Part shown: piece after piece, positions 1-63,887 of the stretch | Layout of the letters: the number at the start of each line of letters is the position of its first letter | How positions within the stretch are numbered: position 1 is the stretch's first letter | DNA from: Koleobacter methoxysyntrophicus | GTDB taxonomy: Bacteria; Bacillota; Thermosediminibacteria; Koleobacterales; Koleobacteraceae | Direction: 5' to 3' | Assembly: GCF_017301615.1 (NCBI RefSeq) | Contig: NZ_CP059066.1 | Location: 2,405,001-2,468,887, forward strand | DNA: 63,887 nt | The notes under the pieces: model-generated | Seen by the model: the letters and a program-made list of their open reading frames with translations, nothing else | Told to the model about the DNA's origin: nothing | Database searches by the model: none | Translations under genes and position numbers: made by a program

Positions 1-1937
<1,937 letters not shown>

Positions 1938-2040
1938 TCCTTATCTACACTGTGCAGTCTTCAGGGTGTATTTCACATTCCAGGGTTGGAATTATATAGA
2001 TTTCCAGGTTCGAGTAATGTTTTATCCAACATCCAATAAT

Positions 2041-2156
2041 TCCGGTGGCCATAGCGGAGGGGTTACACCGGTTCCCATTCCGAACACACAGGTTAAGCCC
2101 TCCAGCGCCGATGGTACTCGGGTCGAAAGACCCCGGGAGAGTAGGTCGCCGCCGGA
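2041..2156 (+). rRNA. rrf: 5S ribosomal RNA
   Basis: About 116 nt starting with tccggtggcc and ending with the complementary gccgccgga, so the terminal helix closes. The conserved core 'cccattccgaacacac' lies near 2077-2092. It sits about 100 bp after the 23S end, as in a normal rRNA operon. Confidence 0.97.
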
Positions 2157-2226
2157 TTTAGTTTATACTTCAAACCGAAGTACTAACACGGTCATAACTA
2201 AATATTATTATATATTAAGAATGCGT

Positions 2227-2301
2227 TCCTCAGTAGCTCAATGGTAGAGCACTCGGCTGTTAACCGAGTGGTTGCAGGTTCGAGTCCTGCCTGGGGAGCC
2301 A
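2227..2301 (+). tRNA. tRNA-Asn (anticodon GTT)
   Basis: The acceptor strands tcctcag (2227-2233) and ctgggga (2291-2297) pair with one G-T wobble. The D-arm 'tagctcaatggtagagca' and the T-arm gcagg-ttcgagt-cctgc are standard. The anticodon loop ctgttaa gives GTT at 2259-2261, reading Asn codons. The 3' CCA is encoded (2299-2301). The gene lies about 70 bp after 5S and is probably the last member of the rRNA transcript. The 178 bp that follow are very AT-rich, with no gene visible. Confidence 0.97.
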
Positions 2302-2479
2302 TATTTTTTTATTTTGAAACTGAATTACAATAAATTACAAGAAATAAACTCGATAAAATCAAAGTAAAATACATTAAAATATCAGAAAATTACGTAAATA
2401 TTAAAATATTAATTGTTAGAAAGGAATTAGTACAAAAAAGTAGAAGAAAATAAAAAGCAGAAAAAAGGGGGAAAAAAGA

Positions 2480-4069
2480 GTGGAAATAACATTCTATGGA
2501 GCTGCTAAAACTGTTACAGGTTCATGCCATTTAATAGATACCGGTAAAACGAAAATTATGGTGGATTGTGGTATGTTTCAGGGTTCAAAAAAAATAAAGG
2601 AGAGAAACTACGGTGACTTCCCTTTTGATCCTACTCAAATAGAATATTTGCTTTTGACCCATGCCCATATAGACCATAGTGGTTTAATACCCAAACTTGT
2701 AAAACATGGGTTTAAGGGGCAAATAATAGCCACAGGTGCAACCCTGGATTTATGTTCGATTATGCTTCCCGATAGCGGTCATATTCAGGAAATGGAAGTA
2801 GAACGAAAAAATAGAAAGCTTAAAAGAGCCGGTGAACCGTTATTAGAACCTATTTACACTTCTCAAGATGCTTATAAAGCAATGAAATACTTCAAAGGAA
2901 TCGATTATGGTTTGGTGATAGCTTTAAATGATAACATTTCCGTTAGATTTAATGATGCCGGCCACATAATGGGTTCGGCCATTATCGAAATATGGATCAA
3001 ACAGAGAGAACAGACTTTAAAAATAGTGTTCTCAGGGGATTTGGGTAATTATAATCAGCCGATAATTAATGATCCTGTAACCATTGACGAAGCTGATTTT
3101 TTGATTATGGAATCAACTTATGGGAATAGATTACATAAAGATTCCGGGGATAAAGAAGAATTATTATTTAAAATCATAAAAGAAACCTTTGACAAGGGAG
3201 GAAATGTAATTATACCTGCCTTCGCTGTTGAGCGAACCCAGGATTTGCTATATTCACTAAACAATCTTATAGAAAAAGGGAAATTAAGGGATGTAGATAT
3301 ATTTGTGGATAGTCCTTTAGCCATTTCTGCAACAGAGATTTTTTGCAGGAATATACAGTATTTCGATAAGGAAACCCGGGAAAAGTATGAAACATTAGGG
3401 GAGTGTCCTTTATTCCTGCCCAATTTGAAGTTTACCAGAACTACAGAAGAATCTAAAGCATTAAATGAAAGAAAGAGCGGGGCTATAATTATTTCGGCTA
3501 GTGGCATGTGCGATGCCGGGAGAATAAAACATCATTTAAAACACAATTTGTGGCGTTCGGAATCTACTATTCTTTTTGTTGGTTACCAGGCTGAAGGGAC
3601 TTTGGGAAGACGTCTGGTTGATGGAGAAAAGTTGGTTAAGATTCACGGTGAAGAAATAAAAGTCAAAGCAAGGATAGAAAACATGGATGGATTTTCTGCA
3701 CATTCTGACCAGAAAGACCTAATAAGATGGGTAAAAAAATTTGGAACCCCTCCCCAAAAAATATTTCTCGTCCATGGAGAAGAGGAATCGTGTTATTATC
3801 TGGCTAATGAATTAACAAAAGAAACTGGGATACCCATTATTGTACCTGAATACCTTCAATCCTTTATAATTCAAGATAACTTAGATGTGATAATAAGCAA
3901 ATTACAGGAAGGTTTAGCCCAAAGAGTAACAGCTGGTGAAGTTAAGGGATATTACAAAGATATACTGGATAAATTACAGATAATGGTTCATAAATACATG
4001 AGTAATGGCCAGTATGAACAAGCCCTTAAAAAACTTCAAGAAATTGAAAGTATAACCGCTGAAAAATAA
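2480..4069 (+). CDS. Beta-CASP metallo-beta-lactamase family RNase (CPSF/Ysh1-like)
   Basis: Predicted cytoplasmic zinc-dependent ribonuclease of 529 aa. The metallo-beta-lactamase core carries motif 2, HAHIDH, at residues 61-66, followed by HIMGSAIIEI and SGDLGNY for the later metal ligands. The beta-CASP insert and a C-terminal 'MDGFSAHSDQ' plus 'LVHGEE' complete the RNA-processing subfamily (COG1236). It begins with GTG behind a ggggg-rich ribosome site at 2467-2471. It stands alone after the rRNA/tRNA unit, with about 130 bp of AT-rich spacer before aspartokinase. Exact substrate unknown; RNA turnover or processing is inferred from the family. Confidence 0.9.
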   Translation: MEITFYGAAKTVTGSCHLIDTGKTKIMVDCGMFQGSKKIKERNYGDFPFDPTQIEYLLLTHAHIDHSGLIPKLVKHGFKGQIIATGATLDLCSIMLPDSGHIQEMEVERKNRKLKRAGEPLLEPIYTSQDAYKAMKYFKGIDYGLVIALNDNISVRFNDAGHIMGSAIIEIWIKQREQTLKIVFSGDLGNYNQPIINDPVTIDEADFLIMESTYGNRLHKDSGDKEELLFKIIKETFDKGGNVIIPAFAVERTQDLLYSLNNLIEKGKLRDVDIFVDSPLAISATEIFCRNIQYFDKETREKYETLGECPLFLPNLKFTRTTEESKALNERKSGAIIISASGMCDAGRIKHHLKHNLWRSESTILFVGYQAEGTLGRRLVDGEKLVKIHGEEIKVKARIENMDGFSAHSDQKDLIRWVKKFGTPPQKIFLVHGEEESCYYLANELTKETGIPIIVPEYLQSFIIQDNLDVIISKLQEGLAQRVTAGEVKGYYKDILDKLQIMVHKYMSNGQYEQALKKLQEIESITAEK

Positions 4070-4201
4070 GGGATCAGCTATAAAGAATTTAATGAATGAG
4101 TTTTTAATATAAATCAAGACTTTATAGAACATAATAGAAGTTTAAGCAATATTATAATAATATCTATGTTTTAAAATATAATAACCAAGGAGGAAGCTAA
4201 T

Positions 4202-5443
4202 ATGGAAATAGTTGTACAGAAATTTGGCGGGACTAGTGTAGATAGCAGATCCTCTCAGGAAAAAATAGCTAAAATTGTTATAGATCAAAAAAATAAAGGG
4301 GCTTTTCCGGTTTTGGTTGTTTCAGCAATGGGTAGAAGTGGTGCACCATATGCAACTGATACTTTAAGGGACTTAGTTACAAAAACAGCTAATGAAGTTC
4401 CGAGTAGGGAACTGGACCTTATTATGTCTTGCGGAGAAATAATTTCATGTGTAGTTCTATCAACTCTATTAAATAGCATGGGGGTAAAAGCAAAGGCTTT
4501 CAGCGGGGGGCAGAGTGGTATTATCACAGATAAAAATTTTGGTAGTGCAAATGTTATTGATTTTAGATCTGAAATGCTTTTGCAAAGTATAGAAAACGGT
4601 ATAGTCCCTGTTGTAGCAGGTTTTCAAGGTATTACTGAAGATGGGGAGATAACTACCTTAGGTAGGGGTGGCAGCGATATAACGGCCGTTATTCTTGGAG
4701 CAGGTTTAAGAGCTGAACGGGTAGAAATATACACTGATGTTGATGGAATAATGACAGCAGACCCGAGAATCCTGTCTGAAGCAAGGATGATCGAGTACAT
4801 TACTTATGAAGAAGTCTTTCAATTATCTAATGAAGGAGCAAAGGTAATTCACCCTAAAGCTGTTGAAATTGCAATGAGGTATAATATCCCCGTAGTAATT
4901 AAAAATTTAAATGGAAGTTTACCAGGAACATTAATAACCAGTTTTAAAGATAGGGATGCTATTATGAGCGGTTATAAAAAGTCGAAAATTATAACGGGGA
5001 TTGCCCATACTATGAATGTTTCTCAAATAGTTATTAAAATGTCAGAAGAAGATAAGTTGCTGGAAGAAAAAATATTCAGAAAATTAGCGGATGAGCATAT
5101 AAGTATAGATCTTATTAACCTCTTTCCTGATTTAAAAGTGTTTACGGTAAATAAAGATTGTATCGGTAAATCGGTAGCAATTTTGAAGGATTTTGGGGTA
5201 GATTATAAAGTGAATGAAGACTGTGCTAAAGTGTCGGTAGTTGGGGTAGGGATGAGAGGGGTCCCGGGGGTAATGGCAAAGATAATTGAAGCATTATACG
5301 AAGAAGGTATAGATATACTTCAGACTTCGGATTCTCACACAACAATTTCAGTTTTAATTAAAAAAGACTTGCTTGCGAAGGCAGTATCAGCTCTCCATCG
5401 GAAGTTTGAATTAGGCAAAAGAGAGGAGGAAGTTTTTGGTTAA
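4202..5443 (+). CDS. dapG: Aspartate kinase (DapG/LysC type)
   Basis: Phosphorylates L-aspartate, the first step towards lysine, threonine, methionine and diaminopimelate. The 413-aa protein opens with the kinase signature VQKFGGTSV (residues 5-13) and ends with tandem ACT domains (about 265-410) that normally bind the feedback amino acid. The segment 'VSAMGRSGAPYATDTL' resembles Bacillus DapG, the diaminopimelate-sensitive isozyme. The start is ATG with aaggagga at 4187-4194. Its last codons overlap the yigZ start by 8 nt, so the two are probably co-translated. No lysine riboswitch was found upstream. Effector specificity is inferred only. Confidence 0.93.
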   Translation: MEIVVQKFGGTSVDSRSSQEKIAKIVIDQKNKGAFPVLVVSAMGRSGAPYATDTLRDLVTKTANEVPSRELDLIMSCGEIISCVVLSTLLNSMGVKAKAFSGGQSGIITDKNFGSANVIDFRSEMLLQSIENGIVPVVAGFQGITEDGEITTLGRGGSDITAVILGAGLRAERVEIYTDVDGIMTADPRILSEARMIEYITYEEVFQLSNEGAKVIHPKAVEIAMRYNIPVVIKNLNGSLPGTLITSFKDRDAIMSGYKKSKIITGIAHTMNVSQIVIKMSEEDKLLEEKIFRKLADEHISIDLINLFPDLKVFTVNKDCIGKSVAILKDFGVDYKVNEDCAKVSVVGVGMRGVPGVMAKIIEALYEEGIDILQTSDSHTTISVLIKKDLLAKAVSALHRKFELGKREEEVFG

Positions 5444-6083
5444 TGAATATAAAACCGTTAGATGTTTTGGTACCGGTGAGTTGAAAATTCGCAAATCCAG
5501 ATTTATCGCATATGTCCAGCCTGCAGATACTGAGAAAGAAGCTTTAGAATTTATAGAGAATATTAAACAAAAACATAGAGATGCAACTCATAATGTGTTT
5601 GCATATCTGATAGGTTTAGATAGAGAGATTCAGAAATTTAGTGACGACGGAGAACCCAATGGAACGGCAGGTAAGCCTATTCTGGAAGTTATTAAAAAAG
5701 AAAGCCTCAAAAACGTTGTAGTTGTTGTAACACGATATTTTGGAGGGATTCTCCTTGGGGCTGGAGGTTTAGTAAGGGCGTATACAAAAGGTGCCAAAGT
5801 GGGAATTGAGAATGCTCAAATAGTAAATAAGGTACTCCATTATAATTATAAATTAAAAACCAGTTATTCACTTTTAGGTAAAATCCAGAATCACATAATT
5901 AATATGAGCCAAATTATTTATGAAGTATCTTATAGCCAGGATGTATCATTGGGTGTTTATGTTAAATATAATAAAAAAGACTTTTTTGAAAAGGTTGTTA
6001 TGGAGGTAACAAGTGGACAGGTCAATATTTCCAATATCGGGGAGTCTTATATTTCCTTTCAACAAGGCAAAGCTATTTTGTAA
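5436..6083 (+). CDS. yigZ: YigZ/IMPACT family protein
   Basis: 215-aa member of the UPF0029 (IMPACT) family. The N-terminal IMPACT domain (about 15-125) shows 'DDGEPNGTAGKP' and 'TRYFGGILLGAGGLVRAY'; a small ferredoxin-like DUF1949 domain follows. Bacterial members are conserved but poorly defined; links to translation stress are inferred from eukaryotic IMPACT. Start is TTG at 5436 inside the aspartokinase end, with gaggagga at 5422-5429 giving correct spacing. Confidence 0.88.
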   Translation: MVNEYKTVRCFGTGELKIRKSRFIAYVQPADTEKEALEFIENIKQKHRDATHNVFAYLIGLDREIQKFSDDGEPNGTAGKPILEVIKKESLKNVVVVVTRYFGGILLGAGGLVRAYTKGAKVGIENAQIVNKVLHYNYKLKTSYSLLGKIQNHIINMSQIIYEVSYSQDVSLGVYVKYNKKDFFEKVVMEVTSGQVNISNIGESYISFQQGKAIL

Positions 6084-6113
6084 AATTATCCATATGCAAA
6101 AGGAGGGATTTAT

Positions 6114-7028
6114 ATTAATATTCGAAGAAATATTACTGAATTGGTAGGTTTAACACCTATAGTTAGATTACAGAATATAGTTTCCGGGAATGATGCTGAT
6201 GTTTTTGCCAAATTAGAGTTTTTCAATCCTGGAGGTAGCATAAAAGATAGAATAGCTTTAAAAATGATAGAGGATGCTGAAAGAAAAGGTTTGCTTAAAA
6301 AGGATTCAATAATCCTTGAACCGACCAGTGGTAATACGGGGATTGGATTAGCTCTTGTTGGAGCTTCTAAGGGATATAAAGTTGTCCTTGTTATGCCCGA
6401 AACGATGAGCATAGAGAGGAGAAAGCTGTTAAAAGCCTTAGGAGCAGAAATAATATTAACCCCGGGGGTCAAAGGGATGAAAGGGGCTATAGATAAAGTT
6501 AATGAAATGGTAGCTGAAAATCGCAATTTTTTCGTACCCCAGCAGTTTGAAAACCCATCTAACCCCCAAGCTCACAGGGAAACAACTGCAGAAGAGATCT
6601 TGCAACAGATGAACGGAGATATAGATGCGTTTGTCTCAGGGGTTGGAACGGGGGGGACTATTACCGGTGTGGGAGAAGTTTTAAAGCTGCGGATAAAAAA
6701 TGTAAAAGTAATAGCAGTGGAACCGGCAAGTTCTCCGGTTTTGTCAGGAGGGAAGCCAGGCCCTCATAAAATACAGGGAATAGGAGCCGGGTTTATTCCA
6801 AAGATTCTAAACAGGGATATTATAGACGGGATTATTCAGGTAACAGATATGGAAGCAATGAAGACATCCCGTTTGCTAGCGAAAAAGGAGGGAATATTGG
6901 CAGGTATATCATCGGGTGCTGCCCTCTTTGCTGCACTTAAAGTTGCTAAGGAGTTAGGTAAGGGCAAAAAAGTTGTTGTTATCCTTCCTGATACAGGAGA
7001 ACGTTACCTCAGTACTGACTTGTTTTGA
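6114..7028 (+). CDS. cysK: Cysteine synthase A (O-acetylserine sulfhydrylase), apparent ATT start
   Basis: PLP enzyme that makes cysteine from O-acetylserine and sulfide. Visible are the PLP lysine in NPGGSIKDR (K44 when counted from 6114), [11 protein letters not shown], and the phosphate loop [10 protein letters not shown]. The typical CysK N-terminus '[14 protein letters not shown]' extends upstream of the first ordinary start-like codon (TTG 6141). Between the in-frame yigZ stop (6081) and 6141 there is no ATG, GTG, TTG or CTG. A strong aggaggg (6101-6107) places ATT at 6114 in the best position, giving 304 aa, a normal length. ATT 6120 and TTG 6141 are alternatives. Confidence 0.9.
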
Positions 7029-7072
7029 TGGTTTCATAAGGTAAAATTAACTCTATGAAGGGGTGGATGAAA

Positions 7073-7816
7073 TTGGGTAAAAGTGTAAAGGAAAAGATAG
7101 ATTTAACAGTTGAATGGTTAAGAGAACAAGTAGAACAGGCAGGAGCTAAAGGCCTGGCAGTCGGTATAAGCGGTGGGGTAGATTCGGCCCTGACTGCTTT
7201 CCTGATTAAGAGGGCTTTTCCCCAGAATTCTTTAGGGATTATAATGCCATGTGAAAGCGACCCTAAGGATATTGAAGATGCTTTAAAGGTAGCTGCTGCA
7301 TCTCAAATTGAATTCATTCGAATTGATTTGACAGAGATATATGCAACCCTAATGAAAAACATATTTTCACAACTTGAAGATTATAAAATTGGTAATAAAA
7401 AGATTGCCATGGCAAATACAAAAGCCAGATTGAGAATGAGTACCATTTATGCAATTTGCAATTATCTCAACTTTCTTGTGGTGGGCACAGATAATGCAGC
7501 TGAGATTTATACGGGCTATTTTACTAAATACGGGGATGGGGGTGTTGACATAATGCCCCTTGCAAATTTAACTAAGAGGGAAGTACGGGCCTGGGCACGT
7601 GAAATAGGTGTTCCAGAGGAAATTATTTTAAAGGCCCCTTCGGCAGGATTATGGCCCAATCAAACTGATGAAGGGGAGATGGGAACGACGTATGACATTA
7701 TAGACGATTTTTTAGAAGGCAATAAAGTACCGGCGAAGGACTTTGAAATAATAGAAAAACTACATAGGAGAAGTGAACATAAGAGGAAACTACCATCCAG
7801 TCCTCCAAAGTATTGA
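7073..7816 (+). CDS. nadE: NH3-dependent NAD+ synthetase
   Basis: Last step of NAD synthesis: amidates deamido-NAD using ATP and ammonia. The protein carries the ATP-pyrophosphatase loop SGGVDSALTAF near residue 30, the 'GTDNAAEIYTGYFTKYGDGG' segment and the ending 'HRRSEHKRKLPSSP', typical of single-domain NadE without a glutaminase domain. The site aaggggtgga (7058-7067) best fits TTG 7073 (247 aa). ATG 7055 and ATG 7067 are also in frame but overlap that site. It follows cysK by about 45 bp and probably shares its transcript. Confidence 0.9.
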   Translation: MGKSVKEKIDLTVEWLREQVEQAGAKGLAVGISGGVDSALTAFLIKRAFPQNSLGIIMPCESDPKDIEDALKVAAASQIEFIRIDLTEIYATLMKNIFSQLEDYKIGNKKIAMANTKARLRMSTIYAICNYLNFLVVGTDNAAEIYTGYFTKYGDGGVDIMPLANLTKREVRAWAREIGVPEEIILKAPSAGLWPNQTDEGEMGTTYDIIDDFLEGNKVPAKDFEIIEKLHRRSEHKRKLPSSPPKY

Positions 7817-7849
7817 TATATAACTTTTGTACAGCAGTTAAAGTTATGT

Positions 7850-7878
7850 TTTACATAAAACGGTATATATGATAAAAT
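7850..7878 (+). promoter_or_regulatory. Promoter of yebC
   Basis: TTTACA (7850-7855), 17-bp spacer, then an extended -10 TGA-TAAAAT (7870-7878). It lies in the 129-bp gap after nadE and about 65 bp before yebC. Confidence 0.7.
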
Positions 7879-7945
7879 CATAGTGGTTTGGTTTTCGGTT
7901 TGAAACATTCCCGATAGTTATAACTATTTACAAGGGGGATCGTTA

Positions 7946-8677
7946 ATGGCAGGTCATTCTAAATGGGCTAATATAAAACACAAAAAAGAAAAGGCTGATG
8001 CCCAAAAAGGAAAAATTTATACCAAATTAAGCCGGCTGATAATGGTAGCTGCAAGGGAAGGGGGAGGAGACCCTGATACCAATCCCCGTTTGAAAGACGC
8101 GATTCAAAAAGCAAAAGCTGTAAATATGCCCAGTGAAAACATCAATAGGGCAATCCTTAGAGGGACCGGAGAGCTGGAAGGGGTATCTTATGAGGAAATG
8201 GTCTATGAAGGTTACGGTCCTGGGGGAGGAGCTATTTTAATCGAGTTAATGACTGATAATAGAAATAGAACTGCCGGGGAAATAAGGCATATATTCGATA
8301 AATACGGTGGAAGCCTTGGAGAGAGCGGATGTGTTGCATGGATATTTGATAAAAAGGGAATAATAACTCTGGAAAAAAAGTCAGATCCCGATGAGGGCCA
8401 GATTATGATGGAGGCTATTGAGGCCGGTGCAGAAGATATAGAAATAGATGATGAGAATATAAAAATAATAACGGCTCCGGACAACCTTAAAGAAGTTCAA
8501 GAATACCTGATAGGAAAAGGCTTTGTTGTGTCTTCAGCTGAATTGACTCTGGTTTCAAAGACAACTGTAACTCTATCGGGTGATACTGCAGATAGAATGA
8601 TGAAACTGCTTGAAACTTTGGAAGAAAATGATGATGTGCAGAATGTCTACTGTAATGTTGAATTTTCAAACGATTAG
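7946..8677 (+). CDS. yebC: YebC/PmpR family regulator (TACO1-like)
   Basis: 243 aa, opening with the family hallmark MAGHSKWANIKHKKEKAD and containing 'GYGPGGGAILIE' and 'GSLGESGCVAWIF'. Family members act as DNA-binding regulators or as ribosome-associated factors that relieve stalling; sequence alone does not say which. Start is ATG with aaggggga at 7932-7939. It has its own promoter and precedes the bofC-ruvCAB region, a common clostridial order. Confidence 0.94.
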   Translation: MAGHSKWANIKHKKEKADAQKGKIYTKLSRLIMVAAREGGGDPDTNPRLKDAIQKAKAVNMPSENINRAILRGTGELEGVSYEEMVYEGYGPGGGAILIELMTDNRNRTAGEIRHIFDKYGGSLGESGCVAWIFDKKGIITLEKKSDPDEGQIMMEAIEAGAEDIEIDDENIKIITAPDNLKEVQEYLIGKGFVVSSAELTLVSKTTVTLSGDTADRMMKLLETLEENDDVQNVYCNVEFSND

Positions 8678-8720
8678 TTATAGTTAAATATATGAATAAT
8701 AATATATATTTTAGGAAATA

Positions 8721-8752
8721 CTATCCTTCCAAAGGATAATTTGGGAGGATAG
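8721..8752 (+). promoter_or_regulatory. Hairpin burying the ribosome binding site of the BofC-like gene
   Basis: A 13-bp stem (ctatccttccaaa, 8721-8733, with tttgggaggatag, 8740-8752; one T-G wobble) and a six-base loop. The 3' arm contains the whole Shine-Dalgarno sequence gggagg (8743-8748) of the gene starting at 8760. It could control translation or, with the short T-run after it, act as a weak terminator for yebC. Confidence 0.6.
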
Positions 8753-8759
8753 TTTTATA

Positions 8760-9323
8760 ATGAATATTTTTAATCGTTCTCGTATTTTAATGATATTTAT
8801 GGTATTTATTATTTTTTCAATTACTCTTTTTATAAAATTTTTTGTAAATGCTCCTTTTTGGTCTTTGGAAAAAAGGGAACCTAATGGACAGGAACAAATA
8901 CAGGCAGGAGAAGATATTGGACCAAAGGTTGAAGTAGGTACAATATTCTCATTTGAAACCTATTACACTGAATGCGGGCATACTAAGATTATGGAAGAAA
9001 GAGCTTCGGAAAAGCTGAGAGGATATAGCTTTAAGGATTTATCTAAAGAATTTCCTGAATGGGAAATAAAGGGTTTTGAAGAAAATAAGGTTACCTTTTA
9101 TAAATATGTCAATGGATTATGTCCTGACCATTACTTTATAGGGATTAAGGATGGTTTTGTAGCTCTATTTTATGGAAGGCCCGGAACTGAAGCAAGATTA
9201 AAAGAAATAACGGAGATAAAGGTTGAACTCCTCAGAGATGATGATAGACGACTGTTGGAACAGGGCATAGAGGTTTATGGAGAAGAAGAGCTGATGAGGA
9301 TTAAAGAAGGTTTAACTAACTGA
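8760..9323 (+). CDS. Membrane-anchored BofC C-terminal domain-like protein
   Basis: 187 aa. One N-terminal membrane segment or uncleaved signal (about residues 8-30), then an extracytoplasmic domain with the pattern 'ETYYTECGHT' and 'YYKYVNGLCPDHYFIG'-like spacing seen in BofC C-terminal domain proteins that lie beside ruvC in Clostridia. BofC proper is a forespore inhibitor of sigma-K checkpoint signalling in Bacillus; the same job here is only a guess. Two cysteines (in ECGH and LCPDH) might bind metal or form a disulfide. ATG 8760; its ribosome site lies inside a long hairpin. Confidence 0.72.
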   Translation: MNIFNRSRILMIFMVFIIFSITLFIKFFVNAPFWSLEKREPNGQEQIQAGEDIGPKVEVGTIFSFETYYTECGHTKIMEERASEKLRGYSFKDLSKEFPEWEIKGFEENKVTFYKYVNGLCPDHYFIGIKDGFVALFYGRPGTEARLKEITEIKVELLRDDDRRLLEQGIEVYGEEELMRIKEGLTN

Positions 9324-9349
9324 AGGCGCTAAAAGCGTCTTTTTTTGTT
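9324..9349 (+). terminator. Rho-independent terminator after the BofC-like gene
   Basis: Stem aggcgct / agcgtct with an A-rich loop, directly followed by seven Ts. It separates the BofC-like gene from ruvC. Confidence 0.85.
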
Positions 9350-9409
9350 TAATCGGGATAAAGGAATTAGAAGGGTTTTTGTAGAATATTTTAGCGGGAG
9401 GAGAAATTT

Positions 9410-9904
9410 ATGATTGTAATGGGAATTGATCCGGGAATTGCATTAACAGGTTATGGAATTCTCGAAAAAAAGGGTAACAATATAGTAGTGGTAAAACAAG
9501 GATGTATTATTACCAAAACTTCTATGAAAACTTCAGAAAGGTTATTATTTATATATAAGGAACTTGTAAAAATAATAAAGGAATTTCAGCCTGACAGAAT
9601 AGTCATAGAGGAGCTATTTTTTAATAAAAACGCCAAAACTGCTATTTTAGTAGGGCAGGCACGGGGGGTAGCGATACTTGCTGCAGCAAATTTAGGTATA
9701 AATGTATGGGAATATACACCTCTACAGGTTAAACAAGCCGTTGTTGGATACGGTAGAGCACCTAAAAATCAAGTTCAGGAAATGGTTAAGCTCCTTCTGG
9801 GTTTAAAAGAAATCCCACAACCCGATGATGTGGCTGATGCTTTGGCAGTAGCTTTATGTCATTTGAATTCGTGGCCTATGGAAAAATATATGACGGAAAG
9901 GTGA
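9410..9904 (+). CDS. ruvC: Crossover junction endodeoxyribonuclease RuvC
   Basis: Cleaves Holliday junctions in the RuvABC resolvasome. 164 aa, normal length, with the catalytic carboxylates in GIDPGIALTGYG (D7), 'VIEELFF' and 'QPDDVADALAVALCH'. ATG start, ggaggag at 9397-9403. First gene of ruvC-ruvA-ruvB; ruvA follows after only 9 bp. Confidence 0.97.
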   Translation: MIVMGIDPGIALTGYGILEKKGNNIVVVKQGCIITKTSMKTSERLLFIYKELVKIIKEFQPDRIVIEELFFNKNAKTAILVGQARGVAILAAANLGINVWEYTPLQVKQAVVGYGRAPKNQVQEMVKLLLGLKEIPQPDDVADALAVALCHLNSWPMEKYMTER

Positions 9905-9913
9905 TTTAAATTA

Positions 9914-10513
9914 ATGCTTAGCTATCTAAAAGGGACTTTGCAATTTGCAAGCGAAAATTATATAATATTAGATGTTAATGATATTGGATTTAAAATCCAT
10001 ATTCCCAGGTCTTCTTTAAACAAATTACCGGCTGTTGGAGAAAGACTTAAAATTTTAACGTATTTACATATTAAAGAAGAAGAACTGACCCTTTACGGTT
10101 TTTTAACACCTTCTGAACTTAAAATATTTGAATTAATGCTAACGGTTACAGGAATAGGCCCAAAAGGGGCAATAGCTGCTCTTTCAACCTTATCACCACA
10201 AAAATTGCAGGAGTGTTTCCTTACAGAAGATGTAAAAACATTGACATCAATACCGGGTTTCGGTCAAAAAACGGCAAAAAGAATAATTTTTGAACTCAAA
10301 GATAAAATTGCAAGAACAGATGCTTCAGCCCTACTTTTAGAAGACAAAGCCGGTGGAAGCTTTCAGGAGGCAATTAAAGTTTTGGAAGCCCTTGGATATT
10401 CTCCGGCAGAATCAGCGGCTATAATAAAGGAAATAAATATCGATTTAGAAAAAACCAGCGTTGAGGCTATTGTTAAACAGGTTTTGAAAAAAATGGGTTC
10501 CCAGAATAAGTGA
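9914..10513 (+). CDS. ruvA: Holliday junction branch migration protein RuvA
   Basis: Tetrameric junction-binding subunit, 199 aa. It has an N-terminal OB fold, two helix-hairpin-helix motifs ('[14 protein letters not shown]' and '[17 protein letters not shown]') and the C-terminal UBA-like domain that contacts RuvB. ATG at 9914 following ruvC closely; ruvB starts 17 bp after its stop. Confidence 0.97.
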
Positions 10514-10529
10514 TCAGGGGGTTTCTATT

Positions 10530-11594
10530 ATGGAAGAAAGAATCATAGCACCAGGAGCAAGAGAGGAAGATACAGAGCTTGAATTTACTTTAAGACCCCG
10601 TTTTTTCTGTGAGTATATCGGTCAAAAAAAGGTTAAGGAAAAGCTTAAAATTTTTGTTACGGCTGCCCAAAATAGAGGGGAGCCTTTGGACCATGTTTTA
10701 TTATATGGCCCACCCGGTTTGGGGAAAACTACCCTTGCGACTGTTATCGCTAATGAAATGAGTGTGAATATCAGGATTACGTCAGGGCCGGCAATAGAGA
10801 GGCCAGGGGATCTGGCAGCTATTGTTACCAATCTCAATCAGGGGGATATCTTGTTTATCGATGAGATTCATAGATTGAACCGTAGTGTAGAGGAAATATT
10901 ATATCCGGTTATGGAGGATTTTGCCCTGGATATCATTATAGGGAAAGGCCCCAGTGCTCGTTCGGTAAGATTAGATTTACCTAGATTTACCCTTATAGGG
11001 GCAACTACGAGGGCAGGGCTTCTTACATCCCCTCTAAGGGATCGTTTCGGTGTAATTAATAGACTAGAATATTACGATGAAACGGAATTAACAGAGATTA
11101 TCCTCCGTTCAGCCAAGATTCTCAAAATTTCGATCGATGAATTGGGAGCCAAGGAGATTGCTAAAAGGTCAAGGGGAACCCCTAGGGTAGCCAACAGACT
11201 TTTAAAAAGGGTTAGGGATTTTGCGGAAGTAAAAGGGAATGGGTCGATCACCCGGGAAGTTGCAATGCGAGGCTTGGACTTGCTGGAAATAGACCCAATT
11301 GGACTTGATAGTATTGATAGAAAAATGCTTATTACTATTATTGAGAAGTATAATGGGGGTCCTGTTGGGGTAGATACTATAGCTGCTGCTATTAGCGAAG
11401 AAGCCGTTACTATTGAGGATGTTTATGAGCCTTATTTAATGCAATTGGGCTTTTTGAACAGAACTCCCAGGGGTAGAATTGCAACGGAATTAGCCTATAA
11501 TCATTTGGGTTTAAGCAAAACAAAGGGAGAAAAACAAATGGATCTATTTTCGGGTCGAAAAATGGGTCAATCTTCTATGATTCATACAGATTAA
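10530..11594 (+). CDS. ruvB: Holliday junction DNA helicase RuvB
   Basis: AAA+ motor for branch migration, 354 aa. Walker [10 protein letters not shown] is at residues 60-68, Walker B is 'ILFIDEIHR', and sensor/arginine finger '[20 protein letters not shown]' follows. The C-terminal winged helix ends in '[19 protein letters not shown]'. ATG start behind caggggg. Continues into the small DUF2905 gene. Confidence 0.97.
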
Positions 11595-11625
11595 ATTATA
11601 CTTATCCGAATTGAGGAGGATTGAA

Positions 11626-11847
11626 ATGATTGGTGGAGAATCTTTTGGGAAAATTTTTATCACTATTGGTATTGCTTTTATCATAATAGGAATCTTATTC
11701 TTTCTAGGCAGCAGGATAGGTATAGGAAGACTTCCGGGAGATATATATATAAGAAAAGGTAATTTTACATTTTACTTTCCCATTGTAACCAGTATTTTAA
11801 TAAGTATAATCCTTTCTCTATTATTATTTTTGTTTAGGAGCAGGTGA
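11626..11847 (+). CDS. DUF2905 small membrane protein
   Basis: 73 aa with two predicted membrane helices (about 7-27 and 48-68) around the conserved loop 'GRLPGDIYIRKGN', the DUF2905 signature. Usually found right after ruvB in Clostridia, as here. The aggagg at 11614-11619 selects ATG 11626; an in-frame TTG 15 nt upstream would overlap that site. Function unknown. Confidence 0.85.
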   Translation: MIGGESFGKIFITIGIAFIIIGILFFLGSRIGIGRLPGDIYIRKGNFTFYFPIVTSILISIILSLLLFLFRSR

Positions 11848-11949
11848 TTTTTTAAAAATAAATACCTATCTGGTAACTTAGTTTTAAATTCATACATTAA
11901 ATTTTATTTCTATTATATAGAAGAAATAGAACAAAGGAATTGGTTTTAT

Positions 11950-12975
11950 ATGGAACTAAAGGACTTTGATTACTATCTTCCTGAAGAACTTATAGCTCAA
12001 TGCCCGACTCAAAAAAGGGATGAATCACGCCTTATGGTAATCTACAGGAATTCCGGGAAAATTGAGCACAGAATATTTAAAGATATCCACCTATACATGA
12101 ATAAGGGTGATTGCATAGTCCTGAATGATACAAAAGTTATTCCGGCAAGGCTGTTAGGGAAAAGAAAAGATACGGGTGGCAGGATAGAATTCGTTCTTCT
12201 AAAGAGTCTAGGTAATGATAAATGGGAGGTTTTAGTTAAACCCGGTAAAAGGGCAAAGATAGGTAAAGAGTTTATTTTTGGTGATGGGCTTTTGATTGCT
12301 CGCGTCCTTGACAAGACCCCGGTTGGAGGCAGGATCGTTGAGTTCGAATACCAGGGGGATTTTCGCGAACTTTTGAATGAAGTAGGAAGAGTACCATTAC
12401 CCCCCTATATAAAAAAAGAAATTAGCGATGACAAAAGGTATCAGACCGTATACGGAAGAAAAGAAGGTTCTGCAGCTGCACCCACAGCAGGACTCCATTT
12501 TACACAGGAATTGATAAATAAAATAGAAAGAAAAGGTATAAATATTGTGTATGTAACATTACATGTAGGTTTAGGGACCTTTAGGCCGGTAAAATCCAAT
12601 GACATTAGAAACCATAAGATGCATTCAGAATATTTCTGTTTACCAGAGAAATCTGCAGAAATAATAAATTCCACTAAAAAACACGGAAACAGGGTTATAG
12701 CCATAGGAACCACTACGGTTAGAACCCTTGAGTCGGTAGCTAATGAAGAGGGCATTGTTACAGCCTCAGAAGGATGGACAGATATTTTTATTTATCCTGG
12801 TTTTGAATTTAAAATTATAGACGGTCTACTGACAAATTTTCATCTTCCCAAATCTACCTTGCTCATGCTGGTAAGTGCCTTTGCAGGTAGGGAATTGATC
12901 TTAAACGCATATGAAAAAGCTATAAGGGAAAGATACAGATTTTTTAGCTTTGGAGATGCAATGTTGATATTATAG
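11950..12975 (+). CDS. queA: S-adenosylmethionine:tRNA ribosyltransferase-isomerase QueA
   Basis: Builds epoxyqueuosine on preQ1-modified tRNA. 341 aa starting '[17 protein letters not shown]', with the family blocks '[14 protein letters not shown]', '[12 protein letters not shown]', 'APTAGLHFT' and '[16 protein letters not shown]'. ATG start; tgt follows by 18 bp, so the two queuosine genes are coupled. Confidence 0.97.
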
Positions 12976-14115
<1,140 letters not shown>

Positions 14116-14190
14116 AAAATTTTTAGAGGAATTTAAAATTAAATGTGGAATATTCTATAAAAGATAATCAATACTCAGGGAGGGATTAAT

Positions 14191-14460
14191 TTGGATTTAA
14201 ATTTGTTTTTACGACAATTTGGCCCTTTAATTTTTATCTTTATAATTTTCTATTTTCTCTTGATCAGACCTCAGCAAAAGCGGGATAAGGAGAGAAAACA
14301 GATGCTTGGTTCTCTAAAAGAAGGGGATCAGATTATTACTATTGGGGGTATTTATGGTAAGATTCTTGATATAAAAGATGATATAATTACTTTAGAAATT
14401 GGAGATAAGGTTAAAATTAAGGTTACCAGAACAGCCATTGGAAATGTAATAAACAAATAA
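14191..14460 (+). CDS. yajC: Preprotein translocase subunit YajC
   Basis: 89 aa: one N-terminal membrane helix (about 10-27) with 'FYFLLIRPQQKRDKER', then a small cytosolic domain. Accessory subunit of SecDF. TTG start behind gggaggga at 14179-14186. The queA-tgt-yajC order is conserved; secDF lies about 6 kb downstream. Confidence 0.94.
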   Translation: MDLNLFLRQFGPLIFIFIIFYFLLIRPQQKRDKERKQMLGSLKEGDQIITIGGIYGKILDIKDDIITLEIGDKVKIKVTRTAIGNVINK

Positions 14461-14487
14461 TATAAGAATTATTAACATGGGCGTAAA

Positions 14488-14520
14488 ATAAAAAGCAGAA
14501 TATCTGCTTTTTATTTTTTT
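14488..14520 (+). terminator. Terminator after yajC
   Basis: Stem aaaaagcaga / tctgcttttt with a three-base loop (ata) followed by a run of Ts, ending the queA-tgt-yajC transcript. Confidence 0.85.
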
Positions 14521-14583
14521 GTCATATTTTCTTCTATTAAAAAATACATTTTAAATAACAGAGCTGCTTGGGAGGTGCTAACG

Positions 14584-14982
14584 GTGAAGTTAAAAAAGAG
14601 ATATATTAATGAAACCAAAGAAGGAATTGATTTTTTTTGGATAATCAAGGGAACTATTATTGGTTATTTTATATCACTAATTTGTTTTTTATTGGTTGGA
14701 GCCGGCCTGTATTTTACCCATATGTCCGAGGGAATTATTCCCACTATAGTAATTATTGTTTACCTGGTAAGCATAATAGTAGCGGGATTTTATGTAGCAA
14801 GGAATACTCAAAGTAAAGGGTGGTTAAATGGGGGCATAGCAGGTGTATTTTATATTGTTATTTTAATAATTTTGAGTTACTTTTTTTTACCGGATTTTAA
14901 CTTGAGTTTGCCGTTAATTGGAAAATTGGTTTTAGGCTTTATTATTGGGGCTATAGGAGGTATCATCGGCGTAAATCTTTAG
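14584..14982 (+). CDS. TIGR04086 family membrane protein
   Basis: 132 aa with four predicted membrane helices and a glycine-rich last helix ('GFIIGAIGGIIGVNL'). Matches the TIGR04086 family, which sits between yajC and scfA in many Clostridia. The ggaggtg at 14571-14577 points to GTG 14584; the GTG at 14575 lies within that site. Role unknown; the repeated link to SCIFF is from other genomes. Confidence 0.82.
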   Translation: MKLKKRYINETKEGIDFFWIIKGTIIGYFISLICFLLVGAGLYFTHMSEGIIPTIVIIVYLVSIIVAGFYVARNTQSKGWLNGGIAGVFYIVILIILSYFFLPDFNLSLPLIGKLVLGFIIGAIGGIIGVNL

Positions 14983-15049
14983 ATTGTGTAGAGCCTATCC
15001 TTATTTATATTAAAATAATATAAACGATATTCAGGAGGAGAAAAAGAGT

Positions 15050-15805
15050 TTGTTTTTTGATAAAACGTTATCTAAAATAAAAATAGTTATTATGCTTTTG
15101 TTCTTAATTGTTTTTTTTCATATTTATATGATTTATGTTGGCGGTATAAATAGAGTAATAACGGTAATGAAAACAAATATCGAGCCGATAAATAAGAACA
15201 ATATGGGGCAGGAAATCATACTAACCTTTGATATAATAAAAGAGATAGGTTTTACGGAGGAAATATTAAAGATCCTTGAACAGGAAGGCATCAATGGGTC
15301 TTTTTTTATAACAGGAAGTATACTGGATAAAAATCCAGAAATTGTTAAGTTGATTAGAAAGAAGGGGCATGATATTGGAAATTATACTTTGAGTTTTGTA
15401 GATCTGAGGAATTTGAAAGAACACGAAATTATTCATGAAATTTATGGACTGGAGTTAAAATATAAAGAAATTACAGGAGAAGATTTGATACTTTTTAGAC
15501 CACCTATGGGCCGGTATAATAGCAGGATAGTGGAAATTGCAGGGCTTTTAGGATATACAACGATTCTGTGGAGTAGTAATATAGGAAAAGAGGGTAATAC
15601 AGTTGATAGTAACCCTAATTTTGAATATCTAAAAAGGACGGTAAGAAAGGGCGCGGTAATAAATTTTGATGTTAGTTCTCCTAATGTTATAAAAGCCCTT
15701 TCCTATGTTATAGACGAGATAAAGATGAAAGGCTTTTATTTAAAGAAGGTTTCGGAAATAGTCGAAAAAGTAAAAGATGTTGATAAAAATGTTTTTATTA
15801 AATAA
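15050..15805 (+). CDS. NodB-fold polysaccharide deacetylase homologue lacking metal ligands
   Basis: 251 aa; N-terminal membrane anchor (about 10-31), then a NodB-like domain outside the membrane. Fold marks are present: 'IILTFD' (D61), 'GINGSFFITG', 'KKGHDIGN', and RPPMGRYNSR (150-159). The metal site is not: the second Asp of TFDDG is Ile62, and the two histidines of the usual N-H-T-x-S-H are Tyr112 and Phe116. It is therefore likely inactive as a deacetylase, perhaps a glycan-binding protein. TTG start behind aggagg. Lies between the TIGR04086 gene and scfA. Confidence 0.8.
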   Translation: MFFDKTLSKIKIVIMLLFLIVFFHIYMIYVGGINRVITVMKTNIEPINKNNMGQEIILTFDIIKEIGFTEEILKILEQEGINGSFFITGSILDKNPEIVKLIRKKGHDIGNYTLSFVDLRNLKEHEIIHEIYGLELKYKEITGEDLILFRPPMGRYNSRIVEIAGLLGYTTILWSSNIGKEGNTVDSNPNFEYLKRTVRKGAVINFDVSSPNVIKALSYVIDEIKMKGFYLKKVSEIVEKVKDVDKNVFIK

Positions 15806-15852
15806 GAATATTAAATTATATAATGGTTTATATTTTATATTAAAATCATTTA

Positions 15853-15861
15853 TGTTATAAT
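15853..15861 (+). promoter_or_regulatory. Extended -10 promoter of scfA
   Basis: TGT-TATAAT (15853-15861), an extended -10 with only a T-rich, non-consensus -35 region. About 47 bp before the scfA start, so scfA has its own short transcript ended by the terminator at 16058. Confidence 0.65.
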
Positions 15862-15907
15862 TTAAATAGTTTAGATATTTGAACGATGAAAGGGAGGAGT
15901 TATTTTT

Positions 15908-16048
15908 ATGAAACATATTAAAATGATTTCTAAAGGGAATTTTGAACAAAAGAATAAGAAAAGAGGCTGTTTAGAATGTCAATCATCCTGTCAATCAGCC
16001 TGTAAGACTTCGTGCACGGTCGGAAACCAGGTTTGTCAAAAATCATAA
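15908..16048 (+). CDS. scfA: SCIFF ranthipeptide precursor (six cysteines in forty-five residues)
   Basis: 46-aa precursor of a radical-SAM-modified peptide. After a lysine-rich leader, the core has Cys at 21, 24, 28, 32, 36 and 43, and carries the near-invariant CQSACKTSCTVGNQ. In characterised systems the ScfB radical SAM enzyme forms thioether links from these cysteines. ATG start behind agggagga at 15890-15897. Own promoter and terminator. Unusually, no scfB lies next to it: the next gene is a gamma-carbonic anhydrase, and the only radical SAM gene clearly recognised in the window is hemZ. Confidence 0.95.
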   Translation: MKHIKMISKGNFEQKNKKRGCLECQSSCQSACKTSCTVGNQVCQKS

Positions 16049-16057
16049 GGTTATAAC

Positions 16058-16092
16058 GCCCCTGGCACTTTTAAGTGTTGAGGGGCATTTTT
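16058..16092 (+). terminator. Terminator after scfA
   Basis: Stem gcccct-g-gcactt / aagtgt-tg-aggggc (16058-16086), followed by attttt. Ten bases after the scfA stop. Confidence 0.9.
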
Positions 16093-16155
16093 AAAATAAA
16101 TTTTCTTTAGAGTTAAAAAAATTAGAATAATAGAAAGGGAAAGAGGAGGGATAGT

Positions 16156-16668
16156 TTGATTATTGAATATCGCGGGAAAAGACCGTTTATTGCAAAAAAA
16201 ACCTTTATTGCTGAGAGTGCAGATGTTATAGGAGATGTTACTATCGAGGAGTACGCTAGTATATGGTATAATGCAACCGTTAGGGGTGATATAAATTCAA
16301 TTAAAATTGGGACATGTTCTAATATTCAGGATGGCAGTGTTTTACACGTATCATATGAAAACAATGTAGAGATAGGTGATTATGTAACTATAGGTCATAC
16401 TGCTATTATACACGGCTGTACCATAGGGGATAATTCTTTGATAGGAATGGGTTCTATTATATCAGAGGGTGTAGTTATTGAAAGAAATGTTCTAGTTGGG
16501 GCTGGAACGTTAATACCTCCCGGCAAGATTATTCCATCTGGAACTTTAGTATTAGGAGTGCCGGGAAAAATAATAAGGGAAATAACTGAAGATGAAATAC
16601 GTAATATAAGACAAATGGCCCTGAATTATAAAGATTATTGGATCAATAGTTCCTACAAAAGAATTTAG
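16156..16668 (+). CDS. Gamma-carbonic anhydrase-like hexapeptide-repeat protein
   Basis: 170 aa of left-handed beta-helix repeats. Zinc-ligand candidates are H in 'GSVLHVS' and the pair in 'IGHTAIIHGC', the arrangement of gamma-carbonic anhydrases. Also present are 'ADVIGDVTIEEYASIWYNATVRGD' type family starts and 'GAGTLIPPGKIIPSGTL'. TTG start behind gaggagg. CO2 hydration is plausible, but many members act as transferases or have no known role. Confidence 0.88.
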   Translation: MIIEYRGKRPFIAKKTFIAESADVIGDVTIEEYASIWYNATVRGDINSIKIGTCSNIQDGSVLHVSYENNVEIGDYVTIGHTAIIHGCTIGDNSLIGMGSIISEGVVIERNVLVGAGTLIPPGKIIPSGTLVLGVPGKIIREITEDEIRNIRQMALNYKDYWINSSYKRI

Positions 16669-16706
16669 GATAATTTTTAACCAAACATGAATATTTTTTT
16701 CCAGCA

Positions 16707-16735
16707 TTGGATATAACAACATATGAGAATAAATT
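16707..16735 (+). promoter_or_regulatory. Putative promoter of a small RNA
   Basis: TTGGAT (16707-16712), 17-bp spacer, TAAATT (16730-16735). Each hexamer matches 4 of 6 consensus bases. A start near 16741 would begin exactly at the long stem of the candidate RNA. Confidence 0.45.
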
Positions 16736-16740
16736 ATATT

Positions 16741-16854
16741 GGTACCCATGGTCACTAATCGGGTCATAGAGTTCACCTTATCCTTTTTCGTTCACTTCGG
16801 CCCAGAGTGCCGGGGTACCATTTTTCAGCCCAAGGCAATAAGTCTTGGGTTTTT
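16741..16854 (+). ncRNA. Candidate structured small RNA with terminator
   Basis: A gene-free 251-bp gap holds a long closing stem: ggtaccc (16741-16747) pairs with gggtacc (16813-16819); ggtcact (16750-16756, one bulge) with agtgcc (16806-16811); gggtc (16761-16765) with ggccc (16799-16803). The unpaired middle is pyrimidine-rich and has two copies of gttcac (16771 and 16790). A T-run follows, then a second hairpin cccaag/cttggg (16829-16849) with ttttt. No known riboswitch class was recognised. It could be a trans-acting sRNA or a leader of the ABC-class ATPase gene at 16920. Confidence 0.55.
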
Positions 16855-16919
16855 CCATAAATTGCAGATTATAAAAATTGTGTTATAATAAATATAAAAA
16901 AATTTAGGGGGAGATTTTA

Positions 16920-18638
16920 TTGAAAAAAATCGATATGTTGAAGAGCCAGCTATTAAGAATTGATGGAAAAGGTTATAAAGCCTACAAAGATATTCAAGGG
17001 GTATATGATTACGGCAATGGAGTTATCATTGATATTTCATATGTCCAAGGAGATCCCTTTGCTTCTCCCTCGAAAGCATGTATAAGGGTAGATCAGAAAA
17101 TTGCAGATTTCCCTCAATATTTGTATCAAAATAAATATAGAAAGATAGCTCTTGAGGATTTTCTTTCAAGGGAATTTTATAAAAATATCAATAAGATTGC
17201 TAAAGGAAATAGGGGAACGGGTAAGAGCGGTTTGATTGCTATTAATAGATGCGGCCAGGAGGTTCTGGAAAGGACCTCAATTATAGTTAATAGTAGATAT
17301 ATAGAAGCTAGAATAGCGTTAGGTTTGCCTGCAAGAGGCAGACGGGTGTTAGCCCAGCAGGCTATAGAAATGTTTTTTAAAGAGATACCTGAAATTACCA
17401 TGTTATCCTTGCTTTATAAAAATATCGATGGACATAAAGCGAAAAAATGGGTAGAATTATATGAAGATCAGGAATTTATCAGGAACAAATTGAAGGAAAT
17501 GAAATTAGTTGCTTTTGTTGCAAATGATTCTATATTACCTAGGGAAAGCGGCATAAGTGACAAGCCCATGAGAGGAAATAAAGTCATTCCTTTTAAAAGC
17601 CCTCCTTCACTTGAAATTGAAATACATACACCTAACAGAGGGGTTATAAGAGGAATGGGGATTCCTAGTGGAATTACCCTTATTGTTGGAGGAGGCTATC
17701 ACGGTAAATCGACATTATTGAGAGCGATAGAGCGGGGTGTATATAATCATATAATGGGTGATGGAAGGGAATTTGTAATAACATGTTATGATAGTGTAAA
17801 AATAAGGGCTGAAGATGGTAGAAGGATTGAAAAGGTTAATATAAGCCCCTTTATCAATAATCTTCCCTTTAAAAAGGATACTTCTTGTTTTTCTACAGAT
17901 GAGGCAAGCGGGAGTACATCCCAGGCCGCCAATATTATGGAAGCCCTTGAAATGGGTGCGAAGGTATTATTATTGGATGAGGACACATCAGCAAGTAATT
18001 TTATGATAAGAGATGTGAGAATGCAGCAATTGGTAAGTAAAGAAAAAGAACCTATCACCCCTTTTATAGATAAAGTAAAATTGATGAAAAGGGATCTGGG
18101 GGTTTCGACTATTATGGTTGTAGGGGGTTCGGGAGATTATTTTGATGTTGCAGACCTGGTTATTATGATGGATGAATATAAACCTAAGGATGTAACACAA
18201 AAAGCAAAAGAAATTTCAGAGAGATTTAAGGGCCAGAGAAAGCCAGAAGGAGGAGAAAATTTTGGGAATATAGGGGATAGAATACCTTTACCTGAAAGCA
18301 TAAACCCTAAAAAGGGTAAGAAAATAAAAATCAATGCTAAAGATATCGATGATATACGCTTCGGGTGGGAAGATATTGACCTTACTTATGTTGAACAGCT
18401 GGTAGATATAAGTCAAACCAGGGCTATAGGAGATATAATAAACTATGCCCGTGAGCATTATATGGATGGAGAGACTGCTTTAAAAGAAATTATTGAACGA
18501 ATTGTAAATGATATTAGTCAGAAAGGCCTCGATGTAATATCACCCTTTTATGAACAGCATCCAGGGGAATATGCATTACCTAGAAAATACGAAATAGCTG
18601 CAGCAATAAACAGGTTAAGGACTTTAAAGGTAAAATAA
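16920..18638 (+). CDS. ABC-class ATPase (COG3044/Pfam ABC_ATPase)
   Basis: 572-aa soluble ATPase without membrane segments. Walker A GGGYHGKST is at residues 257-265; 'DEASGSTSQAANIMEALEMG' resembles an ABC signature; Walker B is 'KVLLLDEDTSASNFM'. The long N-terminal part (1-240) is specific to this family of 'predicted ATPases of the ABC class', whose role is unknown. TTG start behind agggggaga. First of a tight four-gene set with a PP2C phosphatase, a P-loop protein and an HD protein. Confidence 0.85.
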   Translation: MKKIDMLKSQLLRIDGKGYKAYKDIQGVYDYGNGVIIDISYVQGDPFASPSKACIRVDQKIADFPQYLYQNKYRKIALEDFLSREFYKNINKIAKGNRGTGKSGLIAINRCGQEVLERTSIIVNSRYIEARIALGLPARGRRVLAQQAIEMFFKEIPEITMLSLLYKNIDGHKAKKWVELYEDQEFIRNKLKEMKLVAFVANDSILPRESGISDKPMRGNKVIPFKSPPSLEIEIHTPNRGVIRGMGIPSGITLIVGGGYHGKSTLLRAIERGVYNHIMGDGREFVITCYDSVKIRAEDGRRIEKVNISPFINNLPFKKDTSCFSTDEASGSTSQAANIMEALEMGAKVLLLDEDTSASNFMIRDVRMQQLVSKEKEPITPFIDKVKLMKRDLGVSTIMVVGGSGDYFDVADLVIMMDEYKPKDVTQKAKEISERFKGQRKPEGGENFGNIGDRIPLPESINPKKGKKIKINAKDIDDIRFGWEDIDLTYVEQLVDISQTRAIGDIINYAREHYMDGETALKEIIERIVNDISQKGLDVISPFYEQHPGEYALPRKYEIAAAINRLRTLKVK

Positions 18639-18659
18639 AGATATTGGGGGGAGAAACCC

Positions 18660-19364
18660 ATGGAAATCAGAATGGCAGTGACCAAAACACCTAAATATGC
18701 AGTTTCGGACAGCGGCGATAGTGTAGAGATTGTTGAAAGACCTAAAGGCGGCCTTACTGCCATCCTTGCTGATGGGCAGGGAAGCGGTACTTTTGCAAGA
18801 ATAACCAGCAACCTTGTGGTGAGCAAAGCAGCGTCATTGATTTCTGAAGGGGCCCGGGATGGGGCCGTTGCAAGGGCTGTTCACGATTACCTTTATGCAA
18901 TAAAAAATGGTAAAGTGTCTTCTACATTGACTATAATTTCTGTTGACCTGGACACAAAGAGTATTGTAGTATCAAGAAACAGCAATTGTCCTGTAATAAT
19001 TAAAAAGAGAAATGACATCAAAATACTTGATGAATATGTAGAATCCATTGGATTTCATAAATTAATGAAACCGTCAATTACCGAGTTCGCTTTAGCTGAA
19101 GATCTTGTTATAGTAAGCTTCAGCGATGGTATTCTGTCTGCCGGCAAGAAGACAGGATTAATGATGACTGTTGAAAATATAGTAGATTTAGTAAGAGAAA
19201 GCTGTCCGGAAGAGATAGATTCCTTAGCTGAGACCATATTAGAATCAGCTATAAAGATGGATAAGGGGAAACCATCGGATGATATGACTGTTGTAACTGT
19301 TAGCATTTGTCCATATTACGATCAAAAGAAGATTAGAAGAATGAGAGTGTCCCTACCTTTCTAG
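18660..19364 (+). CDS. SpoIIE-like PP2C family serine/threonine phosphatase
   Basis: 234 aa forming a single PP2C-type domain: 'LTAILADGQGSGTFARITS' (metal-binding Asp), 'VIVSFSDGILSAG' and 'KPSDDMTVVTVSI' near the end. No membrane or sensor domain, unlike SpoIIE itself. ATG start behind ggggggag. It follows the ABC-class ATPase by 21 bp and precedes the P-loop gene by 20 bp. The substrate phosphoprotein is not visible here. Confidence 0.83.
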   Translation: MEIRMAVTKTPKYAVSDSGDSVEIVERPKGGLTAILADGQGSGTFARITSNLVVSKAASLISEGARDGAVARAVHDYLYAIKNGKVSSTLTIISVDLDTKSIVVSRNSNCPVIIKKRNDIKILDEYVESIGFHKLMKPSITEFALAEDLVIVSFSDGILSAGKKTGLMMTVENIVDLVRESCPEEIDSLAETILESAIKMDKGKPSDDMTVVTVSICPYYDQKKIRRMRVSLPF

Positions 19365-19384
19365 GTGTAGGAGGTAAAGGCGGC

Positions 19385-19753
19385 TTGGACTTTTCTAATT
19401 TTACTATTGCTATTGTTGGTCCGTGTGCTTCAGGTAAAACTACACTTGCAGAATTTTTAAATTCAAAGGGGTTTAAAGCTTATTCTGTTGCCCAGGAGCA
19501 TTCCTGTGTTACGAAATTGTGGTCAAAGAAAAATCCTGATATATTAATATACTTAGATGTAAATATCCAGGCAATAAAAAATAGAAGAAATGTCCAGTGG
19601 GGAGAAGAAAGGTTGATACAGCAGAAAAAGAGATTGGCAAAAGCTTTGGAACAATGTGATATCTATATTCCAACCAGCAATCTTTCAAAAGAACAGGTAT
19701 GCATTAAGGCTTTTGAAGAAGTTTTAAGCATATTGAAAGGAGAGGGAAGGTGA
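19385..19753 (+). CDS. Small P-loop NTPase/kinase-like protein
   Basis: 122 aa with Walker A GPCASGKTT (residues 12-20) at the N-terminus, then 'DILIYLDVNIQAIKNRR' as a possible Walker B region. Looks like a compact nucleotide/sugar kinase-type fold; substrate unknown. TTG start behind aggaggt. Its stop overlaps the start of the HD gene by 4 nt. Confidence 0.7.
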   Translation: MDFSNFTIAIVGPCASGKTTLAEFLNSKGFKAYSVAQEHSCVTKLWSKKNPDILIYLDVNIQAIKNRRNVQWGEERLIQQKKRLAKALEQCDIYIPTSNLSKEQVCIKAFEEVLSILKGEGR

Positions 19754-20409
19754 AAAAAATAATCCTGGATGATATAAAAAACAATCGTGAAATAGAAACT
19801 TATATAAAAATTGGGCATGAACATTTAGGGGCAATAGGATATACTGAACATAGTTTTCGCCATGCCAATTTAGTTTCCAACATAGCATACAATATTTTAT
19901 TCAGATTAAATTATCCCCACAGGGAAGCAGAGTTAGCAGCGATAGCCGGATATCTTCATGATATAGGCAATGTTATAAGCAGGCATAACCATGGGCAATC
20001 AGGGGCTTTAATAGCATTTCGGATTTTAGATAAACTGGGAATGCCTCCCGAGGAAATAGCAGTAGTATGTTCTGCTATCGGCAATCATGAAGAAGAATAC
20101 GGTCAACCGGTAAATAACGTTTCGGCAGCCCTTATTCTGGCGGACAAATCGGATGTCCACAGAAGTCGGGTAAGAAACCCTGATATTGTAAATTTTGATA
20201 TCCATGATAGGGTGAATTATGCGGTTGAACATTCCTTTCTTAATGTCCATGAAAAAGCGGTTACTTTGGAGTTAAGTATAGATATAAGTATCTGTCCTGT
20301 AATGGAATATTTCGAAATTTTTTTAACCCGTATGATGATGTGCAGGAGGGCAGCCGAGTTCTTAAAGACTAAGTTTGAATTATTTATTAATGATGCTAGA
20401 TTGTTATAA
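19750..20409 (+). CDS. HD domain phosphohydrolase
   Basis: 219 aa. HD-type metal site visible as H38 ('HSFRHA'), H70-D71 ('YLHDIGNVISRHNHG'), H113 ('IGNHEEE') and D132 ('LADKSD'). Likely acts on a phosphoester, possibly a nucleotide; substrate not predictable. GTG start overlapping the preceding gene (gtga-type junction), behind ggagagg. Last gene of the ABC-ATPase/PP2C/P-loop/HD unit, just before the secD promoter. Confidence 0.82.
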   Translation: MKKIILDDIKNNREIETYIKIGHEHLGAIGYTEHSFRHANLVSNIAYNILFRLNYPHREAELAAIAGYLHDIGNVISRHNHGQSGALIAFRILDKLGMPPEEIAVVCSAIGNHEEEYGQPVNNVSAALILADKSDVHRSRVRNPDIVNFDIHDRVNYAVEHSFLNVHEKAVTLELSIDISICPVMEYFEIFLTRMMMCRRAAEFLKTKFELFINDARLL

Positions 20410-20430
20410 TAGCTTTGCTTTAGTTAGTCA

Positions 20431-20459
20431 TTGACAACCTATATTTTAAGGGATATAAT
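20431..20459 (+). promoter_or_regulatory. Promoter of secDF
   Basis: Exact TTGACA (20431-20436), 17-bp spacer and exact TATAAT (20454-20459). Expected start near 20466, which rules against an initiation codon at 20471 and supports GTG 20510 for secD. Confidence 0.85.
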
Positions 20460-20509
20460 TAACCTTGTGATTGAACCAAACCCAAAAGATCTTGCAAGGG
20501 GGAAAAAAG

Positions 20510-21745
20510 GTGAATACTAAAAATATATTGAAACTGCTAATAATACTGACAATGATTGCAGCCCTTGGTTATGTTTCAATTAACGGGCTTAAAATAGGTG
20601 AATACAAGGTAATTCCTGTCAAAGAAGGGATTAATTTAGGTCTTGACCTCCAGGGGGGTGTATATGTCCTTTTAGAAGCCCAGGAAAATGAAGGGCAAAC
20701 AGTAACTAATGAAAAGATGATGGGTGCAGTTGAGGTTATTAGGGGAAGGGTTGATGAATTAGGAGTTGCGGAACCGATAATTGCAAGACAAGGGGAAAAA
20801 CGTATAAGAGTAGAATTGCCCGGTGTAAAGGATACCGAGAAGGCATTAAGTATTATTGGGCAGACGGCTTCTCTACGTTTTGTCGGTCCCGATAAAAGTG
20901 TAGTATTAACCGGAAACGATGTTAAGGATGCCAGGGCAATTTACGGGCCTAATAATGAGCCCATGGTTAGTTTGAAGCTTAATCCGGAAGGCAAAGATAA
21001 ATTCGCTGAGGCAACCGAAAAATTCCTTGGACAACGGATAGCGATTTACCTAGATGAACGTATAATTTCAGCCCCTGTTGTTGAGAGTGTTATAACCGCG
21101 GGAGAGGCTGTAATTGAAGGGCTACCGAATATCGATAAAGCAGGTGAATTAGCTATGCTTATAAGGGCAGGGGCTTTACCTGTTGATCTGACTATTAAAG
21201 AGATAAGGGCTGTGGGACCAAGCCTCGGTGCTGATTCGCTGGAAAGAAGTTTAAATGCCGGTCAAATCGGACTTATTTTAGTCTTGCTTTACATGATCGC
21301 TTATTATAGATTGCCCGGATTAATAGCTAATTTTGCCCTCATTCTTTATATAATAATAGTTTTAATGATTTTTGTAGGATTAAGGGCAACCCTTACTTTG
21401 CCGGGTGTAGCTGGCCTTATTCTTTCAATAGGTATGGCCGTGGATGCAAATGTTATTATTTTTGAAAGAATAAAGGAAGAACTTAAGAACGGTAAGACAT
21501 TAAGGGCCTCCATAGATTCAGGTTTTGCTAGGGCATTTAGAGCAATACTAGATGCTAATGTAACTACCCTTATAGCAGCAGGAGTTCTGTTTTATCTGGG
21601 TTCAGGCCCTATCAGGGGATTTGCTGTGACATTGAGTATAGGTATTCTGGTAAGCATGTTTACGGCTATAGTTGTAACAAAATATATGCTAAAGTTACTG
21701 GTCAATGCCAAAATAGCAACAAACATCAAATTATATGGGGCATAG
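20510..21745 (+). CDS. secD: Protein translocase subunit SecD
   Basis: Membrane subunit that uses the proton gradient to help export proteins through SecYEG. 411 aa from GTG 20510 (ribosome site caaggggg, 20495-20502; an in-frame TTG lies at 20471). One N-terminal helix, 'GINLGLDLQGGVYVLLE', a large external domain, then five helices ending 'VSMFTAIVVTKYMLKLL'. 'GMAVDANVIIFERIKEEL' carries the conserved Asp. secF follows by 12 bp. Confidence 0.96.
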   Translation: MNTKNILKLLIILTMIAALGYVSINGLKIGEYKVIPVKEGINLGLDLQGGVYVLLEAQENEGQTVTNEKMMGAVEVIRGRVDELGVAEPIIARQGEKRIRVELPGVKDTEKALSIIGQTASLRFVGPDKSVVLTGNDVKDARAIYGPNNEPMVSLKLNPEGKDKFAEATEKFLGQRIAIYLDERIISAPVVESVITAGEAVIEGLPNIDKAGELAMLIRAGALPVDLTIKEIRAVGPSLGADSLERSLNAGQIGLILVLLYMIAYYRLPGLIANFALILYIIIVLMIFVGLRATLTLPGVAGLILSIGMAVDANVIIFERIKEELKNGKTLRASIDSGFARAFRAILDANVTTLIAAGVLFYLGSGPIRGFAVTLSIGILVSMFTAIVVTKYMLKLLVNAKIATNIKLYGA

Positions 21746-21757
21746 GGGGGATCTATA

Positions 21758-22618
21758 ATGGATTTTGTCGGAAGGAGAAAAGTATGGTTTTTGATTTCCG
21801 GAATTTTAATAATATCAGGGATAATTTCAATCCTGCTAACAGGCATGAATGTTGGTATAGATTTTAAAGGCGGAACAATACTGCATTATGATATTGGAGA
21901 AAACTTCGACAATTCTCAGGTTCGACATATATTAAATCAGTTTGATTTAAAGGATAATGAAGTTAAGAAGGCTGGAGAAGATAAGCAGGAAGTAATAATT
22001 AGGACCAGGGTATTATCACAATCTGAAAAGGCTGAGATATTTAATGCTTTTAAGGCAAAGTGGCCTAATACCCAATCAATCAGGATGGAAGAGGTTGATC
22101 CTATAATCGGCGGAGAGTTAAGAAATGCGGCTTTAGTTGCTTTAGTTATAGCTGCAATCGGTATGATTATTTATATTACTTTAAGATTTGAATTTAAATT
22201 TGCTGTTACTGCAATAATTGCCGTTCTCCATGATGCCCTTGTTGTATTAAGTTTTTTTGCTCTGCTGAAGATACCTGTTAATGCCCCATTCGTGGCAGCT
22301 ATATTAACTGTAATAGGTTATTCTATCAATGATACCATAGTGGTTTATGATAGGATTAGGGAAAACCTCAAACTTATGCACAGGGCTTCTTTAGAAAATA
22401 TTGTTAATTCGAGTATAATTCAGACGTTAACCCGTTCCATTAACACATCTCTGACAACTTTGATAGTGATTACAATATTGTATATATTAGGTGGAGAGAC
22501 CATAAAGGACTTTGCTCTGGCTTTAATAGTAGGTATTCTAGCGGGTACTTATTCGTCGATATTTATTGCCAGCCCATTATGGGTTATGTGGAAAAAAACT
22601 GAACGTGGTATTTTATAA
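21758..22618 (+). CDS. secF: Protein translocase subunit SecF
   Basis: 286 aa partner of SecD. 'MNVGIDFKGGTILHY' follows the first helix; 'VIGYSINDTIVVYDRIREN' is the conserved Asp helix; six membrane helices in total. ATG start behind aggggggat. Terminator right after the stop closes secDF. Confidence 0.97.
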   Translation: MDFVGRRKVWFLISGILIISGIISILLTGMNVGIDFKGGTILHYDIGENFDNSQVRHILNQFDLKDNEVKKAGEDKQEVIIRTRVLSQSEKAEIFNAFKAKWPNTQSIRMEEVDPIIGGELRNAALVALVIAAIGMIIYITLRFEFKFAVTAIIAVLHDALVVLSFFALLKIPVNAPFVAAILTVIGYSINDTIVVYDRIRENLKLMHRASLENIVNSSIIQTLTRSINTSLTTLIVITILYILGGETIKDFALALIVGILAGTYSSIFIASPLWVMWKKTERGIL

Positions 22619-22646
22619 AAGATTCCTTCACAAAGGAATCTTTTTT
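22617..22646 (+). terminator. Terminator after secF
   Basis: Stem aaaagattcctt / aaggaatctttt followed by Ts, overlapping the secF stop codon. Confidence 0.9.
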
Positions 22647-22672
22647 ATACAAAAAAATTTTTTTCACTATTT

Positions 22673-22701
22673 TTGACATTATTAAAAAATAATAATATAA
22701 T
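22673..22701 (+). promoter_or_regulatory. Promoter of the phasin-like gene
   Basis: Exact TTGACA (22673-22678), 17-bp spacer, exact TATAAT (22696-22701). About 30 bp before the coding start, so the leader is short. Confidence 0.85.
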
Positions 22702-22730
22702 AATTCTAGGAATTCAAGGAGGGATATCTG

Positions 22731-23057
22731 TTGTTAAAAGAATTAGTTCTTGCCTGTCTTGGTGCAGTTTCTCTTACCAAAGAGAAAACAGAAGAAATAA
22801 TCAGTGAATTAATAAAAAGGGGAGAGATTTCTAAAGAAGAAGGCAATGAGTTAATAAAGAATCTGGTTAAAAAAGCTGAAGCTCAAAGGGATAAACTCAG
22901 AGAAAAAATAAGTGAAGAGCTTGAAAAGGCTCTGAAGAATATGAATTTCGCTACGAAATCGGAGCTAGAAGAAATAAAGCATCAGATAGATGAATTGAGA
23001 AAATTTATTAGTAATCTTGAGGAACAAAACAAAAAAGAACAAAACGAGTCAGGCTAG
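22731..23057 (+). CDS. Phasin/PhaF-like coiled-coil protein
   Basis: 108 aa, mostly charged helix: an N-terminal 'LVLACLGAVSLTKEKTEEII' segment followed by a likely coiled coil to the end. This layout is shared by small 'phasin family/poly(hydroxyalkanoate) granule-associated' proteins of Firmicutes, many in species that make no PHA. TTG start behind aaggaggga. Function not known. Confidence 0.7.
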   Translation: MLKELVLACLGAVSLTKEKTEEIISELIKRGEISKEEGNELIKNLVKKAEAQRDKLREKISEELEKALKNMNFATKSELEEIKHQIDELRKFISNLEEQNKKEQNESG

Positions 23058-23148
23058 TTTAATCTAATATTAAACGAAAGCCGGGCCTTTTGGCAGCGGA
23101 ACTTACCGTGGGACTCCATCTCGATGATGTGGGTTTCACTTTTTTTGT
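23057..23148 (+). promoter_or_regulatory. Structured leader/attenuator before the CDF transporter
   Basis: Four consecutive hairpins: gtttaat/attaaac (23057-23075), gcc/ggc around 23085-23094, cgg/ccg (23097-23108), then a terminator-like stem (about 23108-23140; gtg-ggactc-catc with gatg-gggttt-cac) and seven Ts, just before the aggagg (23150-23155) of the transporter gene. Could also partly end the phasin transcript. No known metal riboswitch class was recognised. Confidence 0.5.
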
Positions 23149-23162
23149 TAGGAGGCAAAAAG

Positions 23163-24068
23163 ATGAAAAGCGATATAGATTTAGGGATAAGAGGGGCTTG
23201 GTTAGGAATAATACTGAATTTAGGATTAACTATTTTAAAGGCTATTGCGGGCATTTTTTCAAATAGTAAGGCAATGCTAGCTGATGCCTTTCATTCAGCC
23301 TCAGATATAATTGCATCTACAGTTGTATTATTCAGCCTTAAAATTTCAAGAAAGCCCGCCGATAAATGTCATCCATATGGTCACGGTAAAGCAGAAGCTA
23401 TAGCTGCAAAGACAGTGGGTATAATCCTAATTTTTGCAGGAATCAATATTATAAACGGTTCATTTTCGGCAATTATAAAAGGCTCAATAACTCCTCCTGG
23501 TTCTTTTGCTTTATGGGCAGCTATTATATCAATAATAGTTAAAGAAGGGCTTTTTCAATATAAATATCGGGTAGGGAATGCAATAAGGAGTAAGGCTTTA
23601 ATTGCAAATGCATGGGAGCACCGTTCGGATGCTTATTCATCAATCGCAGCCCTTATAGGTATTGCAGGCGCGAAACTGGGTTATGAATTCGGTTATTCTA
23701 AATTAATCCTGGCCGATTCAATTGCAGGTATTGTTGTATCTATATTCGTGATCAAGATGGGCTGGAACATAATAAAGGAGGCTACTGACGAATTGATGGA
23801 TAAGGCCATCGATAGGGAGATATTAGATAAGATTGCTACAGTTGTCAGAGAAGTAAATGGGGTAGATGAACTTCATGAAGTTAGAGCAAGATTCACAGGG
23901 CCTAAGCTTTTAATTGACCTTAAAATAGGCGTAGATAGTGAAAAAACAGTAAAACAGGGCCATGATATTGCAACAGATGTAAAAAGGTTGATATTTGAGA
24001 AAATACCAAATGTAGAAGATGTTTTGGTTCATGTAAATCCAAAGCGAAATTTAGAAAAAAGAAGCTGA
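23163..24068 (+). CDS. Cation diffusion facilitator family transporter
   Basis: 301-aa metal/proton antiporter. Metal-site motifs: 'SNSKAMLADAFHSASDI' in the second helix and 'NAWEHRSDAYSSI' in the fifth; 'HPYGHGKAEAI' between. A cytosolic C-terminal domain follows ('EVRARFTGPKLLIDLKI'). The D/H pattern fits Zn, Fe or Mn export; the metal cannot be named. Start ATG 23163 fits aggagg; an in-frame ATG at 23124 lies in the leader hairpin. Confidence 0.92.
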   Translation: MKSDIDLGIRGAWLGIILNLGLTILKAIAGIFSNSKAMLADAFHSASDIIASTVVLFSLKISRKPADKCHPYGHGKAEAIAAKTVGIILIFAGINIINGSFSAIIKGSITPPGSFALWAAIISIIVKEGLFQYKYRVGNAIRSKALIANAWEHRSDAYSSIAALIGIAGAKLGYEFGYSKLILADSIAGIVVSIFVIKMGWNIIKEATDELMDKAIDREILDKIATVVREVNGVDELHEVRARFTGPKLLIDLKIGVDSEKTVKQGHDIATDVKRLIFEKIPNVEDVLVHVNPKRNLEKRS

Positions 24069-24083
24069 AAAGCTTCTTTTTTT
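24055..24083 (+). terminator. Terminator after the CDF gene
   Basis: Stem aaaaaagaagct / agcttctttttt overlapping the stop codon, followed by more Ts. Confidence 0.88.
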
Positions 24084-24146
24084 ATTTGATAACAAGCGTT
24101 TTTTTCGGAAATACTACAAAAAGAATAATCCAAAGGAGGGAGCTTG

Positions 24147-25607
24147 TTGAAAAATTACTTACAATTAATTCATCACCCGGGGAACACAGCCTTATTCAAA
24201 TCATTGCAGATGTCGATAATTTCAATAAAACACAACAACCCCTTACACATTCATGCCCAAGGGCTTAGGGGTACAGGAAAGACCACAATAATAAGGGCAA
24301 CCCGGGAGCTGCTTCCGAAAATTTTAAGGATAAAGGAGTGTCCGTATAATTGTCACCCTAAAAAACCATTATGCCCGGAACATAAAGGGCTATCAGAGGA
24401 CGAAATAAAGGAAATAGGTATTGAGCTAATAGATATGCCTTTTTTAGAAATTTCGCATTCAGCAAAAATTGGTACGGTTGTAGGAACTATAGATTTAGAA
24501 AAAATATCAGATAAAAATAATCCTATAGCCAGCTTATTGCCCGGGAGCTTGCCAAGGGCAAATAGGGGGATTGTATTTATTGATGAAATAAACCGTTTAG
24601 CTGATACATCTCCTGAACTGGTTGATGTGCTCCTTGATGTGATGGGTACAAAACCCGGCAGGATTCAAATCGAAGAGACGGGGCTCAAAACAGTAGAAAT
24701 CCCTATAAATGTTTGTATTTGGGCAGCGTCCAATCCTGATGAAGAACCCGGCCCTCTTGAGGATATAAGAAAACAGCTATCTGATCGCTTCGATTTAGTT
24801 ATCGATGTGGAAAGACCGAAAGACCCCCGTATAGTAAAAGATATAATATCCATCGGGTTTAAAAATGGGAAGAGGCAGAGTTATGTTAAAAGAGAATATC
24901 CTTTTTATAAAGAAATAAAAGAAATGTGCAATATTTATAGAGAAATTGCTATTCCAGATGAAATATTAAAGATATTGGCATCAATATATGTAGATTTTAA
25001 TATTGAAAGCATAAGGGGAATTGAATCATTATTGACGGGGGCAAAGCTATATTCAGCGTTGAATAAAAGAAAAACTGTAACCTTTGAGGATATATATTTT
25101 TCAGCACCCCTAGCCCTTAGACACCGGGTAGATATTAATACACTAACTAACGTAATGAAATTTTTGGATAAATTATTAAAAGAAACTAATATGTTCGATA
25201 AAACTAATGAAAACCAGACTGAGCATTCAAATAAATTTTTAAATTTAGACAGCAACCAAAAACAGAAAAGGAATAAAGAAAAAAAGAATAAAGAAGAAAA
25301 AAGAAGTAGCCCCACATATCCCAATAAATCCCGTCTTATATCGTTTTTACAAACGATTAAAAAAGCCTGTGAACTTTTACTAAAAGCTGTTACAGATAAA
25401 AGGAGAAGCAAAACATCGATAAACAAAAATAAAACCTCAAATACTACTGGTTCGTCTTCTATAGCTGATCCAAGTAAAATAGATATCGAGTCACCGTATA
25501 AAAAAGCCATGCCTATTAAAAGTATTGATGTATCCAACATTGTAAAAACCGAGGAGGATTTAAATGAACTCAGTAGAACTATCAGGCTATCCAGGAAGCT
25601 TAATTGA
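24147..25607 (+). CDS. AAA+ ATPase, magnesium-chelatase (BchI)-like, with Cys cluster
   Basis: 486 aa. Walker A GLRGTGKTT (about residues 39-47), Walker B GIVFIDEIN (about 141-149), then 'SDRFDLVIDVERPKDPR' as in BchI/ChlI. Unlike plain BchI it has a small insert ECPYNC-HPKKPLC-PEH (about 64-79) that could bind a metal, and a basic, low-complexity C-terminal tail (about 350-450). TTG 24147 has ideal spacing from aaggaggg; TTG 24144 also possible. The end overlaps the VWA gene by 44 nt. Probably a chaperone-like ATPase for a client unknown here, not chlorophyll synthesis. Confidence 0.78.
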   Translation: MKNYLQLIHHPGNTALFKSLQMSIISIKHNNPLHIHAQGLRGTGKTTIIRATRELLPKILRIKECPYNCHPKKPLCPEHKGLSEDEIKEIGIELIDMPFLEISHSAKIGTVVGTIDLEKISDKNNPIASLLPGSLPRANRGIVFIDEINRLADTSPELVDVLLDVMGTKPGRIQIEETGLKTVEIPINVCIWAASNPDEEPGPLEDIRKQLSDRFDLVIDVERPKDPRIVKDIISIGFKNGKRQSYVKREYPFYKEIKEMCNIYREIAIPDEILKILASIYVDFNIESIRGIESLLTGAKLYSALNKRKTVTFEDIYFSAPLALRHRVDINTLTNVMKFLDKLLKETNMFDKTNENQTEHSNKFLNLDSNQKQKRNKEKKNKEEKRSSPTYPNKSRLISFLQTIKKACELLLKAVTDKRRSKTSINKNKTSNTTGSSSIADPSKIDIESPYKKAMPIKSIDVSNIVKTEEDLNELSRTIRLSRKLN

Positions 25608-27276
25608 AAAAATTAGAATTAATTTAAATAAAAATAGGGGTTTAAGGATTGGCGAAACAACTGTTGCTAGTAAAAATGTCCACACCGTAGATGTAAATAC
25701 ACCTGAGATAATAATGATATGTACAGATGCAGACGCAGGTCAGGTCTTTTATGCAAGGGATAATCCCGGAGAGATTATTCATATGGATGTATTCCATGAA
25801 CTCGGAGTAGTTGACCACAGGTTAATAGCCCTTAAAATCAAAGAAGAATTCAGAAAAAGAAGCAGACTATTAAATACCGTAGGGGAAGGTGTATTGAATT
25901 ATGTAGATGTACAGACAGGTTCAGGTGGGGGCAGGATAACCGGAACATTAAATTATGGGAAAAAAGAATCTTTAAGAAAAGCCCATTTGAACCATGTTCA
26001 TATAACAACGAGATATCATGAAGAAAATGTTTTTTTTCTGTTATTTCTAGTTGAAGTTGTTGAAGAGGAAATTATAAGACAGGGAAAAGAGATCAGAAAG
26101 ATTGAGAGAATAATTCATACTAAAGGAAATGGGAAAAATAAAGCAGACCTGTCACCTTATTCTTCGGACACAGATTCACTATTGAAACAGGATAGGAAAG
26201 GATTAAATGAGGAAATCAGCAAACATATAAAAAGAGAACTGGCAGTAGAACTAACACAGAAATTCGGTTCATCTCAAGATGCATTACAGATTTTGGATAA
26301 AATGAGTTCGGCATCGGAGGATTTGGAGCTGTATACTGAACTACACAGAAAATACAGAAATTATCAGGATATCCTAAATACCCTTTTTGAAAAAAGAATA
26401 ATCGAAAAAAACGGAAGACAAATTAGGTTAACAGATGAAGGAAAGGATATAAAGGAATATATAAAATTCCATGCGAAAGAAATACAATTGCATATAAACA
26501 GATTTCTAAAAAAAATCCCTCTAGAACCTTCCTTTTATTATACTACTAATTTTTCGTCAAACAGACCGGGTGGTAAAAAGAAATTAAAAAACTTATCAGT
26601 ATCGAAATTAGACCGGGGTGAATGGCTAAAAGAGATTGCAGTTCCTGAGACTATCCTGTCAGCTATAAAACGAACTGAGATGAATAATTTAAATTTTTAT
26701 ATAAAGAGGGAAGATATTCAAGAAAAAAAACCATATTTAACTAAGTCTATTGATATCTGTCTCGTTATAGATTCAAGTGCAAGTATGACAGGGGAAAGGA
26801 TAAAAAGTGCCAAATTTTTGGCTGAATATCTTGTATGTAACAACAAAGACAGGGTGAGTGTAATTACCTTTCAAGAAAAAGAAGTTAACGTTATAGTTCC
26901 TTTTACAAGGAATTTCAATGTCATTCAGAAAAACCTGTCAAAAATAGATTCGTGTGGTCTAACGCCACTAGCTCTGGCTATAAGTAAAAGTGTGGAATAC
27001 TTAGAAAATAACAAAAAAAGGAATCCCCTTATGATTCTAATAACAGATGGAATACCGACGGTACCATTATGGTCATCAGATCCGGTATTGGATTCTATCA
27101 GAGCTGCTGAAGCTATTTCTAAGAAACGAATCCATTTTAGCTGTATCGGTCTTCAGCCGAATAAAAGATATTTAGAGAAAATTGCAGAAAAAGGGAAAGG
27201 AAGTGTTTATATAGTAGATGAATTAAAAAAAGATATATTAATCTATATAGCGAATCAAGAGAGAAAGGCTCATTAA
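25564..27276 (+). CDS. VWA domain protein, partner of the BchI-like ATPase
   Basis: 570 aa, no signal peptide. C-terminal von Willebrand A domain with the MIDAS motif DSSAS (403-407), the threonine in 'CGLTPLALAIS' and 'ITDGIPT' for the third metal position. The N-terminal 380 residues are charged and helical, without a recognised domain. ATG start with gaggag, inside the end of the AAA+ gene, so the pair is translationally coupled like BchI/BchD or MoxR/VWA systems. Client protein unknown. Confidence 0.8.
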   Translation: MNSVELSGYPGSLIEKIRINLNKNRGLRIGETTVASKNVHTVDVNTPEIIMICTDADAGQVFYARDNPGEIIHMDVFHELGVVDHRLIALKIKEEFRKRSRLLNTVGEGVLNYVDVQTGSGGGRITGTLNYGKKESLRKAHLNHVHITTRYHEENVFFLLFLVEVVEEEIIRQGKEIRKIERIIHTKGNGKNKADLSPYSSDTDSLLKQDRKGLNEEISKHIKRELAVELTQKFGSSQDALQILDKMSSASEDLELYTELHRKYRNYQDILNTLFEKRIIEKNGRQIRLTDEGKDIKEYIKFHAKEIQLHINRFLKKIPLEPSFYYTTNFSSNRPGGKKKLKNLSVSKLDRGEWLKEIAVPETILSAIKRTEMNNLNFYIKREDIQEKKPYLTKSIDICLVIDSSASMTGERIKSAKFLAEYLVCNNKDRVSVITFQEKEVNVIVPFTRNFNVIQKNLSKIDSCGLTPLALAISKSVEYLENNKKRNPLMILITDGIPTVPLWSSDPVLDSIRAAEAISKKRIHFSCIGLQPNKRYLEKIAEKGKGSVYIVDELKKDILIYIANQERKAH

Positions 27277-27290
27277 GGCCTTTTTTCTTT
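27264..27290 (+). terminator. Terminator after the VWA gene
   Basis: Stem aaaggc / gccttt with an eight-base loop, then six Ts. Overlaps the stop codon. Confidence 0.75.
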
Positions 27291-27372
27291 TTAAGGTGAA
27301 GGAATTCAATTAAAAATATAGAATTTATATTTTAAGGTGAAGGAATTCAATTAAAAATATAGAATTTATATT
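27291..27372 (+). repeat. Perfect 41-bp tandem duplication
   Basis: Two identical adjacent 41-bp units (27291-27331 and 27332-27372), each beginning ttaaggtgaaggaattcaat. They lie between the VWA terminator and lapA, in the region where a lapA promoter would be expected. Confidence 0.95.
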
Positions 27373-27404
27373 AGATAAACTTTAAAAAGGAAGGGGCGAA
27401 GAAA

Positions 27405-27845
27405 ATGCAGTTCACCTTGGTTTTTGGTTTAATATTTGCTTTGTTAGTAGCAATTTTTGCTATTTCAAATTCTGAAGAGGTTATAATTAAGTTCCCTTGG
27501 GGTGGTTATCCGGTTTCTCAGGCCATAGTGATTTTAGGTTCAACGGCATTTGGAGCTGTTACGGTTATGTTGCTGGGGTTATTCAGACAGCTGAAGTCGA
27601 GTATTAAATACTGGGAATCCAGTAATAAAATAAAGAAATTAGAAAAACAAGTTAAGGATTTACAAGATAAAATTAAAGATTATGAAAAAAGAGAGATTGA
27701 ATTGAATAATGAAATTGAAAAATATAAAGTTAAGCTGGATGAATTTGAAAAAAAATCGATTTCTACAGCCGCTAATATAGCTAAAGGCCATGAAGAAGTA
27801 AAGGAAGAAATAAATAAAGTAAATGAAGAAAATAAAAACGACTAG
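27405..27845 (+). CDS. lapA: LapA/DUF1049 family membrane protein
   Basis: 146 aa. Two N-terminal membrane helices (about 1-20 and 40-60) around 'NSEEVIIKFPWGGYPVSQAIVILGS', then a long charged coiled coil to the C-terminus. Matches LapA (DUF1049), which in enterobacteria works with LapB in envelope control; its role in Gram-positives is unclear. ATG start behind aaggaagggg. Its last 14 bp belong to the target duplication of the neighbouring IS. Confidence 0.78.
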   Translation: MQFTLVFGLIFALLVAIFAISNSEEVIIKFPWGGYPVSQAIVILGSTAFGAVTVMLLGLFRQLKSSIKYWESSNKIKKLEKQVKDLQDKIKDYEKREIELNNEIEKYKVKLDEFEKKSISTAANIAKGHEEVKEEINKVNEENKND

Positions 27846-28048
27846 GAAATGCTTAAATTTTAGTTGGGGAGAGAATTCTCGTGGGACAAATAGAAAAAGA
27901 AAATGGGATTATCTGGAAGATTAAAGAATACCAATATAATCTAGAACTTGAACTCTTATTAGCAAAAGAATTAGGAATCCCTCGATCGATTTCAAGGATT
28001 TTAGTTAATAGAGGAATAGAATCCGTAGAAGCAGCAAGGAAATTTTTA
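27832..28048 (+). repeat. Left copy of 217-bp IS target duplication
   Basis: Identical over its full length to 30035-30251. It covers the end of lapA, the spacer, the recJ ribosome site and the first 168 bp of recJ. The base before it (a27831) and after it differ from the right copy, which fixes the borders. Confidence 0.95.
27881..28048 (+). pseudogene. recJ: Truncated 5' copy of recJ created by IS insertion
   Basis: Carries the GTG start and first 56 codons of recJ, identical to 30084-30251. The reading frame then runs into IS sequence and stops at 28141. Not expected to give a working nuclease; the complete gene lies beyond the IS. Confidence 0.9.
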
Positions 28049-28146
28049 CGTTTCTTCGGAAGTATATCAAATAACACCGTTGTCAAAAGCGCACTAAATA
28101 TAACGATTTCAGGCATATTTTTTTGTCAAATTTTTGCTTAAAATAG

Positions 28147-28175
28147 TGGACAAATATGGCTAAATATGATATAAT
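28147..28175 (+). promoter_or_regulatory. Transposase promoter
   Basis: TGGACA (28147-28152), 17-bp spacer and extended -10 TGA-TATAAT (28167-28175). Its -35 edge overlaps a subterminal inverted repeat: cttaaaatagtgg at 28137-28149 is matched by ccactattttaaag at 29979-29992. Confidence 0.75.
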
Positions 28176-28213
28176 AACTAGTGAAATTAAATCTTAACGT
28201 AAAGGAGCATATT

Positions 28214-29938
28214 ATGTTTTTAGCCAAAAATTATTCCAAAAAAACCGGCAGAACATATTTGCTAATAATGCATAACTATCGTGATAAAGAAGGAAAAACC
28301 AAGCATAAGGTTATTAAATCTTTGGGCTACCTTGATGAACTTGAAAAAATATACGATGACCCAATAGCACATTTCACTCAAGTTGCAAAACAAATGGATG
28401 CTGAACGCAAGAAAAATAAACAGCTTGTAATTACTATTGATGCCGATAGTCAAGTAGATCGAAACGTTCAAAATAGAAAAAACTTTGGACATGTTGTATT
28501 CAGTAAGGTTTACCATGAATTAGAACTTGATAGATTTTTTAATAACAAGCAAAGGCACGAAAACTTTAAATTTAATTCAAACAGCATAATGAAAGTTTTA
28601 CTTTTTGCAAGACTTCTCTATCCTTGCTCCAAAAAAGCAACGGTTGAGATTAAAGACCGGTTTTTTGATAAGGCAGATTTTACATTGGATGATGTATATA
28701 ATTGTTTAACACATTTTAATAAGATTGAAAAAGATGCACAAAAATTTATTCATGAGCAGATTGTAAAGCAGTATGATAGGAAGACTGATCTTGTATATTA
28801 CGATGTAACAAATTATTACTTTGAAATAGACAAAGAGGATGATTTTAGAAGAAAAGGCGCTTGCAAAGAACATCGCCCTGATCCTATTGTACAGATGGGG
28901 CTTGCGGTAGATAGGCTAGGAATTCCCATTTCTTATCAACTTTTCCAAGGGAATACCCATGATTCGCAAACACTAATGCCTGTTTTAAAAGATATTAAAA
29001 AGCAATTTAAAACAAAAAAAATTATAGTTGTTGCAGATAAAGGACTTCATAGTGGTGATAATATTGCTTTTAATACTATTTTAGGTGATGGATACATATA
29101 CAGTAAAAGTGTAAGAGCTGCTAGCAGTGATTTTAAATCTTATGTGCTTGATGATGAAGGTTATACATGGATAGGTAATGACTATAAAAGGAAATCAAGA
29201 ATCATCCCTACTGAAATTAATGTGACTGTGGGTACATATAAAAATGGTAAAAAGAAAAAGAAGAAAGTTCTAATAGACCAAAAGCAGGTTATCTTTTATA
29301 GTCATAAATATGCTGAGCGTGCTAGAAGGCAAAGAGAAGCTGTTATTGCTAAGGCAGTTGACCTTATAAAAAACCCCTCTAAATATCAAAAAGCTACTTC
29401 TTATGGTGCTGCTAACTATGTTGCTAATATTGAGTTTGATAAAGTTACAGGAGAAGTATTAGATACGGGGAAAAAGTTATTTTTAGACGAAGAAAAGATA
29501 AAGCAAGATGAACTATTAGATGGGTATTACGCTATAGTTACAAGTGAACTCGATGAGTCAGATGATCGTATTATTGAACTATATAGGGACCTTTGGAGGA
29601 TAGAGGAGTCTTTTAAAATAACCAAAAGCAACTTAGATGCAAGGCCGGTCTACCTTACTAGAAAGGATCACATTAATGCACATTTTTTAATCTGTTTTAT
29701 AGCCTTAATAATTGCAAGAATCGTTGAACTCAGGCTTGGCAATAAATACTCAATTGAAAAAATCCTTAATACCTTGCGTCTAGTCTCTTGCAGCCATATA
29801 GATGCAAACCACTATCTTTTTGATTATGCAGATGAGGTTACTGATGATATAAATGATGTCTTTGACCTTAATATTGGTAAAAAAGTTATGACTCTCGGTG
29901 AAATAAAAAAAGTTTTTGCTAGTGTAAAAAAGAAGTAA
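28214..29938 (+). CDS. IS1634 family transposase
   Basis: 574-aa DDE transposase. First Asp in 'VYYDVTNYYFE', second in 'VVADKGLHSG', and the Y-x-x-x-W-x-IEE-x-F element 'YRDLWRIEESFKI' carrying the Glu, typical of IS4-related transposases of the IS1634 family. Frame intact. The aaaggag at 28201-28207 selects ATG 28214; a GTG at 28181 is in frame but lacks a ribosome site and is too near the promoter start. Confidence 0.92.
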   Translation: MFLAKNYSKKTGRTYLLIMHNYRDKEGKTKHKVIKSLGYLDELEKIYDDPIAHFTQVAKQMDAERKKNKQLVITIDADSQVDRNVQNRKNFGHVVFSKVYHELELDRFFNNKQRHENFKFNSNSIMKVLLFARLLYPCSKKATVEIKDRFFDKADFTLDDVYNCLTHFNKIEKDAQKFIHEQIVKQYDRKTDLVYYDVTNYYFEIDKEDDFRRKGACKEHRPDPIVQMGLAVDRLGIPISYQLFQGNTHDSQTLMPVLKDIKKQFKTKKIIVVADKGLHSGDNIAFNTILGDGYIYSKSVRAASSDFKSYVLDDEGYTWIGNDYKRKSRIIPTEINVTVGTYKNGKKKKKKVLIDQKQVIFYSHKYAERARRQREAVIAKAVDLIKNPSKYQKATSYGAANYVANIEFDKVTGEVLDTGKKLFLDEEKIKQDELLDGYYAIVTSELDESDDRIIELYRDLWRIEESFKITKSNLDARPVYLTRKDHINAHFLICFIALIIARIVELRLGNKYSIEKILNTLRLVSCSHIDANHYLFDYADEVTDDINDVFDLNIGKKVMTLGEIKKVFASVKKK

Positions 29939-29966
29939 ATTAGTCTACAAGTCTAGGCAAAAATAT

Positions 29967-30010
29967 AACCCCGGTATGCCACTATTTTAAAGGGCTCTCG
30001 GGGTTTTTTA
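29967..30010 (+). terminator. Terminator inside the IS right end
   Basis: Stem aaccccg (29967-29973) / cggggtt (29999-30005), with an inner gcc/ggc pairing, followed by six Ts. It would stop transcripts coming from the IS or from lapA before they reach recJ. Confidence 0.85.
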
Positions 30011-30034
30011 TCTGATTTTGCTTCCGAAGAAAAG

Positions 30035-30251
30035 ATAAAAACGACTAGGAAATGCTTAAATTTTAGTTGGGGAGAGAATTCTCGTGGGACAAATAGAAAA
30101 AGAAAATGGGATTATCTGGAAGATTAAAGAATACCAATATAATCTAGAACTTGAACTCTTATTAGCAAAAGAATTAGGAATCCCTCGATCGATTTCAAGG
30201 ATTTTAGTTAATAGAGGAATAGAATCCGTAGAAGCAGCAAGGAAATTTTTA
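30035..30251 (+). repeat. Right copy of 217-bp IS target duplication
   Basis: Identical to 27832-28048. Because it includes the recJ ribosome site and start codon, the complete recJ reading frame is preserved downstream of the element. Confidence 0.95.
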
Positions 30252-32663
30252 AACCCCGATATCTCTCAGTTATATAACCCTTATCTAATGAAGGATATCG
30301 ATAGAGCTGTTAAAAGAATTAAAAATTCCCTGGCAAAAAATGAAAAAGTTATGATTTTTGGTGATTATGACGTGGACGGAATAACGGCAACTTCTTTGTT
30401 GATAAAGGTTTTCAAGTTACTGGGTAAGGATGTAGACTATTATATACCAAACCGTATTGATGAGGGTTATGGCCTTAATAAAGGTGCTATTGAATACGCA
30501 TATAATAAAGGTGTTACCTTGATAATTACCGTTGATTGTGGAATTAGTTCTCACGAAGAAGTGTTATATGCCAAGAAGTTGGGGATTGATATCATTGTAA
30601 CCGATCACCACGAACCTCAAGGTGAATTACCGGAGGCATATGCTGTTGTAAATCCCAAACAAAAAGATTGTCTTTATCCCTTTAAAGAACTAGCGGGTGT
30701 AGGTGTGGCCTTTAAACTATGCCAAGGATTATTAACAGATGAAACACCCGATAACCAATTGTTGGAACTGCTTGATATAGTAACTGTTGGAACTGTTGCT
30801 GATGTTGTTCCCCTTATAGATGAAAATAGGATTATAGTTAACTACGGTCTGCAGCTTTTATCGCAGACAAAAAATAACGGTCTTTCAGCCTTAATTAAGG
30901 TTTCCGGTTTATCCGGCACCCAAATAAATACATCCCACATAGCGTATATGATCGCTCCAAGAATAAATGCAGCTGGTCGTATTGCTAACCCCGTTTTAGG
31001 GGTTGAATTACTGTTGTGTACCGATAGCGAAGCAGCAATGGAGATAGCTCTAACCCTAGATAATATAAATAAAGAGAGGCAAATTATAGAAGAGGAAATC
31101 TTTAAACAGGCCCAGGATATTATAGAGAATCAAATCGACCTGTCAAAAGAAAGGGTAATAGTAATTTCTTGTGAAGGTTGGCATTCAGGGGTTATAGGCA
31201 TTGTAGCATCAAAGATAACGGAAAAGTATTTCAGGCCATGCATATTAATATCTTTAAAGGACGGGATAGGCAAAGGTTCTGGCAGAAGTATTCCGGCCTT
31301 TAATCTATTCGAAGCATTGGATAGATGTAAAAATTTTTTATTAAAATATGGCGGTCATGAACAAGCAGTGGGTTTAACTATAAAGCAGGATGAAATTCAA
31401 GACTTTAAAAAAACAATAAATGAAATAGCCTTCGAAACATTAGATAAGAAGGATATCCAGCCGTGGATAGAAATTGATGCTAATATAGACCCGGAAGAAA
31501 TCGAAATGAAACTGGTTGATTCCCTTTATAAATTGGAACCTTACGGTATAGGGAACCCCGTCCCGGTTTTTATATGTAATAATTTGGATGTAGTTAATTA
31601 CCGGCGGGTAGGAAAAGACAACTCGCATATTAAATTTACTTTTAAATACAATAATAAATTTATAACGGGTATAGGCTTTAATATGGCCTATATATTAGAT
31701 GAGGATACTAGAATTAAAAAAGGTGAAAAAGTAAGTATAGCTTTTTGTCTAGATTTCGACAATTGGAATGGAAATCGCTGCATCAATCTACTTATTAAAG
31801 ATATTAAGTTTCCCGTAAGGATGCTTTACGAAAGTTTTACCGAATTTCTAAATAATGTGGATTTTTTAAAAGGGGATAAAAAAAATTTCGAATCGATGAA
31901 TAGAAAATTTAACAATATTTTTGATAATAGAAATATCCCGGACAAAGTCGGCTATGTCAGAGATATATTAAAAAAATCTGACAGGGTACTGATTGTTATT
32001 AATACTCCACTGCAGGGTTGGCAACTAATGAAGGCACTGGGGAATGAAAACCTTCTTAACCCTATAGGCATATATATCTATGGGGTTGGATATTTTATTG
32101 ATGCCCGTTCCCTTATATTAATAGCCCCATTCCCAGACAATGATAGATTAATCAAAAGAAAGTTTAATGACATTATATTTTATGACATGTTTTTTAGTGA
32201 TCAAACCTTTAACATGTATATGCAAGCTATAAGAGGAAATAATATTCATTTGATTTTTGGTCAGAATGATTATCACTCAAACATTTCTATCATAAAAAAA
32301 ATATATCCTGATAGGGATATTTTAAAGAGGGTTTACCGGACCCTGGAACACATTTACAAAAAAATTAATAAAACCAATAATTCCTGCCCATATTTAGAAA
32401 TAAGCAATACTAGGTTCAAGAATATTTTGAAAAAGAGTCAAAACCTCGATTTACATACTAAGGGAATTTGTTATTCCCTTGAGATTCTTGATGAATTAGG
32501 AATAATAAAGTATAATCAAGAACAGAACAATCATATTATACAATTCATCCCTGATTTAAAAACCAAAGCAAATTTAAGGGATTCAAGGAAATTTAACGAG
32601 AGTAATAAGAACTTGGAATTAATAGAATTATCGGCAAAAACTTTGATTAAAAAACAAATTTAA
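30084..32663 (+). CDS. recJ: Single-stranded-DNA-specific exonuclease RecJ
   Basis: 5'-3' exonuclease for recombination and repair. 859 aa with DHH-family motifs 'FGDYDVDGITATSLL', 'TVDCGISS', 'VTDHHEP', and the DHHA1 block 'KYGGHEQAVGL'. An OB domain follows (about 460-570), then a C-terminal extension of nearly 300 aa seen in Firmicute RecJ. GTG start behind ttggggagag; the site overlaps the palindrome gagaattctc. Downstream come apt and relA with short gaps. No clear promoter was seen between the IS terminator and the start. Confidence 0.95.
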   Translation: MGQIEKENGIIWKIKEYQYNLELELLLAKELGIPRSISRILVNRGIESVEAARKFLNPDISQLYNPYLMKDIDRAVKRIKNSLAKNEKVMIFGDYDVDGITATSLLIKVFKLLGKDVDYYIPNRIDEGYGLNKGAIEYAYNKGVTLIITVDCGISSHEEVLYAKKLGIDIIVTDHHEPQGELPEAYAVVNPKQKDCLYPFKELAGVGVAFKLCQGLLTDETPDNQLLELLDIVTVGTVADVVPLIDENRIIVNYGLQLLSQTKNNGLSALIKVSGLSGTQINTSHIAYMIAPRINAAGRIANPVLGVELLLCTDSEAAMEIALTLDNINKERQIIEEEIFKQAQDIIENQIDLSKERVIVISCEGWHSGVIGIVASKITEKYFRPCILISLKDGIGKGSGRSIPAFNLFEALDRCKNFLLKYGGHEQAVGLTIKQDEIQDFKKTINEIAFETLDKKDIQPWIEIDANIDPEEIEMKLVDSLYKLEPYGIGNPVPVFICNNLDVVNYRRVGKDNSHIKFTFKYNNKFITGIGFNMAYILDEDTRIKKGEKVSIAFCLDFDNWNGNRCINLLIKDIKFPVRMLYESFTEFLNNVDFLKGDKKNFESMNRKFNNIFDNRNIPDKVGYVRDILKKSDRVLIVINTPLQGWQLMKALGNENLLNPIGIYIYGVGYFIDARSLILIAPFPDNDRLIKRKFNDIIFYDMFFSDQTFNMYMQAIRGNNIHLIFGQNDYHSNISIIKKIYPDRDILKRVYRTLEHIYKKINKTNNSCPYLEISNTRFKNILKKSQNLDLHTKGICYSLEILDELGIIKYNQEQNNHIIQFIPDLKTKANLRDSRKFNESNKNLELIELSAKTLIKKQI

Positions 32664-32677
32664 AAGGAGGACTAACA

Positions 32678-33190
32678 ATGGATTTAAAACCAAAAATAAG
32701 GGAAATTATGGATTTTCCTAAAAAAGGTATAAATTTTAAGGATATTACAACCCTTTTAAAAGATGGTCAAGCCTTCAGAGCCTCTATTAAAAGTATGGCC
32801 GAATTGATAAGGGATAGAAAACCTGATTTGATTGTAGGGCCTGAAGCGAGGGGTTTTATAGTGGGGGCACCCCTTGCATATGAACTAGGGATAGGATTTG
32901 TCCCTGCCAGGAAATCGGGGAAACTTCCTTATAAAACAATTCATGCTAAATATCAATTGGAATACGGCAATGATGTCCTTGAGATGCATATAGATGCTAT
33001 AAATCCAGGCCAAAAAGTGATAATTGTAGATGACCTATTAGCTACAGGAGGTACTATTTTTTCTACGATAGAATTAGTTAAACAGTTAAAAGGTGACATT
33101 CTTGCATTAGCCTTTTTGATTGAGCTTACTTATCTTAATGGTAGGGAACATTTAAAGGAATATGACATTTATTCAGTAATTAGGTACTAG
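32678..33190 (+). CDS. apt: Adenine phosphoribosyltransferase
   Basis: Salvages adenine to AMP using PRPP. 170 aa; 'VGPEARGFIVGAPLAYELG' and the PRPP-binding loop 'VIIVDDLLATGGT' are diagnostic. ATG start behind aaaggagg; 14 bp after recJ. The recJ-apt-relA order is common in Firmicutes. Confidence 0.97.
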   Translation: MDLKPKIREIMDFPKKGINFKDITTLLKDGQAFRASIKSMAELIRDRKPDLIVGPEARGFIVGAPLAYELGIGFVPARKSGKLPYKTIHAKYQLEYGNDVLEMHIDAINPGQKVIIVDDLLATGGTIFSTIELVKQLKGDILALAFLIELTYLNGREHLKEYDIYSVIRY

Positions 33191-33214
33191 TTGAAAAATA
33201 ACGGGGTGGAATAA

Positions 33215-35383
33215 TTGGCAGTTAATACTTTGGCAAAAAAAATTCAACTATATAATCCCCAGGGTGATCTCAGCGTAGTGCAAAGGGCATATGAATTTGC
33301 ACGAAAAGCTCACAGAGGTCAGCATCGCATTTCAGGAGAATTGTTTATTTTCCATCCCCTTGAAGTAGCAAAGATTTTAGCAGATTTAGAACTCGATGTT
33401 ATTACTATTTGTGCCGGGCTTTTGCACGATGTGGTTGAAGATACTAATTATACTATAAAAGATATAGAAGATAACTTCGGATATGAAGTTGCTCTTTTAG
33501 TTGATGGAGTAACCAAATTAGGAAGGTTGGAATATAAATCAAAGGAAGAGCAACAAGCGGAAAACCTGAGGAAGATGTTTTTGGCCATGGCCGAGGATAT
33601 TAGAGTAATTCTGATTAAGCTTGCTGATAGGCTTCATAATATGAGGACATTGAAGCATCTTCCTCAGGAGAAAAGGAAAGAAAAAGCCAGAGAAACCCTT
33701 GAAATATTTGCACCTCTTGCCCATCGGTTGGGTATTTCAAAAATACAGTGGGAGTTAGAAGACCTGGCATTAAGATATCTTGAACCTCAAGTATATAAGG
33801 AATTGGTGGAACTTGTTTCTAAAAAGAAAGAAGAAAGAGAAAAAGAAATCAACCTTGCAATTGACGTCCTGAGATCTAAATTAGAAGAATTAGGGTTTAA
33901 TTTCGAGATACAAGGCAGATCTAAACATTTCTACAGTATTTATAAAAAAATGAAAGAACAAAATAAAACATTTGATCAGATTTATGATTTAACGGCCATA
34001 AGGATTATTGTTAATACGATAAAGGATTGCTATGGAGTACTCGGAATAGTTCACACCCTATGGAAACCCATACCGGGAAGGTTTAAAGATTACATTGCAA
34101 TGCCTAAACCTAATATGTATCAATCTCTTCATACAACCGTTATAGGACCTAAGGGTGAACCTTTAGAAATTCAGATCAGGACATGGGAAATGCATAAAAC
34201 TGCAGAGTACGGTATTGCAGCCCACTGGAAGTATAAGGAGGGTATTAAAGAAGTTAAGGATTTTGAAAAGAAATTATCCTGGTTAAGGGAACTTTTGGAA
34301 TGGCAAAGGGATTTAAAAGACGCAAAGGAATTTATGGAAACTATAAAAATTGACCTTTTTACAGATGAAGTCTTCGTTTTTACTCCTAAAGGAGACGTAA
34401 TCGATCTACCGGCAGGTTCTACACCAATAGACTTTGCATACCGGATTCATACCGATGTAGGGCATAATTGCATAGGAGCTAAAATAAATGGTAAGATTGT
34501 ACCTCTGAATTATCAGTTAAAAAATGGCGATATTGTAGAAATACTAACGGGTTCCCAGCCCGGCGGCCCCAGCAGAGATTGGTTAAATATAGTAAAATCG
34601 TCTCAGGCCAGAAATAAAATCCGTCAGTGGTTTAAAAAAGAAATAAGGGAAGAAAATATAGCCAAAGGGCGTGAGATGTTAGAGAAAGAGGTTAAAAGGG
34701 CCGGTTATTTTCATAAGAATCTTATGAAGCAGGAGTATATAGATGCTGTTTTGAAAAAATTCAACTTTAATGATGTGGAGGATTTATTTTCTTCTATCGG
34801 TTATGGTGGAATTACCGCAAATCAGGTTCTACAGAAATTACTAGAAGAATATAGGAAGCATAATAAGGGAAAATTCAGGCAAGAAATTGAATTCCCGAAA
34901 AAGGACGACAGACATAAAAAAGGGAGAACATTAGATAAAGGGGTGAAAGTTAAAGGAGTAGATAATCTCCTTGTAAGATTTTCGAGATGCTGTAATCCCG
35001 TTCCCGGTGATGAAATAATCGGTTATATAACGAGGGGTAGAGGGGTTTCAATTCATAGAAAAGATTGCCCTAATGTAAAGCAGCACTTCGATGAAAAAGA
35101 GAGATTGATTGAAGTGGAATGGGATGAATCCCGTAATGCTTCATATAGTGTGGAAATTCAGGTTTCTGCAAATGATAGGGGAGGTTTGTTATCTGATGTT
35201 GTCAATACTATAAATGACCTTAAAACAATGATTATTGCGGTAAATGCAAGGACAACCAGAGACAGGATTGCCCTTATTGATATGACCCTGGAAATTAAAA
35301 ATAAAGAACACTTACAATTAATAATACAGAAATTAAAACGCATTAAAGATGTTTTTAAAGTTAACCGGATATTACCAAATTGA
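33215..35383 (+). CDS. relA: Bifunctional (p)ppGpp synthetase/hydrolase (Rel)
   Basis: 722 aa stringent-response enzyme. HD hydrolase domain intact (H48, H71-D72 in 'GLLHDVVEDTN'), synthetase domain with 'YDLTAIRIIV' and 'PNMYQSLHTTV', TGS domain ('VFVFTPKGDVIDLPAGSTPIDFAY'-type block near 388-450), conserved-cysteine region 'RFSRCCNPVPGDEI' and C-terminal ACT/RRM. Both catalytic halves look functional. TTG start behind ggggtgg. Followed by dtd after 15 bp. Confidence 0.97.
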   Translation: MAVNTLAKKIQLYNPQGDLSVVQRAYEFARKAHRGQHRISGELFIFHPLEVAKILADLELDVITICAGLLHDVVEDTNYTIKDIEDNFGYEVALLVDGVTKLGRLEYKSKEEQQAENLRKMFLAMAEDIRVILIKLADRLHNMRTLKHLPQEKRKEKARETLEIFAPLAHRLGISKIQWELEDLALRYLEPQVYKELVELVSKKKEEREKEINLAIDVLRSKLEELGFNFEIQGRSKHFYSIYKKMKEQNKTFDQIYDLTAIRIIVNTIKDCYGVLGIVHTLWKPIPGRFKDYIAMPKPNMYQSLHTTVIGPKGEPLEIQIRTWEMHKTAEYGIAAHWKYKEGIKEVKDFEKKLSWLRELLEWQRDLKDAKEFMETIKIDLFTDEVFVFTPKGDVIDLPAGSTPIDFAYRIHTDVGHNCIGAKINGKIVPLNYQLKNGDIVEILTGSQPGGPSRDWLNIVKSSQARNKIRQWFKKEIREENIAKGREMLEKEVKRAGYFHKNLMKQEYIDAVLKKFNFNDVEDLFSSIGYGGITANQVLQKLLEEYRKHNKGKFRQEIEFPKKDDRHKKGRTLDKGVKVKGVDNLLVRFSRCCNPVPGDEIIGYITRGRGVSIHRKDCPNVKQHFDEKERLIEVEWDESRNASYSVEIQVSANDRGGLLSDVVNTINDLKTMIIAVNARTTRDRIALIDMTLEIKNKEHLQLIIQKLKRIKDVFKVNRILPN

Positions 35384-35398
35384 CTGAGGAGGTATAAA

Positions 35399-35848
35399 AT
35401 GCGAGGAGTTATTCAGAGGGTATCCCGGGGAAGGGTTTCAGTTGACGGAGAAACTGTAGGAGAAATAGGTAAAGGCCTGGTAGTTTTATTAGGGATAGGT
35501 GTTGATGACAATCAACAGGATGTAGAATATTTGGTTGAAAAAATAGTAAATTTAAGGATATTTGAAGATGACGAAGGGAAATTGAACAAGTCGCTCCTTG
35601 ATATTAGCGGAGAATTAATGGTAATTTCTCAGTTTACCCTTTATGGAGATTGCAGAAAAGGACGAAGGCCGAGCTTTATTCAAGCTGCCTCCCCAGATAA
35701 AGCGGAAGAATTATATGGCATTTTCATCAAAAAAGCACTGCAGTATGGTATTAGGGTAGAAACAGGTCAATTTCAAAAAGAGATGCTTGTGGAGATATAC
35801 AATGATGGGCCTGTTACCATATTGTTGGACAGTAAAAAAGGATTTTAG
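35399..35848 (+). CDS. dtd: D-aminoacyl-tRNA deacylase
   Basis: Removes D-amino acids (and Gly from tRNA-Ala) mischarged onto tRNA. 149 aa; '[18 protein letters not shown]', '[22 protein letters not shown]' and the C-terminal '[11 protein letters not shown]' with the cross-subunit Gly-Pro motif are all present. ATG start behind gaggagg. Confidence 0.97.
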
Positions 35849-35865
35849 AGAGAAGGAGTGGTAAA

Positions 35866-36495
35866 ATGATTTTAGAAAACGTTGTAGTAGGAATTTATCA
35901 GACTAACTGTTATATAATAGCTTGCCAGGAAACCGGTAACGGTGCTGTTGGTGCTGTTATAGATCCCGGAGATCAAGGGGATTTAATCATACAAAAGATT
36001 AAAGATTTAGGTTTAAATATTAAATATATTATTTTAACCCATGGTCATTTAGATCATATTGGTGCTGTTAGAGAGTTGAAGGAATATACAGGTGCAGATA
36101 TATTAATACATGAAAAGGATGCAGAAATGTTGACCGATTGTTCGAAAAATTTATCGGTATATTCCGAGAACAGAGTAATACAACCTAAAGCTGATAGATT
36201 CTTAAATGATGGAGATAAAATTCGGGTTGGTAATCTGACTTTAACTGTTATTCATACTCCTGGTCATACCCCTGGCAGCATATCTTTGAAAACAGACAAA
36301 TACTTGTTTACCGGTGATACGCTTTTTTCAGGATCTATAGGCAGGACTGACCTCCCGGGTGGGTCATATCAACAAATAATTAAATCAATAAATGAAAAAC
36401 TCATGTTACTGAACGGTGACCTTTTAGTCCTGCCGGGTCATGGGCCGGAAACTACTTTAAACAGAGAAAAGGTAATTAATCCTTTTTTAAAATAA
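35866..36495 (+). CDS. MBL-fold hydrolase (glyoxalase II/YqgX-like)
   Basis: 209 aa, short for glyoxalase II. Zinc-binding THGHLDHIG at residues 58-66, then 'IHTPGHTPGSI', 'FTGDTLFSGSIGRTDLPGG' and 'LPGHGPET'. Hydrolyses an unknown thioester or phosphoester. ATG start behind agaaggag; 17 bp after dtd. Confidence 0.9.
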   Translation: MILENVVVGIYQTNCYIIACQETGNGAVGAVIDPGDQGDLIIQKIKDLGLNIKYIILTHGHLDHIGAVRELKEYTGADILIHEKDAEMLTDCSKNLSVYSENRVIQPKADRFLNDGDKIRVGNLTLTVIHTPGHTPGSISLKTDKYLFTGDTLFSGSIGRTDLPGGSYQQIIKSINEKLMLLNGDLLVLPGHGPETTLNREKVINPFLK

Positions 36496-36575
36496 ATGAG
36501 CATCTCCTGAGGAATCTAAATAGAGAAAAGGGGTAATACTATTATGGAAATATAATGTCAGAAGGGGGTGGCATA

Positions 36576-36758
36576 ATGGCCAGGTCTCTAAAAGAAGAGA
36601 TGGAGAGAAAAAACTTTCAAAAAGCCCTTGACATTGATTTCCATGATTTTTACCAGTTAATAGAAGAAGGGTTTTCTGACAAAGAGATTTCTCGGGAATT
36701 AAACGTAGATGAAGGTTTTGTTAAACGATTAAAAAGAGAGGTTGAAAAAGATTGGTAG
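36576..36758 (+). CDS. Small helix-turn-helix-like protein
   Basis: 60 aa. 'LIEEGFSDKEISRELNVDEGFVKRLKREV' reads as a helix-turn-helix typical of sigma-70 region 4 or resolvase-type folds, but there is no other domain. gaagggggtgg (36561-36571) selects ATG 36576. Its end overlaps the hemZ start by 7 nt, so the two are likely co-translated. Function unknown; DNA binding is inferred from the motif only. Confidence 0.65.
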   Translation: MARSLKEEMERKNFQKALDIDFHDFYQLIEEGFSDKEISRELNVDEGFVKRLKREVEKDW

Positions 36759-38245
36759 ACTTTTTGGTAAGAACAACAGGGCACGATTTCTTTTATCAGA
36801 TATTCGAGATAATAAAGGTATTTTGCCCCGATGCTAATGTAATGAAGATAGAAGAAAAGGCTTTGGTATCAAACCAAAGCTTTTTCTTAGATACATATAT
36901 AAAAGAAGATGAACAAGGAATTACAATAGAAGCCGAAATACGCGAGCCTTGCGGAAAGGTTTTTAATAAAAGTTTTTCTATTAAAAAAAGAGAACAGATA
37001 AAAATTGAAAAAATGAAAAAGAGAATATTAAAACTTTTGGCCTTTATTCTATTACGAAAAATATTTAAAAATAAAAAACAGCCGTGGGGAATTCTAACAG
37101 GAATAAGACCTACCAAAATAGTACATGAGCTTTTAGATGAAGGAAAAGAACGAACCGAAATAATAAGGGAGCTAAAAAGGAAATACCTAGTACATCGAGA
37201 AAAAAGTGAATTGCTGATAGATATAGCTGAAATACAAATGCCTTATATTGAAAATAATCACCCTAAAAAGATAGGGATATATATCAGTATTCCATTTTGC
37301 CCTAGCAGATGTATCTACTGTTCCTTCCCCTCAAATCCCCTAAAAAAATGGGGCCACCTTGAAGATGAATATATTAAAACATTGGTAAAAGAAATATCAA
37401 TTTTAGGAAAATATTTTCAATTTAATGATTTTATAGTCGAATCTATATATGTTGGTGGTGGAACCCCTACATGCATTTCAGAGAAAAATCTGAATATATT
37501 GTTAAATACTATTGCTGAAAAGGTTATGCAGAATAACACCCTGGAATTTACCGTTGAAGGAGGTAGGCCCGATACTATAACCCAAAGTAAAGCTGAGATT
37601 TTGAAGAAATACAATGTTAATAGAGTGAGCATAAATCCCCAGACCATTAACCTTAATACTCTTAAAATTATAGGTAGAAATCATTCCCCGGAAGAGGTAA
37701 TAAAAGCCTTTACTATAATAAGGAATAATGTGCCCTGTATAAATATGGATATTATAGCGGGTCTTCCCGGGGAAACTATTTCCGACATAGAAAGAACGAT
37801 GGAGTTTATTAAAAAATTGAATCCTGAAAATATTACAGTCCACACCCTCGCTATCAAAAAGGGATCTAAATTGAAAGAAATAGCTTCTTCAATCGGTTTG
37901 CCTGATGAAGGGGAAGTTGAAAAAATGATACGAAAAACAAGGGAACATGCCAGTAAAATGGATATGCGCCCCTATTATCTATACAGGCAGAAGTATATGC
38001 TTAATAATATGGAAAATACGGGCTATAGTAAAAGAGGATATGAATGTATTTATAATATTCAAATGATGGAAGATCGCCAGACGATCATCGGGTTTGGTGC
38101 CGGATCAATAACAAAAGTTGTTGACTTTGAAACTTGGGAAATAAACCGCATTTCTAATCCTAAAGATATAAGCGAGTATATTAAAAGGATTGACGAGTTG
38201 ATAAAAAGGAAGCTGAATAATGACATATTGAAAAGGTTGACATGA
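36752..38245 (+). CDS. hemZ: Coproporphyrinogen dehydrogenase-like radical SAM protein HemZ
   Basis: 497 aa. A family-specific N-terminal region (1-170) precedes the radical SAM domain with the cluster ligands CPSRCIYC (C183, C187, C190), 'YVGGGTPTCISEKNLN' and 'MDIIAGLPGET'. Matches HemZ, an HemN relative of Firmicutes whose exact reaction is debated. TTG start overlapping the small upstream gene, behind agagagg. Stops just where the hisS promoter -35 begins. Confidence 0.88.
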   Translation: MVDFLVRTTGHDFFYQIFEIIKVFCPDANVMKIEEKALVSNQSFFLDTYIKEDEQGITIEAEIREPCGKVFNKSFSIKKREQIKIEKMKKRILKLLAFILLRKIFKNKKQPWGILTGIRPTKIVHELLDEGKERTEIIRELKRKYLVHREKSELLIDIAEIQMPYIENNHPKKIGIYISIPFCPSRCIYCSFPSNPLKKWGHLEDEYIKTLVKEISILGKYFQFNDFIVESIYVGGGTPTCISEKNLNILLNTIAEKVMQNNTLEFTVEGGRPDTITQSKAEILKKYNVNRVSINPQTINLNTLKIIGRNHSPEEVIKAFTIIRNNVPCINMDIIAGLPGETISDIERTMEFIKKLNPENITVHTLAIKKGSKLKEIASSIGLPDEGEVEKMIRKTREHASKMDMRPYYLYRQKYMLNNMENTGYSKRGYECIYNIQMMEDRQTIIGFGAGSITKVVDFETWEINRISNPKDISEYIKRIDELIKRKLNNDILKRLT

Positions 38246-38265
38246 CTGAATTTATAGCATATAAT
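38237..38265 (+). promoter_or_regulatory. Promoter of hisS-aspS
   Basis: Exact TTGACA (38237-38242) within the hemZ end, 17-bp spacer, exact TATAAT (38260-38265). Expected start near 38272, giving a leader of about 150 nt before hisS. Confidence 0.85.
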
Positions 38266-38271
38266 TTTCTT

Positions 38272-38370
38272 AAAGTTAAAATAGTTAAGGGCTGTGAAAG
38301 GGAAGAGTAAATTTGTCTACAGCTTTTCGTCCCTGATAATATTTTGTTATCAGAGAGGAAGGCTTTTTTA
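38272..38370 (+). promoter_or_regulatory. T-box-like leader remnant with terminator, upstream of hisS
   Basis: The leader has gaaagggaagagta (38296-38309), the same block that opens Stem I in the alaS T-box (50956-50969), and an agagagg-type element (about 38352). A hairpin ctgataa/ttatcag (38335-38355) followed by ttttttaattttt forms a terminator. The T-box core ggtggnaccgcg is absent, so tRNA sensing as known cannot be complete. Either a decayed T-box or a different attenuator. Confidence 0.5.
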
Positions 38371-38419
38371 ATTTTTATATTATTGCGACTGAACCTAAAC
38401 GAAAGGAAGTGAAGCGAAA

Positions 38420-39694
38420 GTGTTGACAAAGGGTCCTCGAGGAACAAAAGATGTATTACCCGAAGAAGTGAGGATATGGGTACATTTAGAGAATGAATTC
38501 AGGAAGGTTTGTGCTAATTTCGGCTATGAGGAGATAAGAACCCCTACCTTTGAACATACAGAATTATTTCAAAGGGGAGTAGGGGAAACGACGGATATCG
38601 TTGAAAAGGAGATGTATACCTTTATTGATAAAGGAGGAAGAAGTATAACCCTTAAGCCTGAAGGAACGGCCCCTGTTGTAAGGGCATATCTGGAACATAA
38701 TTTATATTCAAAGCCGCAACCGGTTAAACTTTTTTATATAACACCCGGTTTCAGATATGAAAGACCACAGGCCGGAAGGCTCAGGGAGTTTCACCAGTTT
38801 GGAATAGAAGTATTCGGAGCTGATTCACCGGCTGTCGATGCAGAAGTAATAAGTCTGGCTATGTTTTTTCTTGAAGAACTGGGTCTTAAAAATCTGGAAT
38901 TAACTTTAAACAGCATAGGCTGCCCCACATGCAGACAGCAGTATAGAGATAAAATACAGTTATTTTTCAAAAATAAAATTGAGGAACTCTGCGAAACATG
39001 CAAAAGCAGGCTTGATAGGAATCCTATGCGAATTCTCGACTGTAAGAATAAAAATTGCAAATCTGCCCTTCAAGGGGCCCCGAAAATGCTGGATAATCTC
39101 TGTGAGGAATGTAAAGAACATTTTGAGTTGGTTCAGGAGAGATTAAAGGATATAGGTTATAGCTTTGAAATAAATCCCAATATAGTAAGGGGGTTGGATT
39201 ACTATACAAAAACAGTTTTTGAAATAATCTCCAATGAACTGGGCGCCCAGAACACTATATGTGGAGGGGGAAGATATGACGGTCTTATAGAAGAATGTGG
39301 CGGCCCATCAACACCGGGTATCGGTTTCGGTATGGGGATAGAAAGACTTATTTTAACCCTTGAATCTCAGGGAATTGATATTCAGCTTCCGAATCCATTT
39401 GATGTGTTTATTGCAACTATAGGTGCTGATGCTGAACGAGAAGCATTTAAAATTCTGTATAGATTAAGAAAATCAGGAATTTCAGCTGATATGGATTACC
39501 TTGGAAGAAGTATAAAAAGCCAGATGAAATATGCAGACAAATACAATGCAAAGTATACATTGATATTAGGTGATGATGAATTGAAGCAGGGGCTTATTAC
39601 TGTTAAAAATATGACTACGGGAAGCCAGGGAAAAAAAGGGTTAGATGAGCTGATCGAGTATATTAAAGGAAATCTTGAAAAACAAAAAAGTTAA
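38420..39694 (+). CDS. hisS: Histidyl-tRNA synthetase
   Basis: Class II synthetase, 424 aa. 'PRGTKDVLPEE', motif 2 'FRYERPQAGRLREFHQFGIE' (split here by residue type), the histidine block 'RGLDYYTKTVFEI' and motif 3 'GFGMGIERLIL', then the anticodon-binding domain. GTG 38420 or the adjacent TTG 38423 behind aaaggaag. aspS follows by 21 bp; hisS-aspS is the usual Firmicute pair. Confidence 0.97.
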   Translation: MLTKGPRGTKDVLPEEVRIWVHLENEFRKVCANFGYEEIRTPTFEHTELFQRGVGETTDIVEKEMYTFIDKGGRSITLKPEGTAPVVRAYLEHNLYSKPQPVKLFYITPGFRYERPQAGRLREFHQFGIEVFGADSPAVDAEVISLAMFFLEELGLKNLELTLNSIGCPTCRQQYRDKIQLFFKNKIEELCETCKSRLDRNPMRILDCKNKNCKSALQGAPKMLDNLCEECKEHFELVQERLKDIGYSFEINPNIVRGLDYYTKTVFEIISNELGAQNTICGGGRYDGLIEECGGPSTPGIGFGMGIERLILTLESQGIDIQLPNPFDVFIATIGADAEREAFKILYRLRKSGISADMDYLGRSIKSQMKYADKYNAKYTLILGDDELKQGLITVKNMTTGSQGKKGLDELIEYIKGNLEKQKS

Positions 39695-39715
39695 CAATGG
39701 AAGAGGTGGTGTTTA

Positions 39716-41482
39716 ATGAAACGGACCCATATGTGTGGAGATTTAAGACCGCAGCATATTGAAAGTAAGGTAGTTTTGATGGGATGGGTGCAGAAAAGAA
39801 GGGACCTGGGTGGAGTAATTTTTGTTGATCTGAGAGACCGCTCGGGCCTTGTGCAGATTGTTTTTGATAAAGATATAAATGAGCGTGCATTTACTCTGGC
39901 AGATAAGCTGAGGAGTGAATTTGTTATTGCTGTTGACGGGATAGTAAAAAAGCGCCCTCAGGAAAATATTAATCCTAAGATAAAAACAGGTGACATAGAG
40001 GTATTTGCCCATGACCTTCTGATTCTGAACCCTTCTAAAACCCCTCCCTTCAGCATTGAGGAGAATCTGAAGGTAGATGAAGGGATAAGGTTGAAGTACA
40101 GATATCTGGATTTAAGAAGGCCTGACATGCAGAGGAATCTAATTATAAGGAGTATGGCAACTAAGGCTGTAAGGGATTTTCTTTACAATCGTGGTTTTTT
40201 AGAAATCGAAACGCCTATGCTGACCAAAAGTACCCCAGAAGGGGCACGGGACTATCTTGTCCCCAGTCGCTTAAATCCAGGAAAATTCTATGCCCTGCCT
40301 CAATCACCTCAATTATTTAAACAGATTCTAATGGTTGCGGGAATGGAAAGATATTTCCAGATTGTTAGGTGTTTCAGGGATGAGGACTTAAGGGCTGACA
40401 GGCAGCCTGAATTCACCCAAATAGATTTGGAAATGTCCTTTGTTGATATTGATGACGTAATTAAATTAAATGAAGAGATGATTTCTTATGTTTTTAATCA
40501 AACCCTAGGAGTGGAAATAAAAACCCCTTTCCCGAGGCTAACTTATAGTGAAGCTATAGAAAAGTACGGAACAGATAAACCTGATACCAGATTCGGTTTA
40601 GAATTGGTTGATGTTACAGATTTAGTTTTAAAATGTGAATTTAAAGTGTTCAGAACAGCAGCTGAAAAAGGTGGTTTGGTTAAAGGAATCAATGCAAAGG
40701 GCTGCGGGTCTTTTAGCCGCAGAGAAATAGATAGTCTTGTTGATCTTGCAAAGGAATTTGGGGCGAAAGGTTTAGCCTGGGTGGTAGTGGAAGATGAGTC
40801 TATTAGGTCACCCATAGAAAAATTCTTCAGTCAAAAGGAAATGGCTGATTTAATAGAGAGAATGAACGGTCAACCTGGGGATTTACTGCTTTTTGTAGCT
40901 GACAATCCAAAGGTTACGAATTTTGTTTTAAATCAATTGCGACAAAAGTTGGCATTAAAATTGGGTCTTATAGATGCTAAGAAATTTAATTTTGTCTGGA
41001 TTGTGGAATTCCCTCTTCTTGAATATGATGAAGAAGAAAGGAGATATGTAGCAATGCACCACCCCTTTACAAGCCCTGTTGAAGAGGATATACCTTTGAT
41101 GGAAGAACAACCGTTAAAAGTCAGAGCAAAAGCCTATGACCTGGTATTGAACGGCGTGGAATTGGGAGGAGGCAGCATAAGGATCCATTCAGAGGACCTT
41201 CAGGAAAAGATGTTCAATGTATTAGGTTTTTCAAAAGAAAAGGCAAAGGAAAAATTTGGGTTTTTGTTGGAGGCTTTCGAGTATGGAACACCACCCCACG
41301 GAGGAATAGCTTTCGGTCTGGATAGAATAGTGATGTTTTTAACGGGTTCCGAAAACATAAGGGATGTTATTGCATTCCCCAAAACACAGAATGCTACTTG
41401 CTTAATGACTCAGGCACCATCAGAAGTAGAACCGAAACAGCTTGAAGAATTGAGTATAAAAATCCATGAAAATTTAAAATAA
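39716..41482 (+). CDS. aspS: Aspartyl-tRNA synthetase
   Basis: 588 aa bacterial-type AspRS: N-terminal OB fold ('VLMGWVQKRRDLGGVIFVDL'), catalytic core with 'FRDEDLRADRQPEFTQID', the bacterial GAD insert (about 280-420) and motif 3 'GIAFGLDRIVMFL'. ATG start behind aagaggtgg. 6S RNA follows immediately, then tcdA, the same order as in Bacillus. Confidence 0.97.
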   Translation: MKRTHMCGDLRPQHIESKVVLMGWVQKRRDLGGVIFVDLRDRSGLVQIVFDKDINERAFTLADKLRSEFVIAVDGIVKKRPQENINPKIKTGDIEVFAHDLLILNPSKTPPFSIEENLKVDEGIRLKYRYLDLRRPDMQRNLIIRSMATKAVRDFLYNRGFLEIETPMLTKSTPEGARDYLVPSRLNPGKFYALPQSPQLFKQILMVAGMERYFQIVRCFRDEDLRADRQPEFTQIDLEMSFVDIDDVIKLNEEMISYVFNQTLGVEIKTPFPRLTYSEAIEKYGTDKPDTRFGLELVDVTDLVLKCEFKVFRTAAEKGGLVKGINAKGCGSFSRREIDSLVDLAKEFGAKGLAWVVVEDESIRSPIEKFFSQKEMADLIERMNGQPGDLLLFVADNPKVTNFVLNQLRQKLALKLGLIDAKKFNFVWIVEFPLLEYDEEERRYVAMHHPFTSPVEEDIPLMEEQPLKVRAKAYDLVLNGVELGGGSIRIHSEDLQEKMFNVLGFSKEKAKEKFGFLLEAFEYGTPPHGGIAFGLDRIVMFLTGSENIRDVIAFPKTQNATCLMTQAPSEVEPKQLEELSIKIHENLK

Positions 41483-41542
41483 TATAATTAGGTTGCAATG
41501 TCCTGAAAGCTTGATTGCTAAAGCTATGATAATATTTGACAC

Positions 41543-41571
41543 TTGAAAACCCTTGTGCCGTGTGTTAATAT
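41543..41571 (+). promoter_or_regulatory. Promoter of 6S RNA
   Basis: TTGAAA (41543-41548), 17-bp spacer, TAATAT (41566-41571). A TTGACA at 41536 is present but would sit too far from the -10. Confidence 0.65.
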
Positions 41572-41578
41572 AAAATTG

Positions 41579-41778
41579 AAAAGATAAAATTTTAGAACCC
41601 CTGCTGTGTGCGTGGTAAACCGATGATTTTTTGAGCCAACACTAACACATAGGGAGCCCGGACTCTGATTGTGGCATATAAGCCTCCAAAGAGGGGACAT
41701 ATAAAGCAATCAGGAGGGCACCCACCTGTTGAGAGGCAGGACTCAAAAAGATCGGACCACGGCATGGTGGGGTTTTTT
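41579..41778 (+). ncRNA. ssrS: 6S RNA
   Basis: About 200 nt. The ends pair (aacccc 41596-41601 with ggggtt 41769-41774, then cgtgtg/gcatgg-type pairs). Next, gattttttgag (41625-41635) pairs with ctcaaaaagatc (41742-41753). A central unpaired region is followed by an apical arm, ctgattg with caatcag. A C/G stem and seven Ts end it. This long interrupted rod is the promoter-mimic fold that binds sigma-A RNA polymerase. Location between aspS and tcdA matches 6S-1 RNA of Bacillus. Confidence 0.88.
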
Positions 41779-41793
41779 TATAGGGGTGAATAT

Positions 41794-42513
41794 GTGAATA
41801 TGATGAATATTTTTTCAAGGCTGGAACTCTTGATCGGGAAAAAAGGGCTTGATATTTTAAAAAATAAAACAATTGGCGTCTTTGGCATTGGAGGTGTGGG
41901 TTCTTTTTCTGTAGAAGCCCTTGCCCGATGCGGTATCGGTAAACTAATACTCATTGATAAGGATAATATATGTATAACTAATATTAACCGCCAGATTCAC
42001 GCATTAAACAGCACAATAGGTAGACCTAAAGTTGAGGTAATGGCTGAAAGAATAAAGGATATAAACCCATCTATTGAGGTTGTTTCAATACAGGAGTTTT
42101 ATTCTTGTGAAACAAGCCGTAAGATATTTAACTATAATTATGATTATATTATAGATGCTATAGACACAATAACAGCAAAGATACACTTGATCGCAACATC
42201 TGTGAATAAAGGGATTCCGATAATCTCTAGCATGGGAGCGGGAAATAAAATTGATCCAACTAAATTTCAAGTTTCAGATATATCCGATACTAAAATCTGC
42301 CCTATGGCCAGAATAATACGAAAAGAATTACGTAAAAAGGGGATTTATCAAGGAGTAAAAGTTGTCTATTCAACTGAATTGCCTATCAAGCCTAAAAATG
42401 TTGAATCGGTAATCCCCGGTAGTATTTCCTTTGTTCCTTCGACAGCGGGATTGATAATAGCAGGAGAAGTAGTTAAAGATATCCTTAGAGAAAATAAAAT
42501 ATGTAAAATATAA
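41794..42513 (+). CDS. tcdA: tRNA threonylcarbamoyladenosine dehydratase TcdA
   Basis: Cyclises t6A37 of tRNA using ATP. 239 aa, E1-like: 'TIGVFGIGGVGSFSVEALARCG' nucleotide-binding loop, 'LIDKDNICITNINRQ', and the family block 'SMGAGNKIDPTKFQVSDI' followed by 'CPMARIIRKELR'. GTG 41794 or ATG 41800 behind aggggtga (41782-41789). Longer in-frame readings back to 41671 would run through 6S RNA and are not credible. Confidence 0.92.
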   Translation: MNMMNIFSRLELLIGKKGLDILKNKTIGVFGIGGVGSFSVEALARCGIGKLILIDKDNICITNINRQIHALNSTIGRPKVEVMAERIKDINPSIEVVSIQEFYSCETSRKIFNYNYDYIIDAIDTITAKIHLIATSVNKGIPIISSMGAGNKIDPTKFQVSDISDTKICPMARIIRKELRKKGIYQGVKVVYSTELPIKPKNVESVIPGSISFVPSTAGLIIAGEVVKDILRENKICKI

Positions 42514-42547
42514 ATAGCGAGAAATAGGGGAAACTAAAAATATGCCT

Positions 42548-42576
42548 TTGACAAAATACCACAAATAAACTATAAT
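42548..42576 (+). promoter_or_regulatory. Promoter of csoR
   Basis: Exact TTGACA (42548-42553), 17-bp spacer, exact TATAAT (42571-42576); expected start near 42583. Confidence 0.85.
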
Positions 42577-42586
42577 GGTAATAGAC

Positions 42587-42603
42587 ATACCCCGTATAGG
42601 TAT
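42587..42603 (+). promoter_or_regulatory. CsoR-type operator
   Basis: Inverted repeat atacc-ccgtata-ggtat just after the transcription start. The ATACC(C)...GGTAT form is the known CsoR/FrmR-type operator pattern, so the downstream regulator probably represses itself. Confidence 0.65.
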
Positions 42604-42619
42604 AAAAGGAGGTTTCCCC

Positions 42620-42892
42620 ATGCAATCATATGCTCAAGATAAGGAAAACCTGTTGAATAGATTAAAAAAGATTGAAGGGCAGGTAAAAGGGATTCAAAGG
42701 ATGATCGAAGAAGATAAATACTGCGTTGATGTTTTGGTTCAAATAGCTGCCGTTAGAGCAGCTATAAACAAAGTTGGTTTGATGATTTTTGAAAACCATA
42801 CTAAAACGTGTGTAGCTCAAGCGATGAATACGAACAAACAGGAAGAGATGATAAATGAACTTACCAGGGTCCTTGTCAAGTTTGTTAAATAA
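42620..42892 (+). CDS. csoR: CsoR/FrmR family metal-sensing repressor
   Basis: 90-aa all-helical repressor. It has the Cys-His-Cys set expected of copper sensors (C35, H60, C64), plus 'RLKKIEGQVKGIQRMIEEDKYC'. Releases DNA on binding Cu(I) in characterised members. ATG start behind aaaggagg (42605-42612). Head of csoR-rseC-trxA, with no copper pump in sight. The exact metal or sulfur signal is inferred. Confidence 0.88.
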   Translation: MQSYAQDKENLLNRLKKIEGQVKGIQRMIEEDKYCVDVLVQIAAVRAAINKVGLMIFENHTKTCVAQAMNTNKQEEMINELTRVLVKFVK

Positions 42893-42906
42893 TCGAGGTG
42901 GTCTTT

Positions 42907-43362
42907 TTGAAAACAAAAGGAAAGGTATTAGAATTGAATAGCAATAATACGGCAAAGGTAAAGGTTATACGACATTCTGCATGTAGAAAATGTGGTATAT
43001 GTCAGTTTGGAAATCAAAAGTCCGAATTTATTGTTGAAGCAATGAACCTTGTAAATGCACATCCGGGTGAAATTGTAGAAATAGAAATGGAAGATCAGAG
43101 TCTGGTAATAGCAACTATAATGGTGTATTTGATTCCCCTATTGGGTTTTATTTTTGGAGTGATTTCGGGTATATATATATCAGATTATATGGGAATTCGA
43201 TTTTATAAGGAATTATTTTCTGTAATAATGGGTATTTTGTTAATGGGTATGGTTTACGTGATTATTAAGCTATTCAATAATAACATCAAGAAAAACAGCA
43301 GATTTATTCCTAAGATCCTTAGTATATCTTTAATTGATGATAATAATGATATTGAAACATGA
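42907..43362 (+). CDS. RseC/SoxR-reducing system-like membrane protein
   Basis: 151 aa. Cytosolic N-terminus with a cysteine cluster ACRKCGICQFG (near residues 24-34), two membrane helices (about 75-97 and 105-125), charged C-terminus. This is the RseC/MucC layout, whose Rnf-linked members pass electrons to SoxR. TTG 42907 has good spacing from gaggtgg (42895-42901); GTG 42898 overlaps it. Adjacent to trxA, so a redox role is likely but unproven. Confidence 0.78.
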   Translation: MKTKGKVLELNSNNTAKVKVIRHSACRKCGICQFGNQKSEFIVEAMNLVNAHPGEIVEIEMEDQSLVIATIMVYLIPLLGFIFGVISGIYISDYMGIRFYKELFSVIMGILLMGMVYVIIKLFNNNIKKNSRFIPKILSISLIDDNNDIET

Positions 43363-43376
43363 AAGGAGGAAATTGC

Positions 43377-43706
43377 ATGGCAGATGAAAGGGTTTTAACA
43401 TTAACAGATGTAAATTTTGAAGAGGAGGTTTTAAGCAACGATTTGCCAGTTCTTGTTGATTTTTGGGCAGCATGGTGTGGACCTTGCAAGATGGTTGCCC
43501 CGATAATTGAGGAGATAGCCAGGGATTATGACGGGAAGATAAAGGTTGCAAAATTAAATGTAGATGAATATTCAAATGTGGCGTCAAAATATAATATTAT
43601 GAGTATACCTACAATTTTTCTGTTTAAAAATGGGGAACCCGTCGAAAAACTTATCGGCGCCAGATCTAAGGATGAATTTAAAGAAATGATAGAAAGACAT
43701 ATCTAA
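43377..43706 (+). CDS. trxA: Thioredoxin
   Basis: 109-aa classical thioredoxin with the active site WCGPC (residues 33-37), 'KLNVDEYSNVASKYNIMSIPT' and the cis-proline. ATG 43377 behind aaaggagg; the upstream in-frame ATG at 43359 overlaps the RseC-like gene and lacks a ribosome site. Last gene of the csoR group. Confidence 0.96.
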   Translation: MADERVLTLTDVNFEEEVLSNDLPVLVDFWAAWCGPCKMVAPIIEEIARDYDGKIKVAKLNVDEYSNVASKYNIMSIPTIFLFKNGEPVEKLIGARSKDEFKEMIERHI

Positions 43707-43721
43707 TTAAATTTTGGACTA

Positions 43722-43768
43722 AATACCTGAATCGCCTTTTATATAAGGGATTCAGGTATTAGATTTTT
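43722..43768 (+). terminator. Terminator after trxA
   Basis: Long stem aatacctgaatc (43722-43733) / gattcaggtatt (43749-43760) with an inner cctt/aagg pair, followed by gattttt. Confidence 0.82.
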
Positions 43769-43879
43769 CGGGTAATTCAAAAGAGGATTTTGTTGCAATA
43801 TATAGAATTAGGGTTATTAAAAAGTTAAGATGCTATTCTACTCAAGAATATACAATTTAAAAAGGAAAGGAGATTATAT

Positions 43880-44914
43880 ATGAGGATAATAGACTTAAGG
43901 AGTGATACGGTAACCCTTCCTACTGAAGAAATGAGGAAGGCTATGGCCAATGCCGAAGTAGGAGATGATGTATATGGAGAGGACCCGACGGTAAAGAAAC
44001 TAGAGGAAAAAGCGGCTCAAATAATGGGAAAGGAAGCCGGTCTTTTTGTCCCTACCGGTACAATGGGGAATCAAATTGCTGTGATGACCCATACAAAAAG
44101 GGGTGACGAAATAATTCTTGAAGAAAAGGCTCATATTTTCTATTATGAAGTTGGAGGTATAGCTGCCCTATCAGGTGTTCAGGCCAGGACATTAAAAGGT
44201 TATTATGGAGCACTGGACCCTTCAGAAGTAGAAAAATCTATCAGGACTGGAGATATCCATGAACCAAGAACAAGCCTTATATGTCTTGAAAACACCCATA
44301 ACAAAGCAGGAGGAACGGTTATACCATTGGAAATAATGAAACAAATTAAAGAGATAGGGGAAAAATATAATATTCCCATTCACCTGGACGGGGCAAGGAT
44401 TTTTAATGCTGCTACAGCATTAAGGGTTGATGTCAAGGAAATAGCTAAATATGCAGATTCGGTAATGTTTTGCCTTTCTAAGGGATTATGTGCCCCCGTT
44501 GGTTCTATGTTAGTTGGAACTAAAGAATGGATTGAAAGAGCAAGACGCAATAGAAAGAGGCTGGGTGGCGGAATGAGACAGGCAGGTATACTGGCTGCTG
44601 CTGGACTGATTGCCTTAGAGAAGATGCCTGACAGGTTAAAAGAAGACCATGAAAACGCCAGGTTTCTGGCAGAAGGTTTAAAAGAAATCCCCGGTATTAA
44701 GGTGGATATGGCAAGCATTCAGACTAATATAGTTTTTATGGATTACGAAGAAACGGGGTTAACCCCTGATAGCTTTATAGCAGGTCTTAAAAAACGTGGA
44801 ATTAAGGTTAATCCCGGATATCCTCTAGTCAGAATGGTAACTCACTTAGGGATTAATCGGGACGATATAAATTATACCTTACAGGCAATAAAAGAAATAG
44901 TGCAGGGTGGTTAA
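43880..44914 (+). CDS. ltaE: Low-specificity L-threonine aldolase
   Basis: PLP enzyme splitting threonine (or allo-threonine) into glycine and acetaldehyde. 344 aa; 'DLRSDTVTLPTEEMRKAM', 'EEKAHIFYYEVGG', 'HLDGARIFNAA' and the PLP lysine in 'FCLSKGLCAPVGS'. ATG start behind gaaaggag. Its end overlaps rarA by 8 nt. Confidence 0.93.
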   Translation: MRIIDLRSDTVTLPTEEMRKAMANAEVGDDVYGEDPTVKKLEEKAAQIMGKEAGLFVPTGTMGNQIAVMTHTKRGDEIILEEKAHIFYYEVGGIAALSGVQARTLKGYYGALDPSEVEKSIRTGDIHEPRTSLICLENTHNKAGGTVIPLEIMKQIKEIGEKYNIPIHLDGARIFNAATALRVDVKEIAKYADSVMFCLSKGLCAPVGSMLVGTKEWIERARRNRKRLGGGMRQAGILAAAGLIALEKMPDRLKEDHENARFLAEGLKEIPGIKVDMASIQTNIVFMDYEETGLTPDSFIAGLKKRGIKVNPGYPLVRMVTHLGINRDDINYTLQAIKEIVQGG

Positions 44915-46235
44915 CTTGGATTTATTTGAATATAGTAGAAACCAAAAACTTAAAAAAGATGCACCGCTGGCGGAAAAAATGCGGCCCAGAACATTAGAAG
45001 AATTTGTAGGGCAGAAAGAAATACTTGGTGAAGGGAAGCTGCTTTATCGTGCCATTAAAGCAGATAAGGTTTCTTCTTTAATCCTTTATGGCCCTCCCGG
45101 GACAGGTAAGACAACCCTTGCTAGAATTATTGCTAATTCAACCCAATCATATTTTGAACAGATTAATGCCGTAACTTCGGGAATTTCGGATATACGGAGG
45201 GTTATAAAAGATGCTAAAGAAAGGCTTGCGATGTATCATAAAAAAACCCTCTTATTTATAGATGAAATTCATCGATTTAACAAAGCCCAACAAGATGCCC
45301 TTTTACCTTTTGTAGAAGACGGGACTATTATTCTTATAGGAGCAACTACCCAAAATCCTTATTTTGAAGTAATTTCACCCCTTATTTCACGTTCAAGAAT
45401 ATTTTCTCTAAAACCTTTAGAAGGTCACGAAATTAAAACGATAATTTTCAGGGCCCTTCAGGATAAAGAAAGGGGTTTGGGAAATTTTAAAATAAAAATA
45501 GATGACGATGCATTAGAACATATAGTAAATGTTTCGAATGGGGATGCTAGGTCTGCCCTAAATGCCGTCGAATTGGCATTCCTGACAACACCATTAGATG
45601 ATGAAGGAGTCTGCCATATAACCCTTGAAATAGCTGAGGAATCTATTCAAAAGCGAGCGGTTGCATATGATAAAAATGGCGATAATCATTATGACACGAT
45701 TTCTGCATTTATCAAGAGTATGAGAGGAGGAGACCCTGATGCTGTTCTTTACTGGCTTGCAAAAATGATTTATGCGGGGGAGGATCCTCTTTTTATTGCA
45801 AGAAGGATTATTATATGTGCATCCGAAGATGTGGGGAATGCAGATCCAAATGCATTAACAGTAGCGGTTTCTGCAGCCAGGGCCGTTGAATTAATCGGAA
45901 TGCCTGAAGGCAGAATCCCTTTAGCACAGGCGGCAATATATGTCGCCTGTGCCCCTAAGAGCAATGCATCTTATATGGGTATCGAAAGGGCTCTCGATGA
46001 TATAAAAAATAATAGATTGGGTGATGTCCCCAGGCACCTTATGGATACCAGTTATAAAGGGGCAGAGAACCTTGGCAGAGGTAAGGGCTATAAATATCCT
46101 CATGATTTTAATGGCAATTACGTAAATCAGGATTACCTTCCGATAAACAAAAGAGATAAAAGGTTTTATTTTCCCACTGAAAACGGGTATGAAAAGATAA
46201 TTAAAGAAAGATTGTCTAGATGGAATAAAAAGTAA
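44907..46235 (+). CDS. rarA: Replication-associated recombination protein RarA (MgsA)
   Basis: 442-aa clamp-loader-like AAA+ ATPase acting at stalled forks. Walker A GPPGTGKTT (about 65-73), Walker B '[23 protein letters not shown]', 'GATTQNPYFEV', and the C-terminal tetramerisation part with 'YKYPHDFNGNYVNQDYLP'. GTG 44907, or TTG 44916, near agggtgg. Confidence 0.95.
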   Translation: MVNLDLFEYSRNQKLKKDAPLAEKMRPRTLEEFVGQKEILGEGKLLYRAIKADKVSSLILYGPPGTGKTTLARIIANSTQSYFEQINAVTSGISDIRRVIKDAKERLAMYHKKTLLFIDEIHRFNKAQQDALLPFVEDGTIILIGATTQNPYFEVISPLISRSRIFSLKPLEGHEIKTIIFRALQDKERGLGNFKIKIDDDALEHIVNVSNGDARSALNAVELAFLTTPLDDEGVCHITLEIAEESIQKRAVAYDKNGDNHYDTISAFIKSMRGGDPDAVLYWLAKMIYAGEDPLFIARRIIICASEDVGNADPNALTVAVSAARAVELIGMPEGRIPLAQAAIYVACAPKSNASYMGIERALDDIKNNRLGDVPRHLMDTSYKGAENLGRGKGYKYPHDFNGNYVNQDYLPINKRDKRFYFPTENGYEKIIKERLSRWNKK

Positions 46236-46264
46236 AAAAGTTTTTTTATAAAAACTTTTTTTTT
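46234..46264 (+). terminator. Terminator after rarA
   Basis: A/T stem aaaaaagttttt / aaaaactttttt with a short loop and continuing Ts, at the rarA stop. Confidence 0.7.
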
Positions 46265-46277
46265 GCTTACTAAAACC

Positions 46278-46306
46278 TTGACACTAAGTCTTAGAAATGA
46301 TATTCT
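46278..46306 (+). promoter_or_regulatory. Promoter of the isc cluster
   Basis: TTGACA (46278-46283), 17-bp spacer, TATTCT (46301-46306); expected start near 46313. Confidence 0.75.
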
Positions 46307-46339
46307 AAGGATAGAATTCCTACTAAATAACTAGGAATT
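46290..46339 (+). promoter_or_regulatory. Two palindromic operators, likely IscR sites
   Basis: First palindrome cttagaa-atgata-ttctaag (46290-46309) covers the spacer and -10. Second, gaattccta-ctaaataac-taggaattc (46313-46339), begins at the expected start of transcription. Both precede the Rrf2-type regulator, so autoregulation is likely. Assignment to IscR is by position and symmetry, not by a verified motif. Confidence 0.55.
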
Positions 46340-46359
46340 CATAAAAGGGGTGAAAGTAT

Positions 46360-46821
46360 TTGAAACTTTCCACAAAAGGTAGATATGGGGTAAGGGCTAT
46401 GTTTGATTTAGCCCAGCATTACGGTCAGGGTCCTATACCCTTGAACAGTATAGCCCAAAGGCAGAACATTTCTGAACCCTATCTTGAACATTTAATATCG
46501 AGCCTGCGGAAAGGTGGTCTCGTTCGGAGTATTAGAGGTGCTCAGGGCGGTTATATGTTGGCCAAAAAACCCTCTGATATCACTGTTGGAGATATAATAC
46601 GGATATTAGAGGGGCCCCTAGCTCCAACTGAGTGTGTTGCTGAAGGAGAACATGCAGTTCAGTGTGAAAATGCTAACAACTGCATAACGAGAGGGGTGTG
46701 GGAAAAGGTTAGGAATGGTTTAAAAGAAGTTATGGATTCTATTACTCTCCAGGATATGTGTGATAAAGCAGCTAAGCTAAAGGAAAAAGATGGAGATGTA
46801 GATGTTTATTTATCTGACTAA
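46360..46821 (+). CDS. iscR: Rrf2 family regulator, IscR type
   Basis: 153 aa: winged helix ('YGVRAMFDLAQHYG', 'YLEHLISSLRKGGLVRSIRGAQGGY') and three cysteines at 92, 102 and 108, placed as the [2Fe-2S] ligands of IscR. Expected to sense Fe-S status and control the following nifS-nifU-mnmA genes. TTG start behind aaaggggtga. Confidence 0.9.
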   Translation: MKLSTKGRYGVRAMFDLAQHYGQGPIPLNSIAQRQNISEPYLEHLISSLRKGGLVRSIRGAQGGYMLAKKPSDITVGDIIRILEGPLAPTECVAEGEHAVQCENANNCITRGVWEKVRNGLKEVMDSITLQDMCDKAAKLKEKDGDVDVYLSD

Positions 46822-46839
46822 AAAGGAGATGATTAAAAT

Positions 46840-48015
46840 ATGGGAAAAAGGATATATGTGGACCATGCAGCTACAACCCCTATAAGAAGCGAAGTGCTTG
46901 AAGAAATGATGCCTTATTTAACCGAAAGATTCGGAAATCCTTCAAGTATATATTCCTATGGAAGAGAAGCCAAAAAGGCCATTGAAGAAGCCCGAGAAAA
47001 AGTAGCGAAAGCGATAGGGGCTGACCCGTTGGAGATATATTTTACGGGTAGTGGGACGGAAGCGGACAACTGGGCCATTATAGGGACTGCTTTTGCAAAT
47101 AGGAATAAAGGTAATCATATTATCACGTCGTCCATCGAACATCATGCAGTCCTTCATACCTGTGAGTACCTGGAAAAACAGGGCTTTTCTGTAACATATC
47201 TCCCGGTAGATGAATTTGGGATGGTGAAGCTGGAAACTCTCAAAAAGTCTATTAATGATAGGACCATTCTTGTGACAATAATGCATGCAAATAATGAAAT
47301 TGGTACGATTCAACCGATAAAAGAAATAGGGGAATTCTTAAAGGAAAAGGATATTACCTTTCACACCGATGCTGTACAAACCGTTGGGAAGATACCTGTT
47401 AATGTTAAAGGCCTAAAGGTAGATATGCTTTCTCTTTCAGCACATAAAATCTATGGCCCGAAGGGGATAGGGGCATTATATATACGTAAAGGTATCAAGA
47501 TCCATCCTTATATTCATGGGGGAGCTCAGGAAAGGAAGAGAAGAGCTGGCACCGAAAATGTGGCCGGTATTGTAGGCCTAGGAAAAGCTATTGAACTAGC
47601 GATTTCAAACATGGAAGGTCAAAGAGAGTATTTAACCAGCCTCAGGGATAAACTCATAAAGGGGATTCAAGAGAAGATTCCTTACGTAAGAATAAACGGT
47701 CATCCAACACAAAGGCTGCCCCATAATGTTAATATGTGTTTTGAATTTATTGAAGGAGAATCACTGCTGTTAAATTTGGATATGAAAGGGATATGTGCTT
47801 CCAGTGGTTCTGCATGCACTTCAGGATCACTTGAACCTTCTCATGTATTGCTTGCCATAGGTCTCCCTCATGAAATAGCCCATGGTTCTTTGAGATTGAC
47901 CCTGGGGAAGGATAATACCCAAGAAGATATAGATTATATTTTAGAGGTATTGCCCCAGATTGTAAATAAACTCAGAGATATGTCTCCCCTTTTTAACCAA
48001 AGAAAGGAGAAATGA
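46840..48015 (+). CDS. nifS: Cysteine desulfurase (NifS/IscS)
   Basis: 391 aa PLP enzyme releasing sulfur from cysteine as a persulfide. PLP lysine K203 in 'SLSAHKIYGPKG', catalytic loop cysteine C326 in 'SSGSACTSGS'. ATG start behind aaaggag. Feeds NifU (Fe-S assembly) and MnmA (tRNA thiolation) encoded next. Confidence 0.96.
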   Translation: MGKRIYVDHAATTPIRSEVLEEMMPYLTERFGNPSSIYSYGREAKKAIEEAREKVAKAIGADPLEIYFTGSGTEADNWAIIGTAFANRNKGNHIITSSIEHHAVLHTCEYLEKQGFSVTYLPVDEFGMVKLETLKKSINDRTILVTIMHANNEIGTIQPIKEIGEFLKEKDITFHTDAVQTVGKIPVNVKGLKVDMLSLSAHKIYGPKGIGALYIRKGIKIHPYIHGGAQERKRRAGTENVAGIVGLGKAIELAISNMEGQREYLTSLRDKLIKGIQEKIPYVRINGHPTQRLPHNVNMCFEFIEGESLLLNLDMKGICASSGSACTSGSLEPSHVLLAIGLPHEIAHGSLRLTLGKDNTQEDIDYILEVLPQIVNKLRDMSPLFNQRKEK

Positions 48016-48017
48016 GA

Positions 48018-48392
48018 ATGTATAGCGAAAAGGTAATGGATCATTTCTCTAATCCGAGAAATGTTGGTGAAATAGAAAACCCTGATGGGGTAGGTACCGT
48101 TGGAAATCCACAGTGTGGGGATATCATGAAAATTTTTATAAAAGTTGAGAATAATATTATAAAAGATATAAAGTTCAAGACCTTTGGGTGTGGAGCAGCG
48201 ATAGCTACAAGCAGTATGGTCACTGAAATGGTAAAAGGCAAGACTCTTGATGATGCATTAAAGGTAACGAATAAAGCTGTTGCTGAGGCCCTGGACGGCC
48301 TTCCACCGGTTAAGATGCACTGTTCCAACCTTGCGGCAGATGCCCTTCATGCTGCTATAAAAGATTATTTACAGAAAAATGAGGATGAATAA
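48018..48392 (+). CDS. nifU: Fe-S cluster scaffold NifU/IscU
   Basis: 124 aa IscU-type scaffold with ligand cysteines C33 ('NPQCGD'), C58 ('FGCGAAI') and C102 ('MHCSNLAADAL'), counted from ATG 48018. That ATG has better spacing from aaaggag (48003-48009) than ATG 48012, which overlaps the nifS stop. Confidence 0.95.
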   Translation: MYSEKVMDHFSNPRNVGEIENPDGVGTVGNPQCGDIMKIFIKVENNIIKDIKFKTFGCGAAIATSSMVTEMVKGKTLDDALKVTNKAVAEALDGLPPVKMHCSNLAADALHAAIKDYLQKNEDE

Positions 48393-48408
48393 GTAGGTGG
48401 ATTGGATC

Positions 48409-49515
48409 ATGACAAAAAATGCCAGAGTTGTCGTAGCAATGAGCGGCGGAGTTGACAGTTCCGTAACTGCCTATCTTTTAAAACAACAGGGATATGAGGT
48501 TATTGGAGCTACCATGCAGATATGGCAGGACCGAAACCCTGACGAACAGTTTAACGAAGGTGGGTGCTGTTCTTTAAGTGCGGTAAATGATGCGAGAAGG
48601 GTTGCCGATCTGTTAAATATACCATATTATGTATTTAATCTAAAACTGCCCTTTAAAGAAAAAGTAATGGATTACTTTATTGACGAATATTTAAAAGGCC
48701 GGACTCCCAATCCATGCATTGCCTGTAACAGGTATATAAAATTTGAAGATTTTTTAAATAGGGTCCTTGCTCTGGATGCCCAGTATATGGCTACGGGGCA
48801 TTATGCGAGGATCAGCTTTGATAAAACACGGGAGCGGTATATTATTAGGAAAGCTATCGATCAAAAAAAAGACCAGACCTATGTTTTATACAACCTAACC
48901 CAATTTCAGTTAAAACATACCCTAATGCCGTTAGGGGAATATACAAAAGACCAAGTTAGGGCCATAGCTAAAGAAATAGGTCTTGCCGTTGCAGATAAAC
49001 CTGATAGTCAGGAAATATGTTTTATACCAAAAAACGATTACAAACAATTCCTTAAAGAAAAGGTTCCTAATAAGATAAAACCGGGTCCTTTTTTGGATAC
49101 AGAAGGAAATAAGATAGGGGAGCATAAAGGATTGGCCTATTATACCGTTGGCCAAAGAAAAGGGTTAGGTCTTGCTATGGGGAAACCTGTCTATGTAGTA
49201 GATTTGGATGCAGAAAATAATGCAGTAATTATCGGTAATGAATATGAAGTATTGGGAAAAGAACTGCTCGCCAGTGATCTAAATTTTATTCCCTTTGATA
49301 AATTAGAAAAACCTATGAAGGTCACAGCGAAAATAAGATATACCGCCCCTGAAAAAGAGGCAATTATAATACCGGAGAGGGCAGATAGTATTCGCCTGAT
49401 TTTTAACAAACCTGAAAGGGCAATTACACCGGGTCAATCAGTTGTTTTTTATGATGGTGACCTACTTATCGGAGGGGGTATAATCAAAAAGTGTATAAAA
49501 AAATATCCTACTTAA
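48409..49515 (+). CDS. mnmA: tRNA-specific 2-thiouridylase MnmA
   Basis: Thiolates U34 of Lys, Glu and Gln tRNAs using sulfur from the desulfurase. 368 aa from ATG 48409: SGGVDSS loop at 12-18, catalytic 'GRTPNPCIACNRYIKF' and second cysteine in 'DSQEICFIP'. taggtgg at 48394-48400 supports this start; an in-frame GTG at 48397 is inside it. Confidence 0.96.
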   Translation: MTKNARVVVAMSGGVDSSVTAYLLKQQGYEVIGATMQIWQDRNPDEQFNEGGCCSLSAVNDARRVADLLNIPYYVFNLKLPFKEKVMDYFIDEYLKGRTPNPCIACNRYIKFEDFLNRVLALDAQYMATGHYARISFDKTRERYIIRKAIDQKKDQTYVLYNLTQFQLKHTLMPLGEYTKDQVRAIAKEIGLAVADKPDSQEICFIPKNDYKQFLKEKVPNKIKPGPFLDTEGNKIGEHKGLAYYTVGQRKGLGLAMGKPVYVVDLDAENNAVIIGNEYEVLGKELLASDLNFIPFDKLEKPMKVTAKIRYTAPEKEAIIIPERADSIRLIFNKPERAITPGQSVVFYDGDLLIGGGIIKKCIKKYPT

Positions 49516-49532
49516 ATAGGTGGTATAAAGGT

Positions 49533-49559
49533 AAAAATGCACATTAGTGCATTTTTTTA
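49533..49559 (+). terminator. Terminator after mnmA
   Basis: Stem aaaaatgcac / gtgcattttt with a four-base loop and a T-run. Confidence 0.88.
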
Positions 49560-49613
49560 TGTAATCAGGGAATACTATAAATATTAAATTTTATATTTTA
49601 AAGGAGTGACAAT

Positions 49614-49805
49614 ATGTTCTGCCCTTTATGTAATGGGACATCTATGGGTAGAGTAGGAACTAACCAATATTACTGCTGGGAGTGCTGCTTGGAATTTGGT
49701 TTTGAAAAAGACAATATAAAAATATATGAAATTGATGATGAAGGCGGGTTATCAACCATTGGAGAATTAGAAATACCTTCGAAAAATACTTTATTGCAGT
49801 TTTAA
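49614..49805 (+). CDS. Small zinc-ribbon protein
   Basis: 63 aa. Two knuckles, CPLC (residues 3-6) and CWECC (21-25), suggest a zinc ribbon; the rest is acidic. ATG start behind aaaggagtga. Family not recognised. It precedes the AI-2E family permease by about 50 bp. Confidence 0.68.
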   Translation: MFCPLCNGTSMGRVGTNQYYCWECCLEFGFEKDNIKIYEIDDEGGLSTIGELEIPSKNTLLQF

Positions 49806-49853
49806 GATTGAACACAAAGTTGATAATTGGCTTGAAAACGGGGGTGAACAGAC

Positions 49854-50912
49854 CTGCAAAATAGCAGTAACTCAAATAGGATAATAAAGATCGTAGTAAT
49901 TCTCCTGATTGTTATAATTCTTTATATTATATATAGAATAAGGGAACCTTTAATTAGTGTGCTGTTTCCCTTTTTTATTGCCCTTTTTATAACGTATTTA
50001 CTTAATCCTTTAGTTACATATATAGAAAATAAAGGAATCCCGAGGGTTATAAGCATATTTATAATATATTTTGCATTAATACTTATCATTGCAGCAATAT
50101 CCGTATATATAATACCTCTGTTTACAACCGAAATAAATAATCTTATTGAAATTATTCCCCAATATACAAAAGCTGCACAAGAAATTTTATTGGATTTTAA
50201 AGAGAAGTATAAAAACACGGGATTACCCAAAGGGGTTCAAGAGGTAATTGATCAAAACATTAATGCCCTTGAGGGAATTTTATTAAATATATTAGAAACC
50301 ATTTTGAATAGTATAATTAAACTATTTACAGGTTTTTTTTCTTTTATACTGGCCCCTGTTTTAGCTTTTTACTTACTAAAGGATTTAGAAACCATTAAGC
50401 AAAAAGCAGTAAAAATTATACCTGCAGCTTATAGAAAAAGTATAATTAGGTTATTGGTTGAAGTAGATAAAACCTTAGGGAAATATATACGGGGGCAACT
50501 TATTGTCAGTTCATTAGTTGCTTTAATGACAACCCTGGGACTATTATTTCTAAAAATAGATTATGCTATTATCATCGGAGCTGTTGCAGGTATATCCAAT
50601 ATTATACCGTATTTCGGCCCCATTATAGGGGCAATTCCGGCTATAGCAATTGCTTCTCTAAAATCACCGGCATCTGTACTATGGGTAATAATAATACTGA
50701 TTGTTGTTCAGCAAATAGAAAGCGGTATAATATCTCCTAAAGTGATGGGAGATAGTATAGGATTGCATCCTGTAATCGTTATACTTACCCTAATCTTTGG
50801 CGGTAAAGTTTTCGGTTTTTGGGGTATAATTCTTATTATGCCTGTAGTAGCAGTAATAAAAGCGGTAATTACATTTATGATTAATAACATTACAGGAGTT
50901 GACAAGGAATGA
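49854..50912 (+). CDS. AI-2E family transporter (YtvI/PerM type), apparent CTG start
   Basis: 352-aa membrane protein with about seven to eight helices. Family marks are 'LFITYLLNPLVTYIENKG', 'FILAPVLAFYLLKD' and 'VQQIESGIISPKVMG'. The first ordinary start (GTG 49959) would drop the usual first helix. In frame upstream the sequence codes for that helix ('IIKIVVILLIVIILYIIY') back to a TGA at 49845, with only CTG 49854 placed correctly behind gggggtga (49840-49847). Some relatives export autoinducer-2, others ions; substrate unknown. Confidence 0.85.
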   Translation: MQNSSNSNRIIKIVVILLIVIILYIIYRIREPLISVLFPFFIALFITYLLNPLVTYIENKGIPRVISIFIIYFALILIIAAISVYIIPLFTTEINNLIEIIPQYTKAAQEILLDFKEKYKNTGLPKGVQEVIDQNINALEGILLNILETILNSIIKLFTGFFSFILAPVLAFYLLKDLETIKQKAVKIIPAAYRKSIIRLLVEVDKTLGKYIRGQLIVSSLVALMTTLGLLFLKIDYAIIIGAVAGISNIIPYFGPIIGAIPAIAIASLKSPASVLWVIIILIVVQQIESGIISPKVMGDSIGLHPVIVILTLIFGGKVFGFWGIILIMPVVAVIKAVITFMINNITGVDKE

Positions 50913-50927
50913 AATTTTTTATATAAT
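50899..50927 (+). promoter_or_regulatory. Promoter of the alaS T-box transcript
   Basis: Exact TTGACA (50899-50904), lying in the end of the permease gene, 17-bp spacer, exact TATAAT (50922-50927). Start expected near 50934. Confidence 0.85.
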
Positions 50928-50947
50928 TCTAATAAATATTATCCCTA

Positions 50948-53900
<2,953 letters not shown>

Positions 53901-53924
53901 AATCACAGCAGAATAAGTATGAAT

Positions 53925-53958
53925 AAAGGTGTGGTTGTAAAAACCACACCTTTATGTT
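53925..53958 (+). terminator. Terminator-like hairpin after alaS
   Basis: Perfect 12-bp stem aaaggtgtggtt / aaccacaccttt with a tight loop; only short T tracts follow. Confidence 0.7.
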
Positions 53959-54029
53959 TAAAATTAAAAGGAATATAAAATCCCTTGTAGAATATAGTAT
54001 TAATAAAAATTGGAAAGGAGTGAACAAAA

Positions 54030-54290
54030 TTGAACGATAAAATGGACAATACAATGAAATACAATGTAGAAAAAGAAGAATTGAATGAAGCAAGAGAAAT
54101 TTTAATCAAGATATACGAAGCATTAAAGGAAAAGGGATATAATCCTATAAATCAGATTGTAGGCTATCTTTTATCAGGTGACCCTGCTTATATAACCAGC
54201 CATAAAAATGCAAGGAGTTTGGTAAGAAAATTAGAAAGGGATGAAATCTTGGAGGAACTTGTTAAAAGTTATCTGGAAAAAATCTTATAG
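54030..54290 (+). CDS. ireB: IreB family regulatory phosphoprotein (DUF965)
   Basis: 86 aa; '[33 protein letters not shown]' is the family signature. In Enterococcus IreB is phosphorylated by the PASTA kinase IreK and tunes cephalosporin resistance. TTG start behind aaaggagtga. Usually followed by ruvX, here after one intervening gene. Confidence 0.92.
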
Positions 54291-54385
54291 AAATATCCTG
54301 TATTTGTTCTGCTTACTGCCTTACTTGTTCTGTTCTGTATAAAGTATTATTAAAAATAAAGAATTTTTTTAGGTGGTATAATATA

Positions 54386-55330
54386 ATGAACTATGAAATA
54401 TTAGGAAACACTGGTATTAAGGTTTCAAAACTCTGTTTTGGTTCCTTAACACTAGGGCCTTTACAGGGACGGCTATCAATAGAAAAGGGAGCGGAAGTTA
54501 TTATAAGGGCATTAGAATTAGGAGTTAATTTTATTGATACTGCAGAATACTATAATACTTATCCATATATTAAAAAGGCCCTTAAAGAAAAAGAGGGAGT
54601 GGTTATTGCCACAAAATCCTATGCATACTCCTATCAAGGTATGGAAAAAAGTATAAAAAGGGCATTAAACGAACTGGGGGTAGAACAAATTGATATTTTT
54701 CTTCTACATGAGCAGGAATCATTTTTAACCTTTAAAGGTCATAGAGGGGCTTTTAAATGCCTAGAAGACGCGAAAAAGAAAGGAATAATAAAAGCTATTG
54801 GAATTTCTACCCATTGTGTTGGAATGGTTAGAAGTGCTGTTTATATTCCCGAAATCGAAATTATCCATCCAATAGTGAATTTTAAGGGCCTGGGAATTAA
54901 GGATGGAACTATAGAAGAAATGTTGAAAGAAATTAAAAAGGCTTATGAAATCGGGAAAGGTATATATGGTATGAAACCGTTAGGAGGAGGAAATTTTATC
55001 AGTTGTTATGACAAAGCAATGGAATATGTTTTAAATATTCCTTACCTCCATTCAATAGCTGTTGGTATGAGAACAAAAGAAGAAGTAGAAGCAAATGTAT
55101 TGAAATTTAACGGCAAAGAAATACCGAAGTCCCTAAAAGCTCAGATCAACAACCAGCCTAGAAGAATTATTGTAGAAGAATGGTGTACGGGCTGTGGGAA
55201 ATGTAAACTGAAGTGCCCTCAGGCAGCTATTAAAATAGAGGATAATAAGGCGAAAATAGATAATAGGTCCTGTGTATTATGTGGTTATTGCAGCGTTTAC
55301 TGTCCCGAATTCTGTATTAAAATCATTTAG
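54386..55330 (+). CDS. Aldo/keto reductase with C-terminal 4Fe-4S domain
   Basis: 314 aa. TIM-barrel aldo/keto reductase with catalytic '[13 protein letters not shown]' (Asp, Tyr) and 'VIATKSYAY' (Lys). The C-terminal ~60 residues hold two ferredoxin motifs, [14 protein letters not shown] and [11 protein letters not shown]. Probably couples substrate reduction to ferredoxin-type electron transfer. ATG start behind aggtgg. Sits between ireB and ruvX, which are usually adjacent. Confidence 0.88.
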
Positions 55331-55350
55331 TTAGGGTGAGTGATAATATA

Positions 55351-55767
55351 ATGAGGGTTATGGCATTAGATGTAGGAGACAGAAATATAGGGGTAGCAAT
55401 TAGCGATGAGACCGGGCTTGTTGCTAGGGGAATAGGTGTGATAAAGAGAAAGTCGATTGAGAAAGATTTACAGGATATTAAGAATTTTATTAAAGAAAAC
55501 CATGTAGAAAAAATCGTAATAGGATTGCCGAAAAATATGAACGGTACAGTAGGCTTTCAGGGAAGCAAAGTCTTAAATTTAGTGGAAAAACTGAAGGAAG
55601 TTACATCATTGCCGGTTATTACGTGGGATGAACGATTAACTACGGTAATGGCAGAACGGGTTTTAATTCAGGCTGATATGAGTAGAAAAAAACGAAAAAG
55701 TATTATAGATAAAATGGCAGCAGCAATAATCCTCCAAAATTATTTGGATAGCCAAAATAATAGTTGA
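55351..55767 (+). CDS. ruvX: RuvX/YqgF family RNase H-fold nuclease
   Basis: 138 aa; '[21 protein letters not shown]' (catalytic Asp), '[14 protein letters not shown]' and '[14 protein letters not shown]'. Linked to 16S rRNA 5' processing and to junction resolution. ATG 55351 is preferred; a GTG at 55336 lies in the agggtga ribosome site. Confidence 0.93.
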
Positions 55768-55828
55768 CTATTTGCAGAAATTTATATAGAATGTCTTTAA
55801 AATATATAAAAAAATTGAGGTGAAAATA

Positions 55829-56122
55829 TTGGAAAAAGAACAGGAAAACAAGACTATTGTTTTACATGATGAGGAAGGGAAGGAATGGGAATTTGAGGTT
55901 GTTGATATAATTACAGTAAATAACAATGACTATGCTCTTCTCCTGCCCTTAGAAGATAACGAAGACGATGAAGTTTATGTTTTTAGGATAGAAGAAGATG
56001 AAAACGGAAACCAGATCCTTGTTGATTTGGATGATGAAGAAGAACTGGAAATGGTAGAAGAAGCATGGGAAGAATTAGAAGAAGAACAATATAATGATAG
56101 GGATTATGAAGAGGAAGAATAA
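55829..56122 (+). CDS. DUF1292 acidic protein
   Basis: 97 aa, extremely acidic, with 'EGKEWEFEVVDIITVNNNDYALLLPLEDN' typical of DUF1292. The last 30 residues are mostly Glu/Asp. TTG 55829 follows gaggtga; GTG 55820 overlaps it. Normally found near ireB-ruvX, as here. Function unknown. Confidence 0.85.
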   Translation: MEKEQENKTIVLHDEEGKEWEFEVVDIITVNNNDYALLLPLEDNEDDEVYVFRIEEDENGNQILVDLDDEEELEMVEEAWEELEEEQYNDRDYEEEE

Positions 56123-56147
56123 TTTATTCCCTTCGGTTATAAAAGTC

Positions 56148-56176
56148 TTGACAGCGAATCTGCCTTCAATTATAAT
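56148..56176 (+). promoter_or_regulatory. Promoter of the serine T-box transcript
   Basis: Exact TTGACA (56148-56153), 17-bp spacer, exact TATAAT (56171-56176); start near 56183. Confidence 0.85.
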
Positions 56177-56207
56177 TTAAAACAAACCTAGTTTTACTAT
56201 TTATCAT

Positions 56208-56502
56208 GTTAACTCAATGAAGGGGAATAGTAAAGTGAATCCTTTTTCAGAGAATCGGTGGTTGGTGCAAACCGATAAAGGGTTTTCTTGAATCCACCCC
56301 GGAGATGCTGGTGATGAATCAAGCCGGGTTTGCCCGTTATAGCATTAAAGAGGGCTGTAATGCCAAAAAGGGTGGCAACGCGGGATAATCTCGTCCCTTA
56401 TAGTTTTAAAAACTGTAACGGACGGGATTTGTTTTTATTACAGCTGAAGAAGGGTGGCAACACGGGAATCGTCTCGTCCCTTATGTTAGGGCGAGATTTT
56501 TT
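56208..56502 (+). promoter_or_regulatory. T-box leader, serine specific, with two antiterminator/terminator modules
   Basis: One Stem I (caatgaaggggaatagta at its base) with specifier ttgaa-TCC-acc (TCC, Ser, 56293-56295) and one Stem II/III block (ccgggtttgcccgtta). Then two T-box cores: ggtggcaacgcggg (56371-56384) with terminator atctcgtcc/ggacgggat plus T-run (56388-56436), and ggtggcaacacggg (56453-56466) with terminator ctcg-cccta/aggg-gag and T-run (56473-56502). The cores are 82 nt apart, consistent with a diverged tandem duplication. Controls the aminotransferase-serA pair. Confidence 0.92.
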
Positions 56503-56538
56503 ATTATTATAAAAATCTGTAAAAGGAGGAAAATAATT

Positions 56539-57690
56539 ATGAAAAAAGGCTATTTGCGTTTACCGGGCCCTACAGAGATACCTGAGGAAGTCTTGTTAGC
56601 AATGTCTAAACCCATGATAGGGCATCGGGGAAAGGAATTCAAAGAGATTTTCAGTTCTGTTTCCGAGGAAATTAAAGGTGTTTTTCAGACCCAGAATGAT
56701 GTGCTGATATTCCCGGGAGCAGGAACGGGAGGACTGGAAGCCGCAATAGTAAACCTATTTTCTCCTGGCGATAAGGTCTTATTGATAAGTGTAGGGGTAT
56801 TTGGCAATAGATTTGGAGAAATCGCTGAAAGATTTCATTTAGATGTAGAAAAAATTGAGTTTCAATGGGGAAAAACCTTTGACCTTCAGATAATAAAAGA
56901 AAGAATAGATAAAGATAAAGGAGGGAAGATCAAAGGAGTAATAGTTACCCATAACGAAACATCTACAGGGGTATTAAATGATATTTCCTCTCTAAAGGAC
57001 GTTTTGAGAAACCATTCTGCCCTGTTAATTGTTGATGCAGTGAGTTCTTTAGGAGCCGTAGATCTCAAAACCGATGAATGGGGTATAGACGTGGTTGTTA
57101 CCGGTTCACAGAAAGCTTTAATGCTGCCGCCCGGTCTAACCTTAATAAGTATAAGCCCTAAAGGGTGGGATGCTGTGGAAAAATCCCAAATTCCTAAATA
57201 TTATTGGGATTTTAAAAAAGCAAAAAATAACCTGATTAAAGGTCAGACACCATATACTCCGGCAATTTCATTAATTTTTGGATTAAAAGAATCACTTAAA
57301 TTGATATATAAAGAAGGCTTGGATAATATTTTCAGCAGACATATTCTCCTTAGCAAGGCATTCAGAGAAGGAATTAAATGTATGGGTTTAACCCCATTTG
57401 CAGACGACCATTGTGCATCTCCTACAGTAACAGCAATAAAGGTACCTGATGGTATAGAACCTTCAAAATTGAGAAAAAAAATGGCAGATGAGTTTAGAAT
57501 GGATATTGCTGGTGGTCAGCAAAAATTACAGGATACAATAATTCGGGTGGGTCATATGGGGTACGTTGATAAACTGGATATTATAAGTACTTTATGGGCA
57601 CTTGGCATGACATTGGAAGAATTAGGATTTGGTGCTGATATAACTTCAGCCATCAAAAAAGCGCAGCAGGTATTGAAAAAGGAGGGTTAA
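56539..57690 (+). CDS. Class V aminotransferase (serine-pyruvate/alanine-glyoxylate type)
   Basis: 383 aa PLP enzyme: 'RLPGPTEIPEEVL', 'GAGTGGLEAA', 'VVDAVSSLGAVDL' and PLP lysine in 'TGSQKALMLPPGL'. By sequence it is an alanine-glyoxylate/serine-pyruvate aminotransferase; with serA next door and a serine T-box in front it probably supplies the amino group in serine synthesis. ATG start behind aaaggagg. Confidence 0.9.
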   Translation: MKKGYLRLPGPTEIPEEVLLAMSKPMIGHRGKEFKEIFSSVSEEIKGVFQTQNDVLIFPGAGTGGLEAAIVNLFSPGDKVLLISVGVFGNRFGEIAERFHLDVEKIEFQWGKTFDLQIIKERIDKDKGGKIKGVIVTHNETSTGVLNDISSLKDVLRNHSALLIVDAVSSLGAVDLKTDEWGIDVVVTGSQKALMLPPGLTLISISPKGWDAVEKSQIPKYYWDFKKAKNNLIKGQTPYTPAISLIFGLKESLKLIYKEGLDNIFSRHILLSKAFREGIKCMGLTPFADDHCASPTVTAIKVPDGIEPSKLRKKMADEFRMDIAGGQQKLQDTIIRVGHMGYVDKLDIISTLWALGMTLEELGFGADITSAIKKAQQVLKKEG

Positions 57691-57691
57691 T

Positions 57692-59266
57692 ATGAGGATA
57701 CTAATAAGTGATAGAATTTCAGATAAAGGTATAAAAATACTTGAAAAGGAGTTTCAGGTTGACGTAAAGACGGGGCTTACAGAGGAAGAACTCATAAACG
57801 AAATAAAACATTATGATGCTTTGATTGTCAGGAGCAGTACCAAAGTTACAAAAAAAATTATTGACAGTGCACAAAAACTTAAAGTTATCGGAAGGGCTGG
57901 TGTAGGAGTCGATAATATTGACGTTTCAGCTGCAACTCAAAAAGGTATATTGGTAGTAAATGCTCCGGAAGGTAATACTATTGCAGCAGCTGAACATACC
58001 CTTGCAATGCTCCTTTCTTTGTCGCGGAAGATTCCTCAAGCATCAGCTTCATTGAAAGCAGGCAACTGGGACAGAAAGGGATTTATGGGGGTTGAAGTAA
58101 AAGGGAAAATCCTTGGAATTATCGGGTTAGGGAGAATAGGTAAGGAGGTTGCAAAAAGAGCCAAATCGTTCCAGATGAATATAATTGCCTATGATCCCTA
58201 TATTTCCCAGGAAAATGTTTTCAAAGAAGATATTGAACTTGTAGAATTTGAAACCCTTATAAGCAAATCGGATTTTATAACCCTGCATATTCCCCTTACG
58301 CCTGATACAAAATATATCCTCGGTGAAAAGGAATTTAAAATGATGAAAAAAGGGGTAAGGATAATTAACTGTGCCAGAGGAGGAATAATTGATGAAAACG
58401 CCCTTTATAATGCTATATTAGATGGAACAGTAGCTGGAGCAGCCCTGGATGTCTTTGAAACAGAACCGCCGGTAGGAAACCGATTATTGGAATTAGACCA
58501 GGTAGTTGCTACACCCCATTTAGGAGCATCGACAGAAGAAGCTCAGATAAATGTATCTATTGATGTAGCTGAGGATGTTATAAGGGCTTTAAGAAATGAA
58601 ACGGTGAAAAATGCTGTTAATATGGTTACGGTTAAGCCGGAAGAATGGAATTTCCTTTCGCCATATGTGATGCTGTCTGAGAAGTTAGGCCGATTCTATT
58701 CACAATTTAGGAACGGCAGAGTTCATAAAGTTGAAATGATATTTAAAGGCAAAATAGCCGATACCAAGACATCGATTTTAACCTCAGCGGCCTTAAAAGG
58801 CCTGCTAAATGTGATTCTTCAGGAGCCTGTAAACCTCGTAAATGCCCAGGTGGTAGCAAAAGAGCGAAATATAAAAATTATAGAAACGAAAAGCAGTGAT
58901 GTGGAAGATTACGGTAATTTACTTATTTTAAAGGTCTATACAGATAAAGGTGAAGGTGAAGTCGGAGGTACTGTTTTTGGAAACAATGATCAGAGGATAG
59001 TGCAGATAGATGAATACAAAATTGACTTAATCCCTGAAGGTAATATTATCTTGATTTCTCATACTGATAAACCGGGAATGATTGGAAAAGTTGGGTCTAT
59101 TTTAGGGAATAACGACATAAACATAGCGACAATGCAGGTGGGTAGAAAGAAGCCTAGAGGTGAGGCTGTAATGGCTCTGACTGTGGATGAATATGTTAAT
59201 GAAAAAATTTTAAGGGAAATAGCTGAAATAGAAGGAATTGAAGATCTAAAATTTGTAGTATTCTAG
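57692..59266 (+). CDS. serA: D-3-phosphoglycerate dehydrogenase
   Basis: First step of serine synthesis. 524 aa long form: substrate domain, NAD domain with 'GIIGLGRIGKEVAKRA', catalytic 'NCARGGIIDENALY' and 'TPHLGASTEEAQ', the intervening ASB domain (about 320-440) and C-terminal ACT domain ('ILISHTDKPGMIGKVGSILG'), which usually binds serine. ATG start behind aggaggg, two bases after the aminotransferase stop. Confidence 0.96.
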   Translation: MRILISDRISDKGIKILEKEFQVDVKTGLTEEELINEIKHYDALIVRSSTKVTKKIIDSAQKLKVIGRAGVGVDNIDVSAATQKGILVVNAPEGNTIAAAEHTLAMLLSLSRKIPQASASLKAGNWDRKGFMGVEVKGKILGIIGLGRIGKEVAKRAKSFQMNIIAYDPYISQENVFKEDIELVEFETLISKSDFITLHIPLTPDTKYILGEKEFKMMKKGVRIINCARGGIIDENALYNAILDGTVAGAALDVFETEPPVGNRLLELDQVVATPHLGASTEEAQINVSIDVAEDVIRALRNETVKNAVNMVTVKPEEWNFLSPYVMLSEKLGRFYSQFRNGRVHKVEMIFKGKIADTKTSILTSAALKGLLNVILQEPVNLVNAQVVAKERNIKIIETKSSDVEDYGNLLILKVYTDKGEGEVGGTVFGNNDQRIVQIDEYKIDLIPEGNIILISHTDKPGMIGKVGSILGNNDINIATMQVGRKKPRGEAVMALTVDEYVNEKILREIAEIEGIEDLKFVVF

Positions 59267-59386
59267 ATGAAATATATAAGGTAAAATAACGCTATTTTAG
59301 CGAGGCCTTAAAATCATGTTTTTAAAAGGTTTTGAATTCGTGGCATAAAAGTTATATCCAGCTATCTAGTAGCTCTACCGCTTTTA

Positions 59387-59415
59387 TTGACAAATAATCA
59401 TTACTAAAATATACT
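59387..59415 (+). promoter_or_regulatory. Promoter of the Fur family gene with candidate Fur/PerR box
   Basis: Exact TTGACA (59387-59392), 17-bp spacer, TATACT (59410-59415). The spacer holds ataatcatta (about 59394-59403), a half-symmetric Fur/PerR-like 7-1-7 core. The rest of the 180-bp gap before it holds short hairpins but no gene. Confidence 0.65.
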
Positions 59416-59446
59416 GAATAATAGAAAGACTTTTAGGAGGAATTCT

Positions 59447-59890
59447 ATGAACGAGGATAAAATTGAAGAAATAGAAAGGAAATTAAAAGAAAGGGATTAT
59501 AAATTAACTTCTCAGCGGAGGGCTACCCTGGATGTACTTTTAGAAAGTCAGTCAAAACACTTAAATACAGAGGAGATTTACAACCTGGTTAAAACTAAAT
59601 ATCCAGATATAGGTCTCGCTACAGTGTACAGAACCCTGCAGCTTTTAGATGAACTTGATATAATTCATAAATTGAATTTTGGGGATGGGTGCTATAGATA
59701 TGAGTTGAATCTTCAACAGCAACACCATCACCATCATCTAATCTGTCTTAAATGCGGTGAAGTGTTTGAATTCGGAGATGATCTTTTGGAAACGCTGGAA
59801 GAAAATATAGAAAAAACAAGTAATTTCAAGATTGTGGATCACAGGGTTAAATTTTTTGGTTATTGTAGTAAATGCCAAACTAAAGAATAA
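59447..59890 (+). CDS. Fur family transcriptional regulator
   Basis: 147 aa. Winged helix ('KLTSQRRATLDVLLESQSKHL', 'GLATVYRTLQLLDE') and metal-binding dimer domain with QQQHHHHHLICLKCGE and the CSKC pair for structural zinc. Could be Fur, Zur or PerR; the five-histidine stretch does not settle it. ATG start behind aggaggaa. Confidence 0.9.
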   Translation: MNEDKIEEIERKLKERDYKLTSQRRATLDVLLESQSKHLNTEEIYNLVKTKYPDIGLATVYRTLQLLDELDIIHKLNFGDGCYRYELNLQQQHHHHHLICLKCGEVFEFGDDLLETLEENIEKTSNFKIVDHRVKFFGYCSKCQTKE

Positions 59891-59924
59891 AAGGGATTAT
59901 TCCCTGATGAATAATCCCTTTTTC
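59890..59924. terminator. Bidirectional terminator between fur-type gene and the P-type ATPase
   Basis: Stem aaagggattattc / gaataatcccttt with six-base loop; Ts on the + side and As before it serve both converging genes. Confidence 0.88.
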
Positions 59925-59933
59925 TGTTATATA

Positions 59934-62627
59934 CTACAATTTTAAAGCTTTAGTAATCTCGGCTACTATAGCCGGTAATAATGAAAACCCTACTATGATA
60001 AGCCATTGATTTAGGGTAAGAGGGACAGTCTTAAACACGTTACTGATGAAAGGAATGTACATAACTATTAGCATCATTACAAAAGACAGCAGCGTTCCCA
60101 AAAACATGTATTTATTTGTAAACAAGCCCAATTTAAATAAAGGAATATTTTCTGAACGGGCAGTTTGTGCTCTGAACAATTCACTGGTGATTAGTGTGGC
60201 AAATGCAAATGTTCTGGCAAGAATCAGATTTTCTGTTGAATTTAAAGCATAAAAGAATATCCCTAAGACTGCTATAGCTATAGCTGTACTTTGACTCAGA
60301 ATTCCCCGCCTCATGGTTTTGTTTAGGATTGGTTCTTTAGGGTCTCTAGGTGGCATATTCATAATCCCCGGTTCCTTTTTTTCCATTCCTAGAGCCAATG
60401 CGGGGAAAGCGTCAGTGACTAAATTAAGCCATAGAATCTGAATGGGTATCAGCGGTATGGGTAACCCAAGTATCATTGCAAAAAATATGATTAGAATTTC
60501 TGCTATGTTACAGGAAAGCAAGAAGTTTATAAATTTCCTTATATTGCTGTAAATCACCCTGCCCTCCTCTACTGCAGCTACTATACTTGCAAAATTATCA
60601 TCGGTTAGAATTAAATCTGAGGCTTCTTTAGCTACATCAGTTCCGGTAATACCCATTGCAATACCTATATCGGCATTTTTAAGGGCAGGAGCATCGTTGA
60701 CACCATCGCCGGTCATTGCCACTATCTCGCCCTTTTTCTTTACGCTATTAACAATTTTAACTTTATGTTCAGGAGATACCCGGGCAAATACATTTACCTT
60801 ATCGATAACTTCTTCAAGCTCTTCATCACTCATTTCATCCAGTTCTTTTCCTGTAATTGCTATAATCCGGTCAGACAGTTTTAATTCCCTGGCTATAGCA
60901 ACGGCAGTATCTTTGTAATCACCTGTGATCATTATAGGTTTAATACCGGCACTTTTGCAAACCTCAACAGCTTCTATAGCTTCCTTCCTGGGAGGATCGA
61001 TCATCCCCATTAAACCGACAAAAACTAAATCGGTTTCAATTACATCAGGAGATATTGTTTCAGGCAAGGATTCCAGTTCCTTATATGCAAAACCTAAAAC
61101 CCTTAAAGCCTGGTTAGCCATTGATGTGTTGATTTGAAGAATATTAGCCTTTTTATCATCCGTTAACTGAGCAATATTTCCGTTATCGAAAATAGAGTTA
61201 CACAAATTTAGTAATATATCGGGGGCTCCTTTTACACAAACCAGATATTTTGAGGTATTTTTATCATAATGAATAGTGGTCATTCGTTTTCTGTCTGAAT
61301 CAAAGGGTATTTCTTGTTTCCTTGGCAGATCGTTATTTAATTCGGTATACCATAAACCGCCTTTGGCTGCGGCAACAATCAATGCGCCTTCGGTGGGATC
61401 ACCTATTACTTTCCAAGTATTATTATCCTTACTTTCTTCAATGCGCGAATCGTTACAAAGGGCACCTATTTTTAAAATCTGTGATAAATCAGGGACAGAA
61501 TTCGGGGAAATGGTTGTCCCTTTATGTTCTTTGATAAATTCACCATAAGGTTTATAACCCTCCCCCGTAACCTTATATATTTGACCTCCTGTATAGATGG
61601 CAGTAACAGTCATTTCGTTCTGGGTAAGGGTTCCTGTCTTGTCTGTGCAAATAACGGTAGTGCTTCCAAGGGTTTCTACCGCATGTAATTTTTTAACAAT
61701 AGAGTGTCGTTTAACCATTCTCTGCATGCCTAGGGCAAGAACTATTGTAACAATGGCGGGAAGACCTTCGGGTATGGCTGCAACAGCAAGGCTTATGGCG
61801 GTCATAAACATTTCCCTATACCCTAAACCCCTTAGAACACCTATGGCGAATATAATTGCTACTATGACCAAGCATATAGTTCCCAATACCTTTCCGAATT
61901 GCGATAACTTCTTTTGCAGTGGGGTTTCTTCTTCTTCAAGACTTTCAAGCATCTGAGCTATCAGGCCGATTTGTGTGTCCATGCCGGTAGCTGTTACGAT
62001 GCCTTTACCCCTGCCATAAGTAATAATAGTTCCCATAAAAGCTGAATTAGACCTTTCACCAAGGGGTACATCTTCAGTAAAGACTGCTCCGGCATCTTTT
62101 TCAACGGGAACGGATTCTCCCGTTAAAGAGGCTTCGTCTATTTTTAGATTTACACTTTCTATTAGTCTCAAATCTGCTGGAACATAATTACCTGCTTCTA
62201 ATAATACTATATCTCCTGGAACCAGTTCTTTTGAAGGTATTTCCTGTATCTTCCCTTCCCTGACTACTAGGGTTTTAGGAGAAGCCAGCTGTTTTAAGGC
62301 TTCGAGGGCTTTGCTGGCCCTATATTCTTGTAAAACTCCGAGGATTGCATTTAAAATAACGATAATGAGAATAACTACAGAATCAGTAACTTCACCGAGA
62401 ACCAGGGAAATTATACTTGCAATAATTAAAATCATTACCAAAAAATCTTTGAACTGGTTAATAAATCGCTGAAACAATGTTACCGGTTTTTTTTCCTTTA
62501 ATTCGTTTAAACCGTATTTTTGTTGTCTCTTTTTAACTTCTTCTGCATCTAATCCTTTTTCCGTACAGGTTTTTAATTTTTCAGCCGTTTCTCTAATATT
62601 TAGATGATACCATTTTACGTCTTTCAA
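59934..62627 (-). CDS. P-type cation ATPase, PMCA/PMR1-like (Ca2+ and/or Mn2+)
   Basis: 897 aa, about ten membrane helices. Phosphorylation motif DKTGTLTQNE with D329, 'TGES' actuator loop, 'MTGDGVNDAPALK' hinge. Ion-site residues: PEGLP in helix 4 and NLVTDAFPA in helix 6, as in Ca2+/Mn2+ pumps such as PMR1. The leader holds a yybP-ykoY Mn2+ riboswitch, so Mn2+ export is likely in addition to or instead of Ca2+. TTG start at 62627 behind gaggaggg. Confidence 0.93.
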   Translation of the reverse strand: MKDVKWYHLNIRETAEKLKTCTEKGLDAEEVKKRQQKYGLNELKEKKPVTLFQRFINQFKDFLVMILIIASIISLVLGEVTDSVVILIIVILNAILGVLQEYRASKALEALKQLASPKTLVVREGKIQEIPSKELVPGDIVLLEAGNYVPADLRLIESVNLKIDEASLTGESVPVEKDAGAVFTEDVPLGERSNSAFMGTIITYGRGKGIVTATGMDTQIGLIAQMLESLEEEETPLQKKLSQFGKVLGTICLVIVAIIFAIGVLRGLGYREMFMTAISLAVAAIPEGLPAIVTIVLALGMQRMVKRHSIVKKLHAVETLGSTTVICTDKTGTLTQNEMTVTAIYTGGQIYKVTGEGYKPYGEFIKEHKGTTISPNSVPDLSQILKIGALCNDSRIEESKDNNTWKVIGDPTEGALIVAAAKGGLWYTELNNDLPRKQEIPFDSDRKRMTTIHYDKNTSKYLVCVKGAPDILLNLCNSIFDNGNIAQLTDDKKANILQINTSMANQALRVLGFAYKELESLPETISPDVIETDLVFVGLMGMIDPPRKEAIEAVEVCKSAGIKPIMITGDYKDTAVAIARELKLSDRIIAITGKELDEMSDEELEEVIDKVNVFARVSPEHKVKIVNSVKKKGEIVAMTGDGVNDAPALKNADIGIAMGITGTDVAKEASDLILTDDNFASIVAAVEEGRVIYSNIRKFINFLLSCNIAEILIIFFAMILGLPIPLIPIQILWLNLVTDAFPALALGMEKKEPGIMNMPPRDPKEPILNKTMRRGILSQSTAIAIAVLGIFFYALNSTENLILARTFAFATLITSELFRAQTARSENIPLFKLGLFTNKYMFLGTLLSFVMMLIVMYIPFISNVFKTVPLTLNQWLIIVGFSLLPAIVAEITKALKL

Positions 62628-62680
62628 ATCTTTTTTCCCTCCTCATGGATTATTATTTGTTTTTATTTTAGATTTTAACA

Positions 62681-62725
62681 AATAAAAAAGACCTTTAACA
62701 AAATAATATTTTTGTTAAAGGTCTT
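62681..62725 (-). terminator. Riboswitch-controlled terminator
   Basis: On the minus strand: gacctttaacaaaa / ttttgttaaaggtc stem followed by a T-run, between aptamer and start codon. Its first arm shares the cctttaa segment with the aptamer closing stem, so the two folds exclude each other. Confidence 0.85.
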
Positions 62726-62830
62726 GCCCTTAATATTTACTAAGGATGAAGCCAGGTTATAAAACCGTACTGTTGACTTCATCAACACGAGTGTGTTGGC
62801 TACTCCCCTCTATATTATTAAATTACCTTT
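62717..62830 (-). promoter_or_regulatory. yybP-ykoY family Mn2+ riboswitch
   Basis: Minus-strand aptamer: aaagg closing strand, ggggagtag, a hairpin arm, gtcaacagtacgg, acctggc, and gcaagaccttt closing the stem. These are the conserved blocks of the Mn2+-sensing yybP-ykoY family. Mn2+ binding should block the overlapping terminator and turn on the pump. Confidence 0.88.
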
Positions 62831-62838
62831 TCAGTTTT

Positions 62839-62867
62839 ATTATAATTGATGATTTCTAATTTGTAAA
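62839..62867 (-). promoter_or_regulatory. Promoter of the P-type ATPase
   Basis: On the minus strand TTTACA (62867-62862), 17-bp spacer, TATAAT (62844-62839); start near 62832, just at the aptamer 5' end. Confidence 0.8.
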
Positions 62868-62871
62868 GTAG

Positions 62872-62899
62872 TTGACAATAAAAAGATAAATGGTAGACT
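62872..62899 (+). promoter_or_regulatory. Promoter of the histidine phosphatase gene
   Basis: TTGACA (62872-62877), 16-bp spacer, TAGACT (62894-62899). Divergent from, and only four bases away from, the ATPase promoter. Confidence 0.7.
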
Positions 62900-62945
62900 A
62901 GAACAAGAGATACCTGTTATAAGAGCAGGAGGGGAGTTTGCTTTT

Positions 62946-63563
62946 ATGAAAACCATTTATTTAATTAGACATGGGGAATCTGAAGGTAATTCCAAAAGGA
63001 TTTTTCAGGGATGGTTGGACTGCGCTCTAACGTCAGAAGGGAGGTTTCAGGCAGAGCTTTTGGCTGAACGCCTTAAAAACAAGGGGATAAGATACTTCTT
63101 TTCGAGCCCTCTGAAAAGGGCGTATGAAACGGCTGAAATTATTGCAAAAAAATATGATGAAATGAACATTATTAAGATAGAAAAATTAAAGGAATTAAAT
63201 TGCGGAAAATGGCAGGGATTGACCAGGGAAGAAGTTAAAAAGATTAGTCCGAAGCAATTACATAATTTTCTTTATAATCCAGAAAAGCTTCAGATCCCTG
63301 GAGGGGATTCAATTGTTGATTTGCAAAAAAGGGCTATAAAAGCACTGTTTGAGATATTGAATTATGTAGAAGATGATAATGTTTTGTGTATTGTAGCTCA
63401 TGGATTTATTAATAAGGTTATTCTATGTACAATTTCAAGTTTACCGCTATCTAAGATATGGGATTTTCCGCAGGCCAATACAGGGGTTAATATAATCAAA
63501 TACGATGGTAAATTTGATATCATAGAGATTAATAATACAGATCACCTTATAGTAGATCCATAA
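62946..63563 (+). CDS. Histidine phosphatase family protein (phosphoglycerate mutase-like)
   Basis: 205 aa. RHGESEGN (catalytic H9), 'FSSPLKRAYETAEII', 'LNCGKWQGLT' and the second histidine in 'IVAHGFINK'. Too short for dPGM; could be a broad phosphatase or act on alpha-ribazole phosphate. ATG start behind ggaggggag. Substrate not predictable. Confidence 0.9.
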   Translation: MKTIYLIRHGESEGNSKRIFQGWLDCALTSEGRFQAELLAERLKNKGIRYFFSSPLKRAYETAEIIAKKYDEMNIIKIEKLKELNCGKWQGLTREEVKKISPKQLHNFLYNPEKLQIPGGDSIVDLQKRAIKALFEILNYVEDDNVLCIVAHGFINKVILCTISSLPLSKIWDFPQANTGVNIIKYDGKFDIIEINNTDHLIVDP

Positions 63564-63643
63564 AAAAGAAAAATTTAAAGGAATTTAATATTATTGAAAG
63601 AATATATAACATACGGTAATTTTGTAGTGGGAGGTATATCATT

Positions 63644-63887
63644 ATGTGGATAATTTTATTATCTTTGATTACAGGGGGCCTTATTGGTTTTTTTAATTTT
63701 ATTCCCCAGAAGATTTATAAAAAGCTGGATTATATAACTACTTTAGGCCTTATTTGCCTTTTGTTTTTCATGGGTATTAAAATAGGTATAAATCAAAATA
63801 TACTGCGAGGTCTTACTGGCATGACTATTAAATCAGCCATTTTGGCTAGCGGTGCTATAGCTGGAAGTATCATAATGACTAAGTTGT
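63644..63887 (+). CDS. lysO: LysO/DUF340 family exporter, N-terminal part (cut by window end)
   Basis: 81 codons visible. Hydrophobic helices with 'LLSLITGGLIGFF' and 'LGLICLLFFMGIKIG', the pattern of the LysO N-terminal half (DUF340), a lysine exporter family. ATG start behind gggaggt (63630-63636). Assigned from partial sequence only. Confidence 0.75.
   Translation, partial: MWIILLSLITGGLIGFFNFIPQKIYKKLDYITTLGLICLLFFMGIKIGINQNILRGLTGMTIKSAILASGAIAGSIIMTKL

What the first reader, a model, noticed from the sequence alone, without database searches (positions are those of the whole stretch)
56208..56502. Serine T-box with one sensor and two successive antiterminator/terminator modules
Only one Stem I with specifier TCC is present, but the T-box core occurs twice, 82 nt apart, each with its own terminator. 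A transcript must pass two decision points, possibly needing two tRNA-Ser binding events or giving a tighter off state. Tandem full T-boxes are known; a duplicated expression platform under a single sensor is rare.
Basis: partly seen in the sequence, partly recalled or inferred. Interest (0 to 1): 0.7.

Follow-up and report, generated by a model that had tools for sequence, protein, structure and literature searches.

The report
Serine T-box switch with two gates
A tRNA-sensing RNA switch ahead of serine-synthesis genes has one tRNA sensor but two successive stop/go gates, a known but mechanistically unexplained layout; comparison with about 100 relatives suggests that the second gate reuses half of a helix from the first, so one bound tRNA could be checked twice.

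Summary
Window 56208-56502 holds one complete serine T-box (RF00230, 130.6 bits; specifier UCC) and a second T-box core 82 nt downstream, each with its own antiterminator and terminator and no second Stem I. It sits behind a 12/12 consensus promoter and ahead of a class-V aminotransferase gene and serA. Both cores carry UGGC, matching the genome's tRNA-Ser(GGA), which ends GCCA.

The layout is not unique. It occurs five times among the 23 T-boxes of this genome and in 38 of 398 species drawn from the phylum (reversed-pattern control: 0). A 2020 review already calls such 'partially tandem T-boxes' known, with unknown mode of action.

New here: in short-spaced examples, this one included, the second module has no Stem III of its own. 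The strand before core 2 pairs instead with the existing Stem III 5' strand (here 56353-56362 with 56436-56445, 10 bp; shuffle p 0.0025), looping module 1 out. So one Stem I and one shared half-helix could serve two successive checks by one tRNA. Long-spaced examples bring their own second Stem III. Double-module T-boxes control biosynthesis and transport genes and essentially never aminoacyl-tRNA synthetases, which fits a low-leak off state. None of this has been tested at the bench.

The parts
56148..56176 (+). sigma-A promoter TTGACA-N17-TATAAT
   Evidence: 12 of 12 consensus matches
56208..56401 (+). complete T-box leader (Stem I to antiterminator 1)
   Evidence: RF00230, 130.6 bits, model 1-219
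56214..56306 (+). the only Stem I (AGAGA / GGUG apical loops)
   Evidence: model alignment; no second Stem I match
56293..56295 (+). specifier UCC (Ser), followed by A
   Evidence: GAATCCACC at 56290; tRNA-Ser(GGA) gene present
56353..56364 (+). Stem III of module 1 (GGC-UGUAAU-GCC, 3 bp, weak)
   Evidence: orthologue G002 has a longer Stem III GGCUGUGAAA/UUUCAUAGCC
56353..56362 (+). 5' strand shared by Stem III and Stem III'
   Evidence: GGCUGUAAUG pairs with 56436-56445
56368..56399 (+). antiterminator 1; T-box bulge UGGC at 56373-56376
   Evidence: folds at -10.0 kcal/mol
56387..56439 (+). terminator 1 hairpin (56387-56429) and U-rich tail
   Evidence: -21.9 kcal/mol
56436..56445 (+). 3' strand of Stem III' (UAUUACAGCU), 7 nt before the second GGUGG
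   Evidence: 10 bp with 56353-56362, -15.4 kcal/mol stacking, shuffle p 0.0025, cross-locus p 0.010
56450..56482 (+). antiterminator 2; T-box bulge UGGC at 56455-56458
   Evidence: -10.4 kcal/mol; RF00230 fragment, model 161-216
56472..56502 (+). terminator 2 hairpin and U run
   Evidence: -15.2 kcal/mol
56539..57690 (+). class-V aminotransferase, 383 aa, first regulated gene (serine-pathway aminotransferase by context)
   Evidence: PF00266, 8e-30; no NCBIfam equivalog reaches its cut-off, best BhcA-like 361.9 of 650
57692..59266 (+). serA, phosphoglycerate dehydrogenase
   Evidence: TIGR01327, 716 bits, cut-off 454

Best explanation
This is a transcriptional serine T-box with one tRNA sensor and two successive tRNA-dependent terminators in front of a serine-biosynthesis operon. 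RNA polymerase must pass two gates. At gate 1, uncharged tRNA-Ser(GGA), held by Stem I, pairs its GCCA end with UGGC of antiterminator 1 and stops terminator 1 from forming. When polymerase moves on, the strand UAUUACAGCU invades Stem III and pairs with its 5' strand GGCUGUAAUG. This new helix, Stem III', encloses module 1 and places antiterminator 2 at nearly the same distance from the shared strand, and so from Stem I and the bound tRNA, that antiterminator 1 had. The acceptor end is then read again at the second UGGC. Leak past either gate by charged tRNA or no tRNA must occur twice, so the off state is lower and the response steeper. Shown by sequence: one Stem I, two cores, two terminators, UGGC twice, matching tRNA, serA downstream, significant Stem III' complementarity here and in relatives. 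Inferred: co-transcriptional strand exchange, use of one tRNA twice, lower leak.
For: Anatomy. The tRNA-Ser(GGA) gene ends in GCCA, and both bulges are UGGC. In all five double leaders of this genome both bulges match the tRNA discriminator: Ser and Trp UGGC with G73; Tyr (two leaders) and Phe UGGU with A73. Across 105 loci the variable base agrees between modules in 95, against 61 expected and a shuffle maximum of 79. Stem III' in this leader: 10 bp, shuffle p 0.0025, cross-locus p 0.010; with both antiterminators held, the Stem III' state folds 3.6 kcal/mol lower than the Stem III state (-35.0 vs -31.4). Unselected same-register test in 30 short-spaced modules: mean run 4.53 bp vs 1.20 shuffled (maximum of 1000: 2.53); non-redundant set of 21: p 0.0002. 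By class, shared-strand vs own second Stem III is 18 vs 11 below 100 nt and 4 vs 36 above (Fisher 6e-6). Triples L064 and L186 reuse the same 5' strand at core 2 and core 3. Orthologue G003: 14-bp Stem III' against 6-bp Stem III. Target genes: 30 of 39 single T-boxes precede synthetase genes, at most 3 of 102 double ones.
Against: Some complementarity is expected by descent: if the duplicated block carried the Stem III 3' strand, the copy pairs with the old 5' strand without any function. The long-spaced set shows such residual pairing (mean run 2.53 vs 1.25). In this leader Stem III is only 3 bp, and the global minimum-energy fold uses neither helix. Many short-spaced loci (27 of 56 modules) could not be classed either way. 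The sister genome G002 has a single-module serine leader, so the second gate is not conserved in the family. In G003 the second bulge is UGGU, not UGGC. No in vitro or in vivo data.
Confidence: 0.6

Rival explanations
1. Two independent gates without a shared Stem III: the second antiterminator is reached by the Stem I-bound tRNA through a flexible linker, and the Stem III' complementarity is a leftover of the local duplication.
For: Residual complementarity also in long-spaced leaders that own a second Stem III. In this leader Stem III is barely formed, so antiterminators may not need it.
Against: In short-spaced leaders Stem III' is as long as or longer than Stem III in 10 of 15 cases, against 2 of 12 in long-spaced ones. 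The extra pairs reach into the Stem III loop, which duplication of the 3' strand alone cannot supply (e.g. L175 14 vs 6 bp, L065 11 vs 6).
Confidence: 0.25
2. The second module is a recent, mostly non-functional duplicate; terminator 2 acts as a fixed attenuator.
For: The two modules are still very similar in sequence; the sister genome G002 has one module.
Against: Core 2, its UGGC and its own terminator are intact; the bulge base agrees between modules in 95 of 105 loci; the design recurs in many families and triples exist.
Confidence: 0.1
3. Two tRNA molecules are needed, one per module, the second binding without Stem I.
For: Two UGGC bulges.
Against: No second specifier or Stem I between the modules. 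That Stem I supplies most of the tRNA affinity is established knowledge, not tested here.
Confidence: 0.05

Closest known systems
Canonical class I (transcriptional) T-box riboswitch, RF00230
   Same: Stem I with specifier, Stem II region, F-box, Stem III, antiterminator with UGGN, terminator; upstream of amino acid genes
   Different: Two antiterminator/terminator modules after one Stem I, and a second pairing partner for the Stem III 5' strand
Partially tandem T-boxes / T-boxes with duplicated terminator-antiterminator elements (review PMC7583486; Vitreschak et al. 2008 RNA, recalled from its abstract, text not held)
   Same: One sensor, duplicated terminator-antiterminator; the review states that their mode of action is unknown
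   Different: This report adds a structural split (shared Stem III strand vs own second Stem III). I could not check whether the 2008 paper already notes it
Fully tandem T-boxes (PMC12452182)
   Same: Two terminators in series, mainly biosynthesis genes; among synthetases only thrS
   Different: Those have two complete sensors, which should bind two tRNAs
Serine T-box of serA in Paenibacillus polymyxa (PMC8002221)
   Same: Serine T-box controlling serA by antitermination, shown experimentally
   Different: One terminator described, specifier AGC, UGGU bulge

Membership tests
Class I T-box riboswitch (RF00230) | covariance-model match above gathering score | tested here: met
   130.6 bits vs 93
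Class I T-box riboswitch (RF00230) | specifier codon matching a tRNA whose discriminator pairs with UGGN | tested here: met
   UCC; tRNA-Ser(GGA) ends GCCA; UGGC
Class I T-box riboswitch (RF00230) | mutually exclusive antiterminator and intrinsic terminator | tested here: met
   predicted for both modules; not shown in vitro
Class I T-box riboswitch (RF00230) | tRNA-dependent antitermination | not testable with these tools
   needs transcription assay
Partially tandem T-box | one Stem I followed by two or more T-box cores each with a terminator | tested here: met
Fully tandem T-box | second Stem I and specifier before the second core | tested here: not met
   second match covers only model 161-216; cores 82 nt apart
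Shared-Stem-III subtype (proposed here) | second core lacks its own Stem III, and the strand before it pairs with the first Stem III 5' strand | tested here: met
   10 bp, shuffle p 0.0025, cross-locus p 0.010; best own helix only -2.3 kcal/mol
Shared-Stem-III subtype (proposed here) | strand exchange occurs during transcription | not testable with these tools
   needs probing or mutants

The most novel reading that the evidence does not exclude
Short-spaced partially tandem T-boxes form a distinct class in which a single Stem III 5' strand is handed from one 3' strand to the next as RNA polymerase advances, resetting the discriminator so that one Stem I-bound tRNA is proofread two or three times before the operon is transcribed.
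Probability: 0.45. Interest if true: 0.75.

Novelty: new variant of a known kind. Interest (0 to 1): 0.5.

Why it matters
A 2020 review lists the mode of action of partially tandem T-boxes as unknown. The shared-strand model explains how one sensor can serve two gates, predicts exact compensatory mutants, and would be a natural RNA example of checking the same ligand repeatedly during one transcription event. The gene bias (biosynthesis and transport, not synthetases) gives a reason: such operons benefit from a lower off state, while synthetases need basal expression.

Tried and rejected
Second Stem I between modules: no match. Cross-module antiterminator (core 1 with the CCCUU of module 2): foldable when forced (-36.5 vs -44.9 free), no independent support, set aside. 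Duplex energies without anchoring were too noisy, so they were replaced by the anchored and unselected tests. My first anchored scan put this leader's Stem III elsewhere and called it unclassified; the Stem III region was then bounded by the orthologous leaders and retested, so this one p-value rests on a choice made after seeing it. Pattern hits with the core inside the Stem I apical loop (AGAGA just upstream...CCCG) and protein-repeat hits in other phyla were removed. Vitreschak 2008 and Gutierrez-Preciado 2009 are not held.

Full report
WHAT IS THERE. The window holds one full T-box at 56208-56401 (RF00230, 130.6 bits). A 12/12 consensus promoter lies at 56148-56176. Below it are a class-V aminotransferase gene (56539-57690) and serA (57692-59266; TIGR01327, 716 bits against a cut-off of 454). 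The specifier reads GAA-UCC-A, serine. A second T-box core starts at 56450, 82 nt after the first. Rfam sees it only as an end fragment of the model (positions 161-216), so there is no second sensor. Each core has a predicted antiterminator and a stronger terminator with a U tail: -10.0 vs -21.9 and -10.4 vs -15.2 kcal/mol. Both bulges read UGGC. The genome's tRNA-Ser(GGA) ends GCCA, so both can pair with it.

HOW COMMON. Of the 23 T-boxes found in this genome, five have one Stem I and two cores: aroF (Tyr), a sodium:solute symporter (Tyr), this operon (Ser), a phenylacetate-CoA-ligase-like gene (Phe) and trpE (Trp). The bulge base fits the cognate tRNA in both modules of all five. Among 398 genomes drawn evenly from the phylum, 38 have such a pair at 53-113 nt spacing, and the reversed control pattern has none. 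Triples exist (L064 Paenibacillus alvei, L130, L186). [quoted passage not shown] 2008 describing duplicated terminator-antiterminator elements (not held, not verified).

TWO DESIGNS. For 105 loci (108 second or third modules) I asked where the Stem III of the later module comes from. At spacings of 100 nt or more, the later module usually has its own Stem III (36 own, 4 shared, 12 unclear). Below 100 nt it usually does not, and the strand before core 2 is complementary to the 5' strand of the first Stem III (18 shared, 11 own, 27 unclear; Fisher 6e-6 for shared vs own). An unselected test in the same register gave a mean run of 4.53 bp against 1.20 with partners shuffled between loci (maximum of 1000 shuffles: 2.53). 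Redundancy reduction to 21 loci left p 0.0002. Long-spaced leaders show weaker, shorter complementarity, as expected of a duplication relic. In short-spaced ones the alternative helix equals or exceeds Stem III in 10 of 15 cases, against 2 of 12. Different families use different strands with matching partners, for example GGUUGUAAAACGAA/UUUGUUUUACAACC, UGAUGGCAUAA/UUAUGCCAUCA, GAUUUAUCCUGAAG/UUUCAGGAUAGGUC and GGUUGCU/AGCAACC.

THIS LEADER. GGCUGUAAUG (56353-56362) can pair with UAUUACAGCU (56436-56445), 10 bp, shuffle p 0.0025 and cross-locus p 0.010, against a 3-bp Stem III. With both antiterminators held, this state is 3.6 kcal/mol lower. The serine leader of G003 (same order) has 65-nt spacing and a 14-bp version; G002 (same family) has one module and an ordinary long Stem III. 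At the third position the pair is U-A in G003 and C-G here, a two-sided change.

PROPOSED MECHANISM. Gate 1 works as an ordinary T-box. After read-through, the new 3' strand displaces the old one from the shared 5' strand, encloses module 1 and sets antiterminator 2 at nearly the same distance from the shared strand. The same tRNA can then be read again. Sequence supports the parts and the pairing; the strand exchange, the single tRNA and the lower leak are inference.

WHY TWO GATES. Genes below double modules are DAHP synthase (28 of 102), class-V aminotransferases such as SerC (19), sodium:solute symporters (14), amino acid binding proteins, trpE, trpD and serA. At most 3 of 102 could be synthetases (none among the families listed). 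Single-module controls are 30 of 39 synthetases; that control is biased toward high-scoring T-boxes. Within this genome the split is 0 of 5 double against 11 of 18 single (one-sided p 0.024). This fits a need for a tight off state in biosynthesis and transport operons.

LIMITS.

Noticed in passing
own genome G000:C1:2712312-2712592 (-), L020/L275; relatives L284 and L295; outside the window: The leucine T-box of leuS carries a complete tRNA-Ala(GGC) gene nested as the apical part of Stem III (GGGUAAAAA-tRNA-UUUUUACC), 15-17 nt before the T-box core. Conserved in three families of the order and absent from the other leuS leaders of the class that could be read. Its effect on sensing and tRNA maturation is unknown.
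   Followed up: partly
L186 (G003), L064 (Paenibacillus alvei), L130: Single-Stem I T-boxes with three successive cores and terminators; in L186 and L064 cores 2 and 3 can both pair back to the same Stem III 5' strand.
   Followed up: partly
L224-L226 (G312, G095, G392): Very short-spaced double cores (62-68 nt) in which terminator 1 seems to pair with the T-box core itself (GGGUGG with CCACCC), a possibly different expression platform ahead of sodium:solute symporter-like genes.
   Followed up: no
window 50945-51163: A second, single-module T-box precedes alaS about 5 kb upstream (111.4 bits).
   Followed up: no
L187, L188, L189 (G010-G012): Long-spaced double-core T-boxes before an aspartate/aromatic-type aminotransferase gene, with a specifier that looks like GCC (Ala).
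   Followed up: no
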